38,440 nucleotides of DNA from a virus, in IMG/VR virus record IMGVR_UViG_3300028274_000021, positions 1 to 38,440 of that record, one strand, 5' to 3'. The position numbers were made by a program, and so were the translations under genes. The notes below the pieces were generated by a model that was given only the letters and a program-made list of their open reading frames with translations, was not told the origin of the DNA and ran no database searches. Shown one piece after another: positions 1-38,440 of the stretch (the stretch's first letter is position 1; each line of letters begins with the position of its first letter).

Positions 1-1
1 T

Positions 2-946
2 GATTGGGTTGTAGACCCTTTTGTTATAAACCTTTCTGTGCGAACAGGAGGGGTTTTGACTGGGGCTGTTACGCAATACGAAAAGGTTTTGATTACAGAC
101 CGAAGCACTGACACGATTTCTCTCCCGGTTGCTAGTGGGTATCGTGGGTTCGATGGAACAACTCCCAACTCGTTTTCTGCCGATGATTTTGTTACGGTGG
201 AGGTTGATCAGTCTATTCCTGATGGATTAAGGATTGCTCTGGCGACAGCGTTTAGAAACTTTTTATTCCGAGGCGGAGAACTACCTATGACTGCACCACT
301 CGCAATGGGAGCAAATGCCATCACTGGAGTTGAAGACCCGACAGACGACCAAGACGCCGCTACGAAGAAATGGGTTACAGATAATTTTGTAGGAGCGGAA
401 GTCGCTGATGATGTTTTGCGAATCGTAGGAAGTGCGGATGGAACAAAGAAACTTGCCTTTGAGGTTGATGGGATCACAACAGAAACAACGAGGACGCTAA
501 CGGCGCAAGACAAAGATTATATAGTGGCAGATGACGCAGATATACCCAAAAAAATTCAATCTGGTTCACGAGTGTCCGCCTATAATGGTAGTTCGACGGG
601 GAATGCGACTGTTACAAGTTATTCAGAATATAAAGACACACTTGGGGATTTTAATGCAACGACAGGAATTTATACTTGTCCAGAAGATGGAGACTATTTA
701 ATACACTTTGGAGGGAACCCACCAGCAATATCCGCTGAAGTAGAATCACATTCGCTAACACTAAAAAAGAATACATCAACTACAATACAAGTAATTTCTA
801 TTTCTGGAGGAACACAAGACGCTATTAGTGCTAGTATTGGAAGAACAATCATTCTTCCACTTGTGGCAACAGATACACTTCAAATTGATGCTGACAGTGA
901 TGGTAGTTTTAGCTCTTGTATTATGACAATCCAAAGGCTTCCTTAA
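2..946 (+). CDS. Tail fibre / receptor-binding protein, C-terminal part (5' end cut by the window)
   Basis: The frame is open from base 2, so the N-terminus is missing; a GTG at 38 is an internal codon. A stem region is followed by a fibre-type segment (PMTAPLAMGANAITG..DPTDDQDAATKKWV) of the kind found in phage tail fibres. The C-terminal ~130 residues look like a C1q/TNF-type jelly roll: FNATTGIYTCPEDGDYLIHF, then alternating short beta strands ending SSCIMTIQRLP. Such heads trimerise and bind cell-surface ligands, so this is the likely host-recognition tip. It is probably the rest of the gene that starts at 38140. Family call is by pattern; receptor unknown. Confidence 0.75.
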   Translation, partial: DWVVDPFVINLSVRTGGVLTGAVTQYEKVLITDRSTDTISLPVASGYRGFDGTTPNSFSADDFVTVEVDQSIPDGLRIALATAFRNFLFRGGELPMTAPLAMGANAITGVEDPTDDQDAATKKWVTDNFVGAEVADDVLRIVGSADGTKKLAFEVDGITTETTRTLTAQDKDYIVADDADIPKKIQSGSRVSAYNGSSTGNATVTSYSEYKDTLGDFNATTGIYTCPEDGDYLIHFGGNPPAISAEVESHSLTLKKNTSTTIQVISISGGTQDAISASIGRTIILPLVATDTLQIDADSDGSFSSCIMTIQRLP

Positions 947-988
947 TACATAAAATTTCAATAACCCACTCTATTAAAGAAATACTAA

Positions 989-2101
989 ATGGCAAAAAAG
1001 TTCGCTATAAAAATCTACAATAAATCTGCCACTTTCCAAAAAAATCTTTCGGAGGATATTATAGAAAGTGACATCTCCTTCACGCAACAAATTAACGGCG
1101 GGCAGGGAGAGCTTTTAATTGATCTTGCAATTCCTTTTGATGATATTCCGTCCTACATAGCCCTTTTTAATTTTGTTCGAGTCTATGAAGTCGATACAAG
1201 TAATCCAACAGGGCGATTAATTTACACCGGATGGGTTTCTCAGGTGGTTCCCTTTTCCGATGGAAGCAGAAACGGAGTCAGGGTTATTTGCCTCGGGCTT
1301 GTTTCTTTGCTTACGCTTTCCAAATACAAAGACGGAGCAAGTTTTGACGTGGCGCAATCGTCCGTGGACCCGAGCGCGATTATTGCGGATATTATCTCCA
1401 CGTTTCAAACAGCGTACCCGCCATCCGCAGGGTTTGAATGGATTGGAACGGACGCTGTCACTGGAATCAGGGCTGGCAGTAATGTCGACGCCATTGGGAC
1501 AAATGTGACTTACACCTTTCAAAAACTAAACTGGCGGGATGCAATCGATATTGTGTTCGGACTTTCCGACCCGGGATGGTACTGGTTCGTGGACGCGGGT
1601 GGAGATTTCTTTTTCAAGGAAAAATCTGCAACACCGGATCACACTTTTGTAATCGGTCGGAACATCCAAAGTATCGAGGTTCCAAAATCAATCGAAGAGA
1701 TTATCAATGACGTGACCGTGGCATACAACGGCGGGACTCAAAACGCAACGGACGCGACTTCGATTACTGCTTATGGAATACGGGCGGAGTATATCGACAG
1801 AACTGCCGACACAAACGACGCAACAACGGCTCTGCAAATTGCCACAAAGGAAGTTGAGGATAATAAAATCTCAAAAGTAGAGGCTCGGATGACGATAAAT
1901 AACACCTACGACATTGAATCAATCCGTCCCGGGCAGACATGTCAGGTTCTAAACTACAAGAAGGATGCGAATCTTTTTGAGTCAAATATGCTCATCGTTT
2001 CCACGAGCTACAAAAACGGGGACTCGGTTGAGTTGAGACTCGAATCAAAAAAGGATATCGGGACAGAATTGGGAAAGTTTGTTGACGCAAAAACTTCTTG
2101 A
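989..2101 (+). CDS. Baseplate hub / tail-associated protein
   Basis: The 370-residue product has the look of siphophage baseplate hub (gp27/Tal N-terminal-like) proteins: an N-terminal beta domain (FAIKIYNKSATFQKNL...SFTQQINGGQGELLIDL), a central region with GRLIYTGWVS and a C-terminal segment ending in VELRLESKK. It would form the ring linking the tail tube tip to fibres. The gene follows the fibre gene and precedes the holin-like genes. The start ATG at 989 has an A/T-rich leader and no Shine-Dalgarno. No peptidase or lysozyme motif was seen. The role is inferred from pattern and position. Confidence 0.65.
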   Translation: MAKKFAIKIYNKSATFQKNLSEDIIESDISFTQQINGGQGELLIDLAIPFDDIPSYIALFNFVRVYEVDTSNPTGRLIYTGWVSQVVPFSDGSRNGVRVICLGLVSLLTLSKYKDGASFDVAQSSVDPSAIIADIISTFQTAYPPSAGFEWIGTDAVTGIRAGSNVDAIGTNVTYTFQKLNWRDAIDIVFGLSDPGWYWFVDAGGDFFFKEKSATPDHTFVIGRNIQSIEVPKSIEEIINDVTVAYNGGTQNATDATSITAYGIRAEYIDRTADTNDATTALQIATKEVEDNKISKVEARMTINNTYDIESIRPGQTCQVLNYKKDANLFESNMLIVSTSYKNGDSVELRLESKKDIGTELGKFVDAKTS

Positions 2102-2134
2102 AGATAGAATGTTTGTGTTTACTAACTTTTTCAC

Positions 2135-2305
2135 ATGAAAAGCTTTCTCACGTCTAAGGTTCTCTGGTTCAATGTTATCACATTTATTTTGGGGGGGATT
2201 GGAGCCCTCGGAGATATTTCGGTTATTACTCCTGAAGTTCTCGTGTTCATCGTAACGATCGGAAACTTCTTATTGCGATTTGTAACAACAAAAGCAATCA
2301 AATAA
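2135..2305 (+). CDS. Small membrane protein, holin candidate
   Basis: This 56-residue ORF starts MKSFLTSKVLWFNVITFILG and carries two hydrophobic stretches (about residues 8-26 and 30-48) and a basic end (LLRFVTTKAIK). Small two-span proteins ending in a RFxTTK-type tail are common next to phage lysis genes. Its TAA overlaps the next ATG (TAATG), so the two are probably co-translated. Holin is an inference from size, topology and location; no sequence signature is decisive. Confidence 0.6.
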   Translation: MKSFLTSKVLWFNVITFILGGIGALGDISVITPEVLVFIVTIGNFLLRFVTTKAIK

Positions 2306-2583
2306 TGGAAAAAATTGACCTTGGCTTCTGGCTTCCAGTTGTCCTGGGGATCCTGGCAATAGGGAAAATGATTATTGATTCCTATGCCAGGATGACAAAA
2401 CCAAATATTAAGCAGGACAAAGAATTGATCGGAATTAATAAGGATATTTCCTCGATTCAATTTGAAATGAATCTAATCAAAACAAACCATCTCTCTCATA
2501 TTGAAAAACAAATGAAATGCATAGGGGAGCGAATGGTTCGGATCGAGACAATCCTCGAAGAACGATTACCCACGAAAAGATGA
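2305..2583 (+). CDS. Membrane-anchored coiled-coil protein (XhlA/holin-accessory-like)
   Basis: The product is 92 residues with one N-terminal membrane segment (FWLPVVLGILAIGKMIID) followed by a helical, coiled-coil-like region (ISSIQFEMNLIKTNHLSHIEKQM...RIETILEERL). The layout, membrane helix plus heptad-rich tail with a LSHIE motif, resembles holin-associated hemolysin XhlA-type proteins. It overlaps the upstream holin candidate and is the last + strand gene before the convergent terminator, so it may complete the lysis pair. Function inferred. Confidence 0.55.
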   Translation: MEKIDLGFWLPVVLGILAIGKMIIDSYARMTKPNIKQDKELIGINKDISSIQFEMNLIKTNHLSHIEKQMKCIGERMVRIETILEERLPTKR

Positions 2584-2611
2584 AAACAGACCAATGGGAC
2601 GTATAAACTAA

Positions 2612-2646
2612 AAAGCCACAGGATTTGTTCTGCGGCTCTTTTTTTT
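2612..2646. terminator. Probable bidirectional terminator between convergent genes
   Basis: AAAAGCCACAG, a loop, then CTGCGGCTCTT form a GC-rich stem with one A-C mismatch, followed by a T run on the + strand and a shorter T run on the minus strand. It lies exactly between the convergent stops of the coiled-coil gene and the minus-strand peptidase. Confidence 0.8.
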
Positions 2647-2653
2647 AAAAGTG

Positions 2654-3511
2654 CTATACTGTGACCACTTTCCCATTTACTCTCGACACGGCGAACTCTT
2701 TGCCTCGGACGAGGTATTCTTTGTCGATCGCATCGAATGAAATGTAGCAGGACATCAATCTTTTAATGTATTTGTATTCAATCCAGCAAACTCCCGGTTC
2801 ATCTCTCTCGAGTACCGGCAGGTCCATTCCGCATTGCATCAGTTCAGATTCTACAAGTTCAAATGCCCCAGCCTCTCCTTTGTCGTCATCCCATCCTGTA
2901 ACGGTTAGTGCGTGGCCACTAAGTGTTTTTCCATCGGCTGGAACATAGAAGCTGGTTTTGATCATGTATTCACAATTGTCCATTCTGTGCTCGATCAACC
3001 ATTTCCATCGAACACCTGTACCGATCGGCCGATGAAGAAGAAGCCATTTTTTGAAAACATCGACCGTCATGTCCTCAAGTGAGATTCTTCGGTTTTCTGT
3101 TTCCGGGAACCCCTGGCAGAATTTTTTAAAAATTACCCAGGCATTCTGGAGCGTGTCACCCCATTTTCGATCTCCCCCTGTTTTCTCTTGCTCTCTCCAT
3201 TGGGCCTCTCCATCAAAAATGGCCAACACTCCATTCCATATTGTGTTTTGGATCCCGGCACAAATAATTCTCATGTATGCCGTGCAGGAATTCTTTGATT
3301 GTTTCGGGATCTTCCATCCGAACTTTTTTGCTTTTTCCCGGAGCGAGAATTTTCTGGGCATTTTTACACCATCAAAGGCGGGCTTTGGGGCGATCTTTTC
3401 AAACGGGCTCGGGGCATCAATTGCTCCGATTGGGGTGTTTATGTTCTCTGGGAGTGTTGGGACGTAGATGTGTTTCCTGTAGAGCCAGATGACGATTTTT
3501 AGAAGTATCAT
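2654..3511 (-). CDS. Papain-like (C1A-type) cysteine peptidase
   Basis: This 285-residue protein is the only convincing minus-strand gene. After a hydrophobic start (MILLKIVIWLY) and a ~65-residue propeptide-like region it shows QSKNSC (Q71, C76, catalytic cysteine region), SGHALTVTGWD (H200, catalytic histidine) and GVCWIEYKYIKR, the usual C-terminal C1 strand. The usual NSWG motif is replaced by VESELMQCG near residue 220, so the catalytic Asn is not obvious. No classical endolysin was found elsewhere, so this could be the lysis enzyme, or a maturation or anti-host protease. It ends in TAG, two codons before a TAA. Family call good, role open. Confidence 0.75.
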   Translation of the reverse strand: MILLKIVIWLYRKHIYVPTLPENINTPIGAIDAPSPFEKIAPKPAFDGVKMPRKFSLREKAKKFGWKIPKQSKNSCTAYMRIICAGIQNTIWNGVLAIFDGEAQWREQEKTGGDRKWGDTLQNAWVIFKKFCQGFPETENRRISLEDMTVDVFKKWLLLHRPIGTGVRWKWLIEHRMDNCEYMIKTSFYVPADGKTLSGHALTVTGWDDDKGEAGAFELVESELMQCGMDLPVLERDEPGVCWIEYKYIKRLMSCYISFDAIDKEYLVRGKEFAVSRVNGKVVTV

Positions 3512-3661
3512 GTTTTGACTTTATTCCCGGGCCCGGAAAAGTAAAGATGTTTTGATGTTCTGTTTTCTGATTTTAAGATTCAGTTGTCTGAAAATATACA
3601 AAGGAAAGGATAGGATATAAAAGAATACTAAAACAAGTAGCTATTTTTTTCTTTTGTGTTC

Positions 3662-3667
3662 TATAAT
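3662..3667 (+). promoter_or_regulatory. -10 box TATAAT, leaderless arrangement
   Basis: A perfect TATAAT ends only 5 bases before the ATG at 3673, so transcription would start at or next to the start codon. No good -35 box is seen 16-18 bases upstream (about 3639-3644 reads AGCTAT). If used, the mRNA is leaderless. Confidence 0.5.
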
Positions 3668-3672
3668 GGGGC

Positions 3673-3921
3673 ATGGAAAAGTTGAAAGAACAAAGTGATC
3701 CACAGCTTGCCCATTTGATTTTTGAGCTCGGGGAGAAGTATCCGGTCCTAATTGATGGCGAAAGAATGGATCCGATGAATGAAATTTATGGACTGTTTGA
3801 TGCAAGGGTTGAGATTTCGCTACAATCTCGGAGGAGAATAATTCTTGCCCTCGGAGCAATTGGCCAATTTATTCTAGATCTTGAAAATGCATGGGATGCC
3901 GATATTCAGCCGATTCTTTGA
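3673..3921 (+). CDS. Hypothetical protein, 82 aa
   Basis: I do not recognise this protein. It is acidic and probably helical (LAHLIFELGEKYPVLIDGER..., then RRRIILALGAIGQFILDLENAW). It is the first gene of the + strand early region, divergent from the cysteine peptidase, with a TATAAT box directly in front of the ATG. It may be an early host-takeover protein, but nothing in the sequence proves that. Confidence 0.65.
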   Translation: MEKLKEQSDPQLAHLIFELGEKYPVLIDGERMDPMNEIYGLFDARVEISLQSRRRIILALGAIGQFILDLENAWDADIQPIL

Positions 3922-3929
3922 AAAAAGTT

Positions 3930-3958
3930 TTGACATTAAATTAAATAGAGTTTAATCT
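3930..3958 (+). promoter_or_regulatory. Operator-promoter 1 (ATTAAA-N5-TTTAAT family)
   Basis: TTGACA (3930-3935), 17 bp, TAATCT (3953-3958). The inverted repeat ATTAAA-TAGAG-TTTAAT (3940-3956) covers the spacer and -10, the classic position for repressor occlusion. It drives the structured leader and the HTH-like gene at 4077. Confidence 0.75.
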
Positions 3959-3965
3959 TTTTGTG

Positions 3966-4061
3966 GTGGGGGGTGACCATTACTCTAGTAGTGCACCCAC
4001 GAGTAGTGGATTTCAGGGGGGAGGAATCGCCGAAAGGCACCGTAGATCCTTTGGCCCCCAC
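3966..4061 (+). ncRNA. Structured 5' leader / candidate cis-regulatory RNA
   Basis: The leader between promoter 1 and the ATG at 4077 folds by eye into a closed multi-branch structure. GTGGGGG (3966-3972) pairs with CCCCCAC (4055-4061). Inside are a hairpin CATTAC-TCTA-GTAGTG (3978-3993), a hairpin CCAC-GAGTA-GTGG (3997-4009), and a longer hairpin AGGA(A)TC (4022-4028) with GATCCT (4045-4050) capped by GCC-GAAA-GGC (4029-4038). I could not match it to a known riboswitch class. It could also be a small phage RNA or part of an attenuator. Confidence 0.55.
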
Positions 4062-4076
4062 TTCTAAAAAAACAAC

Positions 4077-4304
4077 ATGAAAAAACTAGACCTCAAGACG
4101 TACATGGGGAAGCCTGAATTCGAGAAGGTTTCATCGCCTCCAAAATTGGCAGACCGCATCGGAGAAATTACAGGGGAACGTCCGACGGATGTCACCGTTT
4201 GGGGCTGGGTAAATAAGGGCCGGAAGCCGTGCAACAAGAAGTGGCTGAAAGCTTTGGCTGGTGTTTTTAAAGTTCAATTTGGCGAACAGTTCTTTCTCTC
4301 ATGA
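4077..4304 (+). CDS. Small HTH-like DNA-binding protein (Cro/YdaS-like candidate)
   Basis: The 75-residue product contains a region resembling a lambda-Cro/YdaS-type helix-turn-helix: KLADRIGEITG, then TDVTVWGWVNKGRKPCNKKW, then LKALAGVFKV. It is the first gene after operator-promoter 1 and its structured leader, a typical place for an autoregulated phage repressor or Cro. It is therefore the best candidate to bind the ATTAAA-N5-TTTAAT operators, although the hybrid regulator at 5351 is an alternative. The TGA overlaps the next ATG (ATGA). HTH assignment is by pattern only. Confidence 0.55.
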   Translation: MKKLDLKTYMGKPEFEKVSSPPKLADRIGEITGERPTDVTVWGWVNKGRKPCNKKWLKALAGVFKVQFGEQFFLS

Positions 4305-4525
4305 AAAAATGCACAAACTGCAGTTCTCTAGTGGATCCGAAAAAGGTTATTCCTGGGAGCTTTTTTATTGAGTTGGTTTTGTGGCTTTGTTTTCTTGGAA
4401 CCCTTGGCACACCGTTGGTGTGGATCTGTTTTTTCGTTCTTGCCTTTTGCTACTCTGCGTGGCGGGTACAGAATAAAAAGCAGATCTGCCCTAATTGTGG
4501 CTTTCCTTATCTCTCTAAATTATGA
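4301..4525 (+). CDS. Zinc-ribbon membrane protein
   Basis: CTNC near the N-terminus (residues 4-7) and CPNC near the C-terminus flank a strongly hydrophobic middle with two membrane spans (FFIELVLWLCFLGTLGTPLVW, then FFVLAFCYSAW). Both Cys pairs would lie on the same side and could together bind one zinc. Start and stop overlap the neighbours as ATGA on both sides, so it is translationally coupled. Function unknown; such zinc-ribbon/TM proteins are common small phage proteins. Confidence 0.65.
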   Translation: MKKCTNCSSLVDPKKVIPGSFFIELVLWLCFLGTLGTPLVWICFFVLAFCYSAWRVQNKKQICPNCGFPYLSKL

Positions 4526-4776
4526 TCTACGCAGAAATCCAGCTCGAACAAATACCGTCATCCATTCAGGGGGTTCGCCCTCGGATCGACTTTAGCTTTG
4601 TTTTTTACGGAAAAGAAATTGACGAGAAGTTCTGGTCCGAACGGATCGAACAGCACATGAAGAAATTAAAGAAACCAACGGACAAAGACGTGTTCCGGTT
4701 CTTTGCAAATGAAGGATGGGTCCGAACGGGTCCGCTTCATTTCTACCGTCACAGTGCTGACCCAGAGAAAAAGTAG
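4522..4776 (+). CDS. Hypothetical protein, 84 aa
   Basis: Not recognised. The sequence MIYAEIQLEQIPSS...DFSFVFYGKEIDEKFW and the acidic/basic C-terminal part look like a small soluble alpha/beta protein. It overlaps the zinc-ribbon gene by ATGA. The TAG stop is followed at once by TAA (TAGTAA), a double stop. Operator-promoter 2 begins about 10 bases after it. Confidence 0.6.
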   Translation: MIYAEIQLEQIPSSIQGVRPRIDFSFVFYGKEIDEKFWSERIEQHMKKLKKPTDKDVFRFFANEGWVRTGPLHFYRHSADPEKK

Positions 4777-4785
4777 TAAAATGAT

Positions 4786-4814
4786 TTGACTTTACATTAA
4801 ATCTGGTTTAATAT
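4786..4814 (+). promoter_or_regulatory. Operator-promoter 2
   Basis: TTGACT (4786-4791), 17 bp, TAATAT (4809-4814), with ATTAAA-TCTGG-TTTAAT (4796-4812). The -10 overlaps an ATG at 4813, which rules that ATG out as the start of the transcript it makes. Confidence 0.85.
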
Positions 4815-4836
4815 GTTTGTGAAATTAAAAACAAAC

Positions 4837-5106
4837 ATGGCTTATTCCAAGAAAGACATCCCAGACGGAAAAACACTTTTCATCATCAAGTGGCTTGATA
4901 ATGGGGAGGAGAAAGAAATACCATTCCTGGCGGCCCTACCGATGGACAAGCAGCTTGCATCCATTGTTGTTTTTGGTCGTGCGTATCGCCTTTATTACAT
5001 CGGATCGAACCGGGACGCAGCAGAGCGGGCCCTGGAGGTTGATGATGTTGCTGAAATCAAAGGGCATAAAATTACACAATTAACTTTTGCAAAATGCGGA
5101 GAATAA
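4837..5106 (+). CDS. Hypothetical protein, 89 aa
   Basis: Not recognised. The start at 4837 (MAYSKKDIPDGK) was chosen because the upstream in-frame ATG at 4813 lies inside the -10 box of operator-promoter 2. The protein has an alternating beta pattern (TLFIIKWLDNGEEKEIPFLA, ASIVVFGRAYRLYYIG) and a C-terminal DDVAEIKGHKITQLTF strand, consistent with a small beta-rich fold. It is first in an operon running to the membrane protein and lipoprotein downstream. Confidence 0.6.
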   Translation: MAYSKKDIPDGKTLFIIKWLDNGEEKEIPFLAALPMDKQLASIVVFGRAYRLYYIGSNRDAAERALEVDDVAEIKGHKITQLTFAKCGE

Positions 5107-5258
5107 AAAAATGGTTTCGGTCCCAATGGACTTGGGAAGGTCGACGGTTGAACAAACATCAGCTCGACACGGTAGCACTCATGCTTGCTATCTCAATGAT
5201 ATGTATTGTATTTGCTGCGGTCGCCGTTGTACTTTCTAATCGTGTTGTTTACGGATGA
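5094..5258 (+). CDS. Single-span membrane protein, 54 aa
   Basis: The short gene overlaps the end of the preceding gene by 13 bases in another frame. It has a basic N-terminus (MRRIKKWFRSQW) and one strong membrane helix (VALMLAISMICIVFAAVAVVL), so it would sit with the N-terminus in the cytoplasm. Its TGA overlaps the ATG of the lipoprotein gene. Not recognised; the pairing with a tiny lipoprotein suggests an envelope function such as superinfection exclusion. Confidence 0.55.
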   Translation: MRRIKKWFRSQWTWEGRRLNKHQLDTVALMLAISMICIVFAAVAVVLSNRVVYG

Positions 5259-5338
5259 AAAAACTTTTAATACTAATACTCGGCTTCGGTTTAATTCTCT
5301 TTTCTGGTTGTTCTAAATTGCCAGAGGGGATGTATTGA
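5255..5338 (+). CDS. 27-aa lipoprotein
   Basis: A positively charged start (MKKLL), a hydrophobic core (ILILGFGLILF) and a lipobox-like LFSGC predict cleavage before C19 and lipidation, leaving a mature peptide of only about nine residues. The ATG overlaps the previous TGA (ATGA). Tiny phage lipoproteins are known as Rz1-type spanins and as exclusion proteins (T5 Llp). Located in the early region, exclusion is the more natural guess. Small size limits confidence. Confidence 0.5.
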   Translation: MKKLLILILGFGLILFSGCSKLPEGMY

Positions 5339-5350
5339 TAATAAAATAAA

Positions 5351-5986
5351 ATGAAAGATTTGCTAATTCAGTTCAAATTCAAAAACAATATTTTAGAGAA
5401 AGCTCTTCGTGCGAAAATGGAAGAGTACGGTTGTGAAACAATAAGTGATTTCGCAAGAAAAGTGTTTGATAGAAACCATAAAATAAAATGCTCTTATCTT
5501 AGTTCGTATGGGACGTTGCGGAAAAACCCAAGAAATAAAAACACAGGAAAATTCAAGGATTCTGCAATCGAGGTTTCTAAAGTTTTAGGAGTGCCGTGTG
5601 AAGAATTATTTCCTGCTGGGTTGTATGCTTATGCTTCGCTCGGACAATCTTTGCCACAAATAGAGCTTGAAACAGAGAGTGATAAATATATCGGGCTTGA
5701 TTCGCCAGAGGTGTTGGCTCTTGATTCAGGTTTTGATACTCAGAAGCAGACAATTCAAAGGGAATATCGAGAGGGGTTTGAAAAACTTTTCCTCAATTTA
5801 TCCTCTCGGGAGCAACAAATAATCAAATTCAGGTTTGGATTTGACGATGGAATCCCTCGAACTTTGGAAGAAACAGCAAGGATTTTCAATGTTACAAGGG
5901 AAGGGATCCGGCAATATGAAGAGAAAATCTTAGAAAAATTGAGATATTTACCTATTACAAAAAAAATCTTTAGCGAAAAATTTTAA
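5351..5986 (+). CDS. Hybrid regulator: XRE-like HTH + sigma-70 region 4
   Basis: The 211-residue protein has an N-terminal XRE-like domain (about 10-90: ISDFARKVFDRN, SYLSSYGTLRKNP, IEVSKVLGVPCEELFPAG). Its C-terminus (about 148-200) matches sigma-70 region 4: LSSREQQIIKFRFGFDDG, then PRTLEETARIFNVTREGIRQ and EEKILEKLRYL. Region 4 normally reads the -35 box and touches the RNA polymerase beta flap. Regions 1-3 are absent, so it cannot be a complete sigma factor; it may act as an activator or promoter-specificity switch. The A-rich leader has no Shine-Dalgarno. Domain calls are strong; role inferred. Confidence 0.75.
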   Translation: MKDLLIQFKFKNNILEKALRAKMEEYGCETISDFARKVFDRNHKIKCSYLSSYGTLRKNPRNKNTGKFKDSAIEVSKVLGVPCEELFPAGLYAYASLGQSLPQIELETESDKYIGLDSPEVLALDSGFDTQKQTIQREYREGFEKLFLNLSSREQQIIKFRFGFDDGIPRTLEETARIFNVTREGIRQYEEKILEKLRYLPITKKIFSEKF

Positions 5987-6417
5987 TGAAAAATAAACTA
6001 TTCATCGGTATCATCATTCTTACTTTTCTCGCTCTCGGGATAGGGGTTCTGGCGAACTCTAAGGAGGTAACGCTGAATCGGCAGTATAATTCCTACGGAG
6101 ATTCGACTGCAGAAAAAAAACTCGCCTACGACCAACAGAAGGCGAAGTACGACAAGGTCCGGGAGGAGATGGAAGAAAAAGAAAAAGAGCTCCGGGATGC
6201 CTGGAGTGAAGAACAAGAGGCGCAGGACGATGTCCGGTGTGAACTTGCAAAGTTGAAGCTCTTAAATCTGTATAAAATAAACCAGGTTGATTTTGAACTG
6301 CGGAATGTCATACAAGAGTATTGCGACGAATTGCCCGCCTGGTTCGATGATTACAATTGGATCTGGGACATGATGGTCGATCTTGATAATACAAACAGAG
6401 ATGCTCCACCACAGTAA
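5986..6417 (+). CDS. Membrane-anchored coiled-coil protein
   Basis: An N-terminal hydrophobic segment (LFIGIIILTFLALGIGVLA, possibly a signal peptide cut after LANS) is followed by a charged coiled coil (about 45-85: YDQQKAKYDKVREEMEEKEK). A Trp/Tyr-rich tail (WFDDYNWIWDMM) follows. It overlaps the regulator gene by one base (TAATG). It would act on the outer face of the membrane or in the periplasm. Function unknown; the architecture recalls spanin i-type proteins, but it is not next to the lysis genes. Confidence 0.6.
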   Translation: MKNKLFIGIIILTFLALGIGVLANSKEVTLNRQYNSYGDSTAEKKLAYDQQKAKYDKVREEMEEKEKELRDAWSEEQEAQDDVRCELAKLKLLNLYKINQVDFELRNVIQEYCDELPAWFDDYNWIWDMMVDLDNTNRDAPPQ

Positions 6418-6589
6418 AATTCCACGCAGTAATCGATTGGCCGACTGGCTTGCCTTTTATCGGCAGGCTCGGATGCTTTCAAACCATCACAATCCGACGG
6501 TCCGGGCGGTTGCTCGGCGAAACTTGAACACAATGCTATTCGTAGAAGACAACAATAGTCACAACCTCGCAAGCGAAAATGAAAAATAA
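6401..6589 (+). CDS. Small basic hypothetical protein, 62 aa
   Basis: Read from the ATG at 6401 (MLHHSKIPRSNRLADW), overlapping the previous gene by 17 bases; an upstream ATG at 6383 would overlap more. It is rich in Arg, Asn and His and probably helical (DWLAFYRQARMLSN, VRAVARRNLNTML). Not recognised. It ends directly before operator-promoter 3. Confidence 0.45.
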   Translation: MLHHSKIPRSNRLADWLAFYRQARMLSNHHNPTVRAVARRNLNTMLFVEDNNSHNLASENEK

Positions 6590-6591
6590 AC

Positions 6592-6620
6592 TTGCACAAA
6601 GATTAAATCTAGTTTAATAT
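6592..6620 (+). promoter_or_regulatory. Operator-promoter 3
   Basis: TTGCAC (6592-6597), 17 bp, TAATAT (6615-6620), with ATTAAA-TCTAG-TTTAAT (6602-6618). It gives a leader of about 18 bases before the ATG at 6645. Confidence 0.8.
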
Positions 6621-6644
6621 CCCCACGACAAATAAATCCACCAG

Positions 6645-6800
6645 ATGACACATCCCTATGATCAGTATCTCTTAAACCAAGCGGAAGCTCAATTCTCTGC
6701 GGAAGAACACGCACAGCGTGCCCAGAATGAAACCGAGCGGCTTGAATTTGAGGAGGACGCTGTTCTGCAGGGTGACTATTCTTTATCTACCGCCAGATGA
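6645..6800 (+). CDS. Small acidic hypothetical protein, 51 aa
   Basis: This ORF starts MTHPYDQYLLNQAEAQF and is a charged helix (EEHAQRAQNETERLEFEEDAV). It is the first gene behind operator-promoter 3 and overlaps the next gene by ATGA, which together support that it is translated. Function unknown. Confidence 0.55.
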   Translation: MTHPYDQYLLNQAEAQFSAEEHAQRAQNETERLEFEEDAVLQGDYSLSTAR

Positions 6801-6958
6801 TTATCAAAATTTTCAGCGATGACGAGGAATTACTTATCTCTCAGAACTGGTATGACGACTCGAGCGATGACACCAATGAAGAACTTTTTTGGTCCGCTAT
6901 CCGGTCGGCAAAATCCATCCAAGAGAGGAAAAATTTAATCCCAGAAGACGATGATTGA
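6797..6958 (+). CDS. Small acidic hypothetical protein, 53 aa
   Basis: The ORF reads MIIKIFSDDEELLISQNWYD and ends EERKNLIPEDDD-like; it is strongly acidic. It overlaps the preceding gene by ATGA and the next by eight bases, as expected for a coupled early operon. Acidic small early proteins can mimic DNA, but no specific function can be assigned. Confidence 0.5.
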   Translation: MIIKIFSDDEELLISQNWYDDSSDDTNEELFWSAIRSAKSIQERKNLIPEDDD

Positions 6959-7139
6959 TTTCTACGAATTCAGTTGCAAGAAGGTTGATAATGTTGGCAG
7001 AACTTGGTACACAGCCACCGCTCAATTAAAAAAAGATGGTTGCCGATCGCACGCTTGCGGTCCGACACCAGAAGATGCCATTCGGGATGCCTTTGGAGGC
7101 ATAGAGAAAGCTCAAAAAGTTTTTGACAGTTTCAAATGA
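6951..7139 (+). CDS. Hypothetical protein, 62 aa
   Basis: Short alpha/beta-like protein (MIDFYEFSCKKVDNVGRTWY, then TPEDAIRDAFGGIEKAQKVF). The TPEDAI..A pattern, a strand pair followed by a helix starting at a Thr-Pro, is common in small phage proteins of the dsRNA-binding or HicB-like shape, but I cannot assign it. Overlapping starts on both sides indicate translational coupling. Confidence 0.5.
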   Translation: MIDFYEFSCKKVDNVGRTWYTATAQLKKDGCRSHACGPTPEDAIRDAFGGIEKAQKVFDSFK

Positions 7140-7309
7140 TATTCAATCCAACAATCATGAACGACCCATTTCTGAACCCTCAAAAAACGGAGGTGCATCT
7201 CACAGATGGTCTGGCCCGAATCTTTGGGCTCATGGAGAACCAGGAAATGTACAAGCGTTTGAATCGAAACGAAAAAGAAGCCTTTAATAAAAAAACTCAA
7301 AATGGATAG
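7136..7309 (+). CDS. Hypothetical protein, 57 aa
   Basis: The ORF begins MIFNPTIMNDPFLNPQKTEV and continues as a helical segment (DGLARIFGLMENQEMYKRLN). It starts by ATGA overlap and ends in TAG eight bases inside the next gene, whose ATG is at 7302. Here TAG must act as a stop, because reading through would run about 30 codons over the next gene. Function unknown. Confidence 0.5.
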   Translation: MIFNPTIMNDPFLNPQKTEVHLTDGLARIFGLMENQEMYKRLNRNEKEAFNKKTQNG

Positions 7310-7553
7310 AAAGACTCTCGCAGAATCGGCAATGGAAAAGTTGAAAGAACCATTTATGGAGATTCCAATGGAAGAGAAGCTGGATCTCGTGTGGAGACAT
7401 CTCTCTGGTGAGCTTTTACAGAAGCAGGTGCTCGGAGCACTTCAAGAATACTATCCAACTTTTACGTCTACAAATCATGTGTACTGTTTCGCCGTTCAGG
7501 TATTCAGGTACTCGATTAAGACCGGACTTGTAATCAGAAAAAAAGATGAATGA
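7302..7553 (+). CDS. Hypothetical protein, 83 aa
   Basis: A helical protein (LAESAMEKLKEPFMEIPMEE, then WRHLSGELLQKQVLGALQEY) with a C-terminal strand region (HVYCFAVQVFRYSIKTGLVI). Not recognised. It overlaps the next gene (SWIM zinc protein) by eight bases. Confidence 0.55.
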   Translation: MDRKTLAESAMEKLKEPFMEIPMEEKLDLVWRHLSGELLQKQVLGALQEYYPTFTSTNHVYCFAVQVFRYSIKTGLVIRKKDE

Positions 7554-7725
7554 AGAACCAATAATCAAGCGTGCGTTCGTATCCAAAACCTCGGACAAAA
7601 TCTATTATGCCAAGGTGTTTGAAACTCACGATCACTGTACTTGCCCTGGTTTCAAGTTTCGAGAGAACTGCAAGCACGTGAAAGAGCTAAAAGAAAAGCT
7701 CGCAGAAAGAAACCACCCTTTTTAA
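7546..7725 (+). CDS. SWIM-type zinc-finger miniprotein, 59 aa
   Basis: The short protein contains C31-x-C33-x8-C42-x-H44 (CTCPGFKFRENCKHV), the exact CxCx(n)CxH signature of the SWIM zinc finger, preceded by two strands (IKRAFVSKTSDKIYYAKVF). SWIM fingers bind DNA or proteins and in bacteria are found with SNF2 helicases and transposases. Here it stands alone, just upstream of the recombination genes. Stand-alone SWIM proteins are known in archaeal and eukaryotic recombination complexes, so a partner role in recombination is possible but unproven. Confidence 0.7.
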   Translation: MNEEPIIKRAFVSKTSDKIYYAKVFETHDHCTCPGFKFRENCKHVKELKEKLAERNHPF

Positions 7726-7737
7726 TCCCCTTATATC

Positions 7738-8658
7738 ATGGACGGAAACGCCATCACTACCGAGCTGAAGAAGTACCAGCCGACCGATGCAACAATCGCA
7801 TCGTGGGAAAAGTACTTGACCCTTACGATCGAAGACCTCGAAGACAAAGAGGCATTTCAAAAAGTGCACGAGGCACGGATGATTGTCCGGGAAGGACGAA
7901 TTCAAGTTGAAAAAATAAGAAAGGATCTGAAGGCAGATGCTCTTGAATATGGTCGCCGGGTTGACGGAGAGGCGAAGCGCCTTTTTAAGATGATCGAACC
8001 AATCGAGGAACATCTCAAAGCAGAGGAACAGAAAATCGAAGACGAAAAAGAACGGATCCGTGTAATGCACGAACAGGCAGAAAAGAAGCGCCTTGAGGAT
8101 CGTGTAAATATTCTTTTAAAGAGTGGGATGGCCTATAATCCATTGTCTCCACCAGAAAATACGGAGTACCTTTTTTTGGATTTCAAAATCAGCCTTGATG
8201 AAATAAAAAACATTTCAGATGAAGGCTTTGCAAAGTTCGCAGAGGATGTTTCCAAAGCAAAAAAGATTGAGGACGCACGGATCGCAGAAGAAGAGAAAAA
8301 GAAAAAAGAGGAGGCGGAGGCGCTCGAAGCAAAAGCCGCAGAGCTGAAGGCTCGGGAAGAAGCACTTGAAAAGAAGGAGGCCGATGCAAAAAAGGCAGAA
8401 GAAATAAAGGAGGCAACTGACAAAGCCACAAAGGAAACAGAGGAGCGCTTGAAAAAGGAAGCAGAGAGAAAGGCCCTTGCTGAAGCTGAGGCAAAGCGGA
8501 TCGCAGACGAGAAGGCAAATAAAAACAAAAAGTATCTTGCGTTTTTAGAAAAGAACGGAGCCTCGAAGGAAGAAATTGAAGCAGGAGATTTTTTAATTGA
8601 TAGGGATGGGACGCAGTTCCGGCTCTACAAGTTGGTTGATATTATTGATATAAAATAA
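7738..8658 (+). CDS. Coiled-coil protein associated with recombination genes
   Basis: The 306-residue product has a globular N-terminus (ITTELKKYQPTDATIASWEK) and long helices (about 60-125). A very charged Ala/Glu/Lys coiled coil (about 165-270) and a short C-terminal domain (FLEKNGASKEEIEAGDFLID...FRLYKLVDII) complete it. Proteins of this shape are often encoded beside phage single-strand annealing proteins. The length and repeat of KAEE/AEAK explain the many shadow frames. No enzymatic motif is visible; it may be a structural partner of the recombinase. Confidence 0.65.
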   Translation: MDGNAITTELKKYQPTDATIASWEKYLTLTIEDLEDKEAFQKVHEARMIVREGRIQVEKIRKDLKADALEYGRRVDGEAKRLFKMIEPIEEHLKAEEQKIEDEKERIRVMHEQAEKKRLEDRVNILLKSGMAYNPLSPPENTEYLFLDFKISLDEIKNISDEGFAKFAEDVSKAKKIEDARIAEEEKKKKEEAEALEAKAAELKAREEALEKKEADAKKAEEIKEATDKATKETEERLKKEAERKALAEAEAKRIADEKANKNKKYLAFLEKNGASKEEIEAGDFLIDRDGTQFRLYKLVDIIDIK

Positions 8659-8660
8659 AC

Positions 8661-8689
8661 TTGCATTTGCATTAAATATCATTTAACAT
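8661..8689 (+). promoter_or_regulatory. Operator-promoter 4
   Basis: TTGCAT (8661-8666), 17 bp, TAACAT (8684-8689). The repeat is ATTAAA-TATCA-TTTAAC (8671-8687), one mismatch from perfect symmetry. It precedes the annealing protein gene by 23 bases. Confidence 0.7.
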
Positions 8690-8712
8690 TGAATCCTACC
8701 TAATCCCCCCCC

Positions 8713-9258
8713 ATGATGTCAGAACAAGACAATAAACTACCGGTCCTCGCAGACCTCTACGCTGAAAAGGAAATAGTAGAAAAGGAAAATAATCTCAACA
8801 TTCTTTTGAATGCAGAACCGAAGGAGGGCTGGACCCGGGACCATCCTATGGCGAAAGGGGTCAAGTTTATTCCGATCGGGATTGTTGAGTATCTCTTAAC
8901 TTCTATTTTCAAGAAGTGGCGAGTGGAGATTCGCAAGACGGAACTCATTGCGAACTCGGTCGTTGTTACTATCCGGCTCCATTTCAAAGACCCCATTTCT
9001 GGGGATTGGGAATGGCAGGACGGGATTGGCGCAAGCCCCATCCAAACAGACAAGGGGGCGGCTGCTACGGATTTCACAAAAGTGAAGAATGACGCAGTGA
9101 TGAAGTGTGCTCCGGCGGCAGAATCTTTTGCAATAAAGGACGCAGCAGAGAAGCTCGGGAGAATCTTTGGGAAAGACTTGAATCGAAAAGATGTAATGAC
9201 CTACGAGTCTCTAAAAAAGAAAGCGGTCGATGTTTCTAAAATCAAAAAATCAGAATGA
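8713..9258 (+). CDS. Rad52/Sak/ERF-like single-strand annealing protein
   Basis: The 181-residue protein shows beta strands (FIPIGIVEYLLTSIF, IANSVVVTIRLHFKDP) followed by WEWQDGIGASPIQ and the helix region TDFTKVKNDAVMKCAPAAES. The D-x-MK(R)-x-A pattern and LGRIFGKDLNRK end are typical of Rad52/Sak-like phage recombinases. Such proteins anneal complementary single strands after resection and act with an exonuclease; here the PD-(D/E)XK nuclease two genes downstream fits that partner. First gene behind operator-promoter 4. The family call is by pattern. Confidence 0.65.
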   Translation: MMSEQDNKLPVLADLYAEKEIVEKENNLNILLNAEPKEGWTRDHPMAKGVKFIPIGIVEYLLTSIFKKWRVEIRKTELIANSVVVTIRLHFKDPISGDWEWQDGIGASPIQTDKGAAATDFTKVKNDAVMKCAPAAESFAIKDAAEKLGRIFGKDLNRKDVMTYESLKKKAVDVSKIKKSE

Positions 9259-9458
9259 AAAAAGATTTTATATGTTATTCGGATAATACTAGCGGAATGG
9301 GGAGGAGTAGATCTGGAAGGATCCGAATTGAGCGATTCCCTTTTGTAGGTAAAAAAATTATCGTTGGATTTATTCCATTGGGGCAACATCAACCGAAACA
9401 TTATTCTCTTTTATCTAAAAACGAAGTACTAAAAATTGTCAATTTCTTAAACCAATAA
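9255..9458 (+). CDS. Small basic hypothetical protein, 67 aa
   Basis: Beta-rich and basic (ICYSDNTSGMGRSRSGRIRI, FVGKKIIVGFIPLGQ, LSKNEVLKIVNFLNQ). It is coupled by ATGA to the annealing protein gene and lies one base before the exonuclease gene, so it could be a small accessory factor of recombination. Not recognised. Confidence 0.55.
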   Translation: MKKDFICYSDNTSGMGRSRSGRIRIERFPFVGKKIIVGFIPLGQHQPKHYSLLSKNEVLKIVNFLNQ

Positions 9459-9459
9459 A

Positions 9460-10311
9460 ATGAAAAAACCAAACTTACCGGCAGCGGGCATCGATCCATA
9501 CATCGAAGCAAACAGGGGCTTTCTAACGGCCTCAAAACTCAAGCTCTTTATGAAGGATCCCTATATGTATTGGGTCAAGTACGAACTTGAACTGGATGTG
9601 GGGGACAAGGTTGAGACTTATTTCCAACTCGGGACGGCATTTGATGATTTCGTGTCCTACGGAGAGCTTGAATTTTGGAGGCGGTACGAGATACTCGAAC
9701 CAAGAAAAAAACGCACTGAGGGGGCACAGAAGCTCCAGTTTACCAATTCAGACGGAGCAGTATTGCTCAATATGATGAAGGAGGCTCGAAGGCAGACACT
9801 TTTTGATCTCTCGGGAGAGTACAATCCACAGGTTGAGATCAAGTGCGAGTACGAAGGAATTAAATTGAAGGGCACGTTGGATCGTGAAAACGAGAAGATG
9901 ATCCGGGACACTAAGACAATGTCGCCCCCGGGGAAGATGGCATTTTCGAAGATGTGCTGTTTGAGTTGTGTTGATTTTGATTACTTATTCTCTATGGGGT
10001 TCTATCGTGTACTCAGGTACATCCACTCGGGGCAAAGAAAAAAATGCATCTGCGACTTTTTTGGCAAAGGGGATCCGGTTAAATATCTGGCCGTTGAAAT
10101 CCCAGAAGAAGTTTTGAACGAGCAGGAGGCTCGGATAATGGAAGCACTGGCATTTTTCAAACAGTGCAAAGACAAAGATGAATGGCCACAGAGAAAAAAC
10201 ACTTTCACTGACGACCATCTCAAAGCTCCATATTACCCAGTAAATCCATCGGCGATTCAAACGGAGTTCTACCAGTTTCAGCCGGATAATTTTTACCACT
10301 CTCAAGAATGA
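9460..10311 (+). CDS. PD-(D/E)XK exonuclease (RecB/RecE/Cas4-like)
   Basis: The 283-residue product has an N-terminal [19 protein letters not shown], typical of RecB-family nucleases. The core includes a Gly/Asp block [14 protein letters not shown], an acidic pair [11 protein letters not shown], and IRDTKTM providing the D...(D/E)xK catalytic set. Four cysteines are present (CC at about 167-168, C171, plus CIC near 193). It is flanked by an annealing protein and RecA, as expected for a two-component phage recombination system that resects DNA ends. ATGA coupling with recA. Confidence 0.75.
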
Positions 10312-11309
10312 AAAAAGACAAAAAAGCGGCACTAGCAGCAGCGATGGCAAACATCGAGAAGGACTACGGGAAAGGATCTGTTATGATGCTCGGGAAAAAC
10401 AAGCACATGACTGTAGAAACTGTGAGCTCTGGGTCCATATCGGTTGATCTCGCCCTTGGCGGTGGGTATCCGAAGGGCCGGATCATTGAGATTTTCGGGA
10501 ACGAGAGCTCTGGCAAGACGACGCTTTGTCTGCACGCTGTGGCCGAGTTTCAGAAGGCGGGCGGTCAGGTTGCTTTTGTTGATGCAGAGCACGCACTTGA
10601 TCCTGTCTACGCACGAAACCTCGGGGTAAATACTGACGACCTCGTGATCTCACAGCCAGACTGTGGAGAACAGGCACTCGAAATTGTCGAGGCCCTGGTT
10701 CGGTCCGGGAGCGTTGATCTTATTGTTGTTGATTCAGTTGCCGCACTCACACCTCGATCTGAAATTGAGGGCCTAATGGGAACGGCCCAGATGGGAATGC
10801 ACGCCCGGCTCATGAGTCAGGCCTTGCGAAAACTCACGGCCATTTCTTCAAAGATGGGAACGACAATAATTTTCGTCAATCAAATTCGGATGAAGATTGG
10901 AGTTGTTTATGGAAGCCCTGAAGTAACAACCGGGGGGAACGCTTTGAAGTTCTATTCTTCGATCCGAATGGAAATAAGGAAAGGGAAAAAAATTGAAACT
11001 GGAACGAAGGAGGACAAGGAGTCGCACGGCTGTGAGGCATTAATAAAGATCGTAAAGAACAAAGTTGCTGCACCGTTCAAGTTCACATCGGTCGACATCA
11101 TGTTCAATAAGGGGATCTCTAAAATGGGCGATCTGATCACGACTGCCGTGAAGATGGACATCGTGAAGCAGTCGGGGGCCTTTTTCAAGTTCGGGGATCT
11201 CACGCTCGGGCAAGGGAAATTGAGCTCGATTGAGTTCCTGGAGGACCCAGAAAATAAAGAGTTCGTTAAAAAAATAGAACGGCTCGTAATTGAAAAATCA
11301 AAAAAATAA
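10308..11309 (+). CDS. recA: RecA recombinase, full-length bacterial type
   Basis: The product is 333 residues, close to bacterial RecA length. It carries Walker A GNESSGKT (64-71), the [11 protein letters not shown] block, Walker B-like [17 protein letters not shown], and the MAW-like [20 protein letters not shown] region. It forms filaments on single-stranded DNA and catalyses strand exchange. Phages more often carry UvsX-like or Sak/Erf recombinases; a full RecA next to an annealing protein and exonuclease is unusual. It is coupled to the nuclease by ATGA. All key residues appear intact. Confidence 0.95.
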
Positions 11310-11341
11310 TTTTAAAACCCTTTGAGAGAGGGAATACAAAT

Positions 11342-11524
11342 ATGACAGATACTTGTGCTGATTGCGGTTGTAATGTGTACGGAGGGCATTGTACGAATTG
11401 CCACGAAGAAGTATTTATTGCTCAACAGTATTGCGAACTTGACGAGCCAGTCCCTGAATCTATTGCAAAAAAAGCGAGTTCATTCTCTCCATCAATGACA
11501 GAAAAAGAATTTTCTAACTCCTAA
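11342..11524 (+). CDS. Small zinc-ribbon protein, 60 aa
   Basis: Two Cys pairs, CADCGC (residues 5-10) and CTNCHEE (18-24), make a treble-clef or zinc-ribbon-like knuckle, followed by the motif VFIAQQYCELDEPVPESIAK. This NCHEE..QQY pattern recurs in small phage proteins of unknown role. The start at 11342 has a weak purine-rich GAGAGAGGG about 12 bases upstream, one of few Shine-Dalgarno-like sites here. Confidence 0.65.
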   Translation: MTDTCADCGCNVYGGHCTNCHEEVFIAQQYCELDEPVPESIAKKASSFSPSMTEKEFSNS

Positions 11525-11537
11525 CCCCACAGGAAAA

Positions 11538-11714
11538 ATGAACTTTAACGAAAAGCTTTCGGAAATACACCAAAATGGAATAGACGCTCAAGAAGAAGCG
11601 AGAACCCAGCTAAAAGAATGTACACTTACCCCGGAACTATTTCTTGAACGACTTGAGGAAATACGAATAGAGGTAAGGAACAAGATCGCAGAATTGATAA
11701 AACAAAACAAATAG
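11538..11714 (+). CDS. Small helical hypothetical protein, 58 aa
   Basis: The ORF reads MNFNEKLSEIHQNGIDAQEE and continues as a charged helix (PELFLERLEEIRIEVRNK). An AGGA sits 5-8 bases before the ATG, a rare Shine-Dalgarno match in this genome. It ends in TAG directly before the hairpin at 11719. Function unknown. Confidence 0.55.
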   Translation: MNFNEKLSEIHQNGIDAQEEARTQLKECTLTPELFLERLEEIRIEVRNKIAELIKQNK

Positions 11715-11718
11715 ATCC

Positions 11719-11756
11719 TTTCGCTCTGCCCATTCTGGTGGGTGGGCAGTACGAAA
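11719..11756 (+). terminator. Hairpin, possible terminator without U-tract
   Basis: TTTCG (11719-11723) pairs with CGAAA (11752-11756), and CTGCCCA (11726-11732) with TGGGCAG (11743-11749), making one long stem with a small internal loop. No T run follows; instead operator-promoter 5 begins five bases later. It may end or attenuate the recA-operon transcript or protect its 3' end. Confidence 0.55.
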
Positions 11757-11760
11757 TGAT

Positions 11761-11789
11761 TTGACTTCTCATTAAATCTCCTTTAATAT
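11761..11789 (+). promoter_or_regulatory. Operator-promoter 5
   Basis: TTGACT (11761-11766), 17 bp, TAATAT (11784-11789), with ATTAAA-TCTCC-TTTAAT (11771-11787). The predicted leader before the ATG at 11805 is only about nine bases. Confidence 0.85.
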
Positions 11790-11804
11790 CGAGAAAAATC
11801 CACC

Positions 11805-12557
11805 ATGAAAAATAACATCACTTATTACCGCCACGAGGCAGACTCTCACAGGAACGGAAAGTTTAAGATGTTACGATTGAAGTTTGGCTGGGAAGGGGAG
11901 GGGAGGTTCTGGGCATTACACAATATCATTGCGGACTCGGACGAGTGTGTTTTGAATTTAGAGAAGAAGTTTGTGCGATCTGACGTTGCCACGGAGCTCG
12001 GGATGTCTTTTGAGGAGTTTGATGCGTTTATCAAGTATCTGGTCGAGGATTGCGAGTTATTGATTCTAACGTCTGCTGGTGTCACGACAAACGATGTTCA
12101 GGATGTTCTTTCGCAGGTAATGAAGAAACGAAAGAAAAATCAATCCGATTATCAGAAGCGAACGAGCGACCCGGCCCCAACGAAAAAGCCGCCGAAGGCC
12201 ACGAAGTCATCAAAAAAGAAAGCTGGAAAGAAAAACCAGACGTCTGAATTTGACACCATGCTCGAGGAGTTTCAAAAAATGCGGAAGTCTATAAAAAAAC
12301 CAATGACACCGTTGGCGGTCGATCGATTGTTGGCGAAGTTAGAAAAGCTTTCCTCGGACAAGGCTACGCAAATAAAAATAATGGATCAATCTATTTATCA
12401 CTGCTGGCAGGACGTGTATGCGCTAAAGGTTGACGAGACTAGTGTGGATTGGAAGAGTTTGACTCTTGATCAGGCTCGGGAAATGATGAGAGACCAGAAG
12501 ATGGCCGACAAACTTCTCGATAAAAACCCAGAACTTTACTTCAAAGCACAGCAATGA
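11805..12557 (+). CDS. Replication initiator / helicase-loader (Lin1244/Lin1753-like N-terminal domain)
   Basis: The first ~90 residues (YYRHEADSHRNGKFKMLRLK, GWEGEGRFWALHNIIADSDE, then a winged-helix-like VATELGMSFEEFDAFIKYL) match the Lin1244/Lin1753-type domain of phage replication proteins. A basic, Lys/Pro-rich linker (about 105-145) leads to a helical C-terminal part (PLAVDRLLAKLEKLS...SIYHCWQDVYALKV). It sits directly upstream of, and is coupled by ATGA to, the DnaB-type helicase, so it probably recognises the origin and loads the helicase. Confidence 0.7.
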   Translation: MKNNITYYRHEADSHRNGKFKMLRLKFGWEGEGRFWALHNIIADSDECVLNLEKKFVRSDVATELGMSFEEFDAFIKYLVEDCELLILTSAGVTTNDVQDVLSQVMKKRKKNQSDYQKRTSDPAPTKKPPKATKSSKKKAGKKNQTSEFDTMLEEFQKMRKSIKKPMTPLAVDRLLAKLEKLSSDKATQIKIMDQSIYHCWQDVYALKVDETSVDWKSLTLDQAREMMRDQKMADKLLDKNPELYFKAQQ

Positions 12558-13816
12558 GTTATGAAAATGCGGAAGCGGCGCTACTGGGTTCTTTCTTGTT
12601 AGAGCCCACGATCATTAAAAACTTCAAAAAAATAAAAGCGGAGGATTTTGCAGTTGAGGCTCATTCGCATATTTTCACGGCAATGATGGAGATGGACTCG
12701 AACGACGAGGCGATTGACCTCACGCTTCTTGCCACAAAACTTCAGGAGAAAAAGTTACTTGAAGATGTTGGCGGTCCTGAATATCTGGCAGAGTTGATGA
12801 ATGAAACCCCGCTCGCTACGCACGCTTTCCAGTATTCGCAGGCAGTGAAGCATCGGTCTTTATTGAGGGAGTTGAAAGTTGTCGGACAAAAAATGGGAGA
12901 AGTTGAGGGGAGCGCCCCGGAGATACTTGAACAATTGCGGGATCTTATGGGGGGAATAAAAGAAAAAATATCTTATTGGGATCCTGAAAAACAAGTTGTT
13001 GATGTGGATCCGATTGACCAGGAGAACACGATCCTAACGTGGGGAACGGATGAGCTGGACAAGACGATCTCTCCAATCGAACCGCATTACTTCATTGTTC
13101 TTACCGGGGAATCTGGATCCGGGAAGACGGCCTACACTTTCGATCTGGCTATAAAAAACTCACGCATTGGGAAGGTGCTTTTCATCTCTTTGGAAATGGG
13201 GAGCTCGGAAATCATCACACGGATTGCGATGAATCACGCCGGGATCTCAAAGGAGCAATGGCGGGACAAGCGGAAAATTTCAGAAGCCCAGAGGAATGTG
13301 TATAAAACAAAACGAGCGGAGCTCACATCTTTGGGGCAGTTGCATACGGTTGGATTGAACGATGCGAGTATCGAGGGAATTTGTCAGACAATTTTGAAGC
13401 ACAAGCCGGTCCTGGCGATCGTGGACAATATGGATCTGATCGACAAGGACAAACAGGGCCGGGAGCAGCTGGAGCACGAGGCGATGGTTTCAAAGAAGTT
13501 TATGAATTTCACAAACCGCTACAAGATTCCGGTCATGCTGGTCCATCATCTAAAAAAAGGGAAGGAAGGAAAGGAACGGATGCGTGGCTTGAATGCCGTA
13601 AAGGGGAGCTCGAAGATTGTGCACGATGCCGATTCTGTGATCATGTGCCACAGGACGCTTTCAAAAACCGAGAGCCTTTCTGCTGAAGAAAAGTGCAAGT
13701 TCACTGTCATCGAACTAAAGGCTCGGACCTTTGGGGTCGGCGGTGTCAAAACTGTTTATTTTAATAGGGGGACCTTTGACGATGAGTATCTCGGTCCGAA
13801 ACAACCAAGTTTTTAA
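12554..13816 (+). CDS. DnaB-type replicative helicase
   Basis: The 420-residue protein has a DnaB N-terminal domain (AEAALLGSFLLEPTIIK, LLATKLQEKKLLEDVGGPEY). A RecA-like ATPase follows with Walker A GESGSGKT (185-192), the LFISLEMGSSEI block and Walker B VLAIVDN (D291). A histidine/arginine switch region (MLVHHLKKGK, LNAVKGSSKIVHDADSVI) is also present. It unwinds DNA at the replication fork. Slightly shorter than host DnaB (~450-470). No phage DNA polymerase or primase is seen, so it likely recruits host enzymes. Confidence 0.9.
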   Translation: MSYENAEAALLGSFLLEPTIIKNFKKIKAEDFAVEAHSHIFTAMMEMDSNDEAIDLTLLATKLQEKKLLEDVGGPEYLAELMNETPLATHAFQYSQAVKHRSLLRELKVVGQKMGEVEGSAPEILEQLRDLMGGIKEKISYWDPEKQVVDVDPIDQENTILTWGTDELDKTISPIEPHYFIVLTGESGSGKTAYTFDLAIKNSRIGKVLFISLEMGSSEIITRIAMNHAGISKEQWRDKRKISEAQRNVYKTKRAELTSLGQLHTVGLNDASIEGICQTILKHKPVLAIVDNMDLIDKDKQGREQLEHEAMVSKKFMNFTNRYKIPVMLVHHLKKGKEGKERMRGLNAVKGSSKIVHDADSVIMCHRTLSKTESLSAEEKCKFTVIELKARTFGVGGVKTVYFNRGTFDDEYLGPKQPSF

Positions 13817-13827
13817 AACAAAAAAAT

Positions 13828-14004
13828 ATGGATAAAGAATGCCCAGATTGCGGCTAGCGGCTAGTTGTCAGAAAGAACCGAGACGATGGTTCTAAATTCT
13901 GGGGCTGCATCTCATATCCCGAGTGTGATTACACCGAGGAATATGAAGGAGACGATCCAGAGGGATGGGACGAGCGAGAAGCTGAAATAAACCCCTGGAG
14001 ATGA
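13828..14004 (+). pseudogene. Topoisomerase-type Cys4 zinc-ribbon protein with an in-frame TAG at codon 10
   Basis: From the ATG at 13828 the frame reads MDKECPDCG, a TAG (13855-13857), then RLVVRKNRDDGSKFWGCIS and YPECDYTEEYEGDD, ending at a TGA that overlaps the next ATG. C5, C8, C27 and C33 with the KFWGC and YPEC motifs make a perfect zf-C4_Topoisom ribbon in which TAG replaces one residue between CxxCG and RL. Either TAG is read through or decoded here, the gene is inactivated by a point mutation, or the base is a sequencing error. CGGCTAG is tandemly repeated at this place (13851-13857 and 13858-13864). Entered as pseudogene only because of the stop. Confidence 0.7.
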
Positions 14005-14225
14005 AACGAAATGGTCTTTCTCTTGACGGAAATACACGACGTCCTCGGGACATGGGGAGAAGTATGCCAAAAAAGAAAGAATGGAGGAGGATCTTTTTTG
14101 TGGCCGAGGACGATCTTGAGTTCACAAAAAGAAAGATGATGATGAAGGGCTGGACTTTTCATAGCGCCATTCGGAAGCATGGCTGGAAATATACGATGAA
14201 GTTCTGGCGGTGGATGCATGGGTAA
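14001..14225 (+). CDS. Small basic protein, 74 aa
   Basis: The ORF starts by ATGA overlap with the zinc ribbon; an internal ATG at 14064 (MPKKKEWRRIFFVAEDDLEF) is an alternative start. It is basic, with a terminal aromatic helix (AIRKHGWKYTMKFWRWMHG). Not recognised. The coupling suggests it is translated with the zinc-ribbon gene, which supports read-through of the TAG there. Confidence 0.5.
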   Translation: MKRNGLSLDGNTRRPRDMGRSMPKKKEWRRIFFVAEDDLEFTKRKMMMKGWTFHSAIRKHGWKYTMKFWRWMHG

Positions 14226-14227
14226 GA

Positions 14228-14254
14228 AAAAAGCCCGATCGCTCGAGCTCTTTT
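14228..14254 (+). terminator. Rho-independent terminator-like hairpin
   Basis: AAAAGCcCGA, loop TCGC, TCGaGCTCTTTT: an A-tract, a stem with one mismatch and a T-tract, right after the stop at 14223-14225 and before operator-promoter 6. Confidence 0.65.
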
Positions 14255-14313
14255 CCCCCCTTAAGACCAACGTTCATCCCCATGAACAAATACATAGTAT
14301 TCCAAAAAAACTT

Positions 14314-14342
14314 TTGACACAAGTTTAAATCTGATTTAATAT
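14314..14342 (+). promoter_or_regulatory. Operator-promoter 6, leaderless
   Basis: TTGACA (14314-14319), 17 bp, TAATAT (14337-14342). The repeat is TTTAAA-TCTGA-TTTAAT (14324-14340), with one change in the left arm. The ATG at 14350 lies seven bases after the -10, so the transcript should be leaderless. Confidence 0.8.
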
Positions 14343-14349
14343 CCTTGAG

Positions 14350-14721
14350 ATGAACAACATCCCCACAAAACTAAAAACAGAAATATCTGACGACCCATTT
14401 TACAGGGTTTGTATTCATGAGCGATTTCGTGGAGTTGTAGGGACTGGTCGACTCACGCTTGAGCACGCAATTATTTATGGTGGCAAGCAGGTGCAGGAAA
14501 AATGGGCGATCGTCCCTTGCCGGTCGAGTTTCAATAATGATGTTTCCGGGGAAGAGAAAGAGTTTAATCGATACGTGGCAATTTGTAGGGCCAGTAGCTT
14601 GGATCTTGCCCGATATCCGAAGAGGGACTGGAATCAGGAGATTGAAAGGTTGCGGTGGCGGTTCGATGTTACTCCAGAACAAATCAGGGACTGGAAAAAT
14701 TTTAAAATTGAAAAATGTTAA
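14350..14721 (+). CDS. HNH-like endonuclease family protein
   Basis: The 123-residue protein reads FYRVCIHERFRGVVGTGRLT, LEHAIIYGGKQVQEKWAIVP, and then a polar stretch. This recalls a phage HNH-type family with the order Cys - GRLT(F/W)EHA - YGG(K/R)Q - WAIVP. The EHA histidine fits the general-base position, but the usual second Cys pair and the H after the P-C segment are not seen, so it could be a degenerate or DNA-binding-only form. It follows operator-promoter 6 with essentially no leader. Confidence 0.5.
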   Translation: MNNIPTKLKTEISDDPFYRVCIHERFRGVVGTGRLTLEHAIIYGGKQVQEKWAIVPCRSSFNNDVSGEEKEFNRYVAICRASSLDLARYPKRDWNQEIERLRWRFDVTPEQIRDWKNFKIEKC

Positions 14722-14906
14722 TGAAAACAAAATGGAATCGGAGCATGGGATCAAAGCGTTCTGCCGGGATTAAAACCCCAAAGAACCAGAAGCCAGAAAA
14801 AGGCTACACAAATCCAGCGTGCGTTCAGGTTGTAGCTGACAAGGCGAGGGCTGATAGAGATGCCCGGGAGAAAAGGTTTAAAAAATCTAAAAAAGCAAAA
14901 AAATGA
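14715..14906 (+). CDS. Very basic small protein, 63 aa
   Basis: Lys/Arg make up a large part of the sequence (KTKWNRSMGSKRSAG, ARADRDAREKRFKKSKKAKK). A start at 14715 or the in-frame ATG at 14721 is possible; the latter overlaps the previous TAA as TAATG. Likely binds nucleic acid nonspecifically. Not recognised. It is coupled by ATGA to the exonuclease gene. Confidence 0.5.
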   Translation: MLMKTKWNRSMGSKRSAGIKTPKNQKPEKGYTNPACVQVVADKARADRDAREKRFKKSKKAKK

Positions 14907-15607
14907 AACTCGTATTTCTCGACACCGAAACAACAGGGATTGATAATGCCCGCTTGATCCAGCTCTCATATCAGAAGTTTGGGGATGAAATTAAAACCGA
15001 TCCATACAATCCCGGTGTGCCGATTGAGTTTGGTGCAATGGGGACGCATCACATCACGCAGGCGATGGTAGACAAACAAAAGCCTTTTAAGGGCTCGGAG
15101 GATTCAAAAACTTTGCAGGAGCTTTTGGATGGGAATGTTCTTGTCGCACACAACTCAAAATTTGATATGGCCGTTTTGAAAGAGGAGGGGGTCAATACAA
15201 AGTGGAACATCTGCACAATGCGAATTGCGAAAAAATATTTTGACATCGATTCGTATAAGCTGCAGGCTCTCCGGTATTTCTTCCATCTTGACTTGAGTCT
15301 TGATGAGGCGAAGCCACACGACGCAGAGGGGGACGTGATCGTTCTCGTGAAGGTTTTTGAACAGCTTATGGATAAGGTTGGCCACGAAGCTGGGCTTTCG
15401 GATCCTGCTGAAATTTTGAAGGAAATGGTAAAAATCACAAACGGCCCGATTGAAATCAGGAAGTTCCTTTTCGGGAAACATCGGGGCGAGACTTTTGAAG
15501 AAGTGGCCAAAAAAGACAAATCCTATCTTCAGTGGCTTTTGAAGCAGCAAACCGGCGACGATGCCGACCAGGATATTATTTTTACTTGTAACAAATTTTT
15601 AAAATGA
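14903..15607 (+). CDS. DEDDh 3'-5' exonuclease (DnaQ/ExoX-like)
   Basis: The 234-residue protein has the three exonuclease motifs: FLDTETTG (D7, E9), VAHNSKFDM (D88), and PHDAEGD (H139, D144). A C-terminal segment (about 180-234: FGKHRGETFEEVAKKDKSYL, then QWLLKQ) is the small domain also found at the end of exodeoxyribonuclease X. It removes nucleotides from 3' ends, and could proofread, degrade host DNA or trim recombination ends. ATGA overlaps link it to the upstream basic protein and the downstream methylase. Confidence 0.85.
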   Translation: MKLVFLDTETTGIDNARLIQLSYQKFGDEIKTDPYNPGVPIEFGAMGTHHITQAMVDKQKPFKGSEDSKTLQELLDGNVLVAHNSKFDMAVLKEEGVNTKWNICTMRIAKKYFDIDSYKLQALRYFFHLDLSLDEAKPHDAEGDVIVLVKVFEQLMDKVGHEAGLSDPAEILKEMVKITNGPIEIRKFLFGKHRGETFEEVAKKDKSYLQWLLKQQTGDDADQDIIFTCNKFLK

Positions 15608-16875
15608 AATTGTCAGAATTGAAACCGAATCCAAAAAATCCACGAAGCATAACAAAGCCTCAGGTGGAGAAGCTGAAAGCGTCCATTAAGAAGTTTCCAA
15701 AGATGATGGAGCTTCGCCCGATTGTTCACGACAAGGATGGGATTGTTCTCGGTGGAAATATGCGACTGCGGGCTCTTGGCGAGCTCGGGTATGATGAATT
15801 GCCGGAGAACTGGACAAAACTTGCGGACGATCTCTCGGAAGACGAGAAGCGGGAATTCATAATCAAGGATAACGTTGGCTTTGGGTCGTGGGACTTTGAA
15901 GAGTTGGCCAACGAGTACTCAATCGAAGAGCTCGAGGCCTGGGGTATGGAAAAGGTTGTTTTTGAAGAGCCAGAACCAGAGGCTGGGGATACGGACCCGG
16001 ATGACATTCCTGCAAAGCCTGAAAAACCAACAGTAAAGCGAGGGGATGTTTACCAGCTCGGGGATCACAAACTGATGTGCGGAAACAGCACGGTTGTTGC
16101 TGACATCGAGAAACTAATGAAGGGGGAGCTTGCGGACGCAATGTGGACAGACCCGCCTTATAATGTAGATTATGAATCCAGCGATGGATCTAAAATCAAA
16201 AATGATAATATGGCCAATGCGCAATTCCGTGAATTTCTCCTGGACTCTTTCTCTTGTGCGTTTTCGTGCATGAAGGAGGGGGCTCCACTTTATGTGTCTC
16301 ATGCAGACACGGAGGGGTACAATTTTCGTGGGGCTTTCATCGATGCTGGATTCAAATTGTCCGGGTGTTTGATTTGGAAAAAAACATCACTCGTGCTCGG
16401 GCGGTCTGACTACCAATGGCAACACGAACCAATCCTTTATGGTTGGAAGCCTGGATCGAAGCACCAGTGGTTTGGCGGTCGAAATAAGACAACAGCCTTT
16501 GAGACATCTTCTAACCCATTACAGGTTTTGGAGGATGGTTCTATTACGGTTACTGTCGGATTTGAAACAATAAAAATTTCCGGGGAATCGTTGAAAATCA
16601 ATGAGGTAGAGACCGCTGTCATTTATCACGAGAAACAGAAAAAGAACGCAGACCATCCAACGATGAAGCCGGTTTCTCTTATTGGTAAAATGCTCAGAAA
16701 CAGTACGCAGAAGGGAGACATTGTTCTCGATCTATTTGGGGGCTCGGGGTCCACGATGATTTCGTGCGAACAATTGAAGCGAAAATGTTACATGATTGAG
16801 CTCGACGAGAAATACTGCGACGTGATTATTCGTCGATGGGAGGAGTTCACTGGAAAAAAAGCAAAAAAATTATGA
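15604..16875 (+). CDS. ParB-domain / DNA methyltransferase fusion (N6-adenine or N4-cytosine type)
   Basis: The 423-residue protein starts with a ParB/Srx-like domain (about 1-115: LSELKPNPKNPR, RPIVHDKDGIVLGGNMRLRA). This is joined to a PF01555-type methylase with DPPY (183-186) and the SAM-binding FGGSGST (378-384). DPPY before FxGxG gives the beta-class order. DPPY usually indicates N6-methyladenine. The target site cannot be read from sequence. No restriction gene is seen, so it probably protects phage DNA or marks it. It is coupled by ATGA to a PQ-loop protein and then to MetK, the enzyme that makes its cofactor. Confidence 0.9.
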   Translation: MKLSELKPNPKNPRSITKPQVEKLKASIKKFPKMMELRPIVHDKDGIVLGGNMRLRALGELGYDELPENWTKLADDLSEDEKREFIIKDNVGFGSWDFEELANEYSIEELEAWGMEKVVFEEPEPEAGDTDPDDIPAKPEKPTVKRGDVYQLGDHKLMCGNSTVVADIEKLMKGELADAMWTDPPYNVDYESSDGSKIKNDNMANAQFREFLLDSFSCAFSCMKEGAPLYVSHADTEGYNFRGAFIDAGFKLSGCLIWKKTSLVLGRSDYQWQHEPILYGWKPGSKHQWFGGRNKTTAFETSSNPLQVLEDGSITVTVGFETIKISGESLKINEVETAVIYHEKQKKNADHPTMKPVSLIGKMLRNSTQKGDIVLDLFGGSGSTMISCEQLKRKCYMIELDEKYCDVIIRRWEEFTGKKAKKL

Positions 16876-17120
16876 AGTATTTATTTTACCTGGCCACACC
16901 TCTTTTGCTCGTTTCTGGAATTCCACAGACGATTCAACTTTTGCAAACGCACAGCAGTGGTGACATTTCAATTTTGACCTATGCGCTGACGGCCACGGCG
17001 ATCGGTATTCTTTTAGCAAATTCCATCTACGAAAAAGCCAGGCCCTTGATCTGGGCGAATGGAACATCTTTCTGTATGGTGAGTTTGAATTTATTTTTAA
17101 TTATTTTATACCATGTTTAA
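16872..17120 (+). CDS. PQ-loop / SemiSWEET-like small transporter
   Basis: Read from the ATG at 16872, which overlaps the methylase TGA. The 82-residue protein has three membrane helices: YLFYLATPLLLVS, ILTYALTATAIGILLANSI, FCMVSLNLFLIILYHV. A GIPQTIQLLQTHSSGDIS motif after the first helix is the PQ-loop signature (PQ, then a polar turn with S). Three-helix single PQ-loop proteins (SemiSWEETs) dimerise into transporters for sugars, and larger relatives carry amino acids. Its 8-base overlap with metK suggests a linked role, for example methionine uptake, but the substrate is unknown. An earlier ATG at 16836 lies inside the methylase gene. Confidence 0.7.
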   Translation: MKYLFYLATPLLLVSGIPQTIQLLQTHSSGDISILTYALTATAIGILLANSIYEKARPLIWANGTSFCMVSLNLFLIILYHV

Positions 17121-18099
17121 GACAGCTGAATCGGTCACGCCTATGCATCCTGATAAATTGTGCGACAGGATCTCGGACGCAATTCTTGACAAATGCTTAC
17201 GACAGGATCCTCTCTCTCGGGTTGCTGTGGAAACAATGGGAGGGCACGGAATCATCACAGTTACCGGGGAGGTAACGACAAATGCCTTTTTCGACGCTCG
17301 GGCCATTGTGGAGCGAATCGCCCCAGGGAATGGGGTACAAATCAATATTGTCAAACAATCGCCGGACATCGCAAACGGTGTCGATACAGGCGGTGCAGGG
17401 GATCAGGGGATCATGGTCGGTTACGCTTGCCGTGACAACGACGACTTTATCCCGCAGGAACAATATCTCGCTCGGAGTCTTTGTATGTACCTTTATCAAG
17501 AATTTCCTGCAGACGGGAAAACGCAAATCACGCTTGATGATGATGGAAGAATCCACACGATTATTGCGAGCTTCTGCGGTGTGAAAAAAGAGGATATCTC
17601 AAAACAAATTTGCAATTGGCTAGATGCAGAAGGGCTCATATCTGACGGGCAGCAAATAGTCACACACGCCAACCCATCGGGCGATTGGAATCAGGGAGGC
17701 TTTGAAGCTGACACTGGTGTTACTGGTCGGAAGCTGGTTGTCGACAACTACGGTCCACAAATCCCACTGGGGGGCGGAGCGTTCTCGGGGAAGGATAGCT
17801 CGAAGGTCGACCGCTCTGGAGCATACAAGGCTCGACAAATGGCTGTTCAGCTTTTGAAAGAGAAACGGTGTGACCGATGTATTGTGCATATTGCCTACGC
17901 TATCGGAGTTGCATTGCCCGTAATGGTCACGGCGCACTATCTTTGGGATGGCGAAGAGCACGCTTGCGTTGAGAATTTTTCCCCAACAAAAGATTTGACC
18001 CCTCTGGCAATAATTGAAGACCTCGGGCTACGGAACCCAATCTTTGAGGAAACTGCAGAATGGGGGCATTTCGGAAATAACTTTAATTGGGACAAATGA
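17113..18099 (+). CDS. metK: S-adenosylmethionine synthetase (MetK), short form
   Basis: The 328-residue product carries the MetK signatures: HPDKLCDRISD (12-22), GAGDQGIMVGY (94-104) and GGGAFSGKDSSKVDRSGAY (220-238). Catalytic His, Asp and Lys positions therefore look intact. The enzyme joins methionine and ATP to give SAM. It is some 50 residues shorter than typical bacterial MetK (~384), so the call of activity is an inference. It follows the methylase and PQ-loop genes with overlapping ends, so all three should be made together. MetK is rare in phages; T3 instead encodes a SAM-degrading enzyme. Confidence 0.93.
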   Translation: MFKTAESVTPMHPDKLCDRISDAILDKCLRQDPLSRVAVETMGGHGIITVTGEVTTNAFFDARAIVERIAPGNGVQINIVKQSPDIANGVDTGGAGDQGIMVGYACRDNDDFIPQEQYLARSLCMYLYQEFPADGKTQITLDDDGRIHTIIASFCGVKKEDISKQICNWLDAEGLISDGQQIVTHANPSGDWNQGGFEADTGVTGRKLVVDNYGPQIPLGGGAFSGKDSSKVDRSGAYKARQMAVQLLKEKRCDRCIVHIAYAIGVALPVMVTAHYLWDGEEHACVENFSPTKDLTPLAIIEDLGLRNPIFEETAEWGHFGNNFNWDK

Positions 18100-18359
18100 A
18101 TCCAATCAAAACTAAAAACGGCAAGGAGCTGAAAACCGACGACTTGAAATCGCCTCGGAAGAGAATTGAAAAGTTCAGAAAGTGGGAGAGAATGTCCACA
18201 CGAACGGTTGATGCAAAGACGAAGAAGCTCAATCACCTGTTTAATTTTTACGAGGCACAGGACGTTGAGTACTTTCGTTCGGTCTGTACGTCGGAGGAGT
18301 GGAGGCTTTTCAACCTCGAAACAAAATCAGTTACTAAAAAAACAAAATCAGATGTCTGA
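18096..18359 (+). CDS. Basic hypothetical protein, 87 aa
   Basis: Read from the ATG at 18096, which overlaps the metK stop; an upstream ATG at 18087 lies inside metK. The protein is basic with helices (RKRIEKFRKWERMSTRTVDA, YEAQDVEYFRSVCTSEEWRL). Not recognised. Overlap on both sides points to continued co-translation with the SAM cassette. Confidence 0.55.
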   Translation: MNPIKTKNGKELKTDDLKSPRKRIEKFRKWERMSTRTVDAKTKKLNHLFNFYEAQDVEYFRSVCTSEEWRLFNLETKSVTKKTKSDV

Positions 18360-18558
18360 AAAATTACCGGTACCGGGATGTCATATTGGCGATTGCGTTG
18401 TCTTTGACTTCGAGGATGCTCGCTTTATGATTAAGATTGCTTTTGCTGCGCTCCGGGACGGTGCGTGGGTTTATTATCCAACAATCCCTGAAGATGAAAC
18501 CATCGGGGGGGTAATGGAGAACGAGATTGCCTATAAACATAATCCACCACAAAGATGA
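18352..18558 (+). CDS. Hypothetical protein, 68 aa
   Basis: Starts MSEKLPVPGCHIGDCVVFDF eight bases inside the preceding gene. The VVFDFEDARFMIKIAF and GAWVYYPTIP segments suggest a small beta-barrel-like fold. Not recognised; coupled to the next gene by ATGA. Confidence 0.5.
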   Translation: MSEKLPVPGCHIGDCVVFDFEDARFMIKIAFAALRDGAWVYYPTIPEDETIGGVMENEIAYKHNPPQR

Positions 18559-18845
18559 AAGAAATCTGCATTTGCGCCGCCGTTGTAACTGGGGATGGAA
18601 TCCTTGTCAGGGGACATCGGCACGTTGATTGCTTGGTGGCAATTCGACGAATGGGTAAAAAAGAGGCCACTTCTCAAGGAGGAAGGCAGCAGGGATTCGT
18701 TACATCAATCAATCGATATGTGACCCGAGAAGAAGCATTGGAAATACAGAAAGAGGCGGGAATTGTTTCTGCCGACGAAATACATGGGTACACCGTTAAT
18801 CCCAAAGCAACAGGACTTTTTAGTGAAGATTTATATATTGAATAA
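18555..18845 (+). CDS. Conserved phage protein (LFSEDLY family)
   Basis: The 96-residue protein reads MKEICICAAVVTGDGILVRG HR, then QGFVTSINRYVTREEALEIQ and a terminal GLFSEDLYIE. This arrangement, with a VxTxDGxxxxGxRH start and LFSEDLY end, is a recurring phage protein of unknown function. Two early cysteines and the HRH could bind metal. No enzymatic role can be given. Confidence 0.6.
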   Translation: MKEICICAAVVTGDGILVRGHRHVDCLVAIRRMGKKEATSQGGRQQGFVTSINRYVTREEALEIQKEAGIVSADEIHGYTVNPKATGLFSEDLYIE

Positions 18846-18849
18846 TAAA

Positions 18850-19074
18850 ATGGGAGAAAAAAACGCCGTCAATCATCCTGATCACTACCAATCCAATTCT
18901 GGAATTGAGGTCATCGACGTTATAGAAGCGTTCAGTCTATCATTCGCCCTCGGGAACGTTATAAAATACGTTTTACGGTCCCGGAATAAAGGGAAATTGA
19001 TACAGGACCTGAAGAAGGCAAAATGGTACTTAGAGCGAGAAATTATTAATTTAGAAAAATGTGTCAAGAAATAA
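18850..19074 (+). CDS. DUF3310 protein
   Basis: From the ATG at 18850 (MGEKNAVNHPDHYQSNSG) the 74-residue product has the DUF3310 pattern: NHPDHY, GIEVIDVIEAF, FALGNVIKYVLRSRNKGK, DLKKAKWYLERE. The family is widespread in phages near nucleotide-metabolism genes and is often annotated as nucleotide kinase-like without proof. An upstream in-frame ATG at 18763 would overlap the preceding gene by about 80 bases and adds no conserved sequence. Confidence 0.85.
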   Translation: MGEKNAVNHPDHYQSNSGIEVIDVIEAFSLSFALGNVIKYVLRSRNKGKLIQDLKKAKWYLEREIINLEKCVKK

Positions 19075-19553
19075 AAATACCACCGGCTCGGAGGCAGTTG
19101 CCATACACTCCTGAAGGGATTGAAATCCGATACACGAATATTGGGAACGAACACATGAGACGTGCTCGGGCAGTTGCACACGCACAGTCTTTGGATAAGA
19201 AGCATAAAACAGTGGCCGTGATAGTGTCGGGAGAGAGATTCCCAGTTCATATTGTTGGGGCAAATGGATCGTGGGTTCATCGGCTCGGGTGTCTGCGGAA
19301 ATTATTTAAAGTGGAGACAGGGAAGAAGTATTGGATGTGTAGAGGGTGTCAGCCACACAATCACGCAGAGCAAAAGGCGATACGAAAAGCCGAAAAATAC
19401 GACATAAGCCTTGAGGGCGCATCGTTGTATCTTTGGGGTCATTGGTGGGCTTGTAAGAGCTGCTGTGACCAAATGCGAAGGGTTGGCATAACAACCCTTT
19501 ATCTTGAGGAGGGCTCGGACGGTGTAAAACAACTTTCAAATGAAAAAAAATAG
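19059..19553 (+). CDS. Cytidine/deoxycytidylate deaminase-fold protein
   Basis: The 164-residue protein has the two zinc-binding motifs of the deaminase fold: HAEQKAI (H102, E104 as proton shuttle) and WACKSCC (C132, C135). A further pair CRGC at 94-97 precedes. Compared with dCMP deaminase the PCxxC proline is replaced by Ala, so substrate is uncertain: dCMP, or a nucleic acid base. TAG ends it 14 bases inside the next gene. In phages such enzymes supply dUMP for dTTP or modify bases. Confidence 0.7.
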   Translation: MCQEIKIPPARRQLPYTPEGIEIRYTNIGNEHMRRARAVAHAQSLDKKHKTVAVIVSGERFPVHIVGANGSWVHRLGCLRKLFKVETGKKYWMCRGCQPHNHAEQKAIRKAEKYDISLEGASLYLWGHWWACKSCCDQMRRVGITTLYLEEGSDGVKQLSNEKK

Positions 19554-19869
19554 AAAACGAATCGGGACCCTCGGGACATTAATTGTGCGCTTGAAACGCA
19601 TGCAATTCTTTAAGGGTTTCAGACGTCTGAAAAAAAACAGGTATTCAGAAGACGATCCCTGTCCTACGGTTGTTGATCATGAGCCTGTTTGGGATGGCTG
19701 TGGGTATTCTTGTGCACACTGTGGAGCAATGTTTGAGATAACTAAAAATTTAACCGGAAAACCAATGATGGAGGCAAAGGAATCAAAAGAAACTTTTTCG
19801 GACAAGGCTGTTCCATTTATGATCTCAATTTGTATAGTACTTATTGGGCTTGCTCTTTATTTAGGATAA
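19540..19869 (+). CDS. Zinc-ribbon protein with C-terminal membrane anchor
   Basis: The 109-residue protein has a very basic N-terminus (about 1-35) and a CGYSCAHCGAMFEITKNLTG knuckle that with C42 could bind zinc. A final hydrophobic helix (VPFMISICIVLIGLALYLG) predicts a tail anchor. It overlaps the deaminase-like gene. A 16-bp perfect palindrome (19617-19632) lies inside it. Function unknown. Confidence 0.6.
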   Translation: MKKNRKRIGTLGTLIVRLKRMQFFKGFRRLKKNRYSEDDPCPTVVDHEPVWDGCGYSCAHCGAMFEITKNLTGKPMMEAKESKETFSDKAVPFMISICIVLIGLALYLG

Positions 19870-19886
19870 AATAAACCCTCAGAAAA

Positions 19887-20195
19887 ATGAATGAATACTT
19901 AGCCGGTTGCAAACTTGAAAAAATGCAGGCAGTCTATCTGAAAGATGGGATGCTGTATCCATGTGCCCCAACTCCGGAGCAAGAAAAAGAACTTGCCTCG
20001 GCCCCGGGAGCGATGAATAGAGAGGGGGCGATAAAAAAAATGGAAGAGATACGTGAATGGGTAATGGCAGAGCAGAGAAGTTGTGGAGATGTCTATGGGA
20101 AGATGCACGAACTGTTTGATGAAAAAAACCCGATCGAGTATGGGTTTTTCAAGAATCTTTGTACCGGTCACGAGCTTTTTCTTTATGAACATTAA
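19887..20195 (+). CDS. Hypothetical protein, 102 aa
   Basis: Helical protein (EEIREWVMAEQRSCGDVYGK, MHELFDEKNPIEYGFFKNLC). Not recognised. The N-terminal half includes PCAPTPEQEKELASAPGAM. It is the last larger gene before the packaging module and may belong to either region. Confidence 0.55.
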   Translation: MNEYLAGCKLEKMQAVYLKDGMLYPCAPTPEQEKELASAPGAMNREGAIKKMEEIREWVMAEQRSCGDVYGKMHELFDEKNPIEYGFFKNLCTGHELFLYEH

Positions 20196-20197
20196 AA

Positions 20198-20356
20198 ATG
20201 AACAGAGAACAAATGGCCGCTTTTAAGAGGACACGTGGAAAGCGTGTAAGGAATAAATACTAGAAGGCCTTGATGGATCGTCAGTTGGAACTTTTCAATT
20301 CAAAGCCTCGGGAAAATACAAAGGAATCTGTAGGGAAAATCGTAACAGCAAATTAA
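20198..20356 (+). pseudogene. Small basic protein with an in-frame TAG at codon 22
   Basis: From the ATG at 20198 the frame reads MNREQMAAFKRTRGKRVRNK Y, then TAG (20261-20263), then KALMDRQLELFNSKPRENTK to a TAA at 20354-20356, three bases before the terS ATG. It is the second in-frame TAG in the window with a plausible continuation. Alternatives: two tiny ORFs (the second could start at ATG 20273), a nonsense mutation, or read-through. Entered as pseudogene because of the stop. Confidence 0.4.
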
Positions 20357-20359
20357 AAG

Positions 20360-20890
20360 ATGCCAGCTAAAAAATACAACGAAGCCGAAATGTGGAAATC
20401 GTTCTTGGAGAGCGACCACTTGTCTGTTTTGCCCTGGGCGAGACAGTTCGGGTACACTACGGTCGAAGACCCCAAGAAGGTTATTCGCCAAGTTGAAAAA
20501 ATTACGAAGGGCTGGGCAGACAAAAAACGTGCGTTCCTGGAGAAAGCAATTGTAAAATTTGAGGCGGAGTTTCAAACGACAATGGAGAAGAATTGGAAGG
20601 CTGCCCTGAAAAATGCATCCCAGGCGGAGGCGAAAATAATTAATGATTTCTCTCGGGATATTGGGAATGGGATAATTCCTGAAGGAACAAAAGCTTTGGA
20701 GCGGGTGTTCAAAATGTTTCGGTTGGTACTTGGCAAGTCGACCAATAACAATCAGAATACAAACGCCAATTTCAACGTTCCACTTTCTGCGGAGGAAACA
20801 AAGGAAATCGCAGACGTAATAAATCAAAACAATGCCTTTTATAAGAGACCGGGATTGGAGACTATTGAACAAGAAGGAGACGAGGATTGA
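20360..20890 (+). CDS. Terminase small subunit (candidate)
   Basis: The 176-residue protein lies directly upstream of the large terminase. It shows an N-terminal HTH-like stretch (AEMWKSFLESDHLSVLPWAR, QFGYTTV), long helices (about 45-125) and an Asn-rich linker (about 127-140) before an acidic tail. This is the usual small terminase layout: DNA-binding, oligomerisation, and terL-contact tail. The call rests on position and shape; sequence identity was not recognised. Confidence 0.65.
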   Translation: MPAKKYNEAEMWKSFLESDHLSVLPWARQFGYTTVEDPKKVIRQVEKITKGWADKKRAFLEKAIVKFEAEFQTTMEKNWKAALKNASQAEAKIINDFSRDIGNGIIPEGTKALERVFKMFRLVLGKSTNNNQNTNANFNVPLSAEETKEIADVINQNNAFYKRPGLETIEQEGDED

Positions 20891-22418
20891 GCTGTGCCGC
20901 AACAGTTTCAAGCATTTCTTTTTCTGGTATTTTTCGAAGTATATGCACCACGCATCGCCCTTGTTTCATTATCAGATGTTCCAGGACTGCAATTTTAAAG
21001 GGTTTCAGTTCCTGGTGTGGATCATGTTCAGGGACTCTGCTAAAACGGCCATTGCTCGGGCCCTGGTTGTCTGGTGGATTGTGTATGAGAAGAAGCACAA
21101 CATCGGGTGGGTTGGAGAGGTTTTGAAGAAGGCGGCCAAGAATGCCAGGGCCATTGCAAACGAACTGCAGGCCAATAAAAAGATTATTTCTGATTTTGGC
21201 CAACTGTACTACGAGGACACGACGGCTGTCACGACGAAGCAGTCACGGCCGAAAGTGATTACCGATTTCAAATGCGAGAACGGTGTTTTCTTTCGGGCAC
21301 TGTCGACGCAGGTTTCGACCCGGGGGGAGTTGGAGAGCGAGTGGAGGCCGGATGCGTACATCCTGGACGATTTCGAGAACGACAAAACAAAGGGGTCTTT
21401 CCTGAAAACACGATCTGTTATTAATTTTATGGAAGAGACGATTGCTGGGGCCTCGGCTGATTGCTGTTTTCTGTTTCTTTGTAATTTTATCACGAAGTAC
21501 GGGAGTGTGGCCTATCTAAAAAAGAAGGCTCACAAAAATGCGAACTGGCTTGTCAGGATTGTTCGGCTTATAGAGAATGGAAAAATCACATGGCCGTCAA
21601 AGTATGTAAAAACCAAGGCGGAGGCTGCTGTGATCAATGAGGATTGCCCGAATAAGAAAATGGTCAAAAGTATTGAGCAGATGATTGAGGACATGGGGTC
21701 GGCACGGTTCGATCAAGAGAACCAACACATCCCTGACTCAGAAGGGGGCGGGATGATTCGTGAGGAATGGCTGACGAATGGCCGGGCGAGTTATTCGAAG
21801 GACACGCTGCTAATGGACGACAAAGAAGAAAACTTCTTTTGGGAGACTGATGATGGGACGGTAAAGGGCACGGTGTTCACTGCCGTCGACCCAGCCATCT
21901 CCAAGAAGGAAAGTTCGGACGATAGGTCGATTGTCACGATCGCTCGATTCATCGTTCCCGGAACAACTCCAAAAAAGAAATTCTACCTCGTGTTTGAGTC
22001 AAAGGCCGGGAAGTGGGGAACGGATGATTTTGCCAGAAAACTAAAGGACACGCAGGACAAATTTAACCCTCGGAAAACGGCCGTTGAAAATGTAGGGGTC
22101 CAGGAGGCCTTCAGAGACCTTTTTGCTATGTATGGGATAAGTACGCAGGCAATCAATCCAGACGGCGACAAGGTGCGCCGTATGAGCCGAAACGTTGCGG
22201 ACCTTGAGTTTGGCCGTGTTTTATTCCCGGATGACGGATCGTGTGACGATTTGAAGCACGAGCTGATTGACTTTACCGGGGAGGACGGGAAGCCCGACAA
22301 TCGTGTTGATGCTTTCAATTATGCGATGCAGCTTGCGAAGGCTGGGAGGGATACGGGTTACAAGAACACGGAGGACGGTGGAACAGAGACGGGTGGTGTT
22401 ATGGGGGAAAATTTTTAA
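20832..22418 (+). CDS. terL: Terminase large subunit
   Basis: The protein has the ATPase motif FRDSAKT (66-72, a Walker A variant), Walker B YILDDFE (177-182), and a C-terminal RNase H-like nuclease with TAVDPAISKKESSDDRSIV and DNRVDAFNYAMQLA. It cuts and pumps DNA into the prohead. The ATG at 20832 overlaps terS by 59 bases; no nearer ATG exists, so either that start or a non-ATG codon near 20886-20892 (ATT, CTG) at the terS stop is used. First ~20 residues are therefore uncertain. Confidence 0.9.
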   Translation: MPFIRDRDWRLLNKKETRIELCRNSFKHFFFWYFSKYMHHASPLFHYQMFQDCNFKGFQFLVWIMFRDSAKTAIARALVVWWIVYEKKHNIGWVGEVLKKAAKNARAIANELQANKKIISDFGQLYYEDTTAVTTKQSRPKVITDFKCENGVFFRALSTQVSTRGELESEWRPDAYILDDFENDKTKGSFLKTRSVINFMEETIAGASADCCFLFLCNFITKYGSVAYLKKKAHKNANWLVRIVRLIENGKITWPSKYVKTKAEAAVINEDCPNKKMVKSIEQMIEDMGSARFDQENQHIPDSEGGGMIREEWLTNGRASYSKDTLLMDDKEENFFWETDDGTVKGTVFTAVDPAISKKESSDDRSIVTIARFIVPGTTPKKKFYLVFESKAGKWGTDDFARKLKDTQDKFNPRKTAVENVGVQEAFRDLFAMYGISTQAINPDGDKVRRMSRNVADLEFGRVLFPDDGSCDDLKHELIDFTGEDGKPDNRVDAFNYAMQLAKAGRDTGYKNTEDGGTETGGVMGENF

Positions 22419-22457
22419 AAGTTGACCAAAAATAAAAACTAATCCACAATAAGTGCA

Positions 22458-24665
22458 ATGGGAAAAGAAATAGGTTGGTCCGGTACCGAGATATTCTCAG
22501 GCCTCATTAACGAGGACTATAATGCAAAACTAGAGTTCCCTCAGTCGCTCGAGGTTTTTGACCAAATGCGGAAAGGGGACGGAACAGTTGCTGCGGCATT
22601 GAAGGCTGTAAAATTGTTGATCCTGAATGGGAACTATTTTGTGTCTCCAGCGAGTGAAGATGAAAAGGATATTCAGATAGCTGAATTTGTGGAGACTCAA
22701 TTTTTCAGACGGTTGGTCTGGTCAAAGTTTTTGGCCGGTGTTCTTTTGTCGTTTGATTTCGGGTTTATGGTTTTCGAGAAGGTTTTTGAAAAAGACGGCG
22801 ATCGGATTTATTACAAGAGAATGGCAGAGCGGTTGCCGAAGAGTATTGAGAACTGGCTGACAAGTGCTGAATACATGGCGGATCCAAATCATCCAGGGAT
22901 TGAGCAAAATGTCATGAGCGACATCGGGAATAAAAACAATAATCATAATGTGAAGATTGCCGGATCTAAGTTGTTTCGGTACACGCTTGACCAGGAGGGG
23001 GACAATTACAACGGTGTGAGTTTATTACGGCCAGCGTACAAGCACTGGTTCATGAAGGAGAAAGCGTACAAGATTCAATTGCTCGCCTCGGAACGGAACG
23101 GTGTAGGGTTGCCAGTTGCACGGCACACAGAGGACACCGAAATCAGGGAAGCTGAAAGCCAGGAGATCAAGGACACGCTGAAAGGAATGCGTGCGAACGA
23201 GAAGGCTTTCATGATTGAGCCATATGGATGGGAGTTCCGGTTGGAATCTCCAAACTCGCAGTATAATTTCGAGCCTCAAATTTTGCACCACGATCGTCAA
23301 ATCGCAAAGACTGTTTTGGCGCAGTTCTTGGAGCTCGGGGTTACGAAGGGGGCGCTCTCTCAAAGTGAATCAGATCAAAACCTTTTCTTGAAATCAGTCA
23401 TGGCCCACATCACGGCCATTCTTGAAAAAATAAACCGGGAGCTTGTCACGGAAATCGTTATGATGAATTTCGACAACGTGGAGGCTTTCCCTCATATTGA
23501 AGTTGCTGCGGTTGAGCGTGACGACATGGCCATTCTTTCTGGGGCTATACAGAAGTTTGTACAAGCCGGGATTATCACTCCTGACGGAGAGATTGAGAAT
23601 GTGATCCGAAAGAAATTTAAACTCCCGGAGATTGAACTCGTGGAAGACGAGAACGGGAACATGGTAAATCCAAACAAGAAAAGCCAGCCGGCCCCAACTC
23701 CCGCACCGAAGAAAAGCGAGGACGAGGCATCGGAAGACGACGAGGATGAAGCTGACAAAAAAAAGAAGGCTGAAAAAAAAAAGTTTAATCTGAGTGATGG
23801 CACCGAGTTCAAACCATTTCGGCCACTGACACTCGCCGAGGAGAAAATGGACATCCCGGCGATCGTTAATTTTTTCAATGTGTTTTCTCTGAAAATCCAA
23901 AAGGACGCAGAGAAGTTTTCGAAGAAACTTGAGAAGCAGTTGATCGCAGACACCCGGGTGTTTTTGAAAACAGGGAAATTCCCGCCATTGCCAAACGAAT
24001 TAACGGAGGAACGTCGGAAGGTGATCAAGGTTCTCCAGGACGACTTGCTCAAGTCTTTTGATTTCGGTAAAACGCAGGCCGCTCGGGAGCTTGATGAAAA
24101 AGGACGTGTTAAAACGCCCCCAGAGGCTCGAATCGTAGCCGAGACGACTGCTAGTGGCTTTGTGAATAAACAAACGTCTGACATGGTCAATGAGACGAAG
24201 CTGACGGCATCCTCTGGGAAAGCAAAGGGGGATTCAAGTGCTGCTATCGTTGCTGCGGTTGCGGTTGGTCTTACTGGTATCTGGGAACGGCAGAACAAAT
24301 TGTTCGGGACCACGACGAATACTGGAATGTTCAACCAGGGGCTTGTCGAAACGTTCAAAGTTCTGAAGAAGTCGATTTCCCGGTTTCAGTTCTCTGCGAT
24401 CCTGGACGAGAAGACGAGCAATATTTGTCTTTCTCTCGATGGCCGGGTTACAAAAACTTTGAAGGAGATGCCGATTCCACCGATCCACGCAAATTGTCGT
24501 TCTCGGGTAGTGGCCGTTTCTACTGAGCAAACAGAGCAGCCGGCAATCAATCCCCCGCCTAAGAGCGTGACGGACAAAATCAGTTCGAACCCTTTTAAAA
24601 CGGTCCAGCCGAAAAAGCCCACGAATGTAAAAGGACCAGCGAAGGATGTAATCGATGGTAAGTGA
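22458..24665 (+). CDS. Portal protein fused to MuF minor head protein
   Basis: At 735 residues this is much longer than a usual Mu-type portal (~500). The N-terminal ~420 residues match Mu gp29-like portals (DUF935): SLEVFDQMRKGDGTVAAALK, FLAGVLLSFDFGFMVFEKVF, LLRPAYKHWFMKEKAYKI. After an acidic/lysine linker (about 405-440) comes a MuF-type domain with FSAILDEKTSNICLSLDGRV and PPIHANCRSR, the hallmark MuF end. The pair is usually encoded by two genes. The fusion puts the MuF domain at the portal vertex with fixed stoichiometry. Confidence 0.85.
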   Translation: MGKEIGWSGTEIFSGLINEDYNAKLEFPQSLEVFDQMRKGDGTVAAALKAVKLLILNGNYFVSPASEDEKDIQIAEFVETQFFRRLVWSKFLAGVLLSFDFGFMVFEKVFEKDGDRIYYKRMAERLPKSIENWLTSAEYMADPNHPGIEQNVMSDIGNKNNNHNVKIAGSKLFRYTLDQEGDNYNGVSLLRPAYKHWFMKEKAYKIQLLASERNGVGLPVARHTEDTEIREAESQEIKDTLKGMRANEKAFMIEPYGWEFRLESPNSQYNFEPQILHHDRQIAKTVLAQFLELGVTKGALSQSESDQNLFLKSVMAHITAILEKINRELVTEIVMMNFDNVEAFPHIEVAAVERDDMAILSGAIQKFVQAGIITPDGEIENVIRKKFKLPEIELVEDENGNMVNPNKKSQPAPTPAPKKSEDEASEDDEDEADKKKKAEKKKFNLSDGTEFKPFRPLTLAEEKMDIPAIVNFFNVFSLKIQKDAEKFSKKLEKQLIADTRVFLKTGKFPPLPNELTEERRKVIKVLQDDLLKSFDFGKTQAARELDEKGRVKTPPEARIVAETTASGFVNKQTSDMVNETKLTASSGKAKGDSSAAIVAAVAVGLTGIWERQNKLFGTTTNTGMFNQGLVETFKVLKKSISRFQFSAILDEKTSNICLSLDGRVTKTLKEMPIPPIHANCRSRVVAVSTEQTEQPAINPPPKSVTDKISSNPFKTVQPKKPTNVKGPAKDVIDGK

Positions 24666-24719
24666 TTTTTTGTGCTCTCGGTAGTTTATGAATTTGTCTG
24701 CCGAGAACTTAGAAAATAA

Positions 24720-24749
24720 TTGACACGACACAGTTGTCTGGTTTAGACT
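24720..24749 (+). promoter_or_regulatory. Candidate late promoter
   Basis: TTGACA (24720-24725) with TTAGAC or TAGACT 17-18 bp downstream, before the protease-scaffold gene. The spacer contains CAGTTGTCTG (24731-24740), also found at 3581. The early ATTAAA operator is absent. Confidence 0.5.
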
Positions 24750-24758
24750 TTCAGCGCA

Positions 24759-25952
24759 ATGAAAAACAAAACACTTAAATTGATGGCTTTGGCCATCGAA
24801 CAAGAAGAGGGAAAGTGGCAGCAGATACTGCGCACGATTAATGCGAGTAATCATTGGCGAGGTGTGAAGGTTACGAAATCCGACCTCGAGGAGATGATAA
24901 AAAATTTCGATGCCAATGTTTTAAAACAAAAGAAACAGGAGTTGCAAGTCAACTACAGCCATCAGGCTGGGAAGGAGGCAGCGGGTTGGATCACAGCTTT
25001 GCGAATCAATGGACGATTCCTTGAGGCGCAGATTCGATGGACCCCGGTTGCTATGGAAAAAATTGAAAACGAAGAGTTCCGTTATTTTTCTGCCGAGTTC
25101 GCACCCTCTTGGCAGGACGTTGAAACAGAGGAGGTGCGTACAAATGTGTTACTTGGAGCTGCGCTCACCAATATACCCTTTGTCCCCGGGATGAAACCTG
25201 TGGCACTTAGCGATATTGAACCGAATGCAGACAAGAGTATTTTTCTATTTACTAACCATTTACAAAAAATGGACTTATTCAAAAAGTTGCTTTCAGATTT
25301 GCAGGGGAACAAACAAGTTTCTCTCGCCGAGTCATCAATTTTGCGAAACCAATTTGAAGCCCTAGAAGCGGATGCTCGACAAGAGTTTGAGGCCGGTGTT
25401 AACGCAGTGGAAACACTTGCGAAAGAAAACGATGCCAAAGCTACAAAACTTGCGGAGGATTCCAAAGCTGCGGTTACGAAATTGACAGAAGAACTTGCAA
25501 CTGCCACAGCGGCGCTTGCAGAAAAAGAAGAAGGGGGAGACGCACGAGTTACAAAACTTGCTGCTGATCTCAAGGAGGCGCAAAAGGCTGCCTCAAATTT
25601 TCAGTCTGAGTTGGATCAAGTGAAGCTCGAACGTCGAACTGAAGTTGTCACAGCGAAGGTTGAAGAATTGTCTAAGGCAGGAAAGATTTTGCCAAAAGAC
25701 GCAAAGGCTACTGTCGAACTTGCCCTAGCGCAAGGAAACGTTGAGAAGCAAGATGCTTTCTTGACCTATCTCGACAATATGCCGGTTAAAGTTGATTTTT
25801 CTGAACAAGGAAGCTCTACGGCTGCTGAAGCCGGGGAAGATGCCAAGATCAAAAAAATTAACGAACTCGCACAGGCTGAATTTGATAAACCTGGAAACAG
25901 TGTTTCACTTGCTGACTTGCGTGCAAAGTTTACTCGTGAATTGTCCGATTAA
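24759..25952 (+). CDS. Prohead protease (Mu I-like) with C-terminal scaffold
   Basis: The 397-residue protein begins like phage Mu I-type proteases: LQVNYSHQAGKEAAGWITAL, GRFLEAQIRWTPVAMEKI, FRYFSAEFAPSW, LTNIPFVPGMKPVALSD. The Ser/His of YSHQ and later Ser are likely catalytic. From about residue 171 it becomes a helical Ala/Lys/Glu coiled coil typical of scaffolds. An in-frame ATG at 25269 (MDLFKKLLSD) follows the protease domain and could yield a separate scaffold, as in Mu I/Z or lambda C/Nu3. Preceded by the candidate late promoter. Confidence 0.8.
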   Translation: MKNKTLKLMALAIEQEEGKWQQILRTINASNHWRGVKVTKSDLEEMIKNFDANVLKQKKQELQVNYSHQAGKEAAGWITALRINGRFLEAQIRWTPVAMEKIENEEFRYFSAEFAPSWQDVETEEVRTNVLLGAALTNIPFVPGMKPVALSDIEPNADKSIFLFTNHLQKMDLFKKLLSDLQGNKQVSLAESSILRNQFEALEADARQEFEAGVNAVETLAKENDAKATKLAEDSKAAVTKLTEELATATAALAEKEEGGDARVTKLAADLKEAQKAASNFQSELDQVKLERRTEVVTAKVEELSKAGKILPKDAKATVELALAQGNVEKQDAFLTYLDNMPVKVDFSEQGSSTAAEAGEDAKIKKINELAQAEFDKPGNSVSLADLRAKFTRELSD

Positions 25953-25983
25953 ATTTTTTTCTATTCCTTAAAAACACTCTATT
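25953..25983 (+). promoter_or_regulatory. A/T-rich translation leader of decoration gene
   Basis: TTTCTATTCCTTAAAAACA followed by CTCTATT directly before the ATG closely resembles the leader of the major capsid gene (26386-26415). No Shine-Dalgarno is present. It may be the ribosome-binding signal for highly made proteins in this host. Confidence 0.5.
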
Positions 25984-26385
25984 ATGGCTGATATTTCAAC
26001 AGCCCCGATTACAGGAGATATAAAAACCCAGACTGTTCGGATTGATTCCGACCTATCTGACAAGGAGTATTACGCAGTTGATTTCGATGGAACAGATCGA
26101 AACGTTGTGAATCTCGTTGCAGATGGAGACACTCAAGGATTTATTCTCATCACTGCTGGAGACGGAAGTTCAACACCTACGACTGGTGTAATCGTTCTTT
26201 CTGGTCCAACAAAAGCAAAAATTGTCGGCACGGTTGCCGCAGGTGATCCTTTGCGACCATCAACTGGTGGAGCATTGATCAAAAATGTTACTGACACAAA
26301 GTACAATTGTGCTACTGCCCTCGAAGCAGGTGTTACCGGTGACGTTATTCGTGTTATGGCCAATCAAGGAACCTTGGCTGGTTAA
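25984..26385 (+). CDS. Capsid decoration protein (DUF2190-like)
   Basis: The 133-residue beta-rich product reads VADGDTQGFILITAGDGSST, GVIVLSGPTKAKIVGTVAAG, DPLRPSTGGALIKNVTD, ending GDVIRVMANQGTLAG. This is the DUF2190 pattern, a capsid-stabilising or decoration protein usually just before the major capsid gene, as here. Confidence 0.75.
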   Translation: MADISTAPITGDIKTQTVRIDSDLSDKEYYAVDFDGTDRNVVNLVADGDTQGFILITAGDGSSTPTTGVIVLSGPTKAKIVGTVAAGDPLRPSTGGALIKNVTDTKYNCATALEAGVTGDVIRVMANQGTLAG

Positions 26386-26415
26386 TCTTTTCTATTTTTT
26401 AAAAAACAATTTATT
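26386..26415 (+). promoter_or_regulatory. A/T-rich translation leader of major capsid gene
   Basis: TTTTCTATTTTTTAAAAAAC followed by AATTTATT before the ATG; near copy of the leader at 25953-25983. Confidence 0.5.
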
Positions 26416-27369
26416 ATGCCTTTTCCAACACTCGGATCTGGTAGAGTAGACAAACAGCTCTCGAATATCTCATTGGCTATCACTAATGAAGAGTTCATCC
26501 ACGACAAAATCTTTCCTGTTATTCCAAACTTGAAAGAAGAAAGCGGAAAAATTGGACAATTCGACGACGCTGCACATCTACGTATCTACGAATCAATACG
26601 TGCAATTGGCGATCGTGGTCAGCACATTATTGAATACAAACAAACGAACAGTTTGACTTATCAAATTGAATTTCACGATCTTGAGAAATATCTCGACGAT
26701 CGAATTGTGGAGCAATTTGAGAAACCTTTTGACGCTCGAAACGATGCGTTAGCGGTTCTTGAATCTTCACGAAACTTGGAGATGGAGACAGGGTTAGCCA
26801 CAACTTTGGCAGATGCCACAATTTTGACAGCCACTTCGACTCCATCAACTCTTTGGGATGATCCACTTTCAGATCCTCTCGGAGACATGGAAACAGCAGC
26901 AGAAGCTGTGCGGCTTGCGATCGGTCGACGACCGAACAAATGCTGGACAAATTCTCCGGTTATTTCTGTATTGAAAACACACCCTCAATTTGTTGCAAAA
27001 CTTACTGGAGGTGGAAAACTTTCTGTTCTCAATGAAGCGAAAGTGATTGAGATCATTAAGGAGCACCTCAATGTTGAGGCTGTTCACGTAGGGAAAGCAA
27101 TCAAGGCCACATCGCTCGAAGGACAAACTCTCACAAAGGGTGAGGTATGGTCTGACGACTTCGGTCTTTATTACGCTCCAAACAAAGGATCACTTCACAC
27201 TCCATCATTCGGATACCGATTTGAAATGGCCGGGAAAAACAAACGGGTTTCAAAACGACGAGAACCGATTGGAGATGTAGGAGATCTTATCCGGCTCGAT
27301 TGGGCTTTTCAGGATAAACTCCTGATGCCCACAACGGCCGCTTACTTGCTTGATCAAGTGATTACGTAA
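26416..27369 (+). CDS. Major capsid protein
   Basis: The 317-residue protein has the HK97-fold pattern: PTLGSGRVDKQLSNISLA, IFPVIPNLKEESGKIGQFDD, long helix (IVEQFEKPFDARNDALAVLE), MGDMETAAEAV-like A-domain helices and a C-terminal FGYRFEMAGKNKRVSKRREP...LIRLDWAFQDKLLMPTTAAY. Position after protease/scaffold and decoration genes is canonical. It would form the bulk of the icosahedral head. Confidence 0.88.
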   Translation: MPFPTLGSGRVDKQLSNISLAITNEEFIHDKIFPVIPNLKEESGKIGQFDDAAHLRIYESIRAIGDRGQHIIEYKQTNSLTYQIEFHDLEKYLDDRIVEQFEKPFDARNDALAVLESSRNLEMETGLATTLADATILTATSTPSTLWDDPLSDPLGDMETAAEAVRLAIGRRPNKCWTNSPVISVLKTHPQFVAKLTGGGKLSVLNEAKVIEIIKEHLNVEAVHVGKAIKATSLEGQTLTKGEVWSDDFGLYYAPNKGSLHTPSFGYRFEMAGKNKRVSKRREPIGDVGDLIRLDWAFQDKLLMPTTAAYLLDQVIT

Positions 27370-27387
27370 TTCTTAAACCCATTTCAG

Positions 27388-28212
27388 ATGTATCTTGAAA
27401 AACATTATCGGGCTACGATTGCGACCACTGTCTTGCGAGAGATTGGGCACGTAGAAACAATCAATTCACAATCCATTCGAGTGATCGAGCGGGATGCGAA
27501 TAACGATGTTATTGCGTGTTCAGGAACAGTATCAAAACCAACTGACGGAGGGACTGGCTACGCTGTGGGGTGTGAATACATCGACACAAATGCGGCAGCC
27601 GGGGCACAAATCTACCGAAATGAGGGAACAAATACGGTTTGTTCTTTCCAACTGGCCGGAAGTGCTGCAAACCTTATCGACGGTGTCACTGCCGGTGACG
27701 GTATTGACGGAGGAGGAACTGAGGGGACCGTTTCGGTTGCCGTTGACGTTTCCGACCTGGTTGGTAATGGTATCGAAGACGATGGATCAAACAATTTCAG
27801 AATTAATGAAGGTTTCATTCAATACGCTGAGATTGATCTTACTGAAGCGAATATTCTTGCTATGAATGGGGCACCTGTCGAGGTTGTCGCAGGACAAGCA
27901 GGAAAGGTTGTTGAGTTTCTCGGCGCTGCGCTCTTTTGTGACTTCGACACCGCTGCCTATACGGACGGTGGAGATGTTTCAATCATTGAAGAGGACGGTT
28001 CTGATGTTTCGACGGTTGCGGCCGCAGCTGATTCTTTCGGCTCTGCAACTGATGAGTCAAACATTTTGAAACCACTAGCAGCTTCTTATCAGCCAGTACC
28101 TGGGAAGGGATTGATGATCACCAATGGAACTGGTGCATTTACAGATCCTGGAACGGCTGCCGGTGTTGGTAGGGTCAAGGTTGCTTACCGAGTTCACACG
28201 ACTGGTCTGTAA
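27388..28212 (+). CDS. Head fibre / capsid-associated beta protein
   Basis: The 274-residue product has many short Gly/Asp/Thr-rich repeats (DGVTAGDGIDGGGTEGTVSV, AVDVSDLVGNGIEDDGSNNF) such as occur in phage fibres. A C-terminal domain is rich in Ala/Thr (ITNGTGAFTDPGTAAGVGRV KV). It lies directly after the major capsid gene and before a strong terminator, so it is probably made at high level. Best guess is a head fibre or second decoration protein. Confidence 0.6.
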   Translation: MYLEKHYRATIATTVLREIGHVETINSQSIRVIERDANNDVIACSGTVSKPTDGGTGYAVGCEYIDTNAAAGAQIYRNEGTNTVCSFQLAGSAANLIDGVTAGDGIDGGGTEGTVSVAVDVSDLVGNGIEDDGSNNFRINEGFIQYAEIDLTEANILAMNGAPVEVVAGQAGKVVEFLGAALFCDFDTAAYTDGGDVSIIEEDGSDVSTVAAAADSFGSATDESNILKPLAASYQPVPGKGLMITNGTGAFTDPGTAAGVGRVKVAYRVHTTGL

Positions 28213-28234
28213 GATTTTGTCGCAATTTGAAAGT

Positions 28235-28268
28235 AGTGCAGGTCCTCGGGCTTGCACTATTTTTTTTT
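28235..28268 (+). terminator. Rho-independent terminator after capsid genes
   Basis: AGTGCA (28235-28240) pairs with TGCACT (28253-28258), extended inside by G-U/G-C pairs, and is followed by A and nine Ts. It separates capsid genes from the head-tail connector operon and would keep capsid mRNA in excess. Confidence 0.85.
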
Positions 28269-28296
28269 GTGAGTAATATTAAATCGTATTTCATAT
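28267..28296 (+). promoter_or_regulatory. Degenerate operator-promoter 7 (candidate)
   Basis: TTGTGA (28267-28272), 18 bp, TCATAT (28291-28296). The region ATTAAA-TCGTA-TTTCAT (28278-28294) keeps the left arm of the operator family but has one change in the right arm. It would restart transcription after the capsid terminator. Confidence 0.4.
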
Positions 28297-28313
28297 TTTC
28301 TAATTTCATTCTC

Positions 28314-28613
28314 ATGAAAAAAGCATTTCTCGGCGGCAAAAAAACAACAAAGCCCGCTAAAAAAGGAAAGGACATTTTGAAGATGTCAAAGAAGGAGCTC
28401 GCAGCAAAAGCGAAAGAGCTTGACCAAACTCGGGACGAAGAAAAGCTCGGACGAGTTTCTGACAAAGTTCCTGGAGCAGATTCTGCGAAGGGTTGTTTTG
28501 TTCGGAATGTTATGCACAAGTGTGCTAATGGTACACGCACAACATTTAAGATCGGCGAAAAATTGGACCCGAAGCATCCAGACTTTGATGTTCTTAAGAA
28601 ACACCTCGCCTAA
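28314..28613 (+). CDS. Basic head-region protein, 99 aa
   Basis: Read from the ATG at 28314 (MKKAFLGGKKTTKPAKKGKD); an upstream non-conserved start would overlap the terminator. A Lys-rich N-terminus is followed by helices (MSKKELAAKAKELDQTRDEE) and a small C-terminal strand domain (GCFVRNVMHKCANGTRTTFK). It overlaps the connector gene by one base (TAATG). Location between capsid and connector suggests a head-completion role; not recognised. Confidence 0.6.
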   Translation: MKKAFLGGKKTTKPAKKGKDILKMSKKELAAKAKELDQTRDEEKLGRVSDKVPGADSAKGCFVRNVMHKCANGTRTTFKIGEKLDPKHPDFDVLKKHLA

Positions 28614-29101
28614 TGGCACTAGAGACATTCACTACCGTTGAATTGACTCGTATTGAGGGAGGTTGGCAAAACAACGCCTTGATAACGGATGCCATACTTC
28701 AGCCGAATGTCGACAGCGCAAATGCAGAAATTGAATCGTGTGTAGGGGTGCGCTACGTCGTGCCCCTAAGCTCGAATACAAATTATTCGGGCTCCTATGC
28801 GGAAAACCTATTAAAAGAGCTTGCGACGCAACTGGCGGCCTCTGAGACGCAACTCCAAGAGTACGAAGGACAGGGCGGTTCTCTTATGCGGATGCATCAG
28901 AACCGTGTTGATCATATTCGTGGAAAATTGCAGGATCTGAAATCTGGGAAAATCCCGCTTTATGATACGGCCGGTGTTGAGCTCGCATTGAAGGAGGCAG
29001 CGTTGAGTGCCGTTACCGGGTTCCCGAAAAATTCAGACATGACGGACCCAGATGAGCCGACAACGGTTGAGCCGATTGCAATCATGAACGAAAAGTTTTA
29101 G
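28613..29101 (+). CDS. Head-tail connector (DUF1320/gp36-like)
   Basis: The 162-residue helical protein reads FTTVELTRIEGGWQNNALIT, VDSANAEIESCVGVRYVVPL, LLKELATQLAASETQLQEYE, then a Lys-rich helix and acidic tail. This is the usual DUF1320-type head completion/adaptor sitting on the portal. It ends in TAG, 10 bases before the next gene. Confidence 0.7.
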   Translation: MALETFTTVELTRIEGGWQNNALITDAILQPNVDSANAEIESCVGVRYVVPLSSNTNYSGSYAENLLKELATQLAASETQLQEYEGQGGSLMRMHQNRVDHIRGKLQDLKSGKIPLYDTAGVELALKEAALSAVTGFPKNSDMTDPDEPTTVEPIAIMNEKF

Positions 29102-29111
29102 AGTTCAGTTG

Positions 29112-29561
29112 ATGGCTGGCCAATTTATCAGTATCGACATTGAAGGGGAGAAGCAGTTGGCTGCTGGTTTTTTGCGTGTAGAGCGTGGGTTTGAAAGTTT
29201 CCGGGATCCTCTCACAAAATCTGATTCTTTATTGCGCCGTGCGATCGACACGAACTTTTCACAATCTGGACGGGAGCTCGGGAAGGCCTGGAAGCCCCTT
29301 GCTGAATCCACAGTAAAACAAAAAGGAAACTCGACAATTCTGCATCGGACTGGGCGAATGCGAAAGGCTTTTGACAGTGAAGTAACGAAGGAACACTTGA
29401 TCATAAAAAACACGGCCGGGTATTTTCCTTTTCATCAAAGCAACAAGCCACGGACAGGGAGGCTGCCCCGCCGTATAATGCTGCGGATTGACAGGAAGCG
29501 CCGAGATGAAATCATCAGAATTTTCACGGCTTACAATCATCAGGTTGCAAAAGAATTTTAG
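29112..29561 (+). CDS. Phage virion morphogenesis protein (Mu gpG-like)
   Basis: The 149-residue protein shows SLLRRAIDTNFSQSGRELGK AWKPLAEST, then LHRTGRMRKAFDSEV, IKNTAGYFPFHQSNKPR and RRIMLRIDRKRRDEI. This is the Mu G-like or HK97 gp10-like morphogenesis family that helps join head and tail. The ATG at 29112 is preferred over the in-frame TTG at 29109. It ends in TAG 18 bases before, and in the same frame as, the next ATG. Confidence 0.75.
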   Translation: MAGQFISIDIEGEKQLAAGFLRVERGFESFRDPLTKSDSLLRRAIDTNFSQSGRELGKAWKPLAESTVKQKGNSTILHRTGRMRKAFDSEVTKEHLIIKNTAGYFPFHQSNKPRTGRLPRRIMLRIDRKRRDEIIRIFTAYNHQVAKEF

Positions 29562-29579
29562 CGTGATATTATTTGTGCG

Positions 29580-30059
29580 ATGGACAGATTGATTGATCGC
29601 ATCGTCGCACTACTTGAGGCGAACGTAAAAACTCCCCGGGGAATCAAAGCGGTTTACAAGGGAGATATTTTCTTGATTCCGAAGTCGAGCATCCCGGCGA
29701 TTATGGTTTCGCCGAACCGAACAGAAGTAAGAACGGCCCAGAATACGCAGGATTTTAATGTTTTCACTATCGACATCACGGTTGTCCTGGACGCTCGGGA
29801 TTATTTCAATACATCACCGACAGAGTTCACGGGGCTTTTTACAGCGGCCTTGATAATGGAGGAACGTGTATCCGGGACATCAAACAAACCAAAATCTGAC
29901 ACGATCCTGCACACAATCCGATCTCTTTTTGACGACGATTCAGATTACTCTTTGAAGGCCGATTGTCAGATAGATTATTTATTCAGCGATCAGCGTGAGT
30001 TCCCAACAGTAGAGGGAAATATGCAGATCCAGGTTCATTCTAAAGTTTACACCCGATAA
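29580..30059 (+). CDS. Tail terminator / tail completion protein
   Basis: 159 residues: an N-terminal helix (DRLIDRIVALLEANVK), then strands (KSSIPAIMVSPNRTEV, FTIDITVVLDARDYF), an acidic helix and a C-terminal strand (MQIQVHSKVYTR). This is the common fold of siphophage tail terminator proteins (gpU/gp37-like), which cap the tail tube. Position after the gpG-like gene fits. Confidence 0.65.
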   Translation: MDRLIDRIVALLEANVKTPRGIKAVYKGDIFLIPKSSIPAIMVSPNRTEVRTAQNTQDFNVFTIDITVVLDARDYFNTSPTEFTGLFTAALIMEERVSGTSNKPKSDTILHTIRSLFDDDSDYSLKADCQIDYLFSDQREFPTVEGNMQIQVHSKVYTR

Positions 30060-30060
30060 A

Positions 30061-30189
30061 ATGGAACAAATGGTTCAGTCTCGGCCCCCAGAAAAAAAGT
30101 TGTGGAAAATGGAAGACGGAAGTAGAATTGAAGCAGAAACTTTTAAAGAAGCTCTAAAAATTTATAACTCTCTAAATGAAAAAATTTAG
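30061..30189 (+). CDS. Small hypothetical protein, 42 aa
   Basis: MEQMVQSRPPEKKLWKMEDG, then ETFKEALKIYNSLNEKI and TAG. It sits one base after the tail terminator gene and overlaps the first exported-protein gene by 14 bases. The F/I-x-A...EA..I end resembles that of the small protein at 33520 on the other side of the exported cassette. Function unknown. Confidence 0.45.
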   Translation: MEQMVQSRPPEKKLWKMEDGSRIEAETFKEALKIYNSLNEKI

Positions 30190-30592
30190 TTTTATCGCTC
30201 TCGGCTTGGTTGCTCTCGGACTCGTTTTCTTTGCTGCACACGCTGCAGTAACGAAGACCTTTGTCAGTTCCGGTGGCGAAAAATCCACTTATACTTACGC
30301 TCTCACAGCGAACCTGGACACGTCAGGGATTCATGATATTTCCGGGGCTTCGTGGGTAGGGATAAGTTCAAAGGGGATCACAGCAGATACAATCAGTGTT
30401 CAAGTTTCAGTTCTCCCGGCCCCAACTGCGGCCGCAGAATGGTTTACATTGACGGATAATTCCGGGGTCAATCCATTTGCTGCTGACAATAATCTCTGGC
30501 AACAGAGCGTGGTAGGGATGAGAGCATTGAGATTTGTCCGGGCCGGTGCGGCTGACGGAACCATTACAATGCAACTCACTCTCAAAAAATGA
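30176..30592 (+). CDS. Exported protein, 138 aa (Sec signal peptide)
   Basis: A typical signal peptide (MKKFSFIALGLVALGLVFFA AHA, cut before AVTK) precedes a ~115-residue beta-rich domain (TFVSSGGEKSTYTYALTANL, ISVQVSVLPAPTAAAEWFTL, GMRALRFVRAGAADGTITMQ). A Sec signal is unexpected in a tail operon. It is coupled by ATGA to the next exported gene. The domain is not recognised, but the pattern fits a small beta sandwich on the outer side of the membrane. Confidence 0.7.
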   Translation: MKKFSFIALGLVALGLVFFAAHAAVTKTFVSSGGEKSTYTYALTANLDTSGIHDISGASWVGISSKGITADTISVQVSVLPAPTAAAEWFTLTDNSGVNPFAADNNLWQQSVVGMRALRFVRAGAADGTITMQLTLKK

Positions 30593-31965
30593 AAAAACTT
30601 TTAATAATCGCTTTCGGGACTCTGATGTGTGGGATGGCCTTTGCGGGGGTTGGCCCATTCAAGGCATCTGAATACGCAAACAAGGCGGATGATATTTTGA
30701 AGCGGAATGCTTCAGGAGAAATCACATCCACAACTTCTACTGATACGCTCGGGAGTTCGAGCGATCGATGGGATAAAATTTGGGCCGATGATATCGACAC
30801 AACGGTTGCAACGATTGGTGGGCTTTCATCTGGTTCTGTTACGATTGATGTAACGGACGCAGAGGCTTTTCTTGTTAGAAAGGCAGGAGATACCGGAGAC
30901 GTTTTTACGGTCGACACAGTGGGATCACAGGTCAAATACCTCTCGACAGGGGTTTTTGGTGCGGCAGCAACACCGACTCTTTCTTTTGGAGATGGAGATA
31001 CGGGATTCTATGAAAGTGCTGATGATAACTTAATAATTTCCATCGGAGGGGCTTCAAGATATGAATTTACTAATACTATTTTTCAAAGCACTGGCTCACA
31101 TTGGGGTTTAAACAGGGTAACTCCTACTAATACAGCTCCTACTCTTTTACCAGCAAAGGGAGATAGCGACACGGGGATTGGAGAAAATGTGGGAGACCAA
31201 CTCTCTTTGATTGCAGGAGCAAAAGAAATGCTTCGTCTTTCTGAAACGGGAACGGCGACAACCGACCAAATAATTATCGCACCTGCTGGGATTATCGGTA
31301 CTACAACTACTCCTGCTTTAGCCTTTGGAGATGGGGATTCAGGATTTTATGAAAGTGCTGATGATGAGTTTAACCTGTCTATCGGTGGGACGGCATTATT
31401 TCAAGCACAGACGAATGGTATAATTTTTACGACTGGATCTTTTCGACCACAAATCAGAAACGTGAACCCGACTGCGACCTCCCCTGCATACGCTTTTTCA
31501 GCAGACACGAATACTGGTATCGGACGAGCAACCGCTGACCAACTCTCCCTCATCGCAGGAGGAGTAGAAGGAATCCGAATTACAGAGGCGACAAACATTA
31601 CAACTCAACTTGTAGATTCAGTAGGATTTGATGCTATCGATACCATTACCTACAACGGAACCACGACAACCGCGGATTGGGGAACTACAAATGTAGCTAC
31701 TATGACGTTCGGGGCTGGAAATATAGGAACGTTCGCCTTTACAGATCCTACGGTCGTGGGGCAAGCGGTTAAACTTAAGCTGATTCAAGATGGGACAGGT
31801 TCCCGGGTTGTGACCGCGTGGGATGCAGATATTCAATGGAGTGGTGGAGGAGCTGCCCCAACGCTCTCAACAGGGAGTGCAGCAGAGGACTGGGTTACTT
31901 GCATCTTTACTAACACGGGGGCAGGAAACCGGTATGATTGCTCTGCTTCTTTAGACTTTCAATAA
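30589..31965 (+). CDS. Exported tail-fibre-like repeat protein
   Basis: A signal peptide (MKKLLIIAFGTLMCGMAFA, cut before GVGP) leads to about 440 residues of fibre-type sequence. Four related units follow the pattern PxLxFGDxDTGFYESADDxLxxSIGG or its variant SDTGIGxxxxDQLSLIAGxxExxRL (starts near residues 128, 187, 244 and 303). Such units are found in phage tail fibres, which normally have no signal peptide. A C-terminal beta domain follows (TITYNGTTTTADWGTT...YDCSASLDFQ). The protein could be displayed on or released from the infected cell, or added to the virion outside the cytoplasm. Confidence 0.75.
   Translation: MKKLLIIAFGTLMCGMAFAGVGPFKASEYANKADDILKRNASGEITSTTSTDTLGSSSDRWDKIWADDIDTTVATIGGLSSGSVTIDVTDAEAFLVRKAGDTGDVFTVDTVGSQVKYLSTGVFGAAATPTLSFGDGDTGFYESADDNLIISIGGASRYEFTNTIFQSTGSHWGLNRVTPTNTAPTLLPAKGDSDTGIGENVGDQLSLIAGAKEMLRLSETGTATTDQIIIAPAGIIGTTTTPALAFGDGDSGFYESADDEFNLSIGGTALFQAQTNGIIFTTGSFRPQIRNVNPTATSPAYAFSADTNTGIGRATADQLSLIAGGVEGIRITEATNITTQLVDSVGFDAIDTITYNGTTTTADWGTTNVATMTFGAGNIGTFAFTDPTVVGQAVKLKLIQDGTGSRVVTAWDADIQWSGGGAAPTLSTGSAAEDWVTCIFTNTGAGNRYDCSASLDFQ
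30985..31367 (+). repeat. Internal near-identical DNA repeat in the exported fibre-like gene
   Basis: A ~44-base segment at 30985-31028 (TTTGGAGATGGAGATACGGG...) recurs with few changes at 31324-31367 (TTTGGAGATGGGGATTCAGG...), coding for FGDGD-TGFYESADD in both. It reflects duplication of one fibre unit. Confidence 0.7.
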
Positions 31966-31967
31966 AC

Positions 31968-32219
31968 ATGAATAAACACCTAAAAATTCTCGGAGGACTC
32001 GCTATTGTTGGTGGACTCGTGGTGGGCGTAGTGTCCATTAAATCAGAAGAATTGTGTGGAGAAAGTATAGAGGAGATGACAGCGCTTTCAAGCATAGACT
32101 ATGATAAAGCCACGAAGAAACTACAAGAACAAAACAATGGAGAATGTAAAAGTTTCCATAAAGAGATTACAAACACGGGAGAATTTTGCTTTACTCAAAC
32201 TGTAACTTGTAGGAAATGA
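31968..32219 (+). CDS. Membrane-anchored Cys-rich protein, 83 aa
   Basis: From the ATG at 31968 (MNKHLKILGGLAIVGGLVVG VVS) the N-terminus is a membrane helix or signal. The rest is polar with four cysteines (ELCGES, GECKS, EFCFTQ, TVTCRK), an even number as in disulphide-bonded exported proteins. The stop overlaps the next ATG. Not recognised. Confidence 0.6.
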   Translation: MNKHLKILGGLAIVGGLVVGVVSIKSEELCGESIEEMTALSSIDYDKATKKLQEQNNGECKSFHKEITNTGEFCFTQTVTCRK

Positions 32220-32998
32220 AAAAATTACTATTCAGCTTCTTTCTTTTAATCGCTCCGTTTGTATCGGTGGGAATTGCTGAATGTGCAATTGCACAGGGGA
32301 ATACGACGAGCTGGACTTCAACGGCGGCAACCAATACACACACGGATAATATTACGCATAATAATGACGATGGCGCCGGGAATGTCGTTGTTCTATTTGC
32401 TCAATTTAGCGACAGGGCAGGAAATGTTGAAAGCGCTACTTACAATGGAAGTGCAATGACACAGTTGGTCAATGGGGTTGATGTTGATACTTACAGGGGC
32501 GCAATTTATTACATCGTAGCAGGTGCGAGTGGCTCGAATACTTTGGCGGTCAATTCCTATACAGGGGCGATTGATGCGCGAACAGGGCTTGATGTTGATA
32601 GTTTCCCGAAGCGGAGAAGTTATTATGTAATCACTTTGAATGGAGTTGATCAAAGCACACCAGTCGGACAGTCGGGGCTTGATTATGTTACCGCATCACC
32701 ATTCACTACCGCCGTTACGTTGACAGGAGTTCTTGATAATTCATTTATTTATTCAAACAAGGTTGGAGATAATTCTTTTTCATCAACTCCGAGCGGTGGA
32801 ATCGCACAAATTGCCAGACCAACTTCTACATGGGGGAGTGAAATCATTGCGAGTGATACAACTGTTTCAGCAGGAAATTTGACTCAAACATTTACAGGAG
32901 GAGTCGGAAATGCACATTATCAAGGTTCAGTTGAGTTTTTGGAAGGAACTTTTGCGGATGACTCTACAAGTGCAATATTCTTTGGCTCAGGATTTTAA
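32216..32998 (+). CDS. Exported beta-sandwich protein, 260 aa
   Basis: A strong signal peptide (MKKLLFSFFLLIAPFVSVGI AECAIA) is followed by a domain with the pattern GNVVVLFAQFSDR...VESATYNGSAMTQLV...AIYYIVAGASGSNTLAV...YVITLNGVDQSTPVGQS. This order (VxVxYxGxxLT, YYxVxxPxxGxxTV, VxFxGVDQxxP) is a beta-sandwich module seen in secreted bacterial proteins and in some phage fibres. It could bind glycans or proteins at the cell surface. Function inferred. Confidence 0.7.
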   Translation: MKKLLFSFFLLIAPFVSVGIAECAIAQGNTTSWTSTAATNTHTDNITHNNDDGAGNVVVLFAQFSDRAGNVESATYNGSAMTQLVNGVDVDTYRGAIYYIVAGASGSNTLAVNSYTGAIDARTGLDVDSFPKRRSYYVITLNGVDQSTPVGQSGLDYVTASPFTTAVTLTGVLDNSFIYSNKVGDNSFSSTPSGGIAQIARPTSTWGSEIIASDTTVSAGNLTQTFTGGVGNAHYQGSVEFLEGTFADDSTSAIFFGSGF

Positions 32999-33486
32999 TG
33001 AAAAAATATTTTCTAACGGCCTCTGGGATTTTGTCGCTTCTGGCAGCAGGGGCTGGGTATAATAATCTTGATGTTCATATTTCTGTCAGTGGAGAGAAAG
33101 TAATTGTATTTGAGACAAAAACAGAGTGCCTGAAAGCAAAGAAGGGGATTATTAATATTTTCAAAAAGAAAGAATTGACACCGGACCAGGGTTTTGTTTT
33201 GGAGGCGTTTAATGGTCAATCGTGTGGGATTATTCTTGAAGAAGGTGTACCAGATATGGTCAACATGATGACCGTCACTGAAAGTAAAGTTTATTATTCT
33301 CCCTCGGATTATTCTAAGAGAAAAGATTCGTTGTATAAAAAATCAAAAGAAAACCCTACAAATATGACAATCTTTGAGCAGAGAGACCTTATTGGAATCG
33401 TTAATGAGGAAATGAAGAGGGCCGGAAAAAAAGGGTATAAGTCAATTTCCACGAACGACATTGTTATTGAGTTGGAAAAAAAGTAG
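32998..33486 (+). CDS. Exported/membrane-anchored protein, 162 aa
   Basis: The N-terminus (MKKYFLTASGILSLLAAGAG) is a short signal peptide or anchor. The rest is a mixed alpha/beta domain with two cysteines (TECLKAKK, GQSCGIIL) and a basic helix (DYSKRKDSLYKKSKENP). It overlaps the previous stop by one base and ends in TAG. It is the last of five consecutive exported or anchored proteins. Not recognised. Confidence 0.6.
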   Translation: MKKYFLTASGILSLLAAGAGYNNLDVHISVSGEKVIVFETKTECLKAKKGIINIFKKKELTPDQGFVLEAFNGQSCGIILEEGVPDMVNMMTVTESKVYYSPSDYSKRKDSLYKKSKENPTNMTIFEQRDLIGIVNEEMKRAGKKGYKSISTNDIVIELEKK

Positions 33487-33519
33487 ACAAAAAAATTTTT
33501 AACATTTACAATCAAATCG

Positions 33520-33669
33520 ATGGTAGATAAAAAACCAACAACCACTACAGAAGAAAGTACACCGCCTCGGAAGAAGCGGGCTTTTTATTCTCCCGATCTC
33601 GGGAAGTCGGTATTTGCCCACGACAACCAAGAGGCAAAAGAAATTGTTAATAAAAAACTTTCCAAATGA
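33520..33669 (+). CDS. Small hypothetical protein, 49 aa
   Basis: MVDKKPTTTTEESTPPRKKR, then AFYSPDLGKSVFAHDNQEAK and EIVNKKLSK. The stop overlaps the tail tube gene (ATGA), so it belongs to the tail operon. The FYSPDLGKSVFA..NQEAKEIV pattern recurs in small phage proteins near the tail tube; function unknown. In the same frame as the preceding TAG. Confidence 0.55.
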   Translation: MVDKKPTTTTEESTPPRKKRAFYSPDLGKSVFAHDNQEAKEIVNKKLSK

Positions 33670-34646
33670 GCAAACTCATAGGTCGTCGTACTCAGATAGC
33701 TATCGGTCGAGAAGAGGCCGCATACGGTACAAAGTCATCCCAGATTGTTGACATCCCGGTCCAGGAGATTTCCGTGGATCTGACAAAGGATGTTCTTTTG
33801 AATGACCAGGCCTATGCTCGAATTGAAGACAATCAAATTGGAAGTGCAATCGGTAAGAAAACAGCCGAGGTCACAATCTCTGGGATTACTTCTGGGGAGC
33901 TTATCGGTCAATTCTTGAAAGCCGCCTTTGGTACTCTTGTTACTGGGGCCGCTACACCGGTTGCCGGCGCAGAAACGCACACATTTACGGCGGAGCAAAC
34001 AAACGATGCGGATTCGTACTCAATCATTTACAAGGACGGAAACGACGCAAAACAAATCCTCGGAGCTGTTTTGAGCCGTCTTGAGATTAATATTGTGGTA
34101 GGGGAATGGGTAAATTATTCGGCGACATTTATTGGAATCTTCCCGGCAGATGCTACAGAAACAATTACACCGCTCACCGAGGAATTATTCACAGCCTCAC
34201 ACGCTGTTTGTAAGATTGCCACTCTTGTCGGAGGACTTGCCGCCGCAAGCGCAGTTCCACTTGAAACAGGGACGATTGTTATTGAGAAAAACACGGAGGC
34301 ACATTTCACATGGGGTTCTCACGATGTTTCAAAGGTTCACAACAAACAACTTTCAATTACAGCCGACTTCGAATTGCTTTACGACGACAGTTCATACTTT
34401 GACGACTTTGATCAGCACACCGTTATGGCCATGTCGATCACTCTCACGACTGATGCCTTCATCACAGGAACGACACCGTTCTCTTTGGCGATTACAATCC
34501 CGACTTATCAAATTTCGGAGTTCAGCAATCCTCGCCCATTGGATGAGCTTGTTCGACAGTCTTTCTCTATCAAGGCAGAATACGACACCGTCACTTCAAA
34601 AATGGCCGATGCAGTTCTTGTAAATACTGCAGGAAATACTTACTAA
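33666..34646 (+). CDS. Major tail tube protein
   Basis: The 326-residue protein begins GRRTQIAIGREEAAYGTKSS, typical of siphophage tail tube proteins. Later patterns are VTISGITSGELIGQFLKAAF, SYSIIYKDGNDAKQILGAVL and LSITADFELLYDDSSYFDDF. The C-terminal LPITIPTYQ-like strand (LAITIPTYQISEFS) is also usual. It polymerises around the tape measure to form the tail tube. Confidence 0.82.
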   Translation: MSKLIGRRTQIAIGREEAAYGTKSSQIVDIPVQEISVDLTKDVLLNDQAYARIEDNQIGSAIGKKTAEVTISGITSGELIGQFLKAAFGTLVTGAATPVAGAETHTFTAEQTNDADSYSIIYKDGNDAKQILGAVLSRLEINIVVGEWVNYSATFIGIFPADATETITPLTEELFTASHAVCKIATLVGGLAAASAVPLETGTIVIEKNTEAHFTWGSHDVSKVHNKQLSITADFELLYDDSSYFDDFDQHTVMAMSITLTTDAFITGTTPFSLAITIPTYQISEFSNPRPLDELVRQSFSIKAEYDTVTSKMADAVLVNTAGNTY

Positions 34647-34658
34647 TAATCCCCACGA

Positions 34659-34970
34659 ATGAATATCACGCTCCCCGTGTCCAAGAAGAAAGTTGAACTT
34701 AAAGAAGTGCTTTTGCACGGAGAAGTTCGAGATTTTGAACTTAATGTTTTCAGAAAGATTCAGGAAGAAGGAAACGGCGGGGATATGGCCTGGTGCATTG
34801 GCCAGAAATTAAAATCTGACATGGTGGCTTTGCTGGTTGTGAAAGAGCTTGACGGCAATCCTCTCACCCCAGAGATATTGGCCTCGCTCGAAGAGCCGGA
34901 TGCTCAGTTCATAATCACTGAGTCAAACAAAGCTTACGAGGCTGTTAAAAAAAAATCTCTCTCTCAGTAA
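34659..34970 (+). CDS. Tail assembly chaperone, upstream frame (gpG-like)
   Basis: The 103-residue product lies between tail tube and tape measure, the invariant site of the G/GT chaperone pair. It contains EVLLHGEVRDFELNVFRKIQ and a C-terminal TPEILASLEEPDAQFIITES. It ends just after a run of nine A (34947-34955). A fraction of ribosomes probably slip there into the second frame to make the longer G-T product, which recruits tail tube subunits to the tape measure. Confidence 0.75.
   Translation: MNITLPVSKKKVELKEVLLHGEVRDFELNVFRKIQEEGNGGDMAWCIGQKLKSDMVALLVVKELDGNPLTPEILASLEEPDAQFIITESNKAYEAVKKKSLSQ
34947..34955 (+). promoter_or_regulatory. Slippery run A9 for programmed frameshift
   Basis: GTT AAA AAA AAA TCT: nine A directly before the end of the chaperone frame. 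The downstream frame is +1 relative to the first, so a -2 (as in phage Mu) or a +1 shift is needed; a homopolymer allows either tRNA slip. Confidence 0.6.
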
Positions 34971-35160
34971 GGAAGAAAAACAGGCGATCAAGATTTTCCT
35001 CAAAGCTGGGACTTCAAAAAATCCTCTCCCGAAAGAATGGGAGGATTATCATTTGTGTAAAGAGATGGGCTGGTCCTATCAAGAGTTAAAAGCGACGCCA
35101 ATCAACGTCATTGCAAAATTTATCCAGATCGGTAATATTGTAGCGGACAACCGAAAATAA
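34954..35160 (+). CDS. Tail assembly chaperone, downstream frame (T part of G-T fusion)
   Basis: The frame has no start codon near its beginning (first ATG at about 35066) but codes for NLSLSKEEKQAIKIFLKAGT, WEDYHLCKEMGWSYQELKAT and PINVIAKFIQIGNIVADN. The KEMGW...ELxATP pattern fits T domains of siphophage chaperones. It is read by frameshift from the upstream gene, giving a fusion of about 170 residues. Its TAA overlaps the tape measure ATG. Confidence 0.7.
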   Translation, partial: NLSLSKEEKQAIKIFLKAGTSKNPLPKEWEDYHLCKEMGWSYQELKATPINVIAKFIQIGNIVADNRK

Positions 35161-37310
35161 TGGATCAAGAATTAAAAATCATTCTCAAAGCGGTCAACGC
35201 CTCAAAGAAAGAAATGAAGGCGGCTCGTGATGATTTAAAAAAGCTGACAACTGAGGCGGGGAAAACACAGAAAGGAATTAAGGGGCTTGATGATCAGCAA
35301 TCGAAACTAAAAAATTCTACACAGAAGCTCGGGGACACCCTAAAGCGATTTGTGGGTTTTGCTGTTTTGGCCACTGGAATAAAGAAGGCTTTTGATGTAG
35401 CCGGGCAGTTCGAACAGCGGATGTCGGACATTTCAACTCTGATCTCCGGGGATTCTACGAAGTCAATTGCGGCCCTGAAGGATGGGATTGTGGAGCTTTC
35501 TAAATCTTTGCCAAAATCTGCAGACGAACTCGGGGCGAGTGCGTATGCGATCTTTTCTGCTGGGGTGACGGATGCTGGCGAGGCATTGAAGGTCCTGGAG
35601 GCATCGGCCAAGTTGGCCATTGCTGGTTTGGGTACAACAGAACAGGCCACAAACCTCATGACTTCTGCGATTAACTCGTTCAAGAACGAAGGGCTTTCTG
35701 CCTCAAAGATTGCGGACATCCTTTTCACGACTGTTAAAAACGGAAAAACTACGGTTGCGGAATTGAGCCAGGGGTTCGGTGCGGTTGCCGGTCAGGTTGC
35801 TGCGACTGGTATTAAATTCGATGAGTTCATGGCTTCTGTTTCAGCGCTCACAACTGTTGGGGTTCCAGCGGCACAGGCCTACACACAACTCAGGGCCGTC
35901 ATAGCAGGCCTCACAAGGGAGACAGCGGAGTCTAAGGAAGTATTCGATGAATTGAACGTTAAAACATTTAAAGAGCTTATAGCGACCACTGGGGGGCTCA
36001 CACCGGCACTCGGTGAAATTGCCCGGGTCCTGGGGGATGATGATGCAAAAGCATTGAAGCTCGTGGGGTCCACAGAGGCACTTGCTGCGATTATTTCACT
36101 GACAACAGTTGTCGGAGATTCTTACACGGCAACGCTGAAGGATATGCGGGATGAAACGGAGAACTTGTCGGAGGCCGTTGACAAACAAAAAGTTACATTC
36201 AAGGCTCAGTCTGACCTTCTAAGAAATCAGTTAAATGCAGCACTTATTGATTTAGGAGGAGAAATACTTCCGGCTGTTTCAAAAGAAATGAGTTTTTTAA
36301 CGGGCCAGGCTGGTATGCTAGAGGATGCTATCGATCGACCAATTTTCAAACCAAACAGTGATTTAATTTCTTTTTTCAATGTTATCGCCGATGGTATTAG
36401 CTACACAGCACAAGTGATAGACGACCTTTCTACAAAATTTAAAGTAGCACAAGTGTTTTTCAGCAAGTCTCCATTCGAACGAGTCTTTGGAAAAGATAAT
36501 GGAGAGGATAAAAAAAAGGTTGCCGAAATTGTTGATGCTTTCGAGAAAAGAACCGGAGACAGAAAGGCGGAGAGGGTGAAGAGAGATCTTCCAAGGATTG
36601 ATTTTGCGGCTGCTGAGGCAAAAATAGCAGAAGGAGAAGAACTCCTTGCGCTGCGACAAAAGACACTTGATGATATCGCAAAACTTCAAAAGGAGTTCAG
36701 GTTCAAGGAGATGTCAGATGGGAAGCGAGAGTTTCGTGAAAAACAAATTGAGGAAGAAAAAGACAAAGTCAATAGTATCAAAAACCTGGAAGAATTAAAA
36801 AAGGTTTCCGAAGACTTCAAGACTCGTTTTGGCATAGACTCTGACGAAAACATAAAGAGTCAAAAAGAAACAGCAACCGCGGCAGAAGAAATGGTAAAGA
36901 CAATCTCTACTGGGTATTCTAATCTTGAGACTCGAGTAGGAGATTCTGTAGATGATATCGTTGCCAAAAACAAAAAGCTCATGGAAGAACTTCAAAAGTT
37001 CAGAGCTTTGACCGCCGGGGAAGGACCAGACACGAGAACGGATTTTGAAGTTGCGGCACAGGCGAATATACCGGATCCTGCTGCTGGTGGGATTCTTACG
37101 CCTCCGAATGCAGACTTCAACCCACAGTATCCAGGGCGCGCACTCAGTAGGATACAAGACAACGTCAGGGAAAGAGGCGGTGGGTCCACTCTCACTGTAA
37201 ACTTCAACAACCCTGTAATTGACACTCCAGCCCGAGAGGCAACATTAATTGAAAGGTTGAAAATCGGACTCGGACGAGACTTTGCTAAATCTAACCTTGC
37301 AAGCGGATAA
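35160..37310 (+). CDS. Tape measure protein (TP901 type)
   Basis: The 716-residue protein has an N-terminal coiled coil (ILKAVNASKKEMKAARDDLK) and the TP901 core (about 85-260: ISTLISGDSTKSIAALKDGI, SADELGASAYAIFSAGVTDA, KNGKTTVAELSQGFGAVAGQ). A charged helical region (about 440-610) and a Gly/Pro-rich end complete it. Length sets tail length; at ~1.5 angstrom per residue of helix this suggests roughly 100 nm. No lysozyme or peptidase motif seen. Confidence 0.9.
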   Translation: MDQELKIILKAVNASKKEMKAARDDLKKLTTEAGKTQKGIKGLDDQQSKLKNSTQKLGDTLKRFVGFAVLATGIKKAFDVAGQFEQRMSDISTLISGDSTKSIAALKDGIVELSKSLPKSADELGASAYAIFSAGVTDAGEALKVLEASAKLAIAGLGTTEQATNLMTSAINSFKNEGLSASKIADILFTTVKNGKTTVAELSQGFGAVAGQVAATGIKFDEFMASVSALTTVGVPAAQAYTQLRAVIAGLTRETAESKEVFDELNVKTFKELIATTGGLTPALGEIARVLGDDDAKALKLVGSTEALAAIISLTTVVGDSYTATLKDMRDETENLSEAVDKQKVTFKAQSDLLRNQLNAALIDLGGEILPAVSKEMSFLTGQAGMLEDAIDRPIFKPNSDLISFFNVIADGISYTAQVIDDLSTKFKVAQVFFSKSPFERVFGKDNGEDKKKVAEIVDAFEKRTGDRKAERVKRDLPRIDFAAAEAKIAEGEELLALRQKTLDDIAKLQKEFRFKEMSDGKREFREKQIEEEKDKVNSIKNLEELKKVSEDFKTRFGIDSDENIKSQKETATAAEEMVKTISTGYSNLETRVGDSVDDIVAKNKKLMEELQKFRALTAGEGPDTRTDFEVAAQANIPDPAAGGILTPPNADFNPQYPGRALSRIQDNVRERGGGSTLTVNFNNPVIDTPAREATLIERLKIGLGRDFAKSNLASG

Positions 37311-38143
37311 TGTATAATACAATTCTTTTTAACGGCTCGCTTTATAACGGAAATTTTAACCTCGGAGGAATCCTTACGTCCACAGAGGATATTTCTTTCA
37401 ATGGATTTGGTCTACAGAATAACAATATTATCACTTCAAATATAAATGTTGAGGATATTGAGAGGGACTTCCAAACGGTCCCAGTGCCTAACGGTCATGG
37501 ACAAATATTAAACTCTGACTTCTGGCGGTCTAAAAGGATTGTTATCAGTGGTGTTTTAACTCATTCCACTCGAGCGCAATTAGAGGATTTGATTTTTAAT
37601 TTCAAAAAAGCCCTGTCGGTCCAGTCAAAAAACTTCGATCGCCTGATGGGGGATGGTTCAAAGCGAAGATGGATTTGTACTGCCACAAATGTGAAAGTAG
37701 ATGCTTCACAGCACTACGCGATCACTCGTGCGACGTTTTCTGCTTCTTTTGATGTGTTGGTTCCGTTCGGGCAAGACACGTCATACACAGCAAAGAGTTT
37801 CACGGTTTCGGATCTTATTTTTTCCGAGATTTTGGAAAACACCGGAAACGCCCCGGCGAATCCTGTTTTTATTTTAATTATTACCACGGCAGACACGGTG
37901 TCTGCGATAAATATCAAGAACAACACAACCAACCAGGAGATTGAAATCACCGAAACAATAACCGCCGGAGATGTGTTGATATTCGATTCTAGCACAATGA
38001 CGGTGACACAAAACGGAACAGAGATTGATTTTGATGGACAGTTCCCTATACTTGACCCCGAAAGTAACTCCTACACAATCACGGCAACAGGAACGTCGAT
38101 TGCGTACGAGCTCACTGCCAAAACTTTATCCAAATACTTATGA
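37310..38143 (+). CDS. Distal tail protein (Dit-like)
   Basis: The 277-residue protein follows the tape measure with overlapping stop/start. It has MYNTILFNGSLYNGNFNLGG at its start and an FWRSKRIVISGVLTHSTRAQ LEDLIFNFKK segment (strand pair then helix). A beta-rich C-terminus is marked by FPILDPESNSYTITATG. This is the Dit N-terminal ring domain plus galectin-like C-terminal domain. It forms the hub ring at the tail tip to which fibres attach. Confidence 0.78.
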   Translation: MYNTILFNGSLYNGNFNLGGILTSTEDISFNGFGLQNNNIITSNINVEDIERDFQTVPVPNGHGQILNSDFWRSKRIVISGVLTHSTRAQLEDLIFNFKKALSVQSKNFDRLMGDGSKRRWICTATNVKVDASQHYAITRATFSASFDVLVPFGQDTSYTAKSFTVSDLIFSEILENTGNAPANPVFILIITTADTVSAINIKNNTTNQEIEITETITAGDVLIFDSSTMTVTQNGTEIDFDGQFPILDPESNSYTITATGTSIAYELTAKTLSKYL

Positions 38144-38440
38144 GTGGTATCATCCCGATTCCGAAAGACAACGCTTCTGCACAACTCAGTGCTGGGATTA
38201 ATGCGAGTTCTTTATCAATTGTTCTTGGCGCTGGCGAAGGAGCAAGCCTTCCACAACCAATAAACGGATCGGCGACGAGTCTGGGCTCTTCTATTCTTTT
38301 GAATTGTACCGGAATTCAAGCTCTCGGTGTGGCTGTGGGCGATTTTATTTATAATTTGACTGATAGCACCCCTGCGACAGATACGTGGAGCATGGCGGTT
38401 GTAACGGCTGTTTCTGCGGATAGCGTGTCAACGACTCCTC
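38140..38440 (+). CDS. Tail fibre N-terminal part (3' end cut by the window)
   Basis: The ORF starts MSGIIPIPKDNASAQLSAGI by ATGA overlap with the Dit gene and runs open to the end. The sequence (SSLSIVLGAGEGASLPQPIN, GDFIYNLTDSTPATDTWSM) is typical of fibre N-termini that bind the tail tip. It is probably the first ~100 residues of the gene whose C-terminal part opens the window; joining them in frame needs one, or 1+3n, bases between the ends. Confidence 0.75.
   Translation, partial: MSGIIPIPKDNASAQLSAGINASSLSIVLGAGEGASLPQPINGSATSLGSSILLNCTGIQALGVAVGDFIYNLTDSTPATDTWSMAVVTAVSADSVSTTP

Follow-up and report, generated by a model that had tools for sequence, protein, structure and literature searches.

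Organization of the locus

The siphovirus genome examined here (IMG/VR record IMGVR_UViG_3300028274_000021; the window is the whole stretch analysed, 38,440 nucleotides) raises the question of what five genes whose products begin with hydrophobic segments may be doing in the late region, with head and neck genes upstream and the tail-tube gene downstream. The five translationally coupled ORFs (30176–33486, all on the plus strand), here genes A to E, had been described as consecutive and coupled in an earlier note on this DNA, and the ORF list and the overlaps bear this out. Gene A (30176–30592, 138 aa) shares an ATGA overlap with gene B (30589–31965, 458 aa), followed by gene C (31968–32219, 83 aa counted from the ATG), while gene D (32216–32998, 260 aa) overlaps gene C by ATGA and gene E (32998–33486, 162 aa) overlaps gene D by TAATG. 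A longer form of gene C with a TTG start at 31938 is unlikely.

Of the flanking genes previously named, the downstream tail-tube gene (33666–34646, plus strand) was confirmed (Phage_tube_2, 8.5e-19; phrog_290, 8.4e-29), but the putative tail terminator upstream (29580–30059, plus strand) found no family match in Pfam or PHROGs and owes its name to its position after the Neck1/tail-completion protein (phrog_26, 5e-11). Two short plus-strand ORFs of similar pattern border the cassette, one of 42 aa immediately 5' (30061–30189, overlapping the start of gene A) and one of 49 aa immediately 3' (33520–33669), and the relative L004 has a similar ORF in each place.

Export signals

Signal peptides were judged by the charge of the n-region, the hydrophobic core and the −3/−1 rule. 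The leaders of A (MKKFSFIALGLVALGLVFFAAHA↓AV), B (MKKLLIIAFGTLMCGMAFA↓GV) and D (MKKLLFSFFLLIAPFVSVGIA↓EC or, alternatively, AIA↓QG) are classical cleavable signal peptides, that of A with predicted cleavage at residue 23 (AHA↓AV), leaving a mature domain of 115 aa, and that of B at AFA↓GV. The N-terminus of C is a firm, uncleaved-looking membrane anchor, and the exposed part of the protein contains four cysteines; the signal of E, with a best 12-residue mean of 1.95, lies at the limit and may be an anchor or a weak signal peptide, cleavage at AGA↓GY being possible. None of the five leaders contains a lipobox. The three signal-peptidase sites and two short anchors reported earlier were thus recovered, with E as the borderline case, whereas the statement that all five begin with MKK-type hydrophobic signals holds for the hydrophobicity and fails for C, which begins MNK.

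Comparable hydrophobicity was found in approximately 9 of 49 called genes, including all five of the cassette (hypergeometric, 7e-5), several of the others being multi-TM proteins or having doubtful starts. Independent support for signal peptides comes from the comparison of A and B between relatives, in which the signal region has drifted (32–50% identity, against 64–83% for the mature part) with retention of the hydrophobic core and of the Ala at −1. From such signals, A, B and D are predicted to be secreted, and C and E to be anchored in the membrane.

A rather unlikely alternative would make A, B and D structural components of the tail, either side fibres or decorations, with N-termini that serve as uncleaved virion anchors or with export followed by joining to the virion at or after lysis. 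The placement of the cassette between neck and tail-tube genes would suit such proteins equally well; however, tails assemble in the cytoplasm, and classical cleavage sites along with drift under kept hydrophobicity point to signal peptides more than to binding anchors. It is far less probable still that these are lysis or envelope-disruption genes (holin- or spanin-like anchored proteins with secreted partners) lodged in the tail operon, as the coupling of the small anchored C and E to secreted proteins might suggest, since none of the five has a lysis family match in Pfam or PHROGs, B is fibre-like and a weak Rz-like spanin candidate lies elsewhere (5986–6417).

The cassette in related phages

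In the relatives recovered from IMG/VR the cassette recurs in the same slot, with A, the N-terminus of B (62–78% identity) and, where the contig reaches it, E (30–49%), and is not a chance insert. Gene A is the best conserved (65–78%); it has no match in Pfam, PHROGs or INPHARED, and its AF2 model is uninformative (pLDDT 45). Between relatives, exchange affects the middle genes and the distal portions of B: no counterpart of C was seen in the relatives and no confident family match in Pfam or PHROGs, while D, for which Pfam, PHROGs, INPHARED and IMG/VR gave no match and only 3 of 380 genomes searched gave marginal ones, is replaced by other secreted genes. These intervening genes also begin with hydrophobic signals (for instance MKKLLILAFGILTICTASA↓FS in the 741-aa product of L001, and MKIFKTIGIVLGSVFLLGAALL in L003), with the exception of the avd-like gene of L004. 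Searches based on the cassette favour cassette-bearing relatives; a search based on the capsid protein nevertheless returned the same contigs, and one of IMG/VR with the tail tube found no relatives. The contigs tend to end within the cassette (joint chance about 0.02 (0.018), two of the four contigs being near-identical), a pattern of assembly breaks that carries little weight.

The earlier description of the cassette as a cargo insert is therefore only partly tenable, because the core (A, the N-terminus of B, and E) is fixed in all relatives recovered, as far as their contigs extend, and only the contents in between vary. A moron or lysogenic-conversion cargo, transiently inserted, transcribed from a promoter of its own and changing the host surface in lysogeny as lambda lom does, would account for exported surface proteins within a tail operon and for the GC content of C, D and E (0.38, 0.43 and 0.37, all below the genome value of 0.446). 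It is nonetheless improbable. The sporadic occurrence and absence from close relatives that mark morons were not observed, A and the N-terminus of B being kept in the relatives recovered. The ORFs overlap as operon genes do, no convincing promoter or terminator of their own was detected (consensus sites are only approximately 2 s.d. above shuffles and mostly inside ORFs), and no tyrosine integrase was found in the window, G001 or G004. As a strict class, morons were rejected on the retained core, the lack of an integrase and the overlapping ORFs.

Gene B and its modules

Gene B consists, in order, of the signal peptide, a conserved N-terminal domain, FGDGDTGFYES repeats that a bacterial surface protein also has, and a C-terminal phage tail-fibre tip domain, and is predicted to encode an exported fibre-like adhesin. 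It matches phrog_27998 (tail fiber, 1.5e-3), and the tip has 89 BFVD matches at E ≤ 1e-3, several of them named tail fibre; the AF2 model of the tip is modest (pLDDT 66), with only weak PDB matches. In INPHARED, searches with A, D and B yielded only a short match of the B C-terminus to a cyanophage. Of the two fibre-like or adhesin-like proteins previously claimed among the five, B is upheld and the second is not, D being without a family match. A 117-nt direct repeat within B (30949–31404, plus strand; copies at 30949–31065 and 31288–31404, 70% identical) encodes FGDGDTGFYESADD units.

The exchange of modules can be seen by comparing contigs c728 and c766, which are 99.91% identical across 6489 bp, then diverge inside B, where one carries a module of about 400 bp and the other 49, and become alike again from the FGDGDTGFYES motif. 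The modules of B are 50–54% identical to a signal-bearing protein of genome G057, encoded on a chromosomal contig of this small-genome bacterium that also has FtsZ/FtsA-like genes, and the C-terminus is 56–58% identical to phage fibres of L006–L008 that have no signal.

These features bear again on the virion-fibre alternative, according to which host range would be set by the exchanged distal portions of B. The sharing of the C-terminal domain with the signal-less fibres and with predicted tail-fibre proteins argues in its favour, and a module swap between near-identical genomes with contigs ending in the cassette is typical of host-recognition islands (PMC3909814). On the other hand, a separate fibre gene, the product of which has no signal, is already present after Dit, and the modules resemble signal-bearing bacterial surface proteins. 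Secretion to the cell surface thus remains the preferred reading.

Diversity-generating retroelement-type lectins in the relatives

Fib_succ_major is a domain of the targets of diversity-generating retroelements (DGRs). It was found at the end of gene B of L004 (1e-31), where a bAvd gene (4.7e-13) adjoins the lectin gene, and at the end of the gene following B in L001 (its gene C, 1e-34). Neither this nor any other recognized lectin domain is present in the five proteins of the window, and no Avd-like ORF was seen in its cassette, so that the signs of DGRs come from the relatives. A self-contained DGR in these phages was rejected, for no RVT_1 (reverse transcriptase) was found in the seven phage records and no template repeat (TR)-like sequence in those of L001 and L004, which may be incomplete.

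A DGR in which 15 of 15 TR-to-VR changes fall at TR adenines was instead found on contig L108 of genome G346, a small-genome bacterial contig, beside a ribosomal-protein-S7-like ORF. The lectin–avd block of L004 is 64% identical to that of L108 at the nucleotide level over 892 bp (Avd, 71% aa). Mismatches in the phage lectin DNA are enriched at TR adenines (p 0.0035 and 0.0002), which is only suggestive of DGR mutagenesis, because protein-level constraint could give the same pattern and the template compared is not the phages' own. Cellular DGR targets combine adhesion domains with signal or transmembrane segments, and one clade of DGRs occurs in Patescibacteria only (PMC8144416). It is a speculative and quite improbable idea that DGR-type lectins exported by this phage group are diversified in trans, with the target (and in L004 also avd) coming from the phage and the template repeat and reverse transcriptase from a Patescibacteria host.

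The lectin proteins of L001 and L004 resemble the cellular targets of clade 2 (PMC8144416) in carrying Fib_succ_major on signal-bearing proteins, L004 with avd in addition, but differ in that the phage records have neither reverse transcriptase nor template repeat and the cassette of the window has no lectin. Like Mtd of Bordetella phage BPP-1 and other phage DGR tail proteins, they have C-type-lectin variable domains that a phage encodes in a setting of host recognition. Known phage DGR proteins, however, lack signal peptides (PMC6199706), to which the signal-bearing lectins of L001 and L004 would be an exception.

Host and lifestyle

The host is probably a member of Patescibacteria (CPR), on the basis of RecA, MetK and the B modules. 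RecA has its best match in G057 (70%, 491 bits), the same genome that harbours the B-module protein; genomes sampled from three other phyla reached no more than 399 bits. MetK matches are overwhelmingly from CPR. The N-terminus of B has no copy in GTDB genomes, and the capsid protein was not found in 380 genomes sampled from the presumed host phylum, which looks like Patescibacteria by its small genomes and its MetK neighbours. The Rz-like spanin match would suit a diderm host and counts weakly against this assignment. The siphovirus is probably lytic.

Proposed function

Viruses of Patescibacteria are known almost solely from sequence. On balance, it seems probable that the locus is a Sec-exported surface-adhesin cassette with which a probably lytic Patescibacteria siphovirus coats the infected cell; its genes are best read as partly host-derived and rapidly reshuffled. 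Of the earlier proposal of a cargo cassette acting at the host surface, the surface action is the best-supported reading, given the export signals, the fibre- and adhesin-like B, the DGR-type lectins in the same slot and the modules shared with a bacterial surface protein, the term cargo being only half right.

From its position, the cassette would be transcribed late, together with the tail genes, and its products would be exported from the cytoplasm, with processing of A, B and D. The principal adhesin would be B, in which the export signal and N-terminal domain stay constant while recombination replaces the distal part, using modules of bacterial surface proteins and phage fibre tips; in relatives, DGR-type C-type-lectin domains are found in the B slot or the following gene. 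On the infected cell the products may then form a coat that binds whatever is encountered by the phage or its epibiont host, most likely occupying phage receptors, with superinfection exclusion and sparing of progeny from debris, or mediating adhesion to neighbouring cells, e.g. the epibiont's own host. If so, these phages would invest in remodelling the surface of the infected cell beyond their own tail, using a fixed operon slot for exporting, reshuffling and acquiring bacterial adhesins, and the cassette offers a concrete, testable set of proteins.

Lom-type morons of lambda also encode an exported surface protein among tail genes; the present cassette differs in being multi-gene, operon-coupled and conserved in its core across the phage group, with no lysogeny genes found. 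A possible likeness to the receptor-blocking lipoproteins of the T5 Llp type (PMC9586334) is the masking of receptors by an exported protein in lytic infection, but here the proteins are larger, multi-domain, devoid of a lipobox and encoded in the late operon. The concanavalin-like lectin genes of Patescibacteria phages (PMC12911398) are likewise phage-encoded and carbohydrate-binding, with a proposed role in surface attachment; those are single annotated genes in predicted phages, whereas here a conserved five-gene exported block lies in the tail operon, with a fixed core and swapped modules.

Late operon and gene block

In the window, a 38,440-bp virus record of IMG/VR with a GC content of 0.446, the late operon starts with a terminase-like gene (20832), assigned from its position and from a match to the ORF adjoining metK on contig L034, and continues with genes for a Mu-like protease (24759), the capsid protein (26416; tblastn matches to annotated capsid proteins), a head-tail adaptor (28613), Neck1 (29109) and a putative tail terminator (29580), which precedes five coupled genes, A (30176-30592), B (30589-31965), C (31968-32219), D (32216-32998) and E (32998-33486), spaced by overlaps of 1-4 bases or a gap of 2 bases. 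The tail tube gene (33666) follows the block, with the tape measure (35160) and Dit (37310) genes further on; the fibre gene behind Dit reaches past the record's end and apparently resumes at its start. Small ORFs on either side of the block (30061-30189 and 33520-33669) have the common pattern G-x-x-I/V-x-A-x4-EA-x-x-I, and similar ones occupy both positions in the related phage contig L004. Within 34659-35160, a putative tail-assembly chaperone gene stops at an A-run (~34950), beyond which another open frame reaches the tape measure; this is a candidate -1 frameshift site. The product of 5351-5986, with a sigma-factor region-4-like C-terminus (phrog_351, 4e-12), is a possible late-gene regulator.

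Judged by hydrophobicity and the -3/-1 rule, A, B and D carry textbook leaders, C has an anchor, and E is borderline; the earlier note had described hydrophobic signals on all five products. All five genes fall within the approximately nine most N-terminally hydrophobic of the 49 called (hypergeometric, 7e-5). Across relatives, leader identity in A and B is 32-50%, versus 64-83% for the mature parts, but hydrophobicity and the -1 Ala are retained despite this drift. By the same rule, no comparable leader was found in the adjoining structural proteins or in the conventional fibre behind Dit. That the cassette products serve in the virion itself is improbable in our estimate, about one chance in four. 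The B tip (residues ~338-458) is 56-58% identical to phage fibres lacking a signal, and its model gave 89 matches at E<=1e-3 in BFVD, predicted viral tail-fibre proteins among them. The middle repeats of B are 50-54% identical to a signal-bearing protein of the bacterial genome G057, on a contig that also carries FtsZ- and FtsA-like genes. No known family could be assigned to A, C, D or E.

Conservation and reshuffling

A and the B N-terminus occupy the same position in the IMG/VR contigs L001, L003, L004, L005 and L010-L017, so that the earlier description as inserted cargo fits only in part; E is present in L001 and L004, the contigs reaching beyond the middle genes. The middle content varies: the window has C and D there, L001 a signal-bearing protein of 741 aa, L003 the start of a different signal-bearing gene and L004 an avd-like gene. 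Two relatives, 99.91% identical across 6489 bp, split at about codon 110 of B (~400 bp versus 49 bp) and meet again at the FGDGDTGFYES motif, which is duplicated within the window's B, indicating that B modules were exchanged recently, at repeats. All four partial contigs from the capsid query end within the cassette (chance, ~0.02), a weak argument because two are near-identical. Leader DNA is partly common to different genes (L001 C versus B, 70%; B orthologues, 63%), a hint, and a lead only, that leader segments may be joining points.

Fib_succ_major, the lectin domain of diversity-generating retroelement (DGR) targets, forms the C-terminal end of the L001 741-aa product and of L004 B, and L004 additionally has bAvd; this homology comes from relatives, the window's own five genes lying outside it. 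Relatives of the L004 lectin occur in 10 of 380 genomes (phylum of G011). In a small-genome bacterium (G346:C22), a DGR adjoins a ribosomal-protein-S7-like ORF and comprises a lectin target, Avd, a template repeat and the opening part of an apparent reverse transcriptase. Its template and variable repeats differ at 15 positions, every one of them a template adenine, and its lectin-avd block matches that of L004 at 64% across 892 bp. Neither reverse transcriptase nor template repeat was found in the phage records.

Proposed function

A surface-adhesin cassette, produced late in infection, is the best reading of a block in which predicted exported proteins are fixed in the late operon, bacterial-surface and phage-fibre modules are combined, and reshuffling is quick; the proposed late action at the host surface survives in this form. 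The two likeliest roles, about equally so, would be receptor masking that protects progeny and adhesion by the infected epibiont. We know of no description of such a block, the literature search being confined to open papers. One proposal is that lectin genes of phages aid Patescibacteria in attaching (PMC12911398); cellular DGR targets are membrane-anchored adhesins (PMC8144416), and signal peptides are reported absent from phage DGR proteins (PMC6199706); the cassette combines these strands.

Host and metK neighbourhood

The window's RecA is 70% identical to that of G057 (491 bits); in samples of three other phyla, named after their centre genomes (Oxalobacteraceae, Bacteroidia and Cloacimonadota), the top matches reached 399, 382 and 364 bits, respectively. 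MetK matches are overwhelmingly Patescibacteria, although MetK also occurs on a second phage-like contig, L034, adjoining a terminase; genomes of 0.4-2.0 Mb and the MetK neighbours fit Patescibacteria as the sampled phylum. From these sequence comparisons the host is likely a member of this group. Cautions come from a signal/TM protein (5986-6417), whose weak matches to Rz-like spanins would go with a diderm host and fit poorly with Patescibacteria, and from the lack of matches for the B N-terminus in GTDB genomes and for the capsid protein in 380 genomes of the sampled phylum.

No tyrosine integrase was found in the window or in the phage records G001 and G004. The only sizeable gene against the general orientation (2654-3511, minus strand) has a cysteine-peptidase-type look and no match in PHROG or Pfam. 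Phage-borne S-adenosylmethionine synthetase (MetK) of the short CPR-like type is encoded at 17113-18099 and at G004:28720-29733. Close to the window's metK lies a ParB-like N6/N4 DNA methyltransferase gene (15604-16875), as a methyltransferase also adjoins metK on L030, a Nomurabacteria contig, and on L027; between the window's two genes is a small PQ-loop/SemiSWEET-like transporter (16836-17120; Pfam, 2e-7).
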